The position numbers and the translations under genes are program-made. DNA of 64,000 nt from Hydrogenimonas sp. (GTDB lineage: Bacteria > Campylobacterota > Campylobacteria > Campylobacterales > Hydrogenimonadaceae). The stretch is taken from assembly GCA_015490295.1 (NCBI GenBank), contig WFYC01000066.1, positions 62,001-126,000 on the forward strand. Direction: 5' to 3'. The notes beneath the pieces were generated by a model, which saw only the letters and a program-made list of their open reading frames with translations, was not told the origin of the DNA and ran no database searches. This document shows, in pieces, positions 1-64,000 of this stretch; position 1 is the first letter of the stretch, and every line of letters starts with the position of its first letter.

Positions 1-2480
1 TTGTCCTCTACAAGCTCGTAAAGAGCCCTTTTGAGCGGTCTCGCACCGTAGACCGGGTCGAAGCCGGCTTCGGCTATCCGCTCTTTTGCAGCTTCCGTAA
101 GCGAAGCTTTGATATCCCTCTCTTCGAGTTTGGCCTCTATGTTTTTGAAGAGGATATCCACGATCTTCGTTATCGCCGTCTTGTCGAGCGGATTGAAGAT
201 TATGATGTCGTCCAGCCTATTCAAAAATTCGGGCTTGAAGTACATTTTCAGTTCGTCCCTGACCGCCTTTTCACGATCTTCTGGATCTCTGAACTCCATA
301 ATCTTGTCGCTCGCGATATTCGACGTCAATATTATGATCGTATTTCTAAAGTCGACCGTCACTCCCTTGTTGTCGGTAAGCCTTCCGTCATCCAGCACCT
401 GCAGAAGCACGTTGAAGACATCCGGATGCGCCTTTTCGATCTCGTCGAACAGGATTACGCTGTAGGGCTTTCTGCGCACAGCTTCGGTGAGCTGTCCGCC
501 CTCTTCATACCCAACATATCCCGGAGGCGCACCTACAAGTCTGCTGACTGCGTGCTTCTCCATATATTCGCTCATATCGATTCGGATAAGCGACTTTTCC
601 GTATCGAACAGGAACTTCGCCAGCGTTTTGGCGGTCTGGGTCTTTCCAACCCCTGTGGGGCCGAGGAAGAGAAAGCTTCCTATCGGCCTGTTCTGTTCGC
701 TCAATCCCGCCTTGTTTCGCTTGATGGCACGGGCGACGGCCTTTATAGCCTGCTCCTGGCCCACTACATCTTCCGCCAGAACATCTTCGACATGCAGGAT
801 CTTCTCCTTCTCGCTCTGGAGCATCTTCGTAACCGGAATCTGTGTCCAGCGGCTGACTATCTTGGCGATCATCTCTTCGTCTACGGCATTTTTAAGAAGA
901 GTTCCCTCTTTCTGCATTCTCTCCCACTGTCCGTTGAGCTGCTTTAGCTGCTCTTCGAGCTGAGGAATCTTGCCGTACTCGATTTCGGCGGCCCTGTTGT
1001 AGTCGCCATTGCGTTTGGCCGCTTCCGCTTCGCTTCTTAGCTTGTCGATCTCGACCTTTATATGAGCGATATCGTTGAAAACCTTCTTCTCGGTCTCGAA
1101 CTGGGCCTCGAGCTTTCGCTTCTTCTCTTCCAGATCCGCCAGCTCCTTCTCTATCTCTGCAAGCCTCGCTTCACTCTTTTTCGACTCCTCCATCATTAGG
1201 GCCTCTTTTTCAACCTGCAGCTGGCTGATCTCGCGTTTGACACGTGCAAGCTCGCTCGGTTCGCTCTCTATCTGCATCTTCAGCTCCGCGGCCGCCTCGT
1301 CGATAAGGTCTATCGCCTTATCGGGCAGGTACCTGTCGGTAATATAACGCGCAGAGAGTTTGGCCGCTGCGACCAGCGCACTGTCGAGAATCGTGACGTT
1401 GTGAAACGCTTCTAGGCGCTCACGCAGTCCGCGCAGGATCTGCAGGGCCTGGTTGATGGTCGGTTCATTTACATGCACAGGCTGGAAGCGGCGCTGCAGA
1501 GCCGCATCTTTTTCAAAATATTTCCTATACTCTTTCAGGGTAGTGGCTCCAATCGTATGCAGCTCGCCTCTTGCAAGAGCAGGTTTGAGCATGTTTGCGG
1601 CATCCATGCTCCCTTCGCTGGCTCCTGCACCGACGATAGTGTGTATCTCGTCGATGAAGAGTATTATGTCGCCACTGCTTTTTACCTCTTCGATTACGGC
1701 TTTGAGTCGGTCTTCAAACTCCCCTCTATATTTTGCGCCCGCAATTAGTGCGCTCATATCGAGAGCTACGACACGCTTGTTCTGCAGGCTGAGCGGAACA
1801 TCTTTATTGACTATTCTCTGCGCAAGCCCCTCTACAATCGCCGTCTTACCGACACCCGGTTCACCCAGCAAGATAGGGTTGTTCTTGGTCTTGCGGATCA
1901 AAATCTGCATGACCCGCTCGATCTCCTCGTCTCGGCCTATCACCGGGTCGAGCTCACCGTCTATCGCCTTTTTGTTCAGGTCGATACCATACTTTTCGAG
2001 CGCCTCGAGCGTCTCGTCTGCCGTCTGGCTCTCAATCTTCTTGCCGCCGCGAATAGCTTCGAACGTCTTTTTCAGCTCCATCATATCGACATACTTGCCT
2101 AGAACCTCTTTAATCTGCGGATGGTCGAGGTTTGCCAGAAGCCATGTATCAACTGCCAGATACTGATCACCCTGCTTCGCCATCAGCCCTTCGGCTTTCT
2201 GAAGACTCTCCTGCAGAGGACGAGAAATTTTTATACTCTCCTTCGTTACGGTAGAGACTTTCGGAAGCTTGTCGGCTACGCTTTTCGCCTCCAGCTCTAT
2301 GGGCGCTTTATCCACACCCATTCTATTCAGCGCCTGGTTCAGTACGCTTCCTGAATTGGTCAGTTGTCCCCAAACCAGATGTACCGGCTCTACCTCCGGG
2401 TTCTTGTTGTGCAGTGCAAGACTCACCCCCGACTCGATCGTTTCGGTCATCTGGTGTGTCAGCTTTTCGAAAATACTCAT
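1..2480 (-). CDS. clpB: ATP-dependent chaperone ClpB (C-terminus truncated by window start)
   Basis: Minus-strand translation begins [40 protein letters not shown] and contains [18 protein letters not shown] Walker A and the coiled-coil M domain; open at the left edge so absent from the ORF track. Confidence 0.95.
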
Positions 2481-2689
2481 TTCGCACATCTCCTTTTCAT
2501 TAATTGACTGCCGAGATTATAACAAGTTTAGTCCCTTATTGTCAAGTTTCTTTATTTATTGCCTCTAAAGAAGAGAAAAAAGGTTCGATTTTTTCAACAT
2601 TCGACACGATTGCAGGCAGCTTGTTATCACTTTTTTAGTTGGTGGTGGTATAATATCCTCCATAAATTTCAAGACGGGTATAGAAAAAG

Positions 2690-4012
2690 ATGATGAAAAG
2701 AAAAAAAGGCTTGATAGCCGCGGGATTTATATCTACTTTCGCCGCACTTACACTGGTAGGCGCTCCAAGCCTGTTCGCAAAAAGCGATGCCAACAGCACG
2801 GTTTCAAAGCTTGAAGCACTGAGCAAATTCACTCGGGTGATCGGAACGGTCGAGAAGTACTATGTAGACGACCTGACGATCAATGAGATTATAAACAAGG
2901 CGATAAAAGGGCTTATGGCCAATCTCGACGCCCACTCCTCTTTTCTCGACACCAAGAGTTTCAAAGAGATGAAGATCCAGACCAGCGGAGAGTTCGGAGG
3001 ACTTGGAGTGACGGTCGGCATGAGAGACGGCGCGCTTACGGTCATCGCTCCTCTTGAGGGAACCCCGGCCTATAGAGCCGGTCTGAAATCCGGAGATATC
3101 ATACTTAAAATTGATGATAAATCGACTCTCAATATGACGCTCGACGAAGCGGTATCTTTGATGAGAGGCAAGCCCAAAACCAAGATAACTCTCACTATAG
3201 TTCGCAAAAACGAGCCCAAACCGATCGTGGTCACAATTATCAGGGATATTATCAAGATAGAGTCGGTTTATACCAAAAAGGTCGGCAGCGATATTCTCTA
3301 TATACGTATCGTCTCATTCGACAAAAAGGTGGTACACGACATAAAAAAAGCTCTGAGAGAGAATCCCAATGCAAAAGGTCTCATCATAGATCTCAGAAAC
3401 AATCCGGGCGGACTGCTGGATCAGGCTGTTGGCACGGTCGACCTTTTCGTCGACAAAGGTGTTATTGTCTCCCAAAAAGGGCGTGTAAAAGATGAGAACC
3501 AGGTCTACAAAGCACACAGCAAGGGTACCTACAAAAAGATACCGATAGTCGTACTGGTCAACGGCGGAAGCGCCAGCGCCAGCGAAATCGTCAGCGGCTC
3601 TTTGCAAGATCATAGGCGTGCGGTCATCGTGGGAGAGAAGACGTTTGGAAAAGGAAGCGTTCAGATCATTATGCCCATCAACAAATCGGAGGCTCTCAGA
3701 CTCACCATCGCACGCTACTATCTCCCCAGCGGGAGAACGATCCAGGCGGTAGGCGTAACACCAGATATAAATGTCTCTTTCGGAAAAGTGACTGTCGAAG
3801 AGAACCACTTTTCACTTAAAGAGTCTCAGTTGAAAGAGCATCTCAAAGGTGAGTTGGAAAAGATCGACGGAAAGAGCGAAAAAGAGTCGGAAGAGAAGAG
3901 TACTACATCCAAAGAGAAGGTCATTACAACCGAAGAGCTCTATAACGACAACCAACTCAAAGAGGGTGTAGACATACTGCGTGCACTAATCATTACACAG
4001 GAGAAGAGATGA
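2690..4012 (+). CDS. S41 family C-terminal processing peptidase (CtpA/Prc-like) with PDZ domain
   Basis: PDZ region plus [33 protein letters not shown], the Ser/Lys catalytic signature. Confidence 0.93.
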
Positions 4013-4719
4013 CAAAAAAAGAGCTGCTGTACGAGGGGAAGGCCAAACGCCTTTACACAACGGACAACCCGGAACAACTTATCGCGGAGTTCAAAGATGA
4101 TCTTACCGCATTCAACGGCGAAAAACACTCTATGGAGAGAGGCAAAGGGGCGCTGAACAACAAGATAAGCACGGAACTCTTCAGACTGCTTGAGAGCGCC
4201 GGAATCCCCACCCACTTCATAGATATGCCCGACGAAAACCATATGCTCGTAAAAAAGGTGGATATCATTCTCATAGAGGTCGTGGTAAGGAATATCGCGA
4301 CAGGAAGCCTTACAAAACGTCTGGGGATCGAAGACGGTACAAAACTTCCGTTTACTCTTGTTGAATTCTACTACAAGCGTGACGACTTGGGAGATCCGCT
4401 TATCAACGACGAGCACTGCCTTATACTGGATCTTGTCAAGAGCGAAGCCGATCTCGAAGAGTTGAAACGGCTGGGACGCGAAATCAATACAATCCTGAAA
4501 GCCTTTTTCGCGAAGAAAGGTCTCAACCTTGTAGACTTCAAAGTAGAATTCGGATACGACAGCAGCGGGAAGATCATCCTGGCAGACGAGATAAGCCCGG
4601 ACAGCTGCCGCTTTTGGGATATGGAATCGGGAGAGAAGCTCGACAAAGATCGCTTCAGACAGGGCCTGGGCGGACTCAAAGTAGCCTATGAAGAGGTGCT
4701 CAGGCGTATATTGAGCTAA
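4009..4719 (+). CDS. purC: Phosphoribosylaminoimidazole-succinocarboxamide synthase
   Basis: [40 protein letters not shown] motifs; followed by purS and purQ. Confidence 0.95.
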
Positions 4720-4747
4720 TCAGGCTAAAATCGGGATTGAACAGATA

Positions 4748-4764
4748 CGACTCTTCGAGAGTCG
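4748..4764. other. Perfect 7-bp stem inverted repeat CGACTCT-TCG-AGAGTCG in the purC-purS gap
   Basis: Read directly; no T-run follows, so not a canonical terminator. Confidence 0.6.
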
Positions 4765-4844
4765 ACCCATCGAGGGCAAAATTGTAACCTGCGCTTTCGG
4801 TACGATGCCGGAAGCAAGCCAAGCAGTCAAGGAGAACCATTTCA

Positions 4845-5087
4845 ATGAAAGCAATAGTCAACGTATATCTTAAAGAGGGGGTCCTTGACCCTCAGGGCAA
4901 AGCTGTACACCATGCACTTGGAGCTCTTGGCTTCAGTAGTGTCGAAAATGTACGTGTCGGCAAGCAGATCGTTCTGGACTTGAAAGCGGAATCGATGCAC
5001 GAAGCCGAAAAAGAGGTCGAGAAGATGTGCGAAACACTTCTTGCCAACACCGTAATTGAAGACTACTCCATAGAGATCGTGCAATGA
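4845..5087 (+). CDS. purS: Phosphoribosylformylglycinamidine synthase subunit PurS
   Basis: 80 aa, VNVYLKEGVLDPQGKAVHHALGALGF motif; overlaps purQ by 4 nt. Confidence 0.93.
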   Translation: MKAIVNVYLKEGVLDPQGKAVHHALGALGFSSVENVRVGKQIVLDLKAESMHEAEKEVEKMCETLLANTVIEDYSIEIVQ

Positions 5088-5755
5088 GAATCGTCATTCC
5101 ACAGTTTCCCGGTACAAACTGCGAATTCGACACCAGATACGCATTCGAACATCTTGGGCATGATGTACAAATAGTATGGCACGAAGATGAAACCGTTCCT
5201 GCTGATACCGATCTTATCGTGGTTCCCGGAGGCTTCAGCTATGGTGACTACCTGCGAAGCGGTGCGATAGCCCGCTTCAGCCCGATCATGAAAGCGATAA
5301 AGGCGTATGCCGACAACGGCGGATACGTTCTGGGGATATGTAACGGCTTCCAGATTCTTCTGGAGAGCCATATGCTGCCGGGAGCCATGAAACGTAACGA
5401 AAATCTTCACTTCGTTTCAAAGCATCAATATCTCAAAGTGGAAAACAGCAACAACCGCTTTTTGAGAAAATGCAAAACGGGAGAGATATTGAATATACCG
5501 ATCGCACATGCCGAAGGCAACTACTTTATCGAAAAAGAGGGCCTTGCCAGGCTTTATGATAACGGTCAGGTTTTGTTGACATACTGTGATGAAAACGGCA
5601 ATCCTGACAATCCCAACGGCTCAGTCGACAACATTGCCGGGATCTGCAACGAGAAGCGGAACGTTTTCGGACTCATGCCCCATCCGGAGAGAGCTATCGA
5701 AACCGTTCTCGGTTCCAATGACGGCGTCAGAATGCTGGAAGGTTTTCTCTCTTAA
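5084..5755 (+). CDS. purQ: Phosphoribosylformylglycinamidine synthase subunit PurQ (glutaminase)
   Basis: [36 protein letters not shown] motifs. Confidence 0.95.
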
Positions 5756-6886
5756 GTGTCATCGATGTTTATCCGTTCCATCCTCGCCGTTTTTTTTGCA
5801 GTAGGAGTGCTGCTCGCCACAGAACCGGAACCTTCGGTTTTCCCGGATTACGAACTCGAGTGGAGTGAAGAGATCAATGAGACGACTGCAAAGCCGGCAG
5901 AGAAACTCATATATCTAAACCTGGAGAAGCTTCCGGAAAAGATATATGTCGGCCAGATATTTCCGGTCACTCTCAAGGTGACTTCCCTTGAAAGAGAGAG
6001 GCCTTTCGAGATAAGAGTCGAAGATGGGGAAAACGTCGAAATTGTACAAGAGCCGGAGAAGATCGAACCGAAGGCGATAAGCCGGATCAGATACTTCTTC
6101 AAGGCGACAGGAAAGTACATTCGTCTACCGGATTTCATAGCCTATTACGTTGATGAACCGCAAAGAGAATACAGAATCGAAGGGAGCGGCATACAGGCCG
6201 TTCGACTCAACCCTCCAAAAGATTTCTCCAACGTCCTGGCGCAGAATATGGAGCTTGTCAACTATCAGGCTTCGACATACACGAACGACAGCAATGTCCT
6301 GGCGCTTCAGCTTAGAATCGAATACGGCAACTATGGCGATTTCCGCCTTCAAAACTCATCAAACCAGGGAATCGACTCCTACAGCGGAGATTTGAACGAT
6401 ACGACACTCTACTATTACGCCGTCTATCCGGCAGGACTCGAACAGCTATCGTTCAGCTATTTCAACCTTCAAAAAAACAGGTACGAAAAGTTTCATATAC
6501 CGATTATAGTCAAACGCAGCAGCGTAAGCACGCAAAGCAACCTCGACCCGCAAGCGAGTGAGTTCACTAAATTCAAAATAGCGGCAACCGGATTTTTGAT
6601 ACTCCTTTGGCTCGTTCTCTGGGCTCTGCGTAGAAGCTGGATCTATCCCCTGCTCATAATACTTGCCGCAGGATACCTGATAACGTACCTGATACCGCTG
6701 AAGAGTGTCTGTATAAAACCCGAAAGTAGACTATATCTGCTTCCCACTGCACAGAGTACACCTTTTATGACGCTCTATGAGCGTACGTATGCGAAAAAGA
6801 TGAATGGTAACGAGAGCTACACCAAAATCCAATTGCCGAACAATACGATAGGATGGATCAAGAATGAAGATCTTTGCTCGAATTAG
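5756..6886 (+). CDS. Exported membrane protein, BatD-like N-terminal beta region and C-terminal SH3-like segment
   Basis: Signal peptide, central TM helices, C-terminal IQLPNNTIGWIKNEDL resembling an SH3b end; GTG start directly after purQ. Confidence 0.6.
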   Translation: MSSMFIRSILAVFFAVGVLLATEPEPSVFPDYELEWSEEINETTAKPAEKLIYLNLEKLPEKIYVGQIFPVTLKVTSLERERPFEIRVEDGENVEIVQEPEKIEPKAISRIRYFFKATGKYIRLPDFIAYYVDEPQREYRIEGSGIQAVRLNPPKDFSNVLAQNMELVNYQASTYTNDSNVLALQLRIEYGNYGDFRLQNSSNQGIDSYSGDLNDTTLYYYAVYPAGLEQLSFSYFNLQKNRYEKFHIPIIVKRSSVSTQSNLDPQASEFTKFKIAATGFLILLWLVLWALRRSWIYPLLIILAAGYLITYLIPLKSVCIKPESRLYLLPTAQSTPFMTLYERTYAKKMNGNESYTKIQLPNNTIGWIKNEDLCSN

Positions 6887-7571
6887 GTTCTACTACTCCG
6901 CATTGGTAATCTCTTGCATAGTCTCGGTGATGATCATACTCCTCAAGCTCCTCCCGAAGCAGAAAGGAAAAATACTTCACTACGGCAACAGAACCATGAT
7001 GGCGCTTATGTTCGCGGATATCGAAACGGCAGGGGAGCCGGACCCGAAAGCTCAACTCTATCTTCTCAACCATCAAGGCATTGTAGATATAATCACGATG
7101 GAGGCGCTGCAGGACAAAAATATGAACTGGGTGGCCAAGAGAGAACTTTTCGAAGTTCCATGGTTCGGCAAACTCCTTAAAAACGGTGAGATGATATCGA
7201 TAGATAGAAGCGATAAAAGAGGTTTGATAAAACTTCTAAAAGATATCAAACACTCCATATACGTACTGCACAGGCCGGTCGCCCTCTTTCCTGAAGGGAC
7301 TCGGGCAAAAGATCAGAAGCTCCTGCCATTCAAAGAGGGGGCCAAATTCATAGCTGAAAAGCTGGAACTCGTAGTTCAACCTGTAGTGATCGTCGGAAGC
7401 AAGAGAGTCGTCAACGAGCATGACAGAACCTCTTTCGGAGGAGATGTGAAGGTCATTTTTCTCCCCTCTATAGATATGAAGAGCGCCTCTTCGGACTGGT
7501 ACAGGCAGCTGAGAGAAAAAATGCAGGAGACTATCGACAAAGAGCTCGAAACGAACTCTGTCAGCAGATAG
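6864..7571 (+). CDS. plsC: 1-acyl-sn-glycerol-3-phosphate acyltransferase
   Basis: NHQGIVDI (NHxxxxD-type) and FPEGTRA motifs. Confidence 0.88.
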   Translation: MKIFARIRFYYSALVISCIVSVMIILLKLLPKQKGKILHYGNRTMMALMFADIETAGEPDPKAQLYLLNHQGIVDIITMEALQDKNMNWVAKRELFEVPWFGKLLKNGEMISIDRSDKRGLIKLLKDIKHSIYVLHRPVALFPEGTRAKDQKLLPFKEGAKFIAEKLELVVQPVVIVGSKRVVNEHDRTSFGGDVKVIFLPSIDMKSASSDWYRQLREKMQETIDKELETNSVSR

Positions 7572-7605
7572 CCTTACTCCTTTGCCAAATTCCGGTCATC
7601 CGGCA

Positions 7606-9087
7606 TCACAGCTTCGCTTGGAGTAGATCGAGAGTTTTCGACTCGTTGGAGTCGTAATCGGGCACCCACTTCTTGAGACACTCTCTATCTTTTACGCACG
7701 GATCCGTGAGGCTCTTTAAAAATGCCACCAGCTCTCTTAACTGCTCATCGCTGAAATCTACACTTCTATGGGGAGATATTCCGCTGTTACGGTTTGCTTC
7801 CAACTGCTGAAGTGCATGCCGGGTATTCTCTTTCGTATCTTTGCACTGCGCCAAAATTCCATACTGAAACAGACTATTTTCATCGAACTCGAGAGCGGTC
7901 TCCGGCTTGAGCATATGTCTTACCATAGCTTCGAGCGTAACGAATGCTCCGTCATGCCCCCATGGGCCGGTAACCTCCACATTCAGAAGAGTAGGCGTTC
8001 TGAACTTATATCTATCCGACTCGTTGAGCGTAACGTTCTCGCGCCCGTAATCCTCGGTCGAAGCGTCGTGGTTTTTCCCGCGTCCGATTTGCGGAACGGC
8101 CATTACATACAGCTTCTCACCGGTAAAAAAATCTCCTTTGTGGCACTGTACGCAGTTGGCACCGCCCTCTTCGTAACTTCTGAAAAAGAGGTAGGCTCCC
8201 CTCTTCGCCTCCTCGCTTATCGCACTTCTATCCCCTTTGAGATACCTGTTCCAGGGGTTATCGACAAAGAGTTGAGAACGCTCGAATTCCGCTATCGCAT
8301 TGAAGATATTACTTCTCGTTATCAGGGTTGCGGCGTCTGCCGAAGGGTTGGAAAAGCCATCTCTGAACGCCTGCAGCCAAGCCAGGCGAGCGGAACCGTT
8401 CAGGTCGCTGTTGCCGTTGAATCCGCCGAGTCTGTCGACGAGATAATCTCTGACATCATCTTTTGTAACGAGGGAGGAGTGGCCGAAACCGCGCATCTCC
8501 GGCGAACTTGTTACCGGAAAGTTGGCCTGGGCGGCGGGGAGGTTGGCCGCCTGGGCACTTGTCCATAGCACTCTGTCGAAATCGCTGCTGCCGGGTACCA
8601 GCATCTGGCCTACAGAGCCGTTGGCCCCTTTCACGGGAGTTATACTCTCTATTCTGGCATCCCAGAACTGCGTACGGTCAAAGAGCGCCACATTGAATGT
8701 AGATGGAGTGTTTCTGGGTACCGTAGGCCCGCCGTCATAGTAGTGGCCGCTCTCTTTATGAAGACGGCCCGGGCCGACATGATCTGGATCTACAGCCTCT
8801 ACGCCTATCGGAAGAGATAGAGCGTCCGAACCGCCGAGAAACGGGTGGTGGCACGAGGCACAGGCTGAATCCATATCGAGCCCGAGATGTTTGGAGTAGA
8901 AGAGTTTCATTCCGAGCTGCGCTTTCGGATCGTTTACAGATGTGATGTTGCGGTCGGCAGCGGGATCACCGGTAAGGCTGTACTTTTCGGCCAGTGACAA
9001 AAGCTCGCTGTCGAGATCGTCGTTACTGCTACATCCTCCAAATATCAAAACCGAAAGAGCCAGAGCTGTAACCATATAACTTTTCAT
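7606..9087 (-). CDS. Di-heme cytochrome c peroxidase / MauG-family lipoprotein
   Basis: Lipobox LIFGGCSSN; two CxxCH motifs (CASCH, CVQCH); PTLLNVEVTGPWGHDGAFVTLEAMVRHM. Confidence 0.9.
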   Translation of the reverse strand: MKSYMVTALALSVLIFGGCSSNDDLDSELLSLAEKYSLTGDPAADRNITSVNDPKAQLGMKLFYSKHLGLDMDSACASCHHPFLGGSDALSLPIGVEAVDPDHVGPGRLHKESGHYYDGGPTVPRNTPSTFNVALFDRTQFWDARIESITPVKGANGSVGQMLVPGSSDFDRVLWTSAQAANLPAAQANFPVTSSPEMRGFGHSSLVTKDDVRDYLVDRLGGFNGNSDLNGSARLAWLQAFRDGFSNPSADAATLITRSNIFNAIAEFERSQLFVDNPWNRYLKGDRSAISEEAKRGAYLFFRSYEEGGANCVQCHKGDFFTGEKLYVMAVPQIGRGKNHDASTEDYGRENVTLNESDRYKFRTPTLLNVEVTGPWGHDGAFVTLEAMVRHMLKPETALEFDENSLFQYGILAQCKDTKENTRHALQQLEANRNSGISPHRSVDFSDEQLRELVAFLKSLTDPCVKDRECLKKWVPDYDSNESKTLDLLQAKL

Positions 9088-9207
9088 TCAATACCTCTTT
9101 TTCTGTTTTTTATAATTATATCTTCGGTTTGCTTGAAAAAGCTGAAGTAGCTATTTTTATTAAATAGATACTCTTTTTTAATCCGGTTTTGCGATAAAAC
9201 TTTCAAA

Positions 9208-9801
9208 CTAAAAAGATATATCCAGATCTTGCATAACGGCGGTTACGGCCCCTGCACTCATCATCAGTTTCCGTGCGGACTCGGAGTCTCCTTCGGTTAT
9301 ATCGACACCCTTTACGGCATCTATCAACAAAACCGTTCTAAACCCCAAATTTTCAGCTCCCAAAAGGGTCTCTTTTACACAATAGTCCGTAGCCACTCCG
9401 CAGATGAAAAGGCGTTTCACTCCTCTTTCAAGAAGCAGCTCTTTGAGCAAAGTCCCCTGAAAACCGGAATATGCGTCGAAATCTTTCGACACACCTTTCG
9501 AAATTATGAACCTGTTGTCCGAGGGGATATAGAGCCCTTCACAAAATTCGGCACCTCTGCTGCCCTGAACACAGTGCGTCGGCCATACGCCGCCGTTTTG
9601 TTTGAAAGAGATATGGCTTTTCGGATGCCAGTCACGCGTAAAGAAGACGCAACACCCCCTCTTTTCGAAGAGCTTTGTATAGTCGTTGACTCTACCGATT
9701 ATACTATCGGCCTCCGCAACCGCCAAGGCTCCATGCGGCATGAAATCTTTCTGCATATCTACGACTACAAGAGCATCCTTTTTTGTAACCGCAATCTTCA
9801 T
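9208..9801 (-). CDS. pncA: Nicotinamidase
   Basis: ALVVVDMQKDFMPHGALAV, FTRDWHPKSHISF, ICGVATDYCVKET; start set at MKIAV (9801), preceded by AGGAGG. Confidence 0.93.
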   Translation of the reverse strand: MKIAVTKKDALVVVDMQKDFMPHGALAVAEADSIIGRVNDYTKLFEKRGCCVFFTRDWHPKSHISFKQNGGVWPTHCVQGSRGAEFCEGLYIPSDNRFIISKGVSKDFDAYSGFQGTLLKELLLERGVKRLFICGVATDYCVKETLLGAENLGFRTVLLIDAVKGVDITEGDSESARKLMMSAGAVTAVMQDLDISF

Positions 9802-9892
9802 ATCTGGCCTCCTCACTATGCAGCTTGAATTGAGTGAAGCTCATCTTTCATATGAAAAAAGTATACTATACTTTCATTGAAAGGGGCACAGT

Positions 9893-11242
9893 ATGAAATT
9901 CGGTTTCGTTAACGGTCAGAACATGGCACTGCTTACCGACATGTACGAGCTCACTATGGCTCAGAGCTACTTCAACGCCGGAATGAACGATATAGCGGTT
10001 TTCGATTTTTTCGCAAGAAGGACGAAAAATAGATCCTACCTTTTGAGTGCAGGGCTCGAACAGGTACTATACTATCTGCAGAATATAAGATTTTGTGATG
10101 AGCATATAGCCTACCTGAAAGAGAGCGGTAGGTTCAGTGACGACTTTTTGAGCTATCTGAAAAAATTCAGATTCAGTGGCGATCTCTATGCGGTGGATGA
10201 AGGTGAGATACTTTTCGAGAACGAACCGTTCATAACTGTAGAGGCACCTCTGATAGAGGCTCAGATCGTAGAGACGTTCATTATAAATACGATGCAGCTC
10301 TCGATACTTGTGGCCACGAAAGCGATGCGTTGCCGCAGTGTAGCACAAGATACTGCTCTCGTCGATTTCGGTCTCAGGCGGGCGCACGGCACCGATGCCG
10401 GCATGAAAGCCGCAAGATGCGCTTATATAGGAGGCTTTGCCGGAACTTCGAACGTTCTTGCGGCCAAAACATTCGACATACCCGCTTTCGGTACGATGGC
10501 CCACTCATTCATTCTCGCTCATGAAAGTGAAGAGAAGGCATTTTCCCATTTTCTGAAAACCTATCCCGAAAACTCCATACTTCTTGTCGATACCTTCGAT
10601 ACGATTAACGGTGTCAGACACGCGGTCGAAGCTGTAAAAAGGGCTGGCTTGAGAAACTTCAGAGGTATTCGACTCGACAGCGGAGATATAGAAACTCTCG
10701 CAAAAAAAAGCAGGCAGATACTCGACAGTGCCGGGTTCGAAAAAGCCATGATATTTGTAAGCGGCGGACTCAACGAATATAAGATCAAAGAGCTTATGCA
10801 AAAAAGAGCACCGATAGACGGATGGGGTGTCGGAACGGAGCTTGTCGTCTCGGCCGACACTCCCTATCTCGACTGCGCATACAAACTCGTAGAGTACAGG
10901 GGCAGACCGAAGATGAAGCTGAGTCCCGAAAAAGTGACACTCCCTTCAAGAAAACAGATTTTCAGAAAGTACGAAAACGGCATCATAGCCGAAGATAAGA
11001 TAGCGCTGATAGACGAAAAGATAGATGGCAGCCCCCTTATGAAGCGCTATATACACAGAGGCAGGATCGTCATGGATCCCCCCTCCCTGGAGGCGATTCG
11101 CAAAAAAGCGCAGGAGAGCTTCGACTCTCTGCCGCCGAAAGTCAGAGAGATAGAGAAGTCGCGGATGCCAGCACCCGATCTTGGCCCGGGACTTTCAAGG
11201 ATTATGAAAAAGTTGCAGGCAGATATCGAGAAGTCACTCTGA
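9893..11242 (+). CDS. pncB: Nicotinate phosphoribosyltransferase
   Basis: LLTDMYELTMAQSYF, DFGLRRAHGTDAGMKAARCAYIGGFAGTSNVLA. Confidence 0.93.
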   Translation: MKFGFVNGQNMALLTDMYELTMAQSYFNAGMNDIAVFDFFARRTKNRSYLLSAGLEQVLYYLQNIRFCDEHIAYLKESGRFSDDFLSYLKKFRFSGDLYAVDEGEILFENEPFITVEAPLIEAQIVETFIINTMQLSILVATKAMRCRSVAQDTALVDFGLRRAHGTDAGMKAARCAYIGGFAGTSNVLAAKTFDIPAFGTMAHSFILAHESEEKAFSHFLKTYPENSILLVDTFDTINGVRHAVEAVKRAGLRNFRGIRLDSGDIETLAKKSRQILDSAGFEKAMIFVSGGLNEYKIKELMQKRAPIDGWGVGTELVVSADTPYLDCAYKLVEYRGRPKMKLSPEKVTLPSRKQIFRKYENGIIAEDKIALIDEKIDGSPLMKRYIHRGRIVMDPPSLEAIRKKAQESFDSLPPKVREIEKSRMPAPDLGPGLSRIMKKLQADIEKSL

Positions 11243-12130
11243 ACAGAGTAACGGATGGAGCGAAAGTTTTCTGCATAGCTCCAAAGCCTCGCCCGGCGTT
11301 ACGATGCCATCCTCTGTTACTATACGGTCTATATACTCCAAAGGTGTAGTGTCGAAATAGTAGTTCAACACTTCGAAACAGCCATTGTCCGAAATCTCGT
11401 CGGGGCTCTTCGGGGGCTCTTTCACTCCTCTTAGTTCATAAGGCCAGAACTTCCGACTTCCGGCAAGCACGACAACCGGCACACCGCTCTCTCTTGCCGC
11501 CAGAAGCAATGGGTATGTCCCTATCTTGTGAACCAGTCCGAACTCTCCTATTCCATCCGCACCGATCAGCAGCAGGTCGACCTTGAGACACAAAAAGGGT
11601 GATGCCGCATCGGTAACGAGCGTGGTATCTGCCCCCGCTTCGCAGAGAGTCTGTGCAAGCTTCACACCCTCGTTTTTAGGTCTCGACTCGGTACATATTA
11701 CACGCATTCGGCTCTTGGAGGAAGCTGAATCGAGTAACGTATCTTTGACCAGAGAGCTGTATGAGTGCGTCATCACTGTTTCGATATCCATCTGCGTAAT
11801 CTTCTGGGCCGCAAGACGGCGGATCTGCCATGCCGACTCCTCCATACCCTCTATAAAAGAGTCGCAAAAAGAGCGGATCTCCTCCACCTCTTGGCTTCGA
11901 TCCAAAAAAAAGAGCAGATCGTTGGCAAACCGAAAGATCGACGCCATCATGGGTCTTGCATCGGCTATTGCGACTGAAGCTTCACGCAGGCTCGAAATAT
12001 CGGCACCGCTTCCGACCGCTCTTTTAAAAGCCTCTGCCGCTTTCAGTGTCAGGTATGTAGCTCCATGCAAAGAGTCTTCCCTTATACACTCTATTTCCGA
12101 TTTCAGGCTCACTATAGACTCTTTCACCAT
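11234..12130 (-). CDS. eIF-2B alpha/beta/delta family; ribose-1,5-bisphosphate isomerase-like
   Basis: VICTESRPKNEG and LLLIGADGIGEFGLVHKIGTYPLLLAARESGVPVVVLAGSRKFWP; both the Cys and Asp positions expected of the isomerase branch are present. Confidence 0.82.
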   Translation of the reverse strand: MVKESIVSLKSEIECIREDSLHGATYLTLKAAEAFKRAVGSGADISSLREASVAIADARPMMASIFRFANDLLFFLDRSQEVEEIRSFCDSFIEGMEESAWQIRRLAAQKITQMDIETVMTHSYSSLVKDTLLDSASSKSRMRVICTESRPKNEGVKLAQTLCEAGADTTLVTDAASPFLCLKVDLLLIGADGIGEFGLVHKIGTYPLLLAARESGVPVVVLAGSRKFWPYELRGVKEPPKSPDEISDNGCFEVLNYYFDTTPLEYIDRIVTEDGIVTPGEALELCRKLSLHPLLCSE

Positions 12131-12382
12131 CCGCCTCTGAAAAACTGATATTTTATTATTCTACAATTTTACATTAAATAGCTTTTTTGATCCCAAAATC
12201 GTAAAATAGCCGTCATCCATAGAGTGAAGTTGCGGTTTAAGAAGCTGCAGGAGAGTCCAAAAAGAGAGAGAACTCTATCGGATCTACCCTGTTTAATCTT
12301 TTCATAAATAAATTTAGGTTAATATGTTCATAAGTTTTTCTAACTGGCGATTATTCGTTTGGTTATGCAGGAAGGAGAAGAT

Positions 12383-12748
12383 ATGCCTCTGAAGATTACC
12401 CTCTTGACGGTGGTTGCCCTCTCCGCTTTGTTCGGCGGAGTGAGCGGCCGGGAGCTCGTCGAAAAGAGGTGCGGCAGCTGCCATATGGTTTCTAACCCCA
12501 CCATAGAGCAGGTAAAGCATATGGCCGCACCACCTATGTGGGGTGTGGCACGCCACCTTAAAAGGAACATTCCGCAAAGAGGTGAGTTTGTATCTTTCGT
12601 CGCCGACTACATCATGGAGCCGGCTGAAGAGAAGATTAGATTCAACAAAGAGGCGTTCAGGAGATTCGGACTGATGCCCTCGATGAAGGGGACCGTGACC
12701 GACGAAGAGGCGAGGCTCATAGCCGAGTATCTCTACGAAACCTATTGA
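12383..12748 (+). CDS. Small exported monoheme c-type cytochrome
   Basis: Signal peptide, one CGSCH; start set at MPLKITLL behind GGAAGGAG (ORF track start is upstream). Confidence 0.8.
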   Translation: MPLKITLLTVVALSALFGGVSGRELVEKRCGSCHMVSNPTIEQVKHMAAPPMWGVARHLKRNIPQRGEFVSFVADYIMEPAEEKIRFNKEAFRRFGLMPSMKGTVTDEEARLIAEYLYETY

Positions 12749-13701
12749 GAGACTCTGCCGATACGCCAGAGAAGAACTCTGCCGCCCCGCTCCGAAGTCA
12801 GCAGAATACGATTGGCTACGAACCTTATCTGGTTCACTATCGCACCGTGACCGACCAGCCGGTCGGTCAGTTTTCCGCTTTTTAGATCGAAAAGCTGCAG
12901 CACCTGATCGTCTCCGCTTAAAAAGATACCTATCTTCGCATCCGGGCTAAGCCCGACGCAAAAGACCGGAAAATCGCTCTTTATGTAGTAGCGGCTCGAA
13001 TCGGAAAAGTAAACACCTATTTTTCTATCGTGTCCTCCGCTTACGAGTACACCCTTTTCATATGCCAAAGAGTGTACCTTGTCCAGATGAGCGGAGTTGA
13101 AACTGCGCACCGTTTTCAAGGTTTCTGTATCCAAAAGAGAGACGTTACCGGCCTCGTCCGCAAAGACGATCCTCCTGCCGTCGTCGCTCACGGCGAAATC
13201 CCCGATAGTGCTTTCGGACGGTTTTGCCCTGCAGGACTCATACCCCTCCTCTATCGAGTACGACACCACTTCGGAACCGAAAGTTCCCAAAACCACTCTG
13301 CCCTCACCTGCAAACCGAGCCTCTTTGATATAGAGTCTCCAGCTATCGCCGACAATCTTTTTGAGTATATAGTTTCTATATATCCAGACATCTCTAAAAC
13401 CCTCGTCTCCCACCGAAACGACAAGAAGCGACCCGTCCTTGGCATCTACACTTAAAACGCTGGCCGAAATCGGTCGTCCCGCGCCGTCTTTTACAGGCTC
13501 CAGGGCTATGCGATGGAGGAGTTTCGCATTTTTCATATCGAAGACATACACGACTCCCATGTCGGTACCGACAAACAGTTTTCCATTATCGACGGCGAAG
13601 TCGCTTACTATGCCCGAAACCGTAAACTCGGCCGATGGATATATATCGCGCCCCAACACGATGGATGGAGCTATAAGAATAAAAAGAAGAAAAGCTTTCA
13701 T
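12742..13701 (-). CDS. Exported WD40/beta-propeller repeat protein (NapL-like possible)
   Basis: Signal peptide and repeated blade motifs, e.g. AGNVSLLDTETLKTVRSFNSAH, LVGHGAIVNQIRFVANRILLTSERGGRVLLWRI. Confidence 0.75.
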   Translation of the reverse strand: MKAFLLFILIAPSIVLGRDIYPSAEFTVSGIVSDFAVDNGKLFVGTDMGVVYVFDMKNAKLLHRIALEPVKDGAGRPISASVLSVDAKDGSLLVVSVGDEGFRDVWIYRNYILKKIVGDSWRLYIKEARFAGEGRVVLGTFGSEVVSYSIEEGYESCRAKPSESTIGDFAVSDDGRRIVFADEAGNVSLLDTETLKTVRSFNSAHLDKVHSLAYEKGVLVSGGHDRKIGVYFSDSSRYYIKSDFPVFCVGLSPDAKIGIFLSGDDQVLQLFDLKSGKLTDRLVGHGAIVNQIRFVANRILLTSERGGRVLLWRIGRVSQ

Positions 13702-13719
13702 AGTATCGATTATACTCGA

Positions 13720-14307
13720 TTACGTATCGAGTTCTACAATACGGTCACTGCACCACTTCGCGAGATCGCGGTCGTGCGTTATCATCAAAATACCGACCTT
13801 GTCGAGTGTCTTTAGAAGTAGTTTCATCACATCGAGCTGAATAAGGTTGTCGAGTGCAGATGTCGGCTCATCCGCAAGAAGAAGTTTCGGCTTCATTAGA
13901 AGCGCCCTTATTATCGATGCCCGCTGAAGCTGCCCTCCCGAGAGCTCATGGGGTCTCTTTTCGAGCAGTACCGGATTGACCCCCATCTCTTCACATAAAG
14001 AGCCGATTCCGGAAATATCGGCGACATCTTCGATCTGATTTTTTATCGTATATGTAGGATGAAAAGAGCTGTAAGGGTCTTGAAATACCTGTGAAAACGA
14101 AGCCCTCTCTATTCTGCCTACCATAGGTTTCAGATTTCCGGCTATCAGCTCAAAAAGTGTGCTTTTGCCGCTGCCGCTTGGACCTAGTATCGTCACTATT
14201 TCACCTGCATGGAGCGACAATGAGAAGTTACGGTACAACAGCTTCTCTTTCGAATACCCGAAGGTCAGGTTTTCGATACCAAGAACCCTCTCTGGATTTT
14301 CAGGCAT
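13720..14307 (-). CDS. ABC transporter ATP-binding protein
   Basis: GPSGSGKST Walker A, LSGGQLQRA signature, LLLADEPTSALD Walker B. Confidence 0.92.
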   Translation of the reverse strand: MPENPERVLGIENLTFGYSKEKLLYRNFSLSLHAGEIVTILGPSGSGKSTLFELIAGNLKPMVGRIERASFSQVFQDPYSSFHPTYTIKNQIEDVADISGIGSLCEEMGVNPVLLEKRPHELSGGQLQRASIIRALLMKPKLLLADEPTSALDNLIQLDVMKLLLKTLDKVGILMITHDRDLAKWCSDRIVELDT

Positions 14308-14309
14308 AA

Positions 14310-15542
14310 CTATCTTATCTGCCCGTCACCGTATATTTTGTATTTGTATGTGGTAAGATCGTTGATGCCCATCGGTCCCCTTGCGTGAAGCTTGTTCGTA
14401 CTTATGCCCACTTCGGCACCGAACCCAAACGCTCCTCCATCCGTGAACCTGGTGGATGCGTTTACGTATACACATGCCGCATCCACCTCGTTCAAAAATC
14501 TCTCGGCGGCCCTGTAGTCGTCCGTCACTATCGCCTCCGAATGACCGGAACCGTATCTGCGTATATGGGCTATCGCCTCTTCTATATCTTTTACGACCTT
14601 TATCGAGAGTATATTGGCAAGATACTCCGTATCGTAATCCTCTTCGGTAGCCTCGCCGACCTCTATGATCTTCCTTGTAGCCTCATCGCCCAAAAGCTTT
14701 GTGGACTCGGCGTCGAAAGCGGTTTTAAGCATCGGCAGCAGATCGGCCGCCACCGCTTCGTCGACGATTAACGTCTCCATAGCGTTGCAGACTCCGGGGC
14801 GTTGGCATTTTGCGTTTACCGAAATCTTTACCGCTTCGGCCAGGTCGGCGGCTTCGTGTATGTATGTATGGCAGAGCCCTTTATCGTGTTTGACGACCGG
14901 TACGGTCGCGTTTTCGTTTACGAAACGTATAAGAGCCTCTCCCCCTCTGGGGATTATGAGATCTACATACCTGTCCATCTTTATGAGTCTCGCCACCCCT
15001 TCACGGCTCGCGTCGGGAAGAAGGCTGATAAGCGCCTTCGGAAGATTCTCCTCTTCGAGGCTTTTTTGTATTATCTTCGCGATCGCCTCGTTGCTCTGCT
15101 GTGCCTCTTTCCCCCCTTTCAATATGGCGACGTTTCCGCTTTTGAAACATAATGCCGCCGCATCGCTCGTTACGTTTGGCCTCGACTCGTAGATTATTCC
15201 GACAACACCTATAGGAATGGATACCTTCTCTATCCTGAGACCGTTTTCGGTCACCCACCCGTCCAGGACACGGCCTACAGGCTCTTTCAGGGCCGCTATA
15301 TCGCGCACTGCCTGAGCCATCGAAGCGATGCGCCCCTCATCCAGGTAGAGCCTGTCCATAAGTGCCGAAGATAGACCGTTTCGCTCACCCTCCTCCATAT
15401 CGTACCTGTTGTGCTCTATGATCAGGGTACTGTTTGCCTCCAGTGCATCGGCTATCCTGTTCAAAACTCTGTTCTTCTTCTCACCCGTCAGTGTAGCAAG
15501 TACGCTTGAAGCCTCTTTCGCCTCTTTAAGATAGTTTTCCAT
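14310..15542 (-). CDS. proA: Glutamate-5-semialdehyde dehydrogenase
   Basis: IPIGVVGIIYESRPNVTSDAAALCFKSGN, VNASTRFTDGGAFGFGAEVGIST. Confidence 0.96.
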   Translation of the reverse strand: MENYLKEAKEASSVLATLTGEKKNRVLNRIADALEANSTLIIEHNRYDMEEGERNGLSSALMDRLYLDEGRIASMAQAVRDIAALKEPVGRVLDGWVTENGLRIEKVSIPIGVVGIIYESRPNVTSDAAALCFKSGNVAILKGGKEAQQSNEAIAKIIQKSLEEENLPKALISLLPDASREGVARLIKMDRYVDLIIPRGGEALIRFVNENATVPVVKHDKGLCHTYIHEAADLAEAVKISVNAKCQRPGVCNAMETLIVDEAVAADLLPMLKTAFDAESTKLLGDEATRKIIEVGEATEEDYDTEYLANILSIKVVKDIEEAIAHIRRYGSGHSEAIVTDDYRAAERFLNEVDAACVYVNASTRFTDGGAFGFGAEVGISTNKLHARGPMGINDLTTYKYKIYGDGQIR

Positions 15543-15543
15543 C

Positions 15544-16443
15544 TTAGTCTCTTCTCCTGTTAAGCAGATCTTTCAGACTCATCATAGGGTCCTTTCCTTC
15601 TATTATCGCATATACCTCGTTCGCTATTGGAAGATATATGTCATTGGTTAGAGAGATCTTATGAAGAGCTTTTGCGGTGGCTATACCTTCTGCCACCTCT
15701 CCGATCTCTTCCAGTATATCGTCTACAGCTCTTCTCTGCGCCAGTCCGAGCCCTACCCTGAAGTTACGCGAGAGTTTGCTGCCGGCAGTCAGAAAAAGAT
15801 CGCCGGCACCGCTTAGTGAGAGAAAAGTCTCCTCTTTTGCACCGAACTCCCGTCCGAAACGGGCCATCTCCACCAGCCCTCTCGAAACAAGGCTCGCATG
15901 GGCATTCTCTCCGAGTTTGAGCCCGGCACAGATGCCACCTGCAATAGCAATGACGTTTTTGTACGCACCGGCAATCTCGGCACCGACTACGTCAGTGCTC
16001 ACATAGGTCTTTATGAAGTCGGGAAAGAGCCCGCTCCACTCGATTGCGGCCATGCGATTTCTGCTGTTGAGCACAAGTGCCGTAGGCAGCCCCTCCATCA
16101 CCTCTTTCGCGAATGACGGACCGCTAAGATAGGTTAGATTGGACGCCGGCACGTACTCTTCGTATATCTCATTCAGGAAGGCCCCTGTTTCCGCCTCTAT
16201 CCCTTTTGAAGCGACGAGTATGGAGTGATCTTTGAAGCCGTAGCCGGCTCTTAACCACTCCCGTACCGCTTGAGCCGGAATCGCCATAACTATCATCTCG
16301 CACTCCATAGCTTCGTCGAGCGTGACGAAACCGGCAATATCCCTTTTATGGCGTGACGTTATCACCACATCGCACTTTTTCCCAAGCGCGAACGCCAGGG
16401 CCTGCCCCCATTTTCCAGCACCGATAACTGCAACCCGTTTCAT
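15544..16443 (-). CDS. gpsA: Glycerol-3-phosphate dehydrogenase [NAD(P)+]
   Basis: VIGAGKWGQALA, LSGPSFAKEV, GAYKNVIAIAGGICAGL, LSGAGDLFLT. Confidence 0.95.
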   Translation of the reverse strand: MKRVAVIGAGKWGQALAFALGKKCDVVITSRHKRDIAGFVTLDEAMECEMIVMAIPAQAVREWLRAGYGFKDHSILVASKGIEAETGAFLNEIYEEYVPASNLTYLSGPSFAKEVMEGLPTALVLNSRNRMAAIEWSGLFPDFIKTYVSTDVVGAEIAGAYKNVIAIAGGICAGLKLGENAHASLVSRGLVEMARFGREFGAKEETFLSLSGAGDLFLTAGSKLSRNFRVGLGLAQRRAVDDILEEIGEVAEGIATAKALHKISLTNDIYLPIANEVYAIIEGKDPMMSLKDLLNRRRD

Positions 16444-17180
16444 CTTTTCTCCATCAGCTTCTTATAGAAAGCTTCCAAAGAGGAAGTCTCTCCCATAACC
16501 ACCAGAATATCACCCGCATCGAACTTATGGTTGATTCCGCGCGACACGAATATGAAGTCTTCCCCGAGCTCCTTGTCGGATATTCCTATCAGTATGAGTC
16601 CGTACTCTCTGAAGTTTATATCGTGTACACACTTTCCTTCAAGAAAGGAGTTCGGGGGAATCTCTATCTCTTCGATGCTTATTCCGTTGTCTACATATAT
16701 TATCTCATCCATAACACGAGTGACAGCCGGTCTGGTAATTATATCGACAATTCTGTTCGCACTCGATTCGTATATGTCGATAACCTTGTCGACCCCTATA
16801 AACTTCAGTTTCCTGGTATTCTCCGCCGATGTCGATACGGAAAGTAAAATGGAGTCATTTGAAATACTCTTTAGAGATAGAGCAAGAAAGATATTCAGCG
16901 CCATCTCATCCATAGCGCAAAACAGAATCTTTCCGTCGACACCTAGCTCTTCAAGTTCGCTGTCGTTGGTTATGTCTATCTGGTACGAAGTGACGATTCC
17001 ATCCTCTTTCGCCTTTTCGATATGCTTCTCTTCCGAATCCACGACAGTAATTTTGGAAAAGTTCACAGATAGCATCTCGTAAACTTTGGCACCGGTCGCC
17101 CCATATCCGAACAGGACAATTTCTAGATTACTGCTTTTTATATCGAACACTCTGTTCCAGCCTTCCTTTGAAATCTGCAA
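16440..17180 (-). CDS. Stand-alone RCK (TrkA-N/TrkA-C) protein
   Basis: IVLFGYGATGAKVYEML Rossmann motif and C-terminal GDILVVMGETSSLEAFYKKL TrkA-C region. Confidence 0.8.
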   Translation of the reverse strand: MQISKEGWNRVFDIKSSNLEIVLFGYGATGAKVYEMLSVNFSKITVVDSEEKHIEKAKEDGIVTSYQIDITNDSELEELGVDGKILFCAMDEMALNIFLALSLKSISNDSILLSVSTSAENTRKLKFIGVDKVIDIYESSANRIVDIITRPAVTRVMDEIIYVDNGISIEEIEIPPNSFLEGKCVHDINFREYGLILIGISDKELGEDFIFVSRGINHKFDAGDILVVMGETSSLEAFYKKLMEKR

Positions 17181-18714
17181 TGCTTACACTGTAGCCCATA
17201 ATCACCAGGATGTCCCCCGCTTTCAAAGGTGTATCGTCCGGTGGATTGAAAATGATGAAGTGACTCTTTTTATCACCGGCATCGAAACGTTTCAAAAGCG
17301 CCAAAAGTACAAGCTTGTTCGCCGCAAAATCGAAATCTCCGACTTTTGCGCCATCCAGAAAAGAGCCCAGTTTGACCTCCACTTCATCGATGCGTGCCGT
17401 TCTTTTCTGCGTTATTATCGCCTGTAGCGCTTCGAATGCGACCGGCTGTCCGATATATACAGATCCCAGCATTCCGGCTATCTCTTCTGGCATTATCACA
17501 TGGTTGGCACCGGCCATACGAAGCTTCTTCGCAACACTATGTTCGCTGCACCTCGCTATTATCTCCACATCGCTGCAGAGGCTTCGCGCATTGATCGTGA
17601 TGAACACGTTTATTATATCGTCGTGGGTCACGCATATGACGGAGCGTACATTTTCGCTCAGCTTCAGTCTAAGCAGAGTTTCACTCTTCGTGGCATCGGC
17701 CATAAGCACATCGCACCCATCCATCTCCGCTTTCTGTACTTTTGCGGGATCGCTCTCTATCACCAGGAAATTACGTCTGTTATCTTTCAGTTTTTTGGCG
17801 ACCAGCTGTCCAATCTTACCATAGCCGCAAATGAGATTAAGATCCCTCTTCTTGGCGATACTGTTCATCACTCTTGTCTGCTTTATCTCTGGCAGCTTTT
17901 CGCTGAATGCTGAAACTATGATTGAAGTTAGGAAAGATATTGCGCCTATACCGGTAAGAATCACCAGCATCGCAACCGCCCTGCCCTCAGTGGTGACCGG
18001 GGTGATATCGCCGTATCCTACCGTAGTTATGGTGACGACGGCCCAGTATACCGCATCGAATAGATTCGATATTTCGCTGTTGCTGTTTCCTTCGAAGACG
18101 TATATCATTATCGAAGCTATCATCGCGAAAAACGACAACAGCGTCAAAAGCGTATAGAGCTCCACCTTCTTGCTTCGCAAAATATCGAAAAACTGCAGCA
18201 GACTCCTGCTGTAGCGAAGCATTTTGAAGGCCCTGAAAAGTACGAAGACACGAAGCACCCTGATTTCGCGGTAGCTCGGAAGGATGGCGATAAGGTCGAT
18301 TATAGCCACGGGAGACGATATGTAGGCCCACTTCTCTCGTGAAACCTGCTTGACCACTTTCCACAAAGAGAAGGGCTTTTCAAAAAACTCCGACTCTTCG
18401 TAATGGGCTATTACCACTTTATGCACATCGCTATGGACCCATAGGCGCAGAAGGTACTCTACGATAAATATCCACGTGACAATGTAGAGATCGTAAAAAT
18501 CGAGCCAGTATGCGACATGCTCGTGAACGTCTATTACAAGTATCGTGACACTAGAAAGTATCACGACAATCATGAAAAGGTCGAAGTATTTTTTGTAAGG
18601 GTAGTCGTCGTTGTTGAGAAGATTGTTGAAAAAGCGCTTCACGCGCTGATAGCGCGGAGCGCTCTCCAGCAGGTACGAAAAAGATACTATCTGCCTTATC
18701 AGAAAACGTTTCAA
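17128..18714 (-). CDS. Voltage-gated-type K+ channel with RCK (TrkA-N and TrkA-C) domains
   Basis: Selectivity filter TTVGYGD, basic S4-like segment, [17 protein letters not shown]-terminal TrkA-C. Confidence 0.92.
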
Positions 18715-20141
18715 CTGCTCAATCGCTCTTTTAGTAACTGATTTACCTTGGCGGGATTGGCCGAACCTCTGCTCGCTTTCATAACCTGTCCTACAAAAAA
18801 GCCGAAGAGTTTCTCCTTGCCACCTCTGTACTCCTCTACTTTATCACTATTCGCGGCCAGAACATTATCTATCAAAGCCAGTATCGCACTGTCGTCACTC
18901 ACCTGTTTTAGGCCGAGTTTTTCGATAACCGCATCTATTTCACTCTCGGGTTGTTCAAAGAGATAGTCGAGAACCTCTTTGCCCGCCTTGCCGCTTATCG
19001 TTCCATCCTCTATCCGCTTTACAAGCTTGGCGAGTTTTTTCGCATCGACCGGTGCGCTCTCGAGTGTAAGCCCTCCTTTCAAGCGCCCGAGAAGCTCGAC
19101 CGTAAGCCATGTAACGGCATTTTTGGCACTTACACCCTCTTCTATCATCGTCTCGAAAAAACGGGCCATCTCCACTTCCGATGTGATAACGGTTGCATCA
19201 TATTCACGCAGTCCAAACTCTTCGACATATCTGCGCCTCTTCTCATCCGGCATTTCGGGTATCTTTTTGGCGGCTTCCATCATTTCGTCGGTCAAAATTA
19301 CCGGAAGAAGATCGGGCTCGGGGAAATACCTGTAGTCTGCACTCTCCTCTTTGCCTCTCATCGAGCGTGTTTTACCTTTTGCGGTATCGAAGAGCCTGGT
19401 CTCCTGCCACACTTCGTCTTCGTACACACCGTCTTCCCACGCCTCTATCTGACGCTCTACCTCGTAGTCGATAGCTTGATGAATGAAACGGAAACTGTTC
19501 ATGTTTTTAATCTCTACTCTCGTATAGAGTCTGTCGTCACCTTTGGGACGGATAGATACGTTCACATCGCACCTGAACGACCCCTCCTGCATATTTGCGT
19601 CGCTGATATCGAGATAGCGGACAATAGCATGAAGCTTTTTGAGATATCTGACCGCCTCGTCGGCACTGCGCATATCCGGTTCGCTCACTATCTCAAGAAG
19701 CGGTGTGCCGGCCCTGTTCAGATCGACAAGGGAGTGGTCCCCTTCGTGTATATTTTTTCCGGCATCCTCTTCAAGGTGTGCACGTGTGATCCCTATGCGT
19801 TTCCGGCTGCCGTCGTCGAAGTCGATCATCAGGTGGCCGTTCTCTACTATCGGAATCTCGAACTGGCTGATCTGGTACCCTTTGGGAAGGTCGGGGTAGA
19901 AGTAGTTTTTACGGTTGAATACAGACTTTTTGTGAACCGTGGCATCGACAGCATACCCGAACATCATCGCTTTTTTTACTGCTTCCTCGTTAAGTACCGG
20001 AAGCGCTCCGGGAAGACCGAGGCAGACGGGGCACGTGTGCACATTTTGCCTGTCGGCAAAACTTGTGGCACAGTTGCAGAATATCTTTGTTTCGGTATTG
20101 AGCTGCACATGCACTTCCAGACCGATGATAACTTCAAACAT
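18711..20141 (-). CDS. gatB: Aspartyl/glutamyl-tRNA amidotransferase subunit B
   Basis: [45 protein letters not shown]. Confidence 0.97.
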
Positions 20142-20185
20142 TGTTTTCCTTGAATTGGTTAGTTTTTATGTATGTTTCTATTATT

Positions 20186-20290
20186 GTAACGCGAACTCCG
20201 GGCAAAGCCCGCAATTCGGCAGGGCCTGTGCGGCCCTACAACCCACTAAAGCTTCGAAATCAAAGATTCCGAGACGACGTTTCGATTTTA
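20186..20290. repeat. Copy 1 of MITE-like palindromic element (3' end diverged)
   Basis: gtaacgcgaactccgggcaaagcccgcaattcggcagggcctgtgcggccctacaacccactaaagcttcgaaatc... matches copies 3 and 4. Confidence 0.8.
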
Positions 20291-20298
20291 TACAGCCT

Positions 20299-20883
20299 CT
20301 ACCGCTCGACAAAATAGCGTATAGATGCAAAACCGTCCGTGCCCGCTCTCTCTACGGCCTCTATCTGCTCGTCCGAGACGATACCGCCCAGTGCGAAGAT
20401 ATTGAGGGATATTTTACCTCTTATTTCTTTTAACTTCTCTAAACCTTTCGGCGGACCCTTGCCCGGCGTTTCGAAGATGGGGCCGTATGTGACTCCGTAT
20501 GCACCCTCTCCTTCGGCTCTTTTTATCTCCTCAAAAGAGTGTGTGCTTACAATGACTTTAAGTCCAGCATCGCACGATCTGCCTATCTGTTCAAACATGC
20601 CGGAAGGCAGATGGATACCGTCCGCCCCAAGCTCGACGGCTGCATCGATATCGCCATGAAGGAAAAAGAGGGTTTTCGGGAAGATAGGTTTTAAACCCAT
20701 AAATGCTTCGGCAAGCACTTTGTACTCTGTGGTTTTCTTGTCTCTCAGGCAGATCAGATCGACTTTCAAATTTGAAAGAGTATGCTCAACAGTGCTCTTT
20801 AAAGTGGAAGGATCCGAGCCGTAATATGCGGGATCAGTTATCGCGTACCTGAGAATCACGAAGCTCTTTCCTGATCGTCTCAA
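20299..20883 (-). CDS. Thiamine phosphate synthase/TenI-like protein (start uncertain)
   Basis: GADGIHLPS, YGVTYGPIFETPGKGPPKGLEKL, IFALGGI. Confidence 0.8.
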   Translation of the reverse strand: MRRSGKSFVILRYAITDPAYYGSDPSTLKSTVEHTLSNLKVDLICLRDKKTTEYKVLAEAFMGLKPIFPKTLFFLHGDIDAAVELGADGIHLPSGMFEQIGRSCDAGLKVIVSTHSFEEIKRAEGEGAYGVTYGPIFETPGKGPPKGLEKLKEIRGKISLNIFALGGIVSDEQIEAVERAGTDGFASIRYFVER

Positions 20884-21160
20884 GCAGATGAGTCTGCCGT
20901 TTCAGCTCACGATGCTTCTCGAACTGAAGAGTTGCAAGCTCCAAAAAAATTACCAGAAAGAGACCGAAAAGCGAACCTAAAACGGATGCCATCAATGCAA
21001 TGAGAAATCCGAACGGAAGAAAAGTCCAGAAAAGATATACGGCACCAAGCAGGGCAAGAGCCCATGCGGCACCAAGAAGAAAGTTTATTACTATTTCGGC
21101 AATAGTGCGTCTCAACGAGGCACCGTTACTATAGTGATTCTTCTTCGAGTAGAACCGCAC
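20834..21160 (-). CDS. Small membrane protein, unknown function
   Basis: Two hydrophobic segments then charged helix; between atpB and the TenI-like gene, overlapping both. Confidence 0.6.
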
Positions 21161-21809
21161 CCGCCAGGTATACGTATGTAAGAATCATGAAGATGAACGC
21201 CTGCAGAATCGCCGAGAAGGTCAACAGCAAAAACGCCGGAAGCGGTACAAGCCACGGGGCCAGCATGAGAAGAACCCACAGGAAAAGATCGTCACCCTTG
21301 ATATTTCCGAAGAGTCGGAACGAGAGGGAGATTATACGTGAGATGTGAGAGACGATCTCTATCGGGAACATCAGCGGGGCGAGCCACTTCACAGGACCGG
21401 CGAAATGTGCGAAGTAGTGGACTACACCATGTTTTCTAATCCCTTCGAAATTGTAGTAAATAAAGACTATAAGGGCCAGTGTAAGAGTCATGTTTATGTT
21501 TCCGGTCGGAGACTCGAAACCGGGGATAATACCCAGTACGTTGCCTATGAAAACGAAGATACCTATGGTTGCGATGAGCGGAAGATACTTTTTGGCGTTG
21601 CTTTCGCCGATAACGTCGCGACCCATAGCGATGATTCCAAGAAGATACGCTTCCATTACGTTTTGCGTACCTGTAGGTACCAGTCTAAGAGACTTTACAG
21701 CCATCTTTGCAAGAACGAGAGCTATTATCGCTGCAAGAAGGACATGCGTAACGAAGAGAAACCCGTGTGAGTGGGAAATGAGACCAAAATAGGTGAATAC
21801 ACCTTCCAT
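21129..21809 (-). CDS. atpB: F0F1 ATP synthase subunit a
   Basis: [15 protein letters not shown] and [13 protein letters not shown]. Confidence 0.95.
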
Positions 21810-21866
21810 TCGGCTTCCTTTATCTTAAATTTGTGCGATTCTATCACAACATCCATTAATCACTCT

Positions 21867-22637
21867 TTAAGAACGGTCTTGAAAAAGTCGCTCCTGCCCG
21901 ATTCTGTAAAGAGCAAAATCGTACTTTAGCGGATCGTCGGCCGAGAACCTTTTAAGCGATTCGGTAAGCTCCACAGCCGCTTTCCAATCGTAGCTTTTTC
22001 GCTTCAAAAGCCCGAGTTTCCGGCCCACCTGAAATGTATGCGTATCCAGTGGAATTACAAGATCGGATCTTTTGACCGCGCTCCACCAGCCGAGATCGAG
22101 CGCATCTTTTCTGACCATCCATCTCAAAAACATCATCCAGCGCTTGTATGGGCTTGACGGCTTTAGATTTTCGGGAATAGATCCTGTAAGAAAGCGGTAG
22201 CCTCTACTCTCATACGGGTTTAGTCTGTAAAAGAGGTCTATCAGTTCGAAGACGCCGTCTATAACGCGACTCTCTTTTCTATACCCCTTCATGAACTCTT
22301 CTTCCATTCTGCCGCGTTCCACTCTTCGCAGTGTCTTGAATATCTCGATCACATCTTTACCGGACTGAAACCGGTAGTAACTTTTCAATAGCTCTTTTTC
22401 TATCTGCTCCTCGTCGGTATCGAGCACTGAAAAGTCCAAAGAGCGCAGAAACTGTACAATCTGTGCCGCATTGCCGTATCCAAAAAGCGCACAGAGCAAT
22501 ACGGCCCGCTCGTCATCCTGCTCTCTCGCCACCCAGAGCGGATCCGGCCTTTTAAAAGAGAGCTCTGCCGGATCGTTTCGTTTCGAAGCTTCGGCCTCCA
22601 GCAGTTCAAGCAAGCCTGTAGAATCTTTTGCGTTCAC
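21867..22637 (-). CDS. TIGR02757-like conserved protein
   Basis: YKRWMMFLRWMVRKDALDLGWWS, LVIPLDTHTFQVGRKLGLLKRKSYDWKAAVELTE. Confidence 0.75.
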   Translation of the reverse strand: MNAKDSTGLLELLEAEASKRNDPAELSFKRPDPLWVAREQDDERAVLLCALFGYGNAAQIVQFLRSLDFSVLDTDEEQIEKELLKSYYRFQSGKDVIEIFKTLRRVERGRMEEEFMKGYRKESRVIDGVFELIDLFYRLNPYESRGYRFLTGSIPENLKPSSPYKRWMMFLRWMVRKDALDLGWWSAVKRSDLVIPLDTHTFQVGRKLGLLKRKSYDWKAAVELTESLKRFSADDPLKYDFALYRIGQERLFQDRS

Positions 22638-23865
22638 TCGATCCTCCGATCTGCATCTGTTTTCTATATTTCGTCACCGTCCTTCTGACCATCTTCACAC
22701 CGAATTTCCGTTCTATCATCTCCAGAAGCTTGTTGTCGCTGAGAGGTTTCGAGCGGTCTTCGGCAGCTATCGACTCCGCTATGAACTGTTTGATGGCGCT
22801 GTTGCTCACATCCTCATCTACCGCCGCGGCGAAAAAGGCCTTCATAGGAAAGATACCCCGGTCGCACATCAGGTATTTGTTCGCTATGGCCCTCGAGATG
22901 GTCGAAGGGTTGTGGTCGAACTCTTCGGCGATATCTTTCAACTTCATCGGCCTTATGTCACCGCCCTGGAAAAACTCGTACTGAAACTCCACGATCATAA
23001 GCCCTATTTTGTAAAGAGTCGCCCTGCGCATATGAAGAGCGTCTATGAGATCTCTCGCCTCTTTTACCTTTTTGCGGACGAAAGAGTGATCTTCATCCGA
23101 CTGCTCTATGATAATATCGGGGTAGAAGGTGTCGTTTATCCTTACCTCTATCCCCTCTTCGCTCTGTACGATCACAAGATCTGGAATTATCTGCCGCGAA
23201 GCTTCCATATACTCCAGTGCCGGCGGATTCTTGAATGTCCGAATGACGCCCAGAGCCTTATCGTATCCATCTTCACTTTTGAAACTTCCGATCGAATCGA
23301 AGTTTTCCAGCATCTTTGCCGCAAGTGAATATATCGGCTCTTCCACATCGCTCTGTCGAAGCTGAAAAAGCATAGCTTCGGCCGTATCTTTCGCGCCTAC
23401 GCCGGAAGGCTTCAGGTAGGCAAAACGCTCTCTGATCTTCTCTACAGCCGAAGGTTCCACACCCAGTCGGGCGGCTATATAGTGCACATCTCCTTCGAAA
23501 TAACCCTCGCTGTTTATCTCTTCGATAACGGCATATGCGATCTTTTCGCTAAGAGGGGTGGGGAAAAGCGGAGCGTTTATCTGCTCGACCAGGACTTCAT
23601 AGAGCGACTTGTTATGCAGTGTAAGCGCTTCGATCACCTCCGAACTCGAAGAGTGTTCACCCCTGCGAACAGGTTTTACGGCCGAAGCGGAGCCGAACTG
23701 CTCTTCAAACCCGGATCTCACCTGCATATAGGGATTCTCTTTCTCATACTCCTTCAACCGCTCTTCGAGCTCTTCGATACCGGACTGAAGTATCGGCAGC
23801 CAGCTTCTCAAAGTACTGGATAGCTTGGTCTTAAGCTGCAGACTCTGGTTCTGGCGAAGCTTCAC
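22606..23865 (-). CDS. rpoN: RNA polymerase sigma-54 factor
   Basis: N-terminal Gln-rich LRQNQSLQLKTKL, IAEEFDHNPSTISRAIANKYL, RRTVTKYRKQMQI (RpoN box, first residue varies). Confidence 0.94.
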   Translation of the reverse strand: MKLRQNQSLQLKTKLSSTLRSWLPILQSGIEELEERLKEYEKENPYMQVRSGFEEQFGSASAVKPVRRGEHSSSSEVIEALTLHNKSLYEVLVEQINAPLFPTPLSEKIAYAVIEEINSEGYFEGDVHYIAARLGVEPSAVEKIRERFAYLKPSGVGAKDTAEAMLFQLRQSDVEEPIYSLAAKMLENFDSIGSFKSEDGYDKALGVIRTFKNPPALEYMEASRQIIPDLVIVQSEEGIEVRINDTFYPDIIIEQSDEDHSFVRKKVKEARDLIDALHMRRATLYKIGLMIVEFQYEFFQGGDIRPMKLKDIAEEFDHNPSTISRAIANKYLMCDRGIFPMKAFFAAAVDEDVSNSAIKQFIAESIAAEDRSKPLSDNKLLEMIERKFGVKMVRRTVTKYRKQMQIGGSSERKRFYRLA

Positions 23866-23983
23866 CTGCCCGGCTCCTTTTTATTGAAAAAATCTGCATG
23901 GGCCACCGCGGAACCTAAACCGGAACCTCGCGGGAGAGAAAGATCTCTTGCAAAGTCTCTTCTGCAAAAAACCCAATATCCGC

Positions 23984-24745
23984 TCATAACGTAAAATGCT
24001 CTCCGAGATAGTGTTTGATGACATCGGAGTTCGCCGCTATCTCTTCGGCGCTTCCCTGGGCCATCAGCTCTCCTGAACGCATCACATAAGCCCTGTTGCA
24101 TATACCGAGAGTCTCTCTAACATTATGGTCGGTTATAAGAACCCCTATATCGAGTTCAAGCAGCTGCCTGATGACGTTTTGAATATCTATTACCGCGATC
24201 GGATCGACCCCCGCAAACGGTTCGTCAAGGAGCAGAAACTTCGGTTTGCTCACAAGAGCCCTGGCGATCTCCGCCCGCCTGCGCTCACCGCCACTGAGGC
24301 GTATCCCTTTGCGATTTCTGATAGGCTCTATATTGAAAAGCTCCAGAAGATTCTCTATTCTCTTTTCGGCACTCTTCTTGTCCAGTTTCGCCGCCTCCGC
24401 TGCGATAAGAAGGTTCTCTTCGACCGTCAAGTCCTTGAAGATACTCGACTCCTGGGGCAGGTAGCCTATCCCCAGCCTCGATCGCACGTGAAGCGGGTGC
24501 TTCGTGACATCTTCATCGTCGATGAAAACATGCCCGTCGCTTACAGCGATGAGTCCGCATATCATATAGAAAGTGGTGGTCTTTCCGGCTCCGTTGGGCC
24601 CCAGAAGTCCGACTACCTCCTTTGTGTTGAGTGTGATGGAGACATCCCTGACAATCACATTTTTCTTGATCGTTTTACTCAGTTTTTCGGCTCTTAAGCT
24701 ATGCATCGGTTTCGATCCTGTATAGACGTTTGCCATCTTTAACAC
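23984..24745 (-). CDS. lptB: LPS export ABC transporter ATP-binding protein
   Basis: GLLGPNGAGKTTTFYMICGLI, RLGIGYLPQESSIFKDLTVEENL, LSGGERRRAEIARAL; start likely internal to the ORF. Confidence 0.94.
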   Translation of the reverse strand: MLKMANVYTGSKPMHSLRAEKLSKTIKKNVIVRDVSITLNTKEVVGLLGPNGAGKTTTFYMICGLIAVSDGHVFIDDEDVTKHPLHVRSRLGIGYLPQESSIFKDLTVEENLLIAAEAAKLDKKSAEKRIENLLELFNIEPIRNRKGIRLSGGERRRAEIARALVSKPKFLLLDEPFAGVDPIAVIDIQNVIRQLLELDIGVLITDHNVRETLGICNRAYVMRSGELMAQGSAEEIAANSDVIKHYLGEHFTL

Positions 24746-25118
24746 TTATTTCGACCAGAGCGGTATAGAAGCCGTGCTCTCTCAAAAGCTCTCTTAAAGC
24801 ATCGTCCCCCCACTCTACCATATGCCATCCTGGCTCTTCGAGACTCTCAAGAAGCCCCATGGCCATAAACTTCTCGTTCGGGCACTGGTAGAGATCGTAG
24901 TGACGCAGCCTGTCGCCGTATACCTGCTCTATCGAAAAGGTCGGTGAAGTGACGGCATCTTCATATCCCATGCTTTCGGCGAGCGCTTTGGCCAGGGTCG
25001 TCTTTCCTGCGGCCAGATTGCCTCTTAAAAATATGACTGCATCTTCGGGAAGACTCTTTCTGATCTCTTCGGCCACCTTCTCAATCTCTTCCAGAGAAGC
25101 TGTTATCGTTTTTGTCAT
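24699..25118 (-). CDS. tsaE: tRNA threonylcarbamoyladenosine biosynthesis ATPase TsaE
   Basis: LRGNLAAGKTTLAKALAESMG, TSPTFSIEQVY, HYDLYQ, EWGD. Confidence 0.93.
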   Translation of the reverse strand: MTKTITASLEEIEKVAEEIRKSLPEDAVIFLRGNLAAGKTTLAKALAESMGYEDAVTSPTFSIEQVYGDRLRHYDLYQCPNEKFMAMGLLESLEEPGWHMVEWGDDALRELLREHGFYTALVEISVKDGKRLYRIETDA

Positions 25119-26098
25119 AGCGAGTTGGAGACCTTTACGATTTTTTCGAGCGCCTTTTTCGCTCGCCCGGAGTCTATCGTCTCCCGCGCTATCTGCAGCC
25201 CCTCTTTGAAGTCGCGTGCCATGCCCTCTACGATAAGGGCGGCGGCGGCGTTGATCAGAACTATATCCCTTTTTGCCCCTTTTGTCTCACCGCTGAGTAT
25301 GGAGTGTGTGATCTTCGCGTTTTCTGCGGCATCACCCCCTTTTATCTCATCGAAAGAGGCTTTCCCGATTCCAAACTCCGCAGGATCGATCGTGATCTTT
25401 TCAAGACTCCCTTTGTCCAAAATTACCGCTTCGCTGCGATCAGAAACCGATATTTCGTCGAGTCCGTCCAGGCTGCTTACGACCATGGCGCAGCGGCTGC
25501 CGAGCTTTTTCAAAGCTTCTGCCATCTTCGGAACATAAGCCGGGTCGAAAACCCCGATAAGCTGTTTCTCGACACCGGCCGGATTGCTCAGCGGTCCCAG
25601 AATATTGAAGATGGTGCGATGCGGTATCGATTTTCTTATCGGCATAATAAACTTCATCGCCGGATGGTGCAAAACGGCGAATATGAATGCAAATCCGCAC
25701 TCCTGCAGCATCTGCACCTGCTGCCCTGGGGTCAGATCGAGCCGGATACCTAGAGCTTCGAGCATATCCGCACTTCCCGAGCGGCTGGTTATCGAGCGGT
25801 TTCCGTGTTTGGCTACCTTGCAGCCGGCGCCGGCAAGCAGCAGCGACACGGTCGTAGAGATATTGAAGCTTCCGCTTTTGTCCCCCCCGGTTCCGCAGTT
25901 GTCGATAAGCTCTTCGCGCAGATCCTCGGGGACAGGCAGTTTGACAGAGTTGGCACGCATAACCTCCGCTGCAGCCGCTATCTCGTCCGCACTCTCTCCG
26001 CGCTCGGCCATCTCGACAAGGAGCTCCCTGGCCTCTTTTTCATCCATATTTCCACTGAAAAGTCTCTCAAATGCCGATCTCGCTTCACTGTAAGTCAT
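25115..26098 (-). CDS. trpD: Anthranilate phosphoribosyltransferase
   Basis: DNCGTGGDKSGSFNISTTVSLLLAGAGCKVAKHGNRSITSRSGSADMLEALG. Confidence 0.96.
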   Translation of the reverse strand: MTYSEARSAFERLFSGNMDEKEARELLVEMAERGESADEIAAAAEVMRANSVKLPVPEDLREELIDNCGTGGDKSGSFNISTTVSLLLAGAGCKVAKHGNRSITSRSGSADMLEALGIRLDLTPGQQVQMLQECGFAFIFAVLHHPAMKFIMPIRKSIPHRTIFNILGPLSNPAGVEKQLIGVFDPAYVPKMAEALKKLGSRCAMVVSSLDGLDEISVSDRSEAVILDKGSLEKITIDPAEFGIGKASFDEIKGGDAAENAKITHSILSGETKGAKRDIVLINAAAALIVEGMARDFKEGLQIARETIDSGRAKKALEKIVKVSNSL

Positions 26099-26343
26099 TG
26101 CAACTCCTCAACATATTCATCCTTTGCACTTTTCGGAATCGTTTTGGTGACCGGTATTTTGAGCACCCTGTAGCGTTTTGCACCCTTCAGGTAGCGGATT
26201 TCGACAATATCCCCGACCTTCACATCTTTGCTCGGCTTCGCCTGAACACCGTTTATGTATACGACTCCGCTTTTTACCATATCCTGTGCCACCGTCCGGC
26301 GTTTGACCAGGTTGACGCTGCTTAAATATTTATCGATTCTCAA
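26095..26343 (-). CDS. RNA-binding S4 domain protein
   Basis: MRIDKYLSSVNLVKRRTVAQDMVKSGVVYINGVQAKPSKDVKVGDIVEI. Confidence 0.88.
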   Translation of the reverse strand: MRIDKYLSSVNLVKRRTVAQDMVKSGVVYINGVQAKPSKDVKVGDIVEIRYLKGAKRYRVLKIPVTKTIPKSAKDEYVEELQ

Positions 26344-26364
26344 CTCTTCTCCAAAAAAAATTCT

Positions 26365-26391
26365 CGATTATGTTACATCTTCCGCGTAACT
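26365..26391. repeat. Possible remnant of the MITE-like element's right end
   Basis: gattatgttacatcttccgcgtaac resembles gattttacatcttttgcgtaaaac of copy 2. Confidence 0.3.
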
Positions 26392-26524
26392 TCAAGCTCT
26401 TATTATAGAGTGTTGATAATAAAGTCTTGTTTATAGCCGCCGACGGCATATCGGCACTGCCGCTCCAAAGAGGCTCTGCCGGCCTCTGGTTCGTAATGTT
26501 CGTTTATATGCATGTAACTTTGGA

Positions 26525-27679
26525 TTGGATAGAATGACTTCCATGAGCAAAGAGGAATATTTCCATATAGAGCGTTCCGGTGGCACTTTGAGGTTGAATA
26601 TCCTCGGCAGCTGGCGAATCGGTTCTCTTGACACCATAGAGAAGTCATACAAAAATATCGAGCCATCAATCGGCGGTGTAAAAAAGATAGTTGTCGATCT
26701 TGGCGGCATCAAGTCCATCGATACGGGAGCCATGGTTTTCTTTCTCTCACTGCGCGAGGATCTGAAAGGAAAGAGCTCTGTACGGTGCGAAAATATACCG
26801 GACGAATTCTGCCGAATGTTTCGTCTTGTCAAACGCTTTGCCGCACCGCATCCCTCTGCAGCAGAATCACACTTTCCATTCATTCTGCAGCCTTTTGCCA
26901 CTCTCGGCAAACAGACCCATGCCATGTACTCCGATTTTATGCTCTTCGTCAATTTTCTGGGGCAGTCCGCCGTTGCCATGTTTCGCACGCTCATACGCCC
27001 CTCTACTTTCAGAATAAAAGAGACGGCGACCAACATCTACAAAGCGGGCGTTACAGCCATACCGATAATAGCGCTCAGCGCTTTTTTGGTCGGCATCGTC
27101 ATAGCGTTTCAGAGCGCCGTACAGCTGCAAAAATATGGAGCGAACATCTTCATTGTAGATATGATCGGTATCTCGATACCCAGAGAGCTCGCACCTTTGA
27201 TTACCGCGATCATAGTCGCAGGCAGGAGCGGATCGGCCTATACCGCACAAATCGGCGTCATGAAGATCACCGAAGAGATTGATGCCATGAAGACGATGGG
27301 TTTCGGAATTTTCCGTTTCATTGTTCTGCCCAGAATGGTTGCAATGATGATCGCCCTCCCGCTGCTCATATTTTTTGCCGATATCGTCGGAATCTACGGC
27401 GGCCTGCTTGTTGCAAAACTTCAGCTCGATATAACCCCGGCGCAGTTTCTCGACAGACTCCATAGCGAGGTGGATGTAAAACACTACCTCGTGGGCCTCT
27501 TCAAGGCCCCGTTCTTCGCTTTCATAATTGCCGCTGTCGGCTGCTTTCGCGGTTTTCAGGTTTCGGGAAATACCGAAAGCATCGGAAGATACACTACGAT
27601 GAGTGTTGTAAACTCCATCTTCCTGGTAATTGCGATGGATGCTCTCTTTTCGGTAATCTTTACGGAGCTCGATATATGA
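26525..27679 (+). CDS. mlaE: MlaE-family lipid ABC transporter permease with N-terminal STAS domain
   Basis: VDLGGIKSIDTGAMVFF STAS segment, then ELAPLITAIIVAGRSGSAYTAQIGVMKITEEIDAMKTMG. Confidence 0.92.
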   Translation: MDRMTSMSKEEYFHIERSGGTLRLNILGSWRIGSLDTIEKSYKNIEPSIGGVKKIVVDLGGIKSIDTGAMVFFLSLREDLKGKSSVRCENIPDEFCRMFRLVKRFAAPHPSAAESHFPFILQPFATLGKQTHAMYSDFMLFVNFLGQSAVAMFRTLIRPSTFRIKETATNIYKAGVTAIPIIALSAFLVGIVIAFQSAVQLQKYGANIFIVDMIGISIPRELAPLITAIIVAGRSGSAYTAQIGVMKITEEIDAMKTMGFGIFRFIVLPRMVAMMIALPLLIFFADIVGIYGGLLVAKLQLDITPAQFLDRLHSEVDVKHYLVGLFKAPFFAFIIAAVGCFRGFQVSGNTESIGRYTTMSVVNSIFLVIAMDALFSVIFTELDI

Positions 27680-28479
27680 AAGAGATGATAAAGATGCGCC
27701 ATGTGCAGACACGTTTCGGAAACAAAACGGTCCATGAAGATCTGAATCTTACCGTCTATGAGAGAGATATCTACGGTATTCTTGGCGGAAGCGGCTCCGG
27801 AAAGACGACTCTTCTTAGAGAGATGATCATGCTTCTGTGCCCAAGTGGAGGCAGTGTCGAAGTGCTGGGCTACGATCTGAACAGGATCGGACGCAATGAT
27901 GCACAAAGGCTCAGAAGCGAATGGGGAGTGCTTTTTCAGTTCGGAGCACTCTTCACCTCTTTGACGATCGAGGAGAATGTGGCAGTATGGCTCAAAGAGT
28001 ATACCTCTTTGTCCGATACGACTATCCGGCGTATAGTCCGCTCGAAACTGGAGATGGTTGGGCTCGATCCCGATGTCGGGAGGCTCTATCCGAGCGAACT
28101 AAGCGGAGGAATGATAAAACGTTCCGCACTCGCACGCGCCCTGGTGATGGACCCCAAACTGCTCTTTCTGGACGAGCCCACTTCCGGCCTCGACCCGGTA
28201 AGCGCAGAGGCTTTCGACGATCTAATTGCCCAGCTGCATTCTCTTCTGGGTCTGACTATCGTAATGATAACGCACGATATAGATACAATATTCAATGTCG
28301 TAAACAGAATGGCGGTACTTGGAGATAAACATGTGGTTGCAGAGGGCTCTTTGAAAGAGGTATTGAAAAACGATCACCCCTTTATACGCCGTTTTTTCGG
28401 CGGAAACCGTGCAAAAGCACGAATAGAGGCAATGAATTTGGAGAGAGGTTTATGGAGAGCAGAGCAAGTTACACGATAG
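27676..28479 (+). CDS. mlaF: MlaF-family ABC transporter ATP-binding protein
   Basis: GGSGSGKTTLLREM, ELSGGMIKRSALARAL, FLDEPTSGLDPVSAEAFD. Confidence 0.92.
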   Translation: MKEMIKMRHVQTRFGNKTVHEDLNLTVYERDIYGILGGSGSGKTTLLREMIMLLCPSGGSVEVLGYDLNRIGRNDAQRLRSEWGVLFQFGALFTSLTIEENVAVWLKEYTSLSDTTIRRIVRSKLEMVGLDPDVGRLYPSELSGGMIKRSALARALVMDPKLLFLDEPTSGLDPVSAEAFDDLIAQLHSLLGLTIVMITHDIDTIFNVVNRMAVLGDKHVVAEGSLKEVLKNDHPFIRRFFGGNRAKARIEAMNLERGLWRAEQVTR

Positions 28480-29417
28480 TAGGACTCTTCGTTTTCCTCC
28501 TTGGAGCCGGTGCTATAGCATTCGCTCTTTGGATGGGGAAGTACAACAACAAAAAAGAGTTCGCCTACTACTATACATACATGAAAGAGTCGGTAGCGGG
28601 CCTTCCGCCGGACGGGGCTGTCAAATATATGGGCGTCAACATCGGAAAAGTCAAAGAGATTCATATTGACCCAAACGATCCTACACGAGTACGCCTGCTG
28701 CTGCAGATACCTAAAGATATTCCCATACGTGAAGGCATGTACGCGACACTCAACTTTACCGGAATCACCGGAATCGCCTACATCGAAATAATAGGCGGCA
28801 AGAAGGGGGCCCCGGTAATAAAAAGTGAGCCCGGCAAAATTCCGGTCATACCTTCCAAGCCCTCTACACTCGCTCAAATCGGTACTTCGGTAAGCGATCT
28901 TGCGGTGCAGATCTCGAAGGCACTGGATAGACTCAACAACGCTTTCAGCGAAGAGAACATAAAACACTTCAACGATATGATGACCAATCTCGACCGATCT
29001 TCCAACTCACTGAAAAAGATTTTGAGTGACAAGAATGCCCGAAACCTGGAGACTCTCCTAAGCTCTCTGGCTGATGCATCGAAAAAGAGTGACAGGCTCT
29101 TCGAAGCGGTAGATGTCATCAAAAAAACTACGCTTGATCTTGGCGCAGAGGGGAACCGGACTCTGGCATCGCTTCAGCAGAGTGCCGACTCTTTTAGAGA
29201 GCTGAATATGAAGCTGATGAAACGTATCGAAGAGGGAGACCTTAATATCCGTCAGCTTCTTCAGCAGACACTTGCACAGTCAAATGCACTTATGAGAGCG
29301 TCTCAGGCACTTGTTTATCAACTGCAAGAAGATGCAATGATGATCAAAAACAGCCCCAGAGACCTCTTTTTCAAAGAGGCAGAACCGACTCTGGGGCCGG
29401 GGGAGAAGCAAAAATGA
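28452..29417 (+). CDS. mlaD: MCE (MlaD) domain protein
   Basis: N-terminal TM, GLPPDGAVKYMGVNIGKVKEIHIDPNDPTRVRLLLQIPKDIPIREG. Confidence 0.92.
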   Translation: MESRASYTIVGLFVFLLGAGAIAFALWMGKYNNKKEFAYYYTYMKESVAGLPPDGAVKYMGVNIGKVKEIHIDPNDPTRVRLLLQIPKDIPIREGMYATLNFTGITGIAYIEIIGGKKGAPVIKSEPGKIPVIPSKPSTLAQIGTSVSDLAVQISKALDRLNNAFSEENIKHFNDMMTNLDRSSNSLKKILSDKNARNLETLLSSLADASKKSDRLFEAVDVIKKTTLDLGAEGNRTLASLQQSADSFRELNMKLMKRIEEGDLNIRQLLQQTLAQSNALMRASQALVYQLQEDAMMIKNSPRDLFFKEAEPTLGPGEKQK

Positions 29418-30037
29418 GAAGATTTACGATATCCGGAAAAATTTTTCCGGCGGCACTTGGTTTTTTACTCTTTTTTGGTGGCTGTTCCGTTAAAAAGGTG
29501 CCTCCGACCACCTTTTACCATATCTCTCAAGAGACTCCCGGAATAGAGGAATCTGCCAATAAGAAGGCCATCGACTCTATAAGAGTAACATTCAGCCGCT
29601 CATCCAGAGTAAGCGAAAGTTCATCCATCTACTACACAGACAGAGGTTTCAGGCAGCAGCCGTACGCTTACAGCAGATGGTATGATACCCCCGATACAAT
29701 GCTGGAAGGGAAGCTGATTTTCGCTCTTGAAAAATCGAAAATTGCAAAAAATGTGACAGGAAGTTCGAGTGCAGCGGATACAAAAACGGTTCTTGAAATA
29801 GGAGTTTTGGATTTTGTACATGAGTTCGGCAAGAGCGGCAGATCCAGAGGGAAAGCGATCATTTTGGCTTCTCTTGTTAGAAACAGAGACGGTAAGACTC
29901 TATGTGCGAAGCTTTTTGAAGCCTATTCACCGGCAGCTACGGACGATGCCAAAGGCGGCGTTGCAGCTTTGAACAGTGCATCCGATAAGATAGTGGCGGA
30001 AATTGTAGAATGGCTGGGCGAATGCAACCGTCCGTAA
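29414..30037 (+). CDS. ABC-type transport auxiliary lipoprotein
   Basis: Lipobox LFFGGCSVKK; last gene of the Mla operon; TDRGFRQQPYAYSRWYDTPDTML. Confidence 0.78.
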   Translation: MRRFTISGKIFPAALGFLLFFGGCSVKKVPPTTFYHISQETPGIEESANKKAIDSIRVTFSRSSRVSESSSIYYTDRGFRQQPYAYSRWYDTPDTMLEGKLIFALEKSKIAKNVTGSSSAADTKTVLEIGVLDFVHEFGKSGRSRGKAIILASLVRNRDGKTLCAKLFEAYSPAATDDAKGGVAALNSASDKIVAEIVEWLGECNRP

Positions 30038-30074
30038 TTGAAGGTATAAACTCAAAAACGGAACAAGCCAAAGG

Positions 30075-31898
30075 CTACAGAAGGCCGAACTTCTCTATAA
30101 AATCCTCGTCAATATCTATGAGCCCTCTTTTTTGCAGAGACTCCAGCACCCCTCTGTCGCAAAGAACATCACCCGGCCACTCCCGCTCGTAGCCGTCGAG
30201 CTCGTTTTTGTCGGTCGCATCCACCATTATAAACGGCTCTTTGCGTATATCACGCAAAGCATCTATATTGTTGGCAATGCGCCACACAAGCATGTAGGGG
30301 TTCTTTAGGCTGTTGCGTCCGCCATCCACCACGATCAGAATTTTAAGGTGTGCATGAAGCGATTTCAGATCGTCGAAAAGCTGCTGAACAGAGCGCTCTT
30401 TTCTGTAGGCAACGATGCATATCGGATTTTTTGTATGCATAAAATATTGTCTCAAAGAGAGCACATTGTTGTCTATCGCCTTCATTGCACTCAAAAGTTC
30501 TTCATCATCCAATAGTGAATCGACACCCTCTTCTACTTCATCGCCTGTCGCATCGATTCCAAGCTTTCCTCCAACCAGCGTATCGGGGCTGGAGTGGTCG
30601 AGCGCATCCACGATCCCCTCCGTAATCAGCATACGCTGCGGCGAAATTCTGTTTAGAATATGTTCGGTTATCGCCTCATACTCTGTAAGTGCAGGCGCTT
30701 CGCTCCCTACAAAAACGGCGTGCTTTACAAAGCTCATCTGCCCAACACCCCAGAAAGCGTGCATGAACTGCTTTGCATGACCTTTGTAGTGAGTCTGCAT
30801 CTTTGCCAGGATCAGGTTGTGAAAAACTCCGTTTTCCGGCATATGGTAGTCTATCAGGTCGGGTGCGGTCGTCTTTAGGAGCGGAAGGAAAATACGTTCC
30901 GTTCCCCACCCCATATATTTGTCTTCAAGCGGCGGCTTTCCGACCACCGTAGCCTGGTATACCGGGTTCTTCTTCATCGTTATGGCCGTAACATCCATAA
31001 CCGGGTACGGCTCTTTCAGCGTATAGTAACCGGTATGATCGCCGAAAGGGCCCTCTATAACCATCTCATTGGGATCTACCTCACCCTCTATCACAATATC
31101 CACATCTTCGGGGATCCATATGTCGTTCGTGACAGATTTCACTAGTTTGGCCGGCTCGTTTCTTACAAAGCCGTAGAGCATCAGCTCGAACATTCCGTAT
31201 GGAAGCGGTGCCTGTCCGCACCATATGTAGAGCGGGTCCCCACCTATGGCTACCGTTACCGGCATCTTCACTCCGGCCTCTTTATACTGGTCGAAGAAGT
31301 GGCTGGCATCTTTGTGTATCTGCCAGTGCATTCCAAGCCGTCTCTTGTCGTACTGCTGGAGCCTGTACATACCGAGATTCTGCATCTTGCCGTCAAGACT
31401 CTTCGTATATACCTGCCCCATCGTTATAAAAGGTCCGCCGTCTTTGGGCCATGTCTTCAGTATCGGCAGTTCATCCAGATCGACATGTGATGCTGTTTTT
31501 ATTATCTGCTGGCAGAGTCCTTTCTGCTTAAGACGCTTCGGAAAGACGTTTTTCAGCGCGAATAGCTTCGGAAGCATCGAGAGTTTCGCCATAAGCCCCT
31601 CCGGCGGTCTCATATGCATCAGCTCTTCTATCTCCGCCGCTATTTCATCCGGATGGCGCCCGAAAAACTTTTCGGTAACTTCGAAGTCGGCAAACATGTT
31701 CATAAGAAGCGGCATATCGTACTCGATACCCTTGGCACGATTTACCGGTCTTTTGAACAGAAGCGCCTTCGAAGGCGACTTTTTCACCTCTACATAGGCG
31801 ATATGCGCAATCTCCAGATCGACATCGCACGGCTCCTCTATAACTTTTAGATCACCATCACTTTGCAGCCTCTCGAGCCAGTGCGTCATAGTCGCCAT
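30075..31898 (-). CDS. UbiD-family (menaquinone biosynthesis) decarboxylase
   Basis: AVAIGGDPLYIWCGQAPLP, VEGPFGDHTGYYTLKEPYPVMDVTAITMKKNPVYQATVVGKPPLED. Confidence 0.92.
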   Translation of the reverse strand: MATMTHWLERLQSDGDLKVIEEPCDVDLEIAHIAYVEVKKSPSKALLFKRPVNRAKGIEYDMPLLMNMFADFEVTEKFFGRHPDEIAAEIEELMHMRPPEGLMAKLSMLPKLFALKNVFPKRLKQKGLCQQIIKTASHVDLDELPILKTWPKDGGPFITMGQVYTKSLDGKMQNLGMYRLQQYDKRRLGMHWQIHKDASHFFDQYKEAGVKMPVTVAIGGDPLYIWCGQAPLPYGMFELMLYGFVRNEPAKLVKSVTNDIWIPEDVDIVIEGEVDPNEMVIEGPFGDHTGYYTLKEPYPVMDVTAITMKKNPVYQATVVGKPPLEDKYMGWGTERIFLPLLKTTAPDLIDYHMPENGVFHNLILAKMQTHYKGHAKQFMHAFWGVGQMSFVKHAVFVGSEAPALTEYEAITEHILNRISPQRMLITEGIVDALDHSSPDTLVGGKLGIDATGDEVEEGVDSLLDDEELLSAMKAIDNNVLSLRQYFMHTKNPICIVAYRKERSVQQLFDDLKSLHAHLKILIVVDGGRNSLKNPYMLVWRIANNIDALRDIRKEPFIMVDATDKNELDGYEREWPGDVLCDRGVLESLQKRGLIDIDEDFIEKFGLL

Positions 31899-31932
31899 TG
31901 CAAACCCCCGAAAATGAATATCTATCTAATAT

Positions 31933-32025
31933 TACTCTAACTCCAGGCAAAGCCGGGAATTAGGCAGGGCCTGAAGCTACGAAATCAAAAGATTTCTAAA
32001 TGATTTTACATCTTTTGCGTAAAAC
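31933..32025. repeat. Copy 2 of MITE-like element with internal deletion
   Basis: actctaactccaggcaaagccgggaattaggcagggcctg then aagctacgaaatcaaaagatttctaaatgattttacatcttttgcgtaaaa; the GCGGCCCTACAACCCCCTG part is missing. Confidence 0.75.
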
Positions 32026-32037
32026 CGGTAACTATAT

Positions 32038-32994
32038 TTAGAATCTTTCGCATCGCTCCTCTTTGAATGCCATAGCCTCTGCACGTTCGAGCAGCTCTTT
32101 CGCTCCGGCCTCTATCATTATATCGGCCAAGCGGAATCCAAGAGCTGCCGCTTCGCTTCTTGGGGCATCGATGATCTCTTTTAAAATTTCGGTTCCATCG
32201 GGAAGACCGACCATAGCCCGTACAAACACACGATCTGCAGAAACCTTGGCATTGACTGCAATCGGAACCTGGCAGCTCCCTTCGAGCTTTGCGACGAAAT
32301 CGCGCTCTATCTTCGCTGCCAAAGCCGAATCTTCGTCGTTCAGAACCGAAGCGATTTCGGCCACTTTTTCGTCGTCTATTATTTCGATTCCGAGCGAAGC
32401 CTGTCCGGATGGAGGAATCATGACATTATCGTCAATAGGCTCATGGTATGGAACGCTTTCGAGCAGCCCGAGTCTCTTCATGCCCACGTATGCCAGAATG
32501 ATCGCATCGTACTCACCTTCGGCAAGCTTGCGAAGCCTCGTATTTACGTTACCCCGCAGATTTTTGATCTTCAGATCAGGCCTGATCGATCGAAGCTGCA
32601 TCTGACGCCGGAGGCTGGTGGTTCCGACTACGGCACCATTCGGCAGTTCTTCAATATTTCGGTATTTGTGTGAAAGAAAACAGTCTCTTATGTCGTCACG
32701 CTTGGTGATTGCGGCCAGTTTGAGCCCGTCGGGCATCACCGTAGGCACATCCTTGAGGCTGTGTACGGCCAGATGGGCTCTGCCTGCCAGCATCACATCC
32801 TCTATCTCTTTGGTAAAGAGCCCTTTGCCCCCGATCAGTGCGAGGGGCTTGTCCAAAATCTTGTCACCTGTCGAAGTCACAACTTCGAAATCTATCTTCA
32901 TATCGGGAAATCTCTTCTGCAGTTCAGATTTCACATACTCCGCCTGCCACATAGCAAGCTGGCTTCCACGCGTCGCTATTATCAGTTTTTCCAT
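32038..32994 (-). CDS. hemC: Porphobilinogen deaminase
   Basis: IATRGSQLAMWQAEYVKSEL, GKGLFTKEIEDVML, VHSLKDVPT, LEGSCQVPIAV. Confidence 0.96.
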   Translation of the reverse strand: MEKLIIATRGSQLAMWQAEYVKSELQKRFPDMKIDFEVVTSTGDKILDKPLALIGGKGLFTKEIEDVMLAGRAHLAVHSLKDVPTVMPDGLKLAAITKRDDIRDCFLSHKYRNIEELPNGAVVGTTSLRRQMQLRSIRPDLKIKNLRGNVNTRLRKLAEGEYDAIILAYVGMKRLGLLESVPYHEPIDDNVMIPPSGQASLGIEIIDDEKVAEIASVLNDEDSALAAKIERDFVAKLEGSCQVPIAVNAKVSADRVFVRAMVGLPDGTEILKEIIDAPRSEAAALGFRLADIMIEAGAKELLERAEAMAFKEERCERF

Positions 32995-32998
32995 AGTC

Positions 32999-33838
32999 CT
33001 ACTTCTTTATGAATGATTTGTATTTTTCTCTTGTTATATCTTTCTTGCCGTCGGCGAAAATGGTCGGAGTTCCGGTAACGAGCATTTTTCGTGCAGTGAT
33101 TCTGTCGTGAAGGATGATCTTCTCTATCCTCTTCTCATGAAGCTCCTGGGGTGTGATCTTCATACCGGTCTCTTTTTCTACTATCTTCAAGATCTTTTTC
33201 TCATCTTTTAGTTCCGGATCGATCTTGATCGAATACATCTTGTCGACAACATCTTTTCTGCCCCTCAGTTTCGCCACTTCCATAACCCTGACCAGTGTAT
33301 CGGAAGCGGGGTGAATCGCACTTAGAGGGAGGTGATAATAGAAGAGTGCTATCTTGTCAGGATTCTGCTTCACCGCTTTCAGAAGTTCAGGCACATACAT
33401 TCTGCAAAACGGGCATAGAGGGTCGGAAAATAGAATCAGTTTGTGTTCGGCATCCGGGTTACCGTAAATAAGGTGGGATTCCGAATATATGTCGTCCGGA
33501 AGTTTCGGCTGGATAATGGAGCGTATATCCATCCCGGTTTTGCGATCTATAAGCTCCGTGGTTATCAGATTTTTGCTTACAAAAAGAATTGTCTCAAAAC
33601 CTATTTTTCTCGTCTTCTTATCTCTTGTTAGCTCCAGATCCGCCTCCACTACATATGCGGACCACCCTTTTACACCCGGTATCGGAAGCTTTTCGGCCAC
33701 CTCAATACTCTTTATCTTCAGCCCTCTGTTCTGACTTAGCTTCTTTTTTACGAAATTGATCACATCCGTATCGCTGCCGGCGATGGCCAGGCTACTTCCT
33801 ATTATCAGGATGGTCAATAATCTCAACATCGATGACAT
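32999..33838 (-). CDS. Exported DsbC/DsbA-like thioredoxin-fold protein
   Basis: Signal peptide, LILFSDPLCPFCRMYVPELL (CPFC), VTGTPTIFADGKK; start set at MSSMLRL. Confidence 0.85.
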   Translation of the reverse strand: MSSMLRLLTILIIGSSLAIAGSDTDVINFVKKKLSQNRGLKIKSIEVAEKLPIPGVKGWSAYVVEADLELTRDKKTRKIGFETILFVSKNLITTELIDRKTGMDIRSIIQPKLPDDIYSESHLIYGNPDAEHKLILFSDPLCPFCRMYVPELLKAVKQNPDKIALFYYHLPLSAIHPASDTLVRVMEVAKLRGRKDVVDKMYSIKIDPELKDEKKILKIVEKETGMKITPQELHEKRIEKIILHDRITARKMLVTGTPTIFADGKKDITREKYKSFIKK

Positions 33839-34229
33839 CGCACTCTCCTTCTTTGAATTCATCTTTTGTCTCCAGGCCGGACCTTCCGGCCGGTCGGGCT
33901 TTTGAAAAGAGTCTGCGCGCTATAAAACCGGAAAAGATTCCAAACTGCAGAAGCAGTCCGACTATATCGGTGAAAAAACCCGGAACAATCAGAAGTATAG
34001 CGCCTACCAGCGCTGCCAGATTCTGTTTTTGAAAAGATTCCGGCGTTATCTCGCCGGGCATCATGGCCCGCATATTTTCGGAAAAAGTATAACGGAAGTT
34101 TGTTAACAGAAGCAAACCCGCCAGCGCACTGCCGATCACCTCCATAAAGGTCCAGAACGGCCCTATGGCTGCAGAAATCTCGACCGATACGAATATCTCC
34201 ACAAAGAGGTAGATCAGAAAATAGATCAT
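33792..34229 (-). CDS. FxsA family membrane protein
   Basis: [56 protein letters not shown]. Confidence 0.85.
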
Positions 34230-35992
34230 CCCACAATTTCCGCAGTTTTTTCAGCCGCATCGTCTACGCCAGCTTCTACTCTGACAAGACCGTCACGCTT
34301 TATTATCTCCACTTTTCCTTCCGAAAGCTTTTTGCCGACCACCACAGCACAGGGAAACCCTATAAGTTCGAAATCTTTCATCTTGAAACCGAAGCGCTCA
34401 GGCCTGTCGTCCAAAAGAGCGTCCACTCCCATTTTTTTCAGATCTCCATATATTTTTTCTCCAACACGAAGCTGCTCTTCATCTTTTGCATTGCCGACAA
34501 CCACCACCGCTTCGAAAGGCGCCACACTCGAAGGCCAGATAGATCCTTTCTCGTCGTGATGCTGTTCAATGACTGCCGCCAGCAGGCGGCTTACGCCTAT
34601 GCCGTAGGTTCCCATGACAAACGGCTTCGACTTGCCATCCCTGTCAAGAAAATTGGCATCCAGAGGCTCGGAGTAGCGAGTACCCAGCTGGAAAATGTGG
34701 CCCACCTCTATCCCTTTGGTGTATGCCAGCTTTCCGCCGCACTCCCTGCATTTGTCGCCGATCTTCACCTGAACAAGATCGTCGAACTTTTCATCCTCTA
34801 AAACATTCAGGTTGACTCCCACGATATGGTAATCTTTTTCGTTCGCTCCGCAGATCATGTGCGAAGCACCCTTCAAAGAGTTGTCGAAGAGTGTTTTAAC
34901 TTCAAAAGAAGCCTTTCGGGAAGTATATATCTGCCTGTTCTGCTCATCCGCAAGAGGGTTTCTTCTAATGGAGACAGGTCCGATAAAACCCGGTACAAGA
35001 TCGGCCGTCTCCAACTCCTCCTCGGTTACGTCCACAAGTTCGTTCGCACCTACGCTGTTGGCCGCTTTGGTCTCTTGAAGCTCATCCGAACCTCTCAGGA
35101 AGAAAAGAATGATCTCATTTTTCCCCTCGTCATAAACTGCACGTTTTGCAACGCACTTTACAATATAGTATGGATCGACATGGAAATATTTCGCCAGATC
35201 CTCAATGGAGGTGACACCGGGCGTATGAAACTTCATAAGATCGGCTTCGGGAGCCTCCGGAATCTCATCTGTTTCGGCCCTCTTCGCAGCCTCAATATTC
35301 GCGGCATAGTCACACCCATCGCATACTACTATCGTATCTTCTCCGCTGTCGGCAAGAACCATAAACTCTTTGCTGCCTTCGCCGCCTATGGCGCCGCTGT
35401 CCGCTTCTACAACCCTGAAGTCGAGCCCCATCCTGCTAAAGATTTTACGGTATGTCTGTTCCATAAGGTTGAACTCTCTGACCATATCTTCATGATCGGC
35501 GTGAAAGCTGTAGCCGTCTTTCATTATGAATTCACGCCCGCGCATAAGACCGAATCTGGGTCTGGCTTCATCACGAAACTTAAGGTTTATCTGGTAAAGA
35601 TTGGCCGGCAGCTGCTTGTAGCTGTTTATGAACCGGCCGGCCAGCTCCACCATCATCTCCTCATGTGTAGGCCCGAGAACGAATTCGTTCCCTTTTCTGT
35701 CGTTGAAGCGAAGAAGCTCCGCACCATATTTTTCGTATCTACCGCTCTTTTTCCAAAGCTCGGCCGGGGTTACGAAACCGAGCTGGACCTCTTGGCATCC
35801 GGCAGCATCGAGCTCCTCTTTGACGATGGCTCTTACCTTGTCCAAAACCCGTTTGCCAAGAGGCAGAAAGTCGTATATACCGCTGGCCACCTGATAGATG
35901 AACCCGCCTCTTACAAGATAGATATGGCTTGGAAGAACGGCATCTTTGGGTGCCTCTTTCAGTGTAGGTATCAGCAGTTTTGAAAACCTCAT
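34226..35992 (-). CDS. proS: Prolyl-tRNA synthetase
   Basis: [62 protein letters not shown]. Confidence 0.97.
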
Positions 35993-36263
35993 TCTCTTTT
36001 TCCTGTTTTTTTATTTATTTTATACGCTTCGTCGGCAAAGCCGCCGAAGCTGCGATAACTCTGCGTTCGCCTCGGCAGCGGGCCCACGCGCAGATGAACC
36101 GCGCTTATATTTTTTCTCTTTCTTCGCCGGAATACGCCGAAGCTGTACTCAGATATGTTCCTGATAAACAAGCGCTCCCTGCGTGGCCAAGCGCGGCTTG
36201 GCTGTGCATATAAAAAGCTTCACGCCATTTTATCAAAGTTTCGCCGTTAATGGCACCGCTTAG

Positions 36264-37571
36264 TCAACGCAAATCGTCTTTCATAATGAATTCGCACTTG
36301 TATTTGTCTACCATCCTGACATCCGCATCGGTTTTGAATATATACTTCATCGCCTCTATTATCGTATCCGCCCTCGGCTGCTCCGCCACATCCCTGAGCT
36401 GCTTTGTAGGTGTATGAAGAAACTTGTTGAATGCGTTGTGCACCAGCTTTTCAACATTTTTTTGAGTCTCCGGCGGAATGAAACCCTTTTTTACCGCTCG
36501 TTCAATCTCTGCCATTGCCGCCCGTCTGGCCTGCTCTCTGACATCTTTTATGAGCGGATCTATCATAAGCGTCTGAAGCCACTTGAAAAACTCTATCGTA
36601 TAGCGGCCAACTATCTCGTATGCCCTGCGTGCCTGCTCTTTTCTCAACGCCATATTGTTGTCGACAATCTCTTTAAGATCGTCGACGGCATATATATTTA
36701 TTCTATCGTCGCCTATATCCTCTATATCCCTGGGGACCGCAAGATCGAACCAGTGCCTCTCGAACGATGTCGGTTCCACCATCTCTTCGGTAATTATGGG
36801 ATGCGGAGCACCGGTCGCCGAAAAGAGAAGCCTATATCGGTTGATATAGTCGACAAGGGTGTGAAAAGGTTCTATATCTATATGGTCTCCTACCGCATCT
36901 GCAATCTTTTTGGCGTTCTCTACGGAGCGGTTGAATATAACGACGTTGCAGCCGTTTGCCACCAGGTGCTTCGCCACTATTTCGCTCATCTCACCGGCTC
37001 CTACAACAAGCCCGGTAAATCCGCCCAGATTACCTCCCATGACCTCTTTTGCCTGCGATACTGCAGCACCGGCGACCGAGACCGGGTTTTTCGATATCTC
37101 CGTAGTGTTACGGACTTCTGCCGCACATTTAAACGCATAATGGATCAGTCTTGAAATCTTCTGGGAGCAGAAACCGTTCTCGAAAGCGAATCTGAAAGCG
37201 TCTTTTAACTGCCCGGCGATCTGCGTTTCACCCACTACGAGGCTGTCGAGCGATGAGGCGACGGAAAAGAGATGGTGTACGGCACCCTCGTCTTCATAGA
37301 CATCAGCCCTGCCTTCGAGCTCCTCTATAGAGAGGCCGCTGTGTACATGCAGAAGCTCGAAGATCGCATGCAGTGCGGCAGAGGGGATGGATGTACTTAC
37401 CAGGAATTCGACCCTGTTACAGGTGGAGAGCAGCATCGCTTCGTTGATCCCCTCCGTTTTTAGAAGAGTTGCAAGGGCCTTGGCTTTAAGATCTTCATCC
37501 GGGAATGCCAGCTTCTCCCTGACTTCTATGTCGGTATTTTTATGTGAATAGCTGACTACAACATATTGCAT
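36264..37571 (-). CDS. hemA: Glutamyl-tRNA reductase
   Basis: AMLLSTCNRVEFLVS, VVGETQIAGQLKDAFRFA, VGAGEMSEIVAKHL. Confidence 0.96.
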   Translation of the reverse strand: MQYVVVSYSHKNTDIEVREKLAFPDEDLKAKALATLLKTEGINEAMLLSTCNRVEFLVSTSIPSAALHAIFELLHVHSGLSIEELEGRADVYEDEGAVHHLFSVASSLDSLVVGETQIAGQLKDAFRFAFENGFCSQKISRLIHYAFKCAAEVRNTTEISKNPVSVAGAAVSQAKEVMGGNLGGFTGLVVGAGEMSEIVAKHLVANGCNVVIFNRSVENAKKIADAVGDHIDIEPFHTLVDYINRYRLLFSATGAPHPIITEEMVEPTSFERHWFDLAVPRDIEDIGDDRINIYAVDDLKEIVDNNMALRKEQARRAYEIVGRYTIEFFKWLQTLMIDPLIKDVREQARRAAMAEIERAVKKGFIPPETQKNVEKLVHNAFNKFLHTPTKQLRDVAEQPRADTIIEAMKYIFKTDADVRMVDKYKCEFIMKDDLR

Positions 37572-38467
37572 TAAAAATCCCTCTCTATCATAGCTGTTAC
37601 TATATCCGCCAAAGAGGTTTCACCTGCTCCCTCCATCAGCGAGACAGCCTCATCTCCAAGCTCTTTGGCGTAAAGGTAGGCTTTTTTCAGCGCGCCCGTT
37701 TCGTCCATCATCGCTCTTATCCACTCCTTCTCCTCTTCAGACAGCTTTTTTGCATGAAGAGATTTCAGTCGTTTACGGTCGCTTTCATTCAGCGACTCGA
37801 AAAGATAGATATACGGAAGCGTACTTTTGCCCTCCTCGAAATCGTGCATCGCGGGTTTTCCGAGCTGTTCGCTGCTTTGCGAGATGTCGAGTATATCGTC
37901 TACAATCTGAAATGCGATGCCGAGATTCCGTCCATACACACCGTATATATGAGCATCCTTACCGGCCAGTATAGCGGCAGATGCGGCGGTAGCTTCGATC
38001 AGTGCCGCGGTCTTTTGGTAGATCATCTGCATGTATGCCTGCTCATCCGCATGGAAGCTTTTAGAGAGTCGCACATCCATTATTTCACCGATACTGAGCT
38101 GCGTAACGGCTGAAGCGATTTTCGAGGCTACACTCCGCTCGAATCCCGTCAGCTCCTCGAAACCTTTGGAGTATAGAATATCGCCCATCATAACAGCCTG
38201 CTTGCTGCCTTCGGTGGCGTTCAAAGATGCGACACCCCGACGAACCATGGCATCGTCGATCACATCGTCGTGCAGAAGACTTGCCGCATGGATCATCTCT
38301 ATAATGGCAGCAAGCCGTACTGCATCATCACCTGTACCTGCGATTTTAAGAACGAGTTTTGCACGAAGACGCTTTCCGTGAGGAAGATTTACAAAAAGTT
38401 CCGAAACATATTCATTGGACAGATCATCGATAAACTGCCGCATCAGGGATTCTACACGCTCCAACAT
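37571..38467 (-). CDS. Polyprenyl diphosphate synthase
   Basis: LLHDDVIDDAMVRRG and FQIVDDILDI Asp-rich motifs. Confidence 0.93.
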   Translation of the reverse strand: MLERVESLMRQFIDDLSNEYVSELFVNLPHGKRLRAKLVLKIAGTGDDAVRLAAIIEMIHAASLLHDDVIDDAMVRRGVASLNATEGSKQAVMMGDILYSKGFEELTGFERSVASKIASAVTQLSIGEIMDVRLSKSFHADEQAYMQMIYQKTAALIEATAASAAILAGKDAHIYGVYGRNLGIAFQIVDDILDISQSSEQLGKPAMHDFEEGKSTLPYIYLFESLNESDRKRLKSLHAKKLSEEEKEWIRAMMDETGALKKAYLYAKELGDEAVSLMEGAGETSLADIVTAMIERDF

Positions 38468-38470
38468 GAT

Positions 38471-38899
38471 CTATTTTTTTCCTTCCGTGTAAAAAATCTC
38501 GCTCATACCGTAATCTTTTATCTTCAGGTCCAGATAAGCCCTCTTCTTTTTTTCATCGAAAGCCTTGAATACGATAAGCGCATAAGGTCTCTCCATCTGC
38601 TTTTTGGATGCATCGGCAGCCTTGGCAAAGAGTCCGATTTTAAAAGTATCCAATCCATACTTCGTGTACAGTATCGGCTGAAAAGTACGTTTTTCATAAT
38701 TTACATGCATTACCAGCGCACCGTTTTTATAAAGCGTCCAGAGAAATTTGAGATTGTGTATGCGTCCGCCCTCACGAATCTGTATCTTTTGCCAACTATC
38801 TTTCTTCAGACTGAAAGCGGCGCTATGGTCCCACTCCCCGGCTGCAAAAAGCGGTGATAGAAAAATAGATACAACCGCAGCCAGAAGGGCTCTACTCAT
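38471..38899 (-). CDS. Exported protein of unknown function
   Basis: Signal peptide; tightly packed between neighbours. Confidence 0.65.
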   Translation of the reverse strand: MSRALLAAVVSIFLSPLFAAGEWDHSAAFSLKKDSWQKIQIREGGRIHNLKFLWTLYKNGALVMHVNYEKRTFQPILYTKYGLDTFKIGLFAKAADASKKQMERPYALIVFKAFDEKKKRAYLDLKIKDYGMSEIFYTEGKK

Positions 38900-39173
38900 T
38901 CTGGGTCAATATATTCGCCGTCAGTTCGATATATCTGCTCTGTATGCAGTTCTCCAGCTCTTCGGAAGGCAGATAGGCACGTTTTCGCACCTCCTCTTCC
39001 AGCGCCTCTTCACCGATCTTCTCCTCGAGCATCATCTCGAGAATACATACTCTTTGAACGAGCTTGTCCAGCTCCAATTCGACAAGATTTCTGTTTGCGT
39101 TGTATACTATGTCAAAAAACTTCGCCTTTGGCGAACCGCCTGTAAAGATATCCTCTTCATCTTCAAAAATCAT
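38892..39173 (-). CDS. DUF2018-like small protein
   Basis: MIFEDEEDIFTGGSPKAKFFDIVYNANRNLVELELDKLVQR, a type familiar from Campylobacterota. Confidence 0.7.
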   Translation of the reverse strand: MIFEDEEDIFTGGSPKAKFFDIVYNANRNLVELELDKLVQRVCILEMMLEEKIGEEALEEEVRKRAYLPSEELENCIQSRYIELTANILTQNE

Positions 39174-39258
39174 ATCTGTAATCCTCTTCCATCATCAAGA
39201 TAAAACCTCCCACTATAATCAATTATTATTCAGTGGCATGGCGCTACAAAAAGGGATA

Positions 39259-41232
39259 TTATACCACATCTTCCTTTTCGGGGCCTTTTTCTATATCCTC
39301 TATCGGTGCCGGCTCTTGAATGTAGTAGCCCTGCGCTACATCTATTCCAAGCTCACGAACCTTTTTGTAAATCATCTCGTTGCTTACAAATTCCGCTACC
39401 GTTCTGATGCCGAGTTTTTTTGCGAAATCTATTATCGCCTCCACGATCACCTGGGCATTTTTGTCGTTATGAATATTTCTTATCAGCGACCCGTCTATCT
39501 TGATAAAGTCGGCTTTAAGCTTTATAAGGTAGGAGAAGTTGGAGTATCCGGTACCGAAATCGTCTATCGCTATCTGGCATCCAAGATCTTTCATTTCGTT
39601 TACGAAACTCTCCACCTCCGGAAATATTTCGATATTTTCACTCTCGAGAAGCTCGAATATCACCCTATGCGCGACACCGTGATGAACAATCCTCTCTTTA
39701 ATATAAGAGACGGTTTCAGGATTCAGGATATCTTCAACCGAAAGGTTGATCGAGAAGGTTAGATTTTTTCTGTTTTTGAAAAAAGCACAGCTTAGCTCCA
39801 CCACTCTCATCGTCATGAACTGATACTGATGGCTCTTTTGCGCAAGAGGAAGAAACTTATATGGCGAGACCACTTCGCCATCCTCTTTGATAAGCCTGAC
39901 AAGTACTTCGTAACCTTTGATTTTCTTGCCCTCTACATCATACAGAGGCTGAGCATATGGAACTATCCTATCTTGCGCGAGGGCACTCTTAATCTCTCTT
40001 ATCCAGTAGATATTCTCTCTGTATTTGGTTTCAAGATTCCACTCTGAAGAGAAGATCATAATCGGCTTTCTTTGCTTTCTGGCCTCTTTCAGAGCCATGT
40101 CGGCCTGCTCTATCATCGGCGCCTCTTCGACTGTACAGCCGATAGTAACACGTATATCTACCCGGTTCTCTTCATAATAGAAGTGGGTTCTTTCTATTTT
40201 GCTACGGACGGAGTTCAAAAAAGCTTTCGCCTCGTCCAGATAGAACTTTCCGTTTTTAATAAGGACGAACTCGTCACCTGAAATACGGTAAGCACGGTCG
40301 ATATCCAGCTCTCCAAGCGTATCGGCGAAGTTTTTCAGAATAATATCTCCGGCACGATGGCCGTAGAGGTCGTTGATTTCTGTAAAGTCATCTATATTCA
40401 CAATTGCTACAAGCGCCTCACTCTGTTTTGAGAGATCGTCCATCAAGGCCCGTCTGTTCGGCAGTCCTGTAAGCTGGTCCGTATAGAGCTGCTGCCACAG
40501 TTGTGCGGTCTTTTCTTCGACTTTTTGGGAAAGAATCTGTTTCATATTCTCCTGCAGATCGGTATATGCAGTTACATTCTCCTGCATCTTCCGAACTGCA
40601 TTCATGATAAGTTTGATCTCTTTGTCATCGCTTTCGCAGTCCAGTACCAGATCTTTACCTTTTACATCATACTCTGCAAGTGCACCTGCTACCTTTTTCA
40701 GAGGTATGAGGCGTTTTCTTATCTGATAAGCGAGAGCTATAAACAGAAGCGTCGCGACAGAGAAAAAGAGAAGCAGAAGACGTGTCATCTTCTGAACCAT
40801 CTCACGATAGTGCATACTGGAGTAGTGAAGCTGAAGCAGCGCTATCTGCTTGTTTCCACCAGGCTCGAAAATGGGAGTCGCTATCTGAAAAGTCTCGGTT
40901 TGAGCGTTCAGCCCGTTGGAGTGGCGCTTCATCTTTCTGATGATCTCTCCGTTTTTCTTCAGGTATACAGCAAGAATATCCTTTTCGGTCATTATCTGCT
41001 TTACGGCCTCATCGACCTTGTCATTGAAGCCCAGATAGAGGTTTATTCCGATCTGCGGTGCGAACATCTTTGCCACAAGTTCCGCCTTTTCCCTCTCCAC
41101 ATCATAGAGGGTCTTTTTTCCTATATGTTCAAAAACGAAAAACATCGACGCTAATACTATAAGAGCGACAAAAAGGACATAAAAGATGATCTTGGTAGAG
41201 AGTGAATACCCTTTCTCACTCTGCATCGACAA
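39259..41232 (-). CDS. Membrane GGDEF-EAL protein with periplasmic sensor loop
   Basis: Two TMs around a periplasmic region; QLTGLPNRRALMDDL ... RISGDEF; EVLVR, DDFGTGYSNFSYLIKLKADFIKIDGSLI. TTG start at 41232 or ATG at 41226. Confidence 0.93.
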   Translation of the reverse strand: MSMQSEKGYSLSTKIIFYVLFVALIVLASMFFVFEHIGKKTLYDVEREKAELVAKMFAPQIGINLYLGFNDKVDEAVKQIMTEKDILAVYLKKNGEIIRKMKRHSNGLNAQTETFQIATPIFEPGGNKQIALLQLHYSSMHYREMVQKMTRLLLLFFSVATLLFIALAYQIRKRLIPLKKVAGALAEYDVKGKDLVLDCESDDKEIKLIMNAVRKMQENVTAYTDLQENMKQILSQKVEEKTAQLWQQLYTDQLTGLPNRRALMDDLSKQSEALVAIVNIDDFTEINDLYGHRAGDIILKNFADTLGELDIDRAYRISGDEFVLIKNGKFYLDEAKAFLNSVRSKIERTHFYYEENRVDIRVTIGCTVEEAPMIEQADMALKEARKQRKPIMIFSSEWNLETKYRENIYWIREIKSALAQDRIVPYAQPLYDVEGKKIKGYEVLVRLIKEDGEVVSPYKFLPLAQKSHQYQFMTMRVVELSCAFFKNRKNLTFSINLSVEDILNPETVSYIKERIVHHGVAHRVIFELLESENIEIFPEVESFVNEMKDLGCQIAIDDFGTGYSNFSYLIKLKADFIKIDGSLIRNIHNDKNAQVIVEAIIDFAKKLGIRTVAEFVSNEMIYKKVRELGIDVAQGYYIQEPAPIEDIEKGPEKEDVV

Positions 41233-41755
41233 ACCTTACTATGCTGTAAAGAGAAGGTGCAAAGAGAGTCCCGGCTTTTTGAAGTACCGCCCTGTTCATA
41301 TATATGACGGTAGACTGCTCTATAGTCAAGGCGAAAAGCGCTCCATATTTCAAATCTTTGAAATCATACACAAAAACCGGAATCTTTTCACGAAGAGCGA
41401 AATCTACAGCTCTTTTCATATCCTCTTCATCGGCTTTCAAAATATAGAACGCATCGGAGTGAAACGGCGGCTCCAACTCTCTGAAAGTGGCCATCTCCGC
41501 CTCGAAGGAAATACCGCCCAGGCTATGATCGTAATATGCCTCTATCTTGTCGACGATCTTCTCAGCCGTAAACTCGTCTTCAGGCTCGTAAAGTACAGTA
41601 AAGACGACCGGCTTGTTATTGTGCCTGGCTGCAATTCCCTCTTCGAGCATCAAAAGTTTGGGATATATTCTGCTTTGTGCATCAAGAAGCAGTTCGTTAT
41701 AGGTATACCCCCACATCGACTGCCAAAAAATCAGCAAAAGAGCGATATACCGCAT
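41216..41755 (-). CDS. Small exported protein, YfiR/DUF4154-like
   Basis: Signal peptide MRYIALLLIFWQSMWG; C-terminal GALFALTIEQSTVIYMNRAVLQKAGTLFAPSLYSIVRFVD resembles the YfiR family end; flanked by TonB receptor and GGDEF-EAL genes. Confidence 0.55.
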   Translation of the reverse strand: MRYIALLLIFWQSMWGYTYNELLLDAQSRIYPKLLMLEEGIAARHNNKPVVFTVLYEPEDEFTAEKIVDKIEAYYDHSLGGISFEAEMATFRELEPPFHSDAFYILKADEEDMKRAVDFALREKIPVFVYDFKDLKYGALFALTIEQSTVIYMNRAVLQKAGTLFAPSLYSIVRFVDAE

Positions 41756-43831
41756 TTAAAACGCCTTTGCAACTGTAAGCATTACCGTACGGCCCTCTGC
41801 GGGAAAGTCGGTGTCATAGTTATACGGTTCTGACGGGTAGTGAATATCGGCATCGAAAATATTCTTTGCACTCAATCTGATTTTATACCCTTTTCCCCCT
41901 TCATAACCTATGGTCAAGTCCAAAGCGGAGTAAGCAGGAACTTTATCTTTTCTATAATCATAAGTAGCTCTCTTTTTTGAACTGACATAACGGGCTATCA
42001 AACCGGTTTCCCAATTTTCGGAGAGTGCCATATGGTATGTCATTTTGGCCAATCTTTTAGCTACATTGTCGAGCGGCTGATGGTTCGACTTTTTTCCGTT
42101 TAGTTGCGTAAAGTTAAAATAGAGTCTTCCTATTTTCAGTATATGTGTTTTATACTCAACAGTCACCCCCCAAATATCTGAACTTCCGCTGTTTCTGTAT
42201 TGATGGTCACTATTGAGATTGTCGATTTGATCACTATTTTTTAGATAGAATAGATTCAGTTGAACGAACTCGTCGATTCCGAATCTGTGAATATAAGCTC
42301 CCTCCCAGGCATTGACAACTTCCGGATCAAGATTGTGGTTCCCGACGCGTGCACTGTTGTTCAGCGTATAGACCTCCTGCCATGAAGGAGTACGGATAGA
42401 GCGACTGTAGATGAGCTTGTAGACATTGGAGCTGTCAAACTGATATACCGCTGAAACTCTAGGATTAAATTGGGTCGAAATATTGTTGTTTTTCTCGATA
42501 TTCAAACCGGCCTGAAAAGTCAAACTCTTAGAATACCGATAGCGATCCTGAAGAAAAACTCTCCATGTAGTACGCTCTGCATCCGGGTCGGTAAAGGGCA
42601 AAATTTCAGAATAGTCCAAAAGACCTATGCCGTCAGAACGGTCTGTAGTTATGGTAAGTTCCTTCAGTGTCTCATCTTTGGATACAAAATAACCAAAATC
42701 AAACCTGTGAGATTCAAAACCGTCGGATGTCGCATAAGTACTTTGATATATTTGCCTCTGATTTACTTCGTGTATGCCATAAAATCCATCCGGGAATGCC
42801 AAAGGTTGTTCTATAAAACCGTTTGAAGTTAGTGTAACTGGGAAAATCAACCCTTGTGGTGCAAGCATAGATGCACTCTTAAACGAACTAAGTTTAACTC
42901 CTCCCTTCACAGAAATAATCCAGTCTTTGAAACTCTTTTCATAACTTACTTGAGCATATGAGAAAGGGAATTTTGCATGGTCGGATGGTTGCGGAAGCAT
43001 TCCATTAATACCGAATGCACTTCCTCTTTCATAATATAACGTTCTAGCGTCAAGTCTAAAAGCGCCATATTGCACGCGTAATCCCATCATATAGCTGCGC
43101 ATCCATAAAGGCGCTTCCCCATCTCTTGAAAGAGGTACGTTTACAGCGCCGTAACGCCTGGTAGACAAGGCATCTTTGCCTACCGGCAAAGACTTTTCAT
43201 CCTGCTGGTAGTAAATATCGGCATAAACAGATAATTCATCTGCTTCATGCCTGAAAACCGCTCCACCCATTTTATAGTCATAACTTCCGGCTTTCACTAC
43301 AAACCTTTTTTGGTTCCCCTCCATAGGTAAATGCTCGGCATAAGTAATTACTCTTATAGAACCGGCATACGCATTGACCCCATTACTTATACCTCCGGGG
43401 CCTCGTGTAACTTCAATACGTTTTATCATCTCAATGGGCATAGAGAGCCATGCACCGTAACTGTCGAAAAAGAGATCATTTACTTCAACATCATCAACGA
43501 ATAGTTTGCTTTGACCAAATGCGAATGGATTCGAACCTCGAAAGACAAGACGTTGATTATCCATATTGTCTGTCGCGATATCTACTCCAGGTACCAACTG
43601 CAACGCTTCTTTTAGATTTGAAACACCTAACTTCTCTAGTTCTTTACCGGAGAATACTGAAATTATATATGGTTGATATGGTTCACTTATTTTGGTCTGT
43701 TCTGCAAGTTTTCCTATTTCATGTGCATCTTTACCAATACTTTTTACAAGATTTTTAACATTTAAATCACTACCATTTGCTGCCAAATAAAAAGTTGAAA
43801 TCGTTAAAAAAATATTAATAAACTGTTTCAA
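41756..43831 (-). CDS. TonB-dependent outer membrane receptor
   Basis: Plug domain (LKEALQLVPGVDIATDNMDNQRLVFRGSNPFAFGQSKLFVDDVEV, IEMIKRIEVTRGPGGISNGVNAYAGSIRVIT) and beta-barrel; TTG start behind AAGGAG. Confidence 0.93.
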   Translation of the reverse strand: MKQFINIFLTISTFYLAANGSDLNVKNLVKSIGKDAHEIGKLAEQTKISEPYQPYIISVFSGKELEKLGVSNLKEALQLVPGVDIATDNMDNQRLVFRGSNPFAFGQSKLFVDDVEVNDLFFDSYGAWLSMPIEMIKRIEVTRGPGGISNGVNAYAGSIRVITYAEHLPMEGNQKRFVVKAGSYDYKMGGAVFRHEADELSVYADIYYQQDEKSLPVGKDALSTRRYGAVNVPLSRDGEAPLWMRSYMMGLRVQYGAFRLDARTLYYERGSAFGINGMLPQPSDHAKFPFSYAQVSYEKSFKDWIISVKGGVKLSSFKSASMLAPQGLIFPVTLTSNGFIEQPLAFPDGFYGIHEVNQRQIYQSTYATSDGFESHRFDFGYFVSKDETLKELTITTDRSDGIGLLDYSEILPFTDPDAERTTWRVFLQDRYRYSKSLTFQAGLNIEKNNNISTQFNPRVSAVYQFDSSNVYKLIYSRSIRTPSWQEVYTLNNSARVGNHNLDPEVVNAWEGAYIHRFGIDEFVQLNLFYLKNSDQIDNLNSDHQYRNSGSSDIWGVTVEYKTHILKIGRLYFNFTQLNGKKSNHQPLDNVAKRLAKMTYHMALSENWETGLIARYVSSKKRATYDYRKDKVPAYSALDLTIGYEGGKGYKIRLSAKNIFDADIHYPSEPYNYDTDFPAEGRTVMLTVAKAF

Positions 43832-44408
43832 AGAAAAGCTCCTTGTTCAACTTTATTAACTCATCCGTAAACATAACGCATGGTGCACGCAATCTATTTC
43901 CATACAACTGATAAGACCCAATGGGATGATAGGGCATTTTCAAAATCAGAAGTAGTCTTAAAAAACTCTCTTCCAACGAACCATAGGAACAAACAATGCC
44001 CATATCTTTCATCTTTTTGCCTGCATTGATCTTAACCAAATCGATTATTTGTTTTGTATTTTTTATACCTCTGCAATCTTTTCTTATGAATATACGAGAT
44101 AGTTCCCCGATTGTCTCACTCTCTTCATACGGCAGTAGTTTCAGTTTTTCTCTTTCGTCTATTTTCAGTGCATTTGCAGCCGGATATCCAATTTTAGAAT
44201 GATGGACCAAGCGTACACAGGCCGCAAGTTTTTCATATTTGTCAAAAAAAGCATACTGTATGCTATACTTATCATACCTATCGCTCTCATATTTATCTGG
44301 ATAATTATTTTTGTCAAAAATCCCCTCTTCTTCACATGCTATCTGATACCTAAAACGATAAATTTCTTTTATTAATCTTTCATCTTTTGCTTCAATACAT
44401 TTGAACAT
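43815..44408 (-). CDS. LuxI/exosortase-associated/FeeM-type N-acyltransferase (GNAT-like autoinducer synthase family)
   Basis: RFRYQIACEEEGIF, YESDRYDKYSIQYAFFDKYEKLAACVRLVHHSKIGYPAANAL, IGELSRIFIRKDCRG: E-x-D-x-(Y/F)-D, cRLv and E-L-S-R motifs in family order. Start set at MFKCIEAK behind AAGGTGG. Confidence 0.7.
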   Translation of the reverse strand: MFKCIEAKDERLIKEIYRFRYQIACEEEGIFDKNNYPDKYESDRYDKYSIQYAFFDKYEKLAACVRLVHHSKIGYPAANALKIDEREKLKLLPYEESETIGELSRIFIRKDCRGIKNTKQIIDLVKINAGKKMKDMGIVCSYGSLEESFLRLLLILKMPYHPIGSYQLYGNRLRAPCVMFTDELIKLNKELFFETVY

Positions 44409-44475
44409 TTTAAACCACCTTATTGCTTTAAGAATTATTATCACAAAGATGAGCTTAAATTTACTCAAATAGTCG

Positions 44476-47400
44476 TCATTTCGGGTGTTTTATCTCTATT
44501 TTGTATAGAATCGAAAAGAGCAGAGGTACGAAATAGAGGTTCAGTACCGTCGCCCAGATGAGTCCGAATCCCAGGGTTACCGCCATCGGCTGCAGAATCA
44601 GTGCCTGTCCCGAAGCGAAAAACATGAGTGAAGAGAGCCCAAGGACCGTCGTTATCGATGTGAGCAGTATCGGTCTTAGCCTTAGCTTTGCTCTCTCCAG
44701 CAGCGAATCGAGGTCTTTACACTTTTTTATGAAATCTATCATTATGAGGCCGTCGTTGACGACAACTCCCGAGAGTCCCACGATACCTATGAGACTCGGC
44801 ATCGTCAGGTTTATACCCATGATGTAGTGGCCTATCAGAACGCCGAGTATCGAAAGCGGTATCGTCGAAAGTGTGATCAGCGGCAGAGCTATCGAATCAA
44901 ACATCCAGACGAGCGCCACGAAGATCAGAAAGATCGCTATGACCGCCGACTGTATAATCTCCCGTTTTACAGTTCGGTTCTCCTTCTCCTCCCCTTTTAT
45001 ATCTATGGAGATCCCCTCCTTTTCTAGATTCTTGAAAAGCGGAGCGAGCCTCTCCATCACCTCGGCGGATGTAACGAGACGCTTATTCAACGATGCATAG
45101 ACGGTGCTGACCCTCTCTCCGTCCACCTTGAAGATCTTCGCGAAGCTCTTCTTTCTCTCGAAATCCGCTATCTCGTAAAGCTTCACCCACTCCATGCGGC
45201 CTGGGACCTGCAGTTCGAAGCGCTTCAGCGTCTCGTAACGCTCCTTGTTCATATCTTCCATGCGGATGCGAACCAGGCCCTCGTCGTTGAACATCTTCGC
45301 ATACTCACCTTTGAGAAAAAACGGCTGCAGTGCGGCGGTCAGGGCACCTTCGGTAAATCCAAGCAGCTGCCCGTAGCTGTTCAGTCTGAGCTTCAATTCG
45401 TCTTCACCCTCTTTCGCATCGTCGCTTATGTTATGTACTCCATCTATTTTCGAGAGCTCGTCTTCCACCTTTTTGAGCGCCGAATAGACCTTTTGGGCAT
45501 CTCCGCCGAAAGATATCTCGATATCGCTCTTTACGATTCCGGCCTGCGGCACTATCACGTTCAACTCTTTAAAGAGCGGTCCGTAGCTGTCCTTTTTAAG
45601 CCTGAAAGGCTCTACGATCTTCTGAATCTGCTCAGCCACCTCCTGTGCCGAGCGCTTTCTCATCATGTCGGAGTCGTTGTATTCCGGGCTCAGGTAGGGG
45701 TTTATGTAGCGGTCGAAGAAGTTCTTCGGCACCGGCTCATGGAGATTCACGAATATATGAAACAGATTGTCCGCATGCTCCCCTTTATTGTTACTGTCTA
45801 CCTTCAGCCCGATTACTGCGGTTATCGAAGATACATCCTCTTCGGGAAGCCTCTTGAGCAGCTCCCGCTCCAGTTGTGTGACTATCTTTTCGTTTTCGAA
45901 AAGGTCGTTGTTTATATCTACCTCGCCGTTTACATATATCTGGGTGGTGTCGAAATCGGGAAAGAGCTGAAAACGGCTCTGCTTGGCAAGTATATAGGTC
46001 ATCGATCCGATAAAAAGAAGCATGAGAAAGACGGAAAGATACCTGTGTCTGACCATGGGTCGCAAAATAGCCGCGTAGATTTTATAGTTTTTCTCCCAAA
46101 AACGGCGTGTGAAGCTCGCCTCTTTTGTAGGTTTGAGTATATCTTTCGCATGCAGAGGAAGAAAATAGAACGCCTCGAACAGCGAGCTTACAAGCAGAAT
46201 GCTTATCATGACCGGAAGCACTTTTATAAACTCACCCAGCTTGCCGCTGAGCATCAGAAGCGGTAAAAACGCGAATACAGTCGTCATCGTGGCAGTAAGA
46301 ACCGCAGGAAACATCTCCACGGAACCCTTTATGGCCGCCTCTTTCGGCTCCATCCCCTCCTCAATATAGCGGTAGATGTTTTCGGCTACGACGATAGCTT
46401 CATCCACGAGCATACCCAGGGCTATCAGAGTACCAAGAAGCGTGAGCATATTGAGGCTGTAGCCGAGAATCTCGGAGGCGACCAGGCCTATCATGAAGCT
46501 TACCGGAATGCCTACCGCGACGACGAGTGCGATTCTGGCATTGACGAAAAGAAGCATCGACAAAAATACGAGGCTGAGACCGAAGATTATATTGGAGACT
46601 ACGGTATTGAGACGGTTCTTTATCCATATGGAGGTGTCGGTATAGACATTGAAGGTAAGATCCTGATAGCGTTTCGAGTAGCCCGAAAGGAGCTCCCTGA
46701 TCTGCTTTGAGAGGGCTATCGCGTTACCATCTTCGGACTTGCTGACGGAGATGGAGACATTCTTTATGCCGTTAAAGTGGGAGATCTCCGACGGATCGCT
46801 GAGTGTAAACTTCACCTCTGCGATATCTTTGAGCCTGATCGTCTTTCCGTCTATCCTTAAAAGTGTCTCACCCAGGGCCTTCGCATCTTTTTCACCGTTT
46901 ATCGTACTTACGAAAAGGTGGTTACCCCGCTCCTTGATAAAGCCTATAGGAAATATGGAGGCGATATTCGACAGAGCGCTCACGACCGAACGTTTCGTAA
47001 GTCCGTAAGCCGCAATCTTTTCGGAATTCAGAAGTATATCGAGCTCATCGTCGGCGTCGCCGTAGACGGCAATGTCGCTAAGGTCCTTGAAATAGGCCAG
47101 GTCGCCCTTTATCTCCTGCGCTACCTGAAGCAGCCTCTTTTTCGGAACATCTCCGGCCACCGCTATGATGACGAGAGGAAAACTTCTCTTTGCCACCTTG
47201 GCGATGGGCTCGTCCATATCCGAAGGGAGATCCCGCCGGATATTGGCGATGATATCTTTGACGTCGCTTAGAGCCAGGTCCGCATCGTTTCCGGGCTTTA
47301 TGTCGGCACCTATCGAGAAAGAGCCGTTTTTGATAACGGACTCTATGGTATCTATTTCGCTCAGGTTCTTCAGGCCGTCCTCTATGGAGTGCACGGCCAT

Positions 47401-47589
47401 CTTGTCGAGCAGGTCCGCACTCGCCCCCGAGTAGTGGCCAGTCACGACTATTCTGTCGAGGTTTGCGGGTGGAAATATCTCTTTGGGAATATTTATATAG
47501 GCAAAAATGGAGAGGATGAGCATAAAAACTAGAAATATATGGTTGAGTATAGGCTTCTCTATGGCAAATCTTACAAACTTCTCTATCAT
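44476..47589 (-). CDS. RND superfamily efflux permease (AcrB/HAE1-like)
   Basis: 1037 aa, LGMLVDEAIVVAENIYRYIEEG, GLSGVVVNDGLIMIDFIKK, duplicated TM/porter layout. Confidence 0.93.
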   Translation of the reverse strand: MIEKFVRFAIEKPILNHIFLVFMLILSIFAYINIPKEIFPPANLDRIVVTGHYSGASADLLDKMAVHSIEDGLKNLSEIDTIESVIKNGSFSIGADIKPGNDADLALSDVKDIIANIRRDLPSDMDEPIAKVAKRSFPLVIIAVAGDVPKKRLLQVAQEIKGDLAYFKDLSDIAVYGDADDELDILLNSEKIAAYGLTKRSVVSALSNIASIFPIGFIKERGNHLFVSTINGEKDAKALGETLLRIDGKTIRLKDIAEVKFTLSDPSEISHFNGIKNVSISVSKSEDGNAIALSKQIRELLSGYSKRYQDLTFNVYTDTSIWIKNRLNTVVSNIIFGLSLVFLSMLLFVNARIALVVAVGIPVSFMIGLVASEILGYSLNMLTLLGTLIALGMLVDEAIVVAENIYRYIEEGMEPKEAAIKGSVEMFPAVLTATMTTVFAFLPLLMLSGKLGEFIKVLPVMISILLVSSLFEAFYFLPLHAKDILKPTKEASFTRRFWEKNYKIYAAILRPMVRHRYLSVFLMLLFIGSMTYILAKQSRFQLFPDFDTTQIYVNGEVDINNDLFENEKIVTQLERELLKRLPEEDVSSITAVIGLKVDSNNKGEHADNLFHIFVNLHEPVPKNFFDRYINPYLSPEYNDSDMMRKRSAQEVAEQIQKIVEPFRLKKDSYGPLFKELNVIVPQAGIVKSDIEISFGGDAQKVYSALKKVEDELSKIDGVHNISDDAKEGEDELKLRLNSYGQLLGFTEGALTAALQPFFLKGEYAKMFNDEGLVRIRMEDMNKERYETLKRFELQVPGRMEWVKLYEIADFERKKSFAKIFKVDGERVSTVYASLNKRLVTSAEVMERLAPLFKNLEKEGISIDIKGEEKENRTVKREIIQSAVIAIFLIFVALVWMFDSIALPLITLSTIPLSILGVLIGHYIMGINLTMPSLIGIVGLSGVVVNDGLIMIDFIKKCKDLDSLLERAKLRLRPILLTSITTVLGLSSLMFFASGQALILQPMAVTLGFGLIWATVLNLYFVPLLFSILYKIEIKHPK

Positions 47590-47598
47590 CCGGTATGC

Positions 47599-47916
47599 CT
47601 AGAAGATGGTGTCGAGGATCTGGTTTTTTACCTTCAGACCCTCGACCTTGCGGCTAAGGAGTTTATGCTCTTCCAGAAGAGCTCCGTACTGGGTCTCGAG
47701 ACGGTCGATGGCACGGCTTTCGTAATAGATCGAATTTCGCAGATATATCTTCGGCATTAAAAGAAGGAGAGTTATGAAAATCGTGATGATGACGATAAAT
47801 AGAAACTGCCAATCTGCCGTGCCATCGTAAACGGTCTCACTGATACTATCGGCCAATTCAATTTTTTCTTTAATGTTCTCCTGCATAAAATTTTCAACGC
47901 CCTTCTTTTCACCCAT
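47599..47916 (-). CDS. Bitopic coiled-coil protein after rsmH; candidate FtsL
   Basis: Short N-terminus, one TM (WQFLFIVIITIFITLLLLMPKIYL), then heptad-rich coiled coil RAIDRLETQYGALLEEHKLLSRKVEGLKVKNQIL. Confidence 0.5.
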   Translation of the reverse strand: MGEKKGVENFMQENIKEKIELADSISETVYDGTADWQFLFIVIITIFITLLLLMPKIYLRNSIYYESRAIDRLETQYGALLEEHKLLSRKVEGLKVKNQILDTIF

Positions 47917-47917
47917 T

Positions 47918-48856
47918 TTAACTCTCTTGCTCTTTGAAATGGAAACATCTCAATTTCGCGCTTCTGCTTCGCGGGTTACGCTCGAGCTCCTCATCCGTCG
48001 CCGTCATAGGTTTCCTGCTCAGCATCTCGCCCAGTTCATGACTGCCCCCGCATTCGCACCTGTAGACTCCCGGAGGGCAGATGCACTTTCGGCTCCACTT
48101 CCTGAAACGCTGTTTTACGAGCCGGTCTTCCAGGGAGTGAAAAGTTATAAGCCCCACCACCGCACCGGCCGGCTGATCGGTCTCCAAAACATCGAGAAGC
48201 CTCGTTACCTCGCCGAGTTCGTCGTTGACCTCGATCCTAATAGCCTGAAAGAGTGCCGTCGCAGGATTGGTTTTGCCCTTTTTGCGCAAAACTTTTGCGA
48301 GTATATCGGCAAGTTCCACACCGCTTTCAACAGGCTTTCTGCTTCTTGCTTCCACAATCGCCCTGGCCGCTTTTTTATAGGCTCTCTCTTCGGCATAATC
48401 TCTGAATATCCTCTCGAGCTCTTCGAGCGGATAACTGTTTACGACATCATAGGCGCTCAGCTCTGTATCGGGGCCCATCCTCATGTCGAGTCTTTCGGAA
48501 AGAAAGCTGAACCCTCTCTCCTTTTTGTCAAGCTGCAGAGAAGAGACACCGAAATCGGCCAGGACTCCGCATACTCTCGACTCTTTAAGAATCTGAGGTA
48601 AAATATCGGAAAAGCGCCCTCTTCTGGCTTCGAACCTCTCACCGAACTCTTCAAGCAGCCTGCTGGAGTACTCTATCGCCTCCGGATCACGGTCTATACC
48701 TATCAGTTTTATCTGCCCGAAGCGCTTGAGAATCTCTCTGCTGTGCCCTCCGTAGCCGAGCGTGCAGTCGACAAACACTCCATTTTGGGGCATCTTTTCG
48801 AAGCAGTCGAGCACTTCATTCAAAAGTACGGGAATATGAGGTCTTTCGTTTTGCAT
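47918..48856 (-). CDS. rsmH: 16S rRNA (cytosine(1402)-N(4))-methyltransferase
   Basis: HIPVLLNEVLDCF, FVDCTLGYGGHSREIL, ADFGVSSLQLD, ITFHSLEDRLVK. Start set at MQNERPHIP; the longer ORF runs into a repeat. Confidence 0.95.
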   Translation of the reverse strand: MQNERPHIPVLLNEVLDCFEKMPQNGVFVDCTLGYGGHSREILKRFGQIKLIGIDRDPEAIEYSSRLLEEFGERFEARRGRFSDILPQILKESRVCGVLADFGVSSLQLDKKERGFSFLSERLDMRMGPDTELSAYDVVNSYPLEELERIFRDYAEERAYKKAARAIVEARSRKPVESGVELADILAKVLRKKGKTNPATALFQAIRIEVNDELGEVTRLLDVLETDQPAGAVVGLITFHSLEDRLVKQRFRKWSRKCICPPGVYRCECGGSHELGEMLSRKPMTATDEELERNPRSRSAKLRCFHFKEQES

Positions 48857-48892
48857 ATCGGCCCAAGTTTTTATCTGCATTATATCACTGAT

Positions 48893-49005
48893 GCTACGCA
48901 AATTCCAGGCAAAGCCCGCAATTTGGCAGGGCCTGGCCGGCCCTACAACCCCCTGAAGCTTCGAAATCTCAGATTTCGAGATGATTTTACGCTTTTTGCG
49001 TAAAA
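48893..49005. repeat. Copy 3 of MITE-like element
   Basis: gctacgcaaattccaggcaaagcccgcaatttggcagggcctggccggccctacaaccccctgaagcttcgaaatctcagatttcgagatgattttacgctttttgcgtaaaa; TIR TACGCAAA / TTTGCGTA. Confidence 0.92.
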
Positions 49006-49012
49006 CATTCAT

Positions 49013-49125
49013 GTTACGCAAATTCCAGGCAAAGCCTGTAATTTGGCAGGGCCTGTGCGGCCCTACAACCCCCTGAAGCTTCGAAATCTCAGATTTCGAG
49101 ATGATTTTACGCTTTTTGCGTAAAA
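49013..49125. repeat. Copy 4 of MITE-like element, tandem with copy 3 (period 120 bp)
   Basis: gttacgcaaattccaggcaaagcctgtaatttggcagggcctgtgcggccctacaac... near-identical to copy 3. Confidence 0.92.
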
Positions 49126-49129
49126 TCAG

Positions 49130-49852
49130 TCATATCATCTCGATAAGCTTTCTGGCATTTTTTACGGCGTAGCCTCCGAAGTCGTTGTTGAAGTATACGA
49201 ACATCGACTTCAGGCTATCCATAGCCGAACCGATCCTCTCGGCCCACTCGGCCAGCTCCTCTTCGCTGTAGCTTCCTCCGTATCTGCCGGTAGGGCCATG
49301 CAGACGGATATAGCCGAAGTCGGCCGTAAGCTCCATCTGCATTTCGCGCCTGCCGAAATCGTTTATGCAGAGTGCCACGTTGTAGGATTTCAGAAGGTTG
49401 TATATGTCGTCGCAGAGCCAGCTGTCGTGCCTGAACTCCATCGCAAATCTGTAGCCCGGAGGTAGAATTTTCAAAAAATCCTCCAACAATCCGCGATCCA
49501 TATGCAGCGACGGAGGAAGCTGAAACAAAACAGCGCCCAGCTTCGGTTTGAGCGGTTTTATCAGGTGCAGGTAGCGGTAGAGCTCTCCTTCGCAATCGCG
49601 CAGTTTGCGGTAGTGGGTAATGGCACGGTACGCTTTGAGCGAAAAGAGGAAATCTTCAGGCGACTTGTCGAACCAGTGTTCTGTCGTCTTCAGTCTCGGA
49701 AGATGGTAGAAGGTGCTATTCAGCTCGACCGTCGCGAACTCTCTGCAGTAAAATTCGAAAAAACGGCTTTTTGGAAGATCCTGCGGGTACAAAACAGCGC
49801 GCCAGTGCTCATAGTAAAAGCCTGAAGTCCCTACCCATACACCCTCTCTCAT
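49130..49852 (-). CDS. DUF72 domain protein
   Basis: VGTSGFYYEHWRAVLYPQDLPKSRFFEFYCREFATVELNSTFYHLP, MFVYFNNDFGGYAVKNA. Confidence 0.92.
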   Translation of the reverse strand: MREGVWVGTSGFYYEHWRAVLYPQDLPKSRFFEFYCREFATVELNSTFYHLPRLKTTEHWFDKSPEDFLFSLKAYRAITHYRKLRDCEGELYRYLHLIKPLKPKLGAVLFQLPPSLHMDRGLLEDFLKILPPGYRFAMEFRHDSWLCDDIYNLLKSYNVALCINDFGRREMQMELTADFGYIRLHGPTGRYGGSYSEEELAEWAERIGSAMDSLKSMFVYFNNDFGGYAVKNARKLIEMI

Positions 49853-51165
49853 AACGATTTCACCGCTTCGTATGCCGTCTCTATCATCATCCTTATCTCC
49901 CCGTCGCTTATCACGTAGGGAGGCATGAAGTATATAACGCTTCCAAGCGGTCGGACAAATACTCCGCGCTTTAGACAGAAGTCGAAAACCTTCAGGTTTA
50001 CCCGCTCGGAAGGAGCGTATCCTTGAAGTTCCACTGCCGCTATCATTCCGGTCCGGCGAACCTCCTTGACATTCCCCAGGCTCTCGAACGGCTTTAAAAG
50101 TTCACCCATCAGTTCCGCCTTTTCGACATTCTTCTCTATGACACTCTCTCTTTCGAAAATATCCAGCACCGCCAGAGCACAGCTGCACCCGAGCGGATTG
50201 CCGGTATAGCTGTGCGAATGCAGAAATGCTCTATACTCTAGGTAGTCGCAGTAAAAGGCGTTGTAGATCTCGTCGTGGGTCAATACGGCGGCCATCGGCA
50301 TGAAGCCGCCCGTAAGACCTTTGGAGAGGCAGATGAAATCGGGCACTATGCCGGCCTGCTCACAGGCGAACATCGTTCCGGTCCGTCCGAAACCTACGGC
50401 GATCTCGTCGGCGATCAGATGGATGTTATATCTGCTGCATATCTCCTTTGCCTTTGTTAGATAGATCGGGTGGTACATATGCATGTTTCCGGCACACTGT
50501 ACCAGCGGCTCGACAATAAAAGCAGAAACCCTTTTTGCATGAGCTCTCAAGATATCCTCCAGGGCATCCGCCGCTTCGAGCGCCGACCTTTCGCTTCTGT
50601 CTGCTGGAACGGGTGTCTGTACGGACCTGATAAGAATCGGTTCGTAAGTCTTCTTGTAGAGTTCGACATCACCGACCGAAAGAGCGCCTATAGTTTCGCC
50701 GTGGTAGCTGTTGGTGAGAGAAAGAAAGAGCGGCCGCTCCTCGCCGTTGTTAAGGTGTGCATGATAACTCATTTTAAGCGCGACTTCCACAGCACTCGAA
50801 CCGTTGTCGGCAAAAAAGAGTCTGCTTAGATTACCCGGTACGATTTCACACAACCTTTCGGCAAGCCGCACCGCCGGTTCGTGTGTAAAGCCGGCAAGCA
50901 GAACATGTTCGAGAGTTCCCGCCTGTTCGGTCAGCTTTTTCGCTATATAGTCGTTGGAGTGTCCGAAAAGATTAACCCACCAGCTGCTTATGGCGTCTAT
51001 ATACCTGTTCCCGTCGAAATCTTCCAGCCATACACCTTTTGCGGATCTTATCGGAACGAGAGGAAGAGACTCGTGGTCTTTCATCTGTGTACATGGGTGC
51101 CATATGTGGGCGAGGTCGCGCCTCATCATCTCCGAATTGTCCATTTTTTTCCTTTCGGGCTGCAC
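49849..51165 (-). CDS. bioA: Adenosylmethionine-8-amino-7-oxononanoate aminotransferase
   Basis: [66 protein letters not shown]. Confidence 0.95.
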
Positions 51166-51177
51166 TTAAGTGTCAAC

Positions 51178-51200
51178 GTTTGTCAAAGTTTCTGACAAAC
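51178..51200. promoter_or_regulatory. Inverted repeat GTTTGTCA-N7-TGACAAAC in the bioA/ppiD divergent region
   Basis: Perfect 8-bp arms read directly. Confidence 0.5.
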
Positions 51201-51247
51201 TGTAAAAATATCGTATAATACCGATATTTCCGACGTTAACAGAGCGA

Positions 51248-51277
51248 ATTTAAACCGGAATTAATTTCGGTTTAAAT
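51248..51277. promoter_or_regulatory. 30-bp near-perfect palindrome ATTTAAACCGGAATTAATTTCGGTTTAAAT
   Basis: 10-bp perfect outer arms; inner GAATTAATTT also nearly self-complementary. Confidence 0.55.
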
Positions 51278-51326
51278 AAAATTGTTAAAGCAATTATAAC
51301 TCACCGAAGCTACCAAAGGCCTTTGA

Positions 51327-52799
51327 ATGATAACCTGGATGCAAAAACACAGAAAATACCTGGTTGTAACCATATGGATCAGCACCATTGCATTTGTCGG
51401 TGCCGGATTCGTCGGTTGGGGAACCTACCAATACGGCAGCAAGAGCAACAGCATCGCAAAAGTCGGCGACATACCCGTTACGATGACCGAGTTCCAAAAC
51501 GCCTACAGCAACATATACGAACAGTATAACCGAACGCTTGGAGGCAGACTGGATGAAGCCACAGCAAAACAGCTCGGCCTGAAACAGCAGGCGCTGCAAT
51601 CGCTCATCTACCAGACACTAATCAAAAATTTCGCCGCGGAACATGGAATAGTCGTGGACGACAGCGAAGTTCAGCAGGCGATCGTTTCGATCCCGGCGTT
51701 TCAAAAGGACGGATCGTTCGACAAAGAGTTATATTTATCGACTCTGCGGAACATGCGCATGAAGCCGAAAACGTTCGAGGCCGCTCTTAAAGATGAACTG
51801 CTGGTCAAAAAAACACTGGGACTGTTCGATATGGATGCGACGCCGCTTGAGACGGAAGCTTTCGGATCGGCTATTTTTATCTCCGACAAGATCAGGTACA
51901 GAGTCTTCGACGCTGAAGATATTGAGGTTAAAACGGATAGAGAGGCCCTGAAAAAGTATTGGGAGCAAAACAGGGCGAAATATATGACACCGACACGATA
52001 CAAACTCTCACTGCTCTGGATTGAGCCCTCCTCCCAGAAGCCCGACGAAACAGCCATAGAGGAGTACTACAGGGCCAACAGAACAGACTTTACCGACAGT
52101 GAAGGCAAGATTCTCCCTCTTGAAGAAGCGAAAGATAGAGTCATCGACGCCCTACGCCTGAAAGCTGCAAAAAAATCGGCCCAACTCGCCTATATCGATC
52201 TTAAAAAAGGGAAAAAAGCGCCGGAAGAGAGTCTGACGCTCGATGCAAACGACCCCAGGTTTTCCGAACAGACCTGGAAAGATATCGAAGCGGCAACGGC
52301 ACACACCACACTCAAACCGAAAATCGAAGATGACAAATATGTCGTAATCAGAGTAGAAGATGTGATCTTGCCCAGAGAGGAGAGTTTCGAAGAGGCATAT
52401 CCGGATGTCAAAGAGGACTACATTGCGAAAACGAGAAAAGAGAGACTCAAGGAGCTTGCCGAATCAGCTAGTAAAAATCTGCAAGACGGCACCGTATCGG
52501 ACTTTTTGACACGCGATAGCGTTGACAAACTGAAACCCCTCTCAAATGACGAAGCCGCCGCCTTTTTGCAGAAACTATTCAGCTCAAAAAGTGCTAAAGG
52601 GGCGATACTTCTTGACAACAAAGCTGTCAGTTACGAGGTTCTGGAACAGAAGTTGCTTAATAAAGATAAACTCGAGCAGAATCTTGCGTTTATAAAAGAG
52701 AATACTCGCAAGATGAAAGAGAATCTGCTCCAAAGCAGCCTTATCAAAAGGCTTCAGCAGCAGTATCCTGTTGAAATATATCTAAAGGAAAGCGAGTGA
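51327..52799 (+). CDS. SurA/PpiD-type periplasmic peptidyl-prolyl isomerase-like chaperone
   Basis: N-terminal TM (YLVVTIWISTIAFVGAGFVGWG) and SurA_N-like region; upstream of ftsA-ftsZ. Confidence 0.82.
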   Translation: MITWMQKHRKYLVVTIWISTIAFVGAGFVGWGTYQYGSKSNSIAKVGDIPVTMTEFQNAYSNIYEQYNRTLGGRLDEATAKQLGLKQQALQSLIYQTLIKNFAAEHGIVVDDSEVQQAIVSIPAFQKDGSFDKELYLSTLRNMRMKPKTFEAALKDELLVKKTLGLFDMDATPLETEAFGSAIFISDKIRYRVFDAEDIEVKTDREALKKYWEQNRAKYMTPTRYKLSLLWIEPSSQKPDETAIEEYYRANRTDFTDSEGKILPLEEAKDRVIDALRLKAAKKSAQLAYIDLKKGKKAPEESLTLDANDPRFSEQTWKDIEAATAHTTLKPKIEDDKYVVIRVEDVILPREESFEEAYPDVKEDYIAKTRKERLKELAESASKNLQDGTVSDFLTRDSVDKLKPLSNDEAAAFLQKLFSSKSAKGAILLDNKAVSYEVLEQKLLNKDKLEQNLAFIKENTRKMKENLLQSSLIKRLQQQYPVEIYLKESE

Positions 52800-54160
52800 G
52801 CAAACCTCTTCTGGCGATTGACATCGGATCCAGCAAAGTTAGTGTTGTCATAGCCGAACAGAGAGAGAGCGGTGTAAATATTGTAGGTTCAGGTGTCGCA
52901 AAGTCACAAGGGGTGCGTAAAGGTACGATAACGAATATCGAGTTGACATCCCGTTCGATAAGACAGGCTATAAGCGATGCGAAACGACTTGCCGGCACCA
53001 TAGCCCCCAAAGCCGTCATATCGATCTCCGGCGCCTATACAAGATCGATAAACAGCTCCGGAATCGTAAACATACCCCAGCAGGAGATCGGCATTAAAGA
53101 GATAAACCGTGTCATGCAGACAGCTCTTTACAATGCCAACATACCGAACGAATATGAGGTACTGCATGTACTGCCGTACAACTTCAAAGTCGACGAGCAG
53201 GAGTTTATAGAAGATCCGTTCGGCATGAATGCCAGCCGCCTCGAAGTCGACACACACATCATCACTACACAAAAATCGAATCTGAGCAATTTGAAAAAAG
53301 CGGTCAAATCTGCCGGCATAGAGATAGACAGTGTTGTTCTTGCCGGTTATGCTTCAGCTATTTCAGTACTCGGAGACGATGAGAAGGAGCTTGGAGTCTG
53401 CGTAATCGACATGGGCGGCTCTACGTGTGAAATGGTTGTCCACTCCGGCAACTCGATACGCTTCAATACATTTTTGGCAGTCGGCTCCAACCACATCACA
53501 AACGACCTCTCGATGGCCCTGCACACTCCACTGCACGTAGCCGAAAAGATAAAACTCGAGTACGGCTCTTTGAAAGCTCCCTCCAACGAGCTCATAGAGA
53601 TTCCGGTAATCGGAGACGAAAACGAGAATCACGAAGTCTCTTTGGAGATTGTCTACAACGTTATTCAGGCAAGGGTTCAAGAGACCCTTATGATCCTGGC
53701 CAAAGAGCTCGAAAAGAGCAACCTCAAGGAGCAGATAGGGGCCGGAATCGTCCTGACCGGGGGAATGACCAAGCTCGAAGGGATCAGGGAGCTGGCTATG
53801 GCGATTTTCGACAACATGCCGGTCCGCATAGCGAAGCCGCTGCAACTCGAGGGTGATTTCAAACCGCTGCACGATCCTGCATTCTCGACGGTAGTCGGAC
53901 TTTTGGAGTATGCGGCCGGTGGATATACCCAGTATGAGATCGATTCCAACAGAAAGATGCTGCATAAAAAGGGGGTTGCAACATCCAGCGAGGGAGATAC
54001 GAATGAGGTATCGCTGACCTCCGGAGATGAACCCGAGCCCGGAAATCTGAAAAACGATGAGATAAAGCAGACGCTGGCAAGGGTGGCACAAGAGGATGAG
54101 AAAGAGAGCATAGGCCAAAAAATCAAAAAGCTTTGGCACTGGATGACACAGATTTTTTAA
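52796..54160 (+). CDS. ftsA: Cell division protein FtsA
   Basis: LLAIDIGSSKVSVVIAEQ, VCVIDMGGSTCEMVV, GIVLTGGMTKLEGI; C-terminal amphipathic helix. Confidence 0.96.
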   Translation: MSKPLLAIDIGSSKVSVVIAEQRESGVNIVGSGVAKSQGVRKGTITNIELTSRSIRQAISDAKRLAGTIAPKAVISISGAYTRSINSSGIVNIPQQEIGIKEINRVMQTALYNANIPNEYEVLHVLPYNFKVDEQEFIEDPFGMNASRLEVDTHIITTQKSNLSNLKKAVKSAGIEIDSVVLAGYASAISVLGDDEKELGVCVIDMGGSTCEMVVHSGNSIRFNTFLAVGSNHITNDLSMALHTPLHVAEKIKLEYGSLKAPSNELIEIPVIGDENENHEVSLEIVYNVIQARVQETLMILAKELEKSNLKEQIGAGIVLTGGMTKLEGIRELAMAIFDNMPVRIAKPLQLEGDFKPLHDPAFSTVVGLLEYAAGGYTQYEIDSNRKMLHKKGVATSSEGDTNEVSLTSGDEPEPGNLKNDEIKQTLARVAQEDEKESIGQKIKKLWHWMTQIF

Positions 54161-54171
54161 AGGAGTGAAGA

Positions 54172-55326
54172 GTGAGCAGCAAATTTTCAATCGAAGAGTC
54201 CCCTACTATCAGTGGAGCCAAGATAAAAGCGATAGGGGTCGGCGGCGGCGGCGGAAATATGATCAACCATATGATCAACCAGGGAATAGATGGAATCGAC
54301 CTGATCGTTGCGAATACAGACGTGCAGGCTCTTGAAACCTCAAAAGCCCCGTACAAAATACAGATAGGTGAGAAGCTTACCAAAGGTCTGGGTGCCGGTA
54401 TGAAACCAGAGATCGGCCAGCAGTCCGCGATAGAGAGCTTCGATGCCATCAAAGAGGTTCTTGACGGGGCAGATATTGTCTTCGTCTCTTCCGGTCTCGG
54501 CGGAGGCACCGGTACCGGAGCGGCACCGATCATTGCACAGGCGGCAAAAGAGGTGGGTGCTCTGACAGTTTCTGTGGTCACAAAGCCTTTCAGATTCGAA
54601 GGAAGAAAAAGGCAGAAACTTGCCGATAGCGGACTTGAAGAGCTGAAAAAAGAGAGCGACTCCATAATCGTCATTCCCAACGAAAAGCTTCTGAGCATTA
54701 TCGATAAAAACCTCGGTATCAAAGAGAGCTTCAAGATGGTAGACAACATCCTCTCCCGTGCAGTCAGCGGAATCAGCAATGTCATACTCTCAAAAGGGGA
54801 ACACGATATAAATCTCGACTTCGCCGACGTAAATACCGTCATGAGCCACAGGGGGCTGGCGCTCATGGGTGTTGGTGAAGCGAACGGACCGAGTTCGGCA
54901 TACGAAGCTGTCAAAAACGCCATCGAATCGCCTCTGCTCGACAATATGAGCATAAACGGCGCGATGGGTGTTCTTGTACACTTCCATATTCACCCCGAAT
55001 ATCCGCTTCTTGAGATCAGCGAAGCGATGGGTATCGTGGAGGACAACGCCGACGAAGATGCTCACGTAATCTTCGGCACCACAACCGATGAAACCCTCGC
55101 TCCCGACGAAGTGAAGATAACTATTGTCGCTACCGGTTTTGAAAACGAAGAGGAGAAGAAGGCTGAAGAGGAGAAGAGAGAGGCGAAAACCCAGATAACC
55201 CTGATGCAGCCGGAACTCGACGAATCTTCGATTCCCGCCAGCACTCCGCGTGTAAAGGTTGTCGGCGGCTACGACAACGAAGAGATTCTCGACATCCCCA
55301 CCTGGATGCGAAACCAGATGGACTAA
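54172..55326 (+). CDS. ftsZ: Cell division protein FtsZ
   Basis: IGVGGGGGNMINHM, SSGLGGGTGTGAAP tubulin signature, C-terminal LDIPTWMRNQMD. Confidence 0.98.
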   Translation: MSSKFSIEESPTISGAKIKAIGVGGGGGNMINHMINQGIDGIDLIVANTDVQALETSKAPYKIQIGEKLTKGLGAGMKPEIGQQSAIESFDAIKEVLDGADIVFVSSGLGGGTGTGAAPIIAQAAKEVGALTVSVVTKPFRFEGRKRQKLADSGLEELKKESDSIIVIPNEKLLSIIDKNLGIKESFKMVDNILSRAVSGISNVILSKGEHDINLDFADVNTVMSHRGLALMGVGEANGPSSAYEAVKNAIESPLLDNMSINGAMGVLVHFHIHPEYPLLEISEAMGIVEDNADEDAHVIFGTTTDETLAPDEVKITIVATGFENEEEKKAEEEKREAKTQITLMQPELDESSIPASTPRVKVVGGYDNEEILDIPTWMRNQMD

Positions 55327-55333
55327 GCTCTGC

Positions 55334-56092
55334 TCAACGCTCCTGAAACTGGATGGGACCTTCACTCCTCCCATCCAGGAACTGCCTTACATAAGGGTTT
55401 TTCGTATTTTTGAAATGCTCCGCATCACCTGTTTCTATTATCTTCCCGTCATACAGCATCGCGAAATAGTCACCCGCTTTGAAACTCTCTTTAATATCGT
55501 GTGAAATCAGAACCGAAGTGACCCCCAGTCTATTTTTTAGATGTATGATCATTTGAGAGATAAGGTCGCTCGTAATAGGATCAAGGCCGCTTGTAGGCTC
55601 ATCGTAAAGAATTATCTGCGGATCCATAACTATCGTACGTGCTAGACCGACCCGCTTGCGCATTCCGCCGCTAAGCTCGTCCGGAAACAGGTTCATTACC
55701 TCTTTAGGCTTCAGGGCCACCATCTCCAGGCGCTCTATAATCCGCTCTCTTATCGAGCTCTCGTCCATGTCTGTATGCTCTCTTAGTGGAAATGCCACAT
55801 TTTCATAAACGTTCATACTGTCGAAGAGTGCCCCGCTCTGGAACAGAAAACCGACCTTTTTTCTGATACGACGTATCTGCTCTTCATCGGCACGGCTGAT
55901 CTCTTCACCATCTACCCATATCTCACCCTCGTCAGGTTTCAGAAGGCCCACTATATGTTTGATGATTGTGGACTTTCCGCCGCCGGAGAGGCCCAGAATT
56001 ACAGTGGTCTTGCCTTTCGGAATCGTAAGGTCGACCCCTTTTAGCACATCTTTCGGGCCGAAACTCTTCTTCAACCCTTTGATTACAATCAT
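55334..56092 (-). CDS. MlaF-like ABC transporter ATP-binding protein (second copy, no adjacent permease)
   Basis: GLSGGGKSTIIKHIVGLL, ELSGGMRKRVGLARTIVMDPQIILYDEPTSGLDPITSDLI; start set at MIVIKGLKKSFG. Confidence 0.9.
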   Translation of the reverse strand: MIVIKGLKKSFGPKDVLKGVDLTIPKGKTTVILGLSGGGKSTIIKHIVGLLKPDEGEIWVDGEEISRADEEQIRRIRKKVGFLFQSGALFDSMNVYENVAFPLREHTDMDESSIRERIIERLEMVALKPKEVMNLFPDELSGGMRKRVGLARTIVMDPQIILYDEPTSGLDPITSDLISQMIIHLKNRLGVTSVLISHDIKESFKAGDYFAMLYDGKIIETGDAEHFKNTKNPYVRQFLDGRSEGPIQFQER

Positions 56093-56106
56093 TCTCCAAC
56101 CTCGGT

Positions 56107-56610
56107 TCAGACGATTTTTCTGTAGAGATATCGTCCCAAAAGTATCGCCAATGCTACCACAAAGATCTTGAAATCCCACTCAGAGGCTATATGTGCTTTT
56201 TGAAAAAGTTCGTTTTCGAGTATAGATTCCCCCTCTGCCTGAAACTCAAGAATCTGTGGGGTATAGTAGAGGGTAAACATAAACCCTGTCCATACAGTTA
56301 CAAAAGCACTGTAGAATGTTACAGGGTCACGATAGAAGCGGAGAAAATGGTACCCCTCCGCTACAAGTATTGCTGCACACGTTATGTTTACCACTATATT
56401 GCTCTTTATGAATATCTGAGTCATTATGAGCCCCTCCTGGTAATGGGAGAGCACTCCCCCGCCGAGCAGATCATCGGCATGAAATATAACGGGGGCGGCG
56501 AACACCCCTGCACCAAGACCGATTCCAAGCGTTACTCCAAGAAGCATCAGATACGGTATCCATAGATATTTGGGCATAGAGAGCTTTACAGCCGCTTCCA
56601 CTCTTTTCAC
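56107..56610 (-). CDS. DUF4149-like membrane protein
   Basis: Multiple TM, VTLGIGLGAGVFAAPVIFHADDLLGGGVLSHYQEGLIMTQIF. Confidence 0.75.
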   Translation of the reverse strand: MKRVEAAVKLSMPKYLWIPYLMLLGVTLGIGLGAGVFAAPVIFHADDLLGGGVLSHYQEGLIMTQIFIKSNIVVNITCAAILVAEGYHFLRFYRDPVTFYSAFVTVWTGFMFTLYYTPQILEFQAEGESILENELFQKAHIASEWDFKIFVVALAILLGRYLYRKIV

Positions 56611-57456
56611 TTATATTATCCTTTCGTTTCCAATAGAGTTCAAATAGAAACCTCTGTCATATCCTGCGAGGTCCTTATAAAATTGCGGTATCGGCAGCGA
56701 GAGTCTGCGGCAGTACTCCGAAATCGGTTCTCTCTGATCATAGCCCATTTCACAAAGAAGATGAGCCACTTTTCGCTCATTTGCCGCATCTATTATCTTT
56801 CTGAGAAGTTCATCACCACGCTTCCCGCCTACCAGGGCGTTTTCGGGCTCATAGTGCAAAGGGGCCGGAAGCTCGTACTCCTCGCTTATATACGGAGGAT
56901 TCGATACGATCATCTCCACATGCGCATCAACACCCTCGAGAAGGCTGCACTCGACCAGATCTATCCTCTCCGCAAGATCGTATCGCTCAATATTTCTTTT
57001 CGCATAATAGAGCGCATCTGCGCTTATATCGGTAGCCGTTATATGCAGATTCGGAAATTTTCGTGCCAGCACTATGCTTACAGCGCCGCTGCCTACACCT
57101 ATCTCCGCTATATCACTCAAGCCGTTTGCCTCTATTACTTCCGCACACTTGTCGACCAGAAGCTCGGTCTCCGGCCTCGCTATCAGAACACCCGGTCCTA
57201 CTTCGAGCTCAATATCGTAAAACGAAACCCTGCCTGTTATATACTCGACCGGCTCTGCCGAAGTACGTCTCTTTACAAGATCGAAAAAGGGTTCATCGGC
57301 TTCAAGCTCATCGGAAGAGTTGAGATGGAGCAGGACTCTGTCGCATTTCAAAAGGTGCGCCAAAAGAGTCTCGGCTTCCATGCGCGGCCTGGAAGCCGTT
57401 TCTCCCAACATAGCGGAAGCTTTTCTCAAAGCCTCTTCTATAGTCACAGGCTGCAC
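56611..57456 (-). CDS. prmC: Peptide chain release factor N(5)-glutamine methyltransferase
   Basis: PVEYITGRVSFYDIELEVGPGVLIARPETELLVD, IVSNPPYI. Confidence 0.95.
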   Translation of the reverse strand: MQPVTIEEALRKASAMLGETASRPRMEAETLLAHLLKCDRVLLHLNSSDELEADEPFFDLVKRRTSAEPVEYITGRVSFYDIELEVGPGVLIARPETELLVDKCAEVIEANGLSDIAEIGVGSGAVSIVLARKFPNLHITATDISADALYYAKRNIERYDLAERIDLVECSLLEGVDAHVEMIVSNPPYISEEYELPAPLHYEPENALVGGKRGDELLRKIIDAANERKVAHLLCEMGYDQREPISEYCRRLSLPIPQFYKDLAGYDRGFYLNSIGNERII

Positions 57457-58688
57457 TCTCCTTTTAGAGCCTCGTCACTCTTGTCCGCCGTGCTCTTGTC
57501 ACCCAGAGCCTTCAGTCTCTCGACTATGGGCGGATGGGAGTAGTAGAAAAATATCGTGAGCGGGTGAGATTTCGGGAAGCTCTGGTTCTCGTCTACAAGT
57601 TTTTTCAGAGCACTCACTAGATCCGATGCGTCGCAGAGCTGCGCGGCGTACCTATCGGCTTCATACTCGTTTTTTCTGCTGACAAAGCTGATAATGGGCA
57701 TGAACAGGAATAGAAACACCGAGATAAGAAGCATAAAAAGAACCATGAGCATTGCAGGCGTCTCCCTGACGCCCAGCTCCATGAAAAAACTTGTCGGAAT
57801 ATGGCCGAAGATATAGAAACCTACAAACAGAATTCCGCCGAGCATGGCGATATTTTTATAGATATCGTGGTGTTTGAAGTGGCCCAACTCGTGGCCGAGA
57901 ACGGCAAGCAGTTCGTTGTCGTTGAGCTTTTGCATCAGGGTGTCGAACAGAACTACCCTCTTGTTTCTGCCCAGCCCTCCGAAATATGCGTTCAATCTCG
58001 AATCGCGCTTGCTTGCGTCAACGACGAAGACCCCATTACTCTCGAAACCGCTTCTACTTAGAAGATCTTTTATCTTGGCATTGAGCTCTTCGTTTTCAAG
58101 AGGGGTGAATTTGTTGAACATGGGTGCTATGAGAGTAGGATACATTAGATTGACTATTACGATAACCGCAAAAATCAGAAGAAAGCTGAAAAACCACCAC
58201 AAGGGAACGTTCATGATTATCCAGGCGATTGCGGCACTTAGAACGGTGGCGACCGCCAACGTCATCAGACCGCCCTTGATCTGGTCGCTTACGAAAAGAT
58301 CCGGGGTCATATTGTTGAATTTGAACCTCTCGTCTATAACGAATGTTTTATAGATAGAAAAGGGAAGCTCTACGATGTAGTTTACGATCAGAAAGAGGTT
58401 CACGGCAACCACTGCCTGCAAAACGGGGTTCATATTCCATGTCAGGGTATCGAGCCACCTTATACCCCATGAGAGCCAGAAAACGAAGAGTGCATACTCT
58501 ATCAGAGTCTCCACTATCTTTACGCGCTCTGTAGATATAAGATAGTTCGCCGCCTTCATGTAGCGGCTGGGGGTCATTAAAACAGGGTTCATATGTTTGG
58601 CACGTGCCACATACCCTATCTGCATGACACTGATGTAGATTTTTATAAGGACATATATGAAAAATATAATCGAGAGAGCCTGAATCAT
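57444..58688 (-). CDS. M48 family (Ste24-like) membrane metalloprotease
   Basis: LLAVLGHELGHFKHHD zinc motif, NEYEADRYAAQL. Confidence 0.94.
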   Translation of the reverse strand: MIQALSIIFFIYVLIKIYISVMQIGYVARAKHMNPVLMTPSRYMKAANYLISTERVKIVETLIEYALFVFWLSWGIRWLDTLTWNMNPVLQAVVAVNLFLIVNYIVELPFSIYKTFVIDERFKFNNMTPDLFVSDQIKGGLMTLAVATVLSAAIAWIIMNVPLWWFFSFLLIFAVIVIVNLMYPTLIAPMFNKFTPLENEELNAKIKDLLSRSGFESNGVFVVDASKRDSRLNAYFGGLGRNKRVVLFDTLMQKLNDNELLAVLGHELGHFKHHDIYKNIAMLGGILFVGFYIFGHIPTSFFMELGVRETPAMLMVLFMLLISVFLFLFMPIISFVSRKNEYEADRYAAQLCDASDLVSALKKLVDENQSFPKSHPLTIFFYYSHPPIVERLKALGDKSTADKSDEALKGECSL

Positions 58689-58808
58689 CCTCTTTTCCCC
58701 TGCTTCTTCATGGACCCTCCTGTCAAAATAATGATGATTATAGCCAAGTTAGGTTAAAATCTCGTTTCAATTCATTAATGTAAATCATCTTTATAAGAAA
58801 AGGCGTTT

Positions 58809-60761
58809 ATGGCACTCGTTGACCTGCTTGATGTGGACAAACAGTTTGAATCTCAAATCATATTCAAAGGGATCAACTTTCATATTGATGAATATGAAAG
58901 AATCGTGATTGTCGGCCGAAACGGCAGCGGCAAGAGTACCCTGATGAAAATCGTCAGTGGCGAAATAGAGCCAGATGCCGGGAAAAGGGTCGTCAGGCAG
59001 GGAATCCGTATAGAGATGCTCTCCCAGCAGCCGCTCTTTGAAGCCGGTGTTAGCGTAAGAGAGGCGATAGAGAAAGAGCTGACACAGATACAGGAGGCGA
59101 AAAAGCGCTTCGAAGAGATCTCCGCAAAGCTTGCCGAGGATTTCGAGAACAGGGCTCTGCTTGAAGAGCACGCGAAACTAACGGCCTTTCTCGACTACCA
59201 CAACGCATGGAACCTCGATGACAAGATAGAACGTATTTTGAAAGAGTTCGACCTCAAAGCCTACGAGAACAGGCCGGTAAACCTGCTTAGCGGAGGAGAG
59301 CAAAGACGCGTAGCCCTGGCATCTTTGCTGCTCAAAAAACCGGATATTCTGATGCTGGACGAGCCTACCAACCATCTGGACGTCTACATGGTGGAGTTTC
59401 TGGAGGAGCTCCTTTTGAAAGAGAAGTTCACACTCCTTCTGATCTCGCACGACCGCTACTTCATAGACCGCATAGCGACCAGAACGGTAGAGATCGACGA
59501 CCATAAGCTCAGAAGTTTCAAGGGTGGTTACGAGAGCTATCTTCACCAAAAGGAGCAGCTGCTTCACGCGATGGCCAAAGAGCATGAAAACCTTCTCAAA
59601 CTCCTGAAATCTGAGGAGGAGTGGCTCAGACGCGGCGTAAAAGCGAGACTTAAACGGAACGAAGGGCGAAAAAAGCGGGTCATGCAGATGCGTGAACAGG
59701 CGAAAAAGAACCCCTCAGTCATACGCAAAATAAGACTAGAACTGGAGCGTGAAAAGCACCACTTCAACCGTGAAGAGGGAGTAAGCAGAAAGAAGGTTCT
59801 TTTCGAGATAGAGCATCTTGAAAAGAGGCTTGGAGAGAAACTGCTCATTCACAACTTCTCAAACAGAATACTTCAGAAAGACCGCATAGCCATCGTTGGT
59901 AAAAACGGCAGCGGAAAGTCCACGTTCTTGCATCTGCTGCTCGGCCGCGAAAAGCCCGACGGAGGAGTCATAAAACGTGGGGATTTCAAAATAGGCTACT
60001 TCGACCAGCACAGAGAGATGCTCGATGACGACAAAAACCTGATAGAGACCTTCTGTCCTTACGGAGGAGACCGCGTAGACGTACAGGGCAAAAATATGCA
60101 CGTCTACGGCTATCTGAAAAATTTCCTCTTTCCCAAAGAGTATCTGGATAAAAAGATAGGTGTACTCAGCGGCGGCGAAAAGAACCGCGTCGCACTGGCA
60201 CTTCTATTTACAAAAAAGGTCGACTGCCTGATTCTCGACGAGCCTACCAACGATCTCGATATTCCCACCATCAACATACTCGAAGAGTATCTGCTCAACT
60301 TTTCGGGAGCCCTTATTTTTGTAAGCCACGACCGCTATTTCGTTGACAAGATAGCCAAAAAACTATTCATCTTCAAAGGACACGGCATAGTCGAAGAGAG
60401 CTATCAACCCTACTCCGAGTTTCTCGCTATCGAAAAAGAGCTCAAAAACGTGGAACAGTACGAACATGAACTAAAAACCCAAAAAGCTCAAACGACAGAC
60501 GACAAACGACAAACGACAAAAAAGAAGAAACTGAGCTACAACGAACAGCGTGAACTCGAACGCCTGCCGGATGAAATCGACGCACTGGAAGAGCGCATAG
60601 CGCAGTTGAACGAGTGCCTCGCGGACCCGGATTGCTACCAGGAAAAAGGGATACAGAATCTTACCGATGAACTGAATGAACTCGAGATAGAGTACAACAC
60701 AAAAGCGGACCGCTACCTCGAACTTTTGGAGTTGCAGGAGGAGTTGGAAGGGCAGAGCTGA
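58809..60761 (+). CDS. ABC-F family ATPase (Uup-like, C-terminal coiled coil)
   Basis: Two ATPase cassettes (GRNGSGKSTLMKI, GKNGSGKSTFLHL), two LSGGE signatures, LDEPTNHLD and LDEPTNDLD. Confidence 0.95.
   Translation: MALVDLLDVDKQFESQIIFKGINFHIDEYERIVIVGRNGSGKSTLMKIVSGEIEPDAGKRVVRQGIRIEMLSQQPLFEAGVSVREAIEKELTQIQEAKKRFEEISAKLAEDFENRALLEEHAKLTAFLDYHNAWNLDDKIERILKEFDLKAYENRPVNLLSGGEQRRVALASLLLKKPDILMLDEPTNHLDVYMVEFLEELLLKEKFTLLLISHDRYFIDRIATRTVEIDDHKLRSFKGGYESYLHQKEQLLHAMAKEHENLLKLLKSEEEWLRRGVKARLKRNEGRKKRVMQMREQAKKNPSVIRKIRLELEREKHHFNREEGVSRKKVLFEIEHLEKRLGEKLLIHNFSNRILQKDRIAIVGKNGSGKSTFLHLLLGREKPDGGVIKRGDFKIGYFDQHREMLDDDKNLIETFCPYGGDRVDVQGKNMHVYGYLKNFLFPKEYLDKKIGVLSGGEKNRVALALLFTKKVDCLILDEPTNDLDIPTINILEEYLLNFSGALIFVSHDRYFVDKIAKKLFIFKGHGIVEESYQPYSEFLAIEKELKNVEQYEHELKTQKAQTTDDKRQTTKKKKLSYNEQRELERLPDEIDALEERIAQLNECLADPDCYQEKGIQNLTDELNELEIEYNTKADRYLELLELQEELEGQS
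60492..60519 (+). repeat. Heptanucleotide short tandem repeat (ACGACAG/ACGACAA x4) inside ABC-F gene
   Basis: acgacag acgacaa acgacaa acgacaa read directly. Confidence 0.9.
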
Positions 60762-60777
60762 ATAAAAACCTGCCCTA

Positions 60778-61062
60778 CTACCGGAAAATTGCAGGCATAC
60801 TCATCTGCTGCTCAAACTCTTCGTCCCAATAGCAGTTCTCGTAACCTTTATCCCACCCCTTTTTATATTCCCGGTCATTAAAGTAGCGTTTGGGAGGTTT
60901 TCGTTCAATAAAACTGTTTTGGGCACTCTCCCACCCATTTTCGCATCCACTGTGATATCCCTGCACAAACGCTGAAGAGCGTTTCTGCAAATAAGACTCT
61001 TGAGACAGGCATCCGCCAAAGAGCACTATTGCAGATACGGCTGCTAAAATCTTTTTAACCAT
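60778..61062 (-). CDS. Small lipoprotein, unknown function
   Basis: Lipobox IVLFGGCLSQ. Confidence 0.7.
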   Translation of the reverse strand: MVKKILAAVSAIVLFGGCLSQESYLQKRSSAFVQGYHSGCENGWESAQNSFIERKPPKRYFNDREYKKGWDKGYENCYWDEEFEQQMSMPAIFR

Positions 61063-61069
61063 TGTTCAA

Positions 61070-61882
61070 CTACTCTCCCGATATCTTTTCAATACCTTCG
61101 AGACCGCCCATAGCTATACCATAGCCCAAAGAGGCCTCTATCTGCGGCTCTCTCGGATTTATCCGTATGAGCGTCGCGCCGAAATCTCTCGCTATGCGCT
61201 CACCCGTCATCCTGACGGTAGGCACCGCAGTTCCGGCACCTATCTCCACTATTACGAGTCTCAGCCTCTTTAAAGCCACCCGTTGCAAAAAGTCGTCGAA
61301 CCTCTCTCCCTGCGTGCGGGTACGGCCGGCATCCCAGCCCCAGTCGCCGAACATCAGAATGTTGGGCCTGGCGGTCGATCCGCATTTTTGGCACTTCGGC
61401 CACTCAAGCGCCCTGAAACTTTCCATATCGATCGGTATCTCGACCCCATCGGCACTCCATATACCACCGTCACAGCTGCTGCACTGCAGATGGTGGATGC
61501 TGCCGTGGCACTCCACAATTTTCTCTTCATCGAATCGGGCTTTTTGAAACTGTCCGTCTACATTGGAGGTAAAGACGAACCACTCCTCTTTGCTCTTCGC
61601 CAGATCCAAAAGCATGCCAAACCCATCATGGGGCTCGGTATCACGATACAGATGCAGCCTGTGACCGTAAAAAGCCCACGCCAGTGCAGGATCTGCCTCG
61701 AACCAGTGGGGATTTGCCAGCTCCACAAAACTGAGACCCAACCTCTTTGCCACCGGATAGGCCCGCCAGAACCCCTCGTTTCCCCTAAAATCCGGCAGCC
61801 CCGAGTCCACCCCCATTCCGGCTCCGGCTGTAATAAAAAGTGCATCTGATTCCGCGACTATCTTTTCGAGCTTGCTCATCAT
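61070..61882 (-). CDS. Sir2-family NAD-dependent deacylase
   Basis: ITAGAGMGVDSGLPDFRG, VFTSNVDGQFQKAGF-like segment (TSNVDGQFQKARF), CHGS, CxxC zinc pairs. Confidence 0.92.
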   Translation of the reverse strand: MMSKLEKIVAESDALFITAGAGMGVDSGLPDFRGNEGFWRAYPVAKRLGLSFVELANPHWFEADPALAWAFYGHRLHLYRDTEPHDGFGMLLDLAKSKEEWFVFTSNVDGQFQKARFDEEKIVECHGSIHHLQCSSCDGGIWSADGVEIPIDMESFRALEWPKCQKCGSTARPNILMFGDWGWDAGRTRTQGERFDDFLQRVALKRLRLVIVEIGAGTAVPTVRMTGERIARDFGATLIRINPREPQIEASLGYGIAMGGLEGIEKISGE

Positions 61883-61967
61883 GCGGTTATTGTACAACAA
61901 AAAGTTTCGGAGCAAAAGCCGATTATCGGTATAATATTTTTCCGAAAATCAGCTCGAAAGAGGCAAA

Positions 61968-62285
61968 ATGACCCAAGAAAAAATTGATAAAACCGTCAAA
62001 GAGAGTGCGGGCGTTATGCTCTACTTCGAAGGTGAGCACTGCAATGTATGCCATGCACTGAAGCCAAAACTCTTCGAGGCATTTGAAAATAACTTTCCCG
62101 AAATCGAAAGAGTGGCTGTAGATGTCGCGAGCCACCCGGATATAGCCGCAAACTTTGGAGTATTTTCGATTCCGACCGCCATCATATTCCTCGACTCCAA
62201 GGAGTTTGCGAGAGTTAGCCGCAACGTCAGCATAGCATCCTTGATCGAGCAAATAGAGCGTCCATACGAGATGATGTTCTCCTGA
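61968..62285 (+). CDS. Thioredoxin-family protein
   Basis: LYFEGEHCNVCHALKPKLFEAFE (CNVC), FSIPTAIIF. Confidence 0.88.
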   Translation: MTQEKIDKTVKESAGVMLYFEGEHCNVCHALKPKLFEAFENNFPEIERVAVDVASHPDIAANFGVFSIPTAIIFLDSKEFARVSRNVSIASLIEQIERPYEMMFS

Positions 62286-62412
62286 TATCCAGCCGACTCC
62301 TAAATTATTATTTTTACTAATATATATTCAGGTGCAAAAATCTTGCATTGGATAAAGTTATCTTATGGAACATTGCTATCTGTGATGTTCTGTACGAAAG
62401 AAAGGGGACGCC

Positions 62413-62847
62413 ATGAAAAAGGTGTTTTTTTCACTCGGCCTCGTAATTTCGTTGTCGGTTGCCGGTCAGCCTCATACACCAATGACCCCGGAGCAGAAGG
62501 CGCTTCAAAAAACGATGAAAACTCTCGCCAAAGGCCTTACACGCATTCAGTACGGTATCCTCTACAACGATCAGGACGAGCTTCTTGCCGGTGTACGGAT
62601 GATCAAGCGTACCCAGGACGGCTTTCTGACACGCCACGGTGAAGCATTGAAAGAGTATATGCCTGAAAACCCGAAGTTTGCCGTAAGTCTGGCAAAGCTG
62701 AGCGAGAAAAATATCGAGCGCTACATAAGAATGATGCGCAGCGACATCTTCTCCAAAAAGGACTACAGCCGTATCACGGCAGGGTACACCCACATCATGC
62801 AAGAGTGTGTAGGGTGCCATCGGAAACTCAGAAAGCGGAAATGGTAG
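62413..62847 (+). CDS. Exported small cytochrome with C-terminal heme motif (cytochrome c'-like)
   Basis: Signal peptide, helical body, single C-terminal CVGCH. Confidence 0.72.
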   Translation: MKKVFFSLGLVISLSVAGQPHTPMTPEQKALQKTMKTLAKGLTRIQYGILYNDQDELLAGVRMIKRTQDGFLTRHGEALKEYMPENPKFAVSLAKLSEKNIERYIRMMRSDIFSKKDYSRITAGYTHIMQECVGCHRKLRKRKW

Positions 62848-62975
62848 CACACACTAGAAACGGCCGGGGCTCTCCCGGCGCAGGAAACTCCCCTGCAGTA
62901 TTTGATTATGGCATCGATTCTCCGGATGTGATACAATAACATCCATAAAAAAATCTTTTACCAAACAGAGGATCC

Positions 62976-64000
62976 ATGCACCCAGAAGTGTTCCAGCCTT
63001 TGCTGAATAGCGACGATATTCAAAACGAACTGTTTGAAAAGACGATCGGAGTACGCAAGGCTACATATTTCGATTTTACGGCGACCGGGCTCGCATACAT
63101 GCCGATAGAAGATAGGATGCGGGAGCTGCTTGAATACTACGCCAACACCCACTCGAAAGAGGCTTACCTTGCCGAGACGATGCAAAAGTGCTACGAAGCG
63201 GCCAGAAAATCTCTCAAGCACTCCCTGGAACTGGAGGAGGATTTTCTTGTGATTCCTACCGGTTTCGGGGCTACGGGAGCGATAAAGCGCTTTCAGGAGC
63301 TGATGGGACTCTACATTCCCCCTGCGGTATGCAAGAGGCTCGGAAGCAAGCCGGAGGTGGAGAAGAGACCGCTCGTCATAATAGGACCCTACGAACACCA
63401 CTCCAATGAACTGGGCTTTAGGGAGTCTCTGTGTGATATTCACAGAGTGCCGATGACCGAAGAGGGTTTTGTGGACCTGAAAGATCTCGAAGAGGTTCTT
63501 GAAAAAAACAGCGGCAGGGAGATCATAGGCTCTTTCTGCATCGCTTCGAACGCAACCGGTATCATCACCCCATATGCCGAAATCTCCGCACTTTTAAGAA
63601 AACACGGTGCAACCGTCTGCTTCGACGCGGCAGCCACATCGGCATATATGAATATACCCTCTTCGCTTTACGACGTAATGTTCCTCTCCGCGCACAAACT
63701 GCTCGGAGGCCCCGGCAGCAGCGGAATTCTGGTCATAAGGGAGAGGCTTGTAGACACATCCATAGCACCTACATACCCCGGCGGCGGGACGGTCACCTAC
63801 GTGAGCCGAAAAAGCCACCGTTTCCACGAGGATGCGGAGGTGCGCGAAGATGCGGGAACCCCGGCCATTTTACAGTTTATCAAGGCGGCCCTTGCCTATC
63901 AGCTCAGAAACGAGATGGGGCTCGAGTGGATAAAGTCTCGAAAAAAAGAGCTTTACGACTACTTTATCTCCAAAATAGCGTCGATCGACGAATTCGAAAT
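62976..64000 (+). CDS. Class V aminotransferase / cysteine desulfurase-like PLP enzyme (truncated by window end)
   Basis: MHPEVFQPLLNSDDIQNELF... YEHHSNELGFRE, VCFDAAATSAYMNI, LSAHKLLGGPGSSGILVI. Confidence 0.88.
   Translation, partial: MHPEVFQPLLNSDDIQNELFEKTIGVRKATYFDFTATGLAYMPIEDRMRELLEYYANTHSKEAYLAETMQKCYEAARKSLKHSLELEEDFLVIPTGFGATGAIKRFQELMGLYIPPAVCKRLGSKPEVEKRPLVIIGPYEHHSNELGFRESLCDIHRVPMTEEGFVDLKDLEEVLEKNSGREIIGSFCIASNATGIITPYAEISALLRKHGATVCFDAAATSAYMNIPSSLYDVMFLSAHKLLGGPGSSGILVIRERLVDTSIAPTYPGGGTVTYVSRKSHRFHEDAEVREDAGTPAILQFIKAALAYQLRNEMGLEWIKSRKKELYDYFISKIASIDEFE

Follow-up and report, generated by a model that had tools for sequence, protein, structure and literature searches.

ScrABC of Vibrio parahaemolyticus comprises, within one operon, a signal-making enzyme, a signal-responsive periplasmic protein and an inner-membrane GGDEF-EAL protein, and its output is c-di-GMP. 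ScrA is an aminotransferase, ScrB is a periplasmic binding protein, and neither a TonB-dependent receptor nor a LuxI-like synthase belongs to the system (PMC11315295). In NspS-MbaA of Vibrio cholerae, a periplasmic protein acts on a GGDEF-EAL protein with SGDEF and EVL motifs, and the ligand decides whether c-di-GMP is made or broken down. The ligands are polyamines, and the unit is described without a synthase or an outer-membrane receptor (PMC8079147). YfiBNR of Pseudomonas and DgcN-YfiR of E. coli pair YfiR with YfiN or DgcN, which have the layout TM-periplasm-TM-HAMP-like and no EAL domain; in E. coli, the YfiR and GGDEF genes (yfiR-dgcN) overlap. Acyl-type signalling has hardly been looked for in Campylobacterota. 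In a study of vent-shrimp epibionts, luxS and luxR were found; luxI and AHLs were sought, and neither was found (PMC5362221).

The locus analyzed here consists of four minus-strand ORFs, overlapping or abutting, in a Hydrogenimonas assembly (Campylobacterota; G000, 85 contigs, 82% complete). The window, which is the whole stretch of DNA that was analyzed, is 64,000 nucleotides long, and the features are listed in Table 1. No description of this four-gene cassette was found in the open-access literature searched, and a search there for YfiR or DUF4154 together with TonB-dependent receptors gave nothing relevant. We lean towards reading the cassette as a self-contained sensory system, in which a self-made N-acyl signal would act through a receptor and a relay on a c-di-GMP switch.

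Table 1. Features of the cassette and of its upstream flank, in positions of the window
Feature	Position	Strand	Details
N-acyltransferase (acyl-amide synthase), LuxI/FeeM-like GNAT, 197 aa	43815..44408	(-)	catalytic-type residues R20, D43, D46, R66, E102, R105
TonB-dependent receptor, 691 aa, plug + barrel, dedicated clade	41756..43831	(-)	start TTG preceded by AAGGAG
YfiR-like periplasmic protein, 179 aa	41216..41755	(-)	signal-peptide-like hydrophobic N-terminus, no cysteines
GGDEF-EAL protein	39259..41232, likely start ATG 41226	(-)	two likely TM around periplasmic domain, HAMP-like linker, SGDEF, EVL
Gap, 67 nt, upstream RND gene to synthase start	44409..44475	(-)	ribosome-binding-like site AAGGTGG
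RND-family efflux pump gene, outside core cassette	44476..47589	(-)	upstream neighbour in Hydrogenimonas only

The ORF check of the window recovered the four same-strand genes where they had been predicted, with the receptor stop abutting the start of the YfiR-like gene. Two overlaps of 17 nt had also been claimed. The one between the acyltransferase and receptor genes stood, and AAGG-type sites precede both the synthase ATG (44408) and the receptor TTG (43831). The other probably did not: the GGDEF-EAL gene more likely starts at the ATG at 41226 than at 41232, because an AAGG lies upstream of it and this start matches an 11-nt overlap in a relative. The YfiR-like and GGDEF-EAL genes would therefore overlap by 11 nt.

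The cassette had a GC content of 41%, lower than the 48% of the window. At third positions, GC was 0.32 in the synthase gene and 0.36 in the receptor gene (together 41756-44408), well under the 0.51 of the relay and GGDEF-EAL genes in the same operon; four neighbouring genes had 0.51-0.63. A plasmid search for the cassette gave no match. The RND pump gene stands beside what we take, by eye, to be rsmH and an ftsL-like gene. The pump was rejected as exporter of the product, since it adjoins the cassette in Hydrogenimonas only and is thus not core, and no dedicated exporter for the cassette product was found.

The first gene had been predicted to encode an acyl N-acyltransferase, and family profiles, structural matches of its model and catalytic residues agreed with this. 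In a single-sequence profile search, the window synthase matched Acetyltransf_5 (PF13444), as did 24 of 24 family members. The autoinducer synthase, TIGR03694 and FeeM models named in the original prediction all matched family members, but the window synthase alone matched only TIGR03694, at 67 bits and so below the cut-off of 112. Autoind_synth (PF00765) was matched by 23 of 24 relatives at E 0.1 or better; the window synthase alone gave no match, and two relatives run singly scored 26.7 and 22.7 against a cut-off of 24. The FeeM profile (PF21926) was matched by 16/24 relatives, the window synthase itself being unmatched. A TraI-type AHL synthase model was matched by 15/24 members and OlsB, more weakly, by 8-10/24. 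When the family profile was compared with solved chains, LasI (2.8e-7), RpaI, TofI, BjaI and MesI were matched, and EsaI weakly. The AlphaFold model of the synthase had a pLDDT of 96, and its top 11 solved matches were AHL synthases and FeeM; other GNATs ranked behind them.

Residues R20, D43, D46, E102 and R105 were invariant in 63 of 63 synthase sequences, and R66 was kept in 57, the remaining six being possible alignment shifts. This charged set corresponds to R24, D45, D48, R70, E101 and R104 of LuxI. The aromatic residues of LuxI were mostly replaced: F28 was F in 10/63 sequences and W34 was W in 5/63, and the window synthase has A and I. Profiles, model and residues thus support an acyl-amide synthase family, LuxI/FeeM-like and with catalytic residues. 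Because the charged set is kept and F28 and W34 are mostly replaced, the amine donor may be other than S-adenosylmethionine. An AHL is a possible product, though the balance tips slightly towards an N-acyl amino acid.

Classical AHL quorum sensing would explain the LuxI-type catalytic residues and fold by a LuxI-type synthase that serves an intracellular LuxR-type regulator, with the other cassette genes as incidental neighbours. We consider this very improbable. The two aromatics are not kept in most members, and a LuxR link was rejected because no Autoind_bind (LuxR) domain was present in any of 18 Hydrogenimonas genomes, so that the LuxR partner domain of the LuxI/LasI systems is missing. 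The neighbours are also not incidental, as the synthase-receptor-module linkage is conserved across families.

The FeeM and TIGR03694 N-acyl amino acid synthases share with the cassette family the fold, the PF13444 match, the GNAT core and, for 16 of 24 relatives, the FeeM match, but their genomic partners differ. Of the NCBIfam models, TIGR03694 was the one matched by every member (24/24), and it would allow an exosortase-associated acyltransferase that serves PEP-CTERM protein sorting. Such a role is scarcely credible: the score of the window synthase lies below the model's cut-off, no exosortase was found in the host assembly at its 82% completeness, and the genes constantly found beside the synthase are those for the receptor, the YfiR-like protein and the GGDEF-EAL protein. 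The exosortase link was therefore disfavoured.

PF13444 is also a domain of aminolipid N-acyltransferases (PMC11631085), and its match to all members, together with the weak OlsB matches, is what an OlsB-like enzyme making an aminolipid or its lyso form would give. The receptor and c-di-GMP genes would then sense the state of the envelope or surface, with no released signal. This is quite unlikely, since OlsB is outdone by the TraI-type AHL synthase, TIGR03694 and FeeM models in the number of members matched or in the quality of the match, the fold search ranks AHL synthases first, the cassette contains no second-step O-acyltransferase, and the dedicated receptor would be left unexplained.

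A further hint about the product came from genes of the leucine-carboxyl-methyltransferase family (PF04072). At L125, a PF04072 gene and the synthase (6178-7705) are followed by the receptor module in one locus. At L126/L144 and L130/L143, the PF04072 gene overlaps the synthase (L144:5957-7424; L143:7755-9283). This direct coupling was seen in an Arcobacter-type clade. Were the PF04072 enzyme to methylate the product, a carboxylate would have to be present, as it is in an N-acyl amino acid but not in an AHL. PF04072 also includes other O-methyltransferases, and the coupling is only a hint at an N-acyl amino acid and not an AHL. In another genome, a PF04072 gene adjoins a longer FeeM-type synthase with a cyclic-nucleotide-binding domain (L157:6920-8750).

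The plug and the barrel of the receptor both scored above their profile cut-offs, identifying it as a TonB-dependent receptor. No further receptor domain, including an N-terminal signalling domain, was found in profile searches. In the receptor tree, 47 synthase-linked rows and the row of G134, which has a decayed synthase, formed one clade (support 91/87). This receptor clade is specific to the synthase. Receptors of rearranged cassettes share another clade with three receptors that have no adjoining synthase; one of the three, L089, stands right at a contig end, and whatever gene precedes it lies outside the assembled sequence.

The small periplasmic protein had been called YfiR-like, and structure prediction confirmed this at the level of fold. 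The relay model had a pLDDT of 91 and TM scores of 0.69-0.77 to YfiR, normalized by YfiR length; it also matched a small substrate-binding protein. DUF4154 (PF13689, YfiR/HmsC-like) was matched by 7/30 relay relatives, and the window relay alone gave no Pfam match. YfiR of P. aeruginosa has disulfide cysteines. The window relay has none, and the mature part was cysteine-free in 56 of 82 relatives. A sequence comparison with E. coli YfiR gave a negligible match, and the cassette, unlike YfiBNR, has no YfiB.

TonB-dependent receptors are mostly uptake proteins, and the fold of YfiR-like proteins is also that of substrate-binding proteins. An acquisition system is thus to be considered, in which the enzyme would make a lipidated amino-acid chelator as an acylated carrier for metal, the receptor would import the loaded carrier, and the YfiR-like and GGDEF-EAL proteins would report uptake, signalling being secondary. 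The closest receptor models by sequence, namely siderophore, B12, haem and colicin I receptors, point the same way, but the similarity to the siderophore receptor models was weak and far under their cut-offs. The cassette also has no inner-membrane transporter and no chelator-building gene (NRPS, hydroxylase), and its constant partner is a c-di-GMP enzyme. We regard acquisition as unlikely.

The identity of the fourth protein was borne out by a complete EAL catalytic set, as full-length cassette proteins retain the residues at the ExL, N, E, DDFG, K, E and Q positions. Its TM-periplasm-TM layout was read from the sequence, and HAMP was matched in 17/25 relatives. Among 39 cassette rows, which include some genomes twice and one cut row, the GGDEF motif was SGDEF in 28 and GGDEF in 2. 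The SGDEF form cannot be called dead, because V. cholerae MbaA has the same SGDEF/EVL pair and both of its activities are evidenced in vivo (PMC8079147). CHASE8, the YfiN-type periplasmic domain, gave one weak match among 25 relatives. The N-terminus showed a negligible sequence match to E. coli DgcN and, against solved structures, only weak matches to chemoreceptors over the HAMP-like part.

The four-gene order recurred in Hydrogenimonas, Nitratiruptor, Sulfurimonas, Arcobacteraceae and others, across vent and sediment Campylobacterota. The arrangement is not due to chance, as the order repeats in dozens of loci from several families and the host genome has only 5 TonB-dependent receptor genes. 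In a set of 150 relatives, the synthase was found in 25 genomes, in two of them as fragments only. One scan covered 34 named loci and was biased, because cassette members had seeded it; 27 of the 34 had all four genes in order, 3 broke off at a contig edge after the receptor or relay, in 2 the synthase itself bordered the contig end, and 2 synthases had no receptor alongside. A less biased survey covered 397 genomes of the phylum Campylobacterota, with counts made by hand from tables. The 190-aa type synthase was present in 31 and the receptor clade in 32; 29 genomes had both, 2 the synthase alone, 3 the receptor clade alone and 363 neither (Fisher p 2e-38, kinship ignored). The predicted co-conservation was thus upheld by the repeated order and the 29/397 co-occurrence. 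Neither of the two findings that were to count against the original prediction, no acyltransferase match and no co-occurrence, came about.

The exceptions in the survey were inspected individually. The synthase-only genomes were G007, with the solo type of Hydrogenimonas, and G357, with the synthase at a contig end. Among the receptor-only genomes, fragments of a synthase lie directly upstream of the receptor in G134 and G318, and G437 has none. In G134 and G318, the decayed synthase precedes an intact receptor, relay and GGDEF-EAL gene (L080:8060-8301; L151:6722-7086); receptor modules thus outlive a decayed synthase. In G427 and G354, the synthase is separated from the receptor module, each having its own site in the genome, and the receptor still falls in the same clade.

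A second, related type of synthase, solo and without an adjoining receptor, occurs in five Hydrogenimonas genomes (L068, L074, L076, L078, L079), near genes that by eye we take to resemble a RecD-type helicase, phosphomannomutase and tetrahydrodipicolinate succinylase (dapD). At L145-L150, in six genomes of one genus, synthase, receptor and relay form an operon and the GGDEF-EAL gene is divergent upstream.

Synthase-free receptor modules were found in G437 and as a second copy in G265, and more distant receptor-YfiR-GGDEF modules without a synthase also exist. Because such modules exist, the receptor-relay-enzyme core can sense other ligands. The host genome itself carries a paralogous receptor, YfiR-like protein and GGDEF protein (GGEEF, no EAL) without a synthase (L096:612-4497, contig C4). 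Units like this one in other families suggest a general receptor-YfiR-GGDEF sensory module.

Synthase and receptor appeared to diverge together. Within Hydrogenimonas, between G010 and the window, G002 and G017, identities were 70-73% for the relay and 78-82% for the GGDEF-EAL protein, against 46-51% for the synthase and 54-55% for the receptor. The DNA identity of G010 to the window drops over the synthase and receptor genes and is higher on both flanks. Sulfurimonas L122 showed the same pattern, its relay and GGDEF-EAL protein being alike and its synthase and receptor diverged. Across 40 loci, synthase and receptor identities correlated when GGDEF-EAL was controlled for (partial r 0.40, Mantel p 0.001); synthase identities also correlated with those of the other two genes. 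The receptor tree set G010 apart (92/93), and the alternative was not rejected (p 0.165). These patterns are suggestive of recombination of the synthase-receptor pair in G010, and they suggest that signal and receptor may have changed as a pair. A strict one-to-one match is loosened by several pairs in which the synthase alone was diverged or exchanged and the receptor was alike (L108/L140; Arcobacteraceae vs Sulfurimonas).

For the sensory system that we favour, the following mechanism is proposed. The GNAT enzyme would take a fatty acyl group from acyl-ACP or acyl-CoA and attach it to an amine donor, for which an amino acid is the likeliest candidate, and the resulting small N-acyl amide would leave the cell. 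We infer that this product serves as a signal and that the cognate TonB-dependent receptor captures or imports it at the outer membrane. The periplasmic ligand, or the ligand-loaded receptor, would alter the state of the YfiR-like protein, which would in turn contact the inner-membrane GGDEF-EAL protein and act on its periplasmic domain. The latter protein would shift between c-di-GMP synthesis (SGDEF) and breakdown (EVL), in whichever direction, and a decision about surface or dispersal could follow the local level of a molecule that the cells produce. Counting for this system are the conserved linkage, the folds and the catalytic residues, the synthase-specific receptor clade, the joint divergence of synthase and receptor in two lineages and the receptor modules that survive a decayed synthase; counting against it are the synthase-free receptor modules, the solo synthases of Hydrogenimonas, the pairs in which only the synthase changed, the negligible sequence match to E. 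coli YfiR and DgcN and the lack of a dedicated exporter. A more specific version is put forward tentatively, a system of quorum-sensing type: the N-acyl amide, probably either an N-acyl amino acid or the methyl ester of one, would be perceived at the outer membrane by the TonB-dependent receptor and relayed through the YfiR-like protein to c-di-GMP, and once a synthase has decayed, its receptor may persist as an eavesdropper.

The cassette looks like an undescribed route for sensing a self-made acyl signal. The linkage of synthase and sensor, which could be transferred to a laboratory strain, makes it testable which acyl signal is produced by these bacteria of vents and sediments, whether acyl signals can have a TonB-dependent protein as their receptor, and what purpose FeeM-kind N-acyl amino acid synthases serve.

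Among described systems, the best reading of our comparison would make the cassette a counterpart of ScrABC and NspS-MbaA without homology to them. It would follow the logic of ScrABC, in which a molecule is produced, perceived outside the inner membrane and used to switch a GGDEF-EAL protein. Its output enzyme is similar to MbaA and its relay to YfiR, but ScrA and the synthase come from different families. What sets it apart from ScrABC, NspS-MbaA and YfiBNR is a TonB-dependent receptor that would sit between signal and relay, a component undescribed for these systems in the literature compared.
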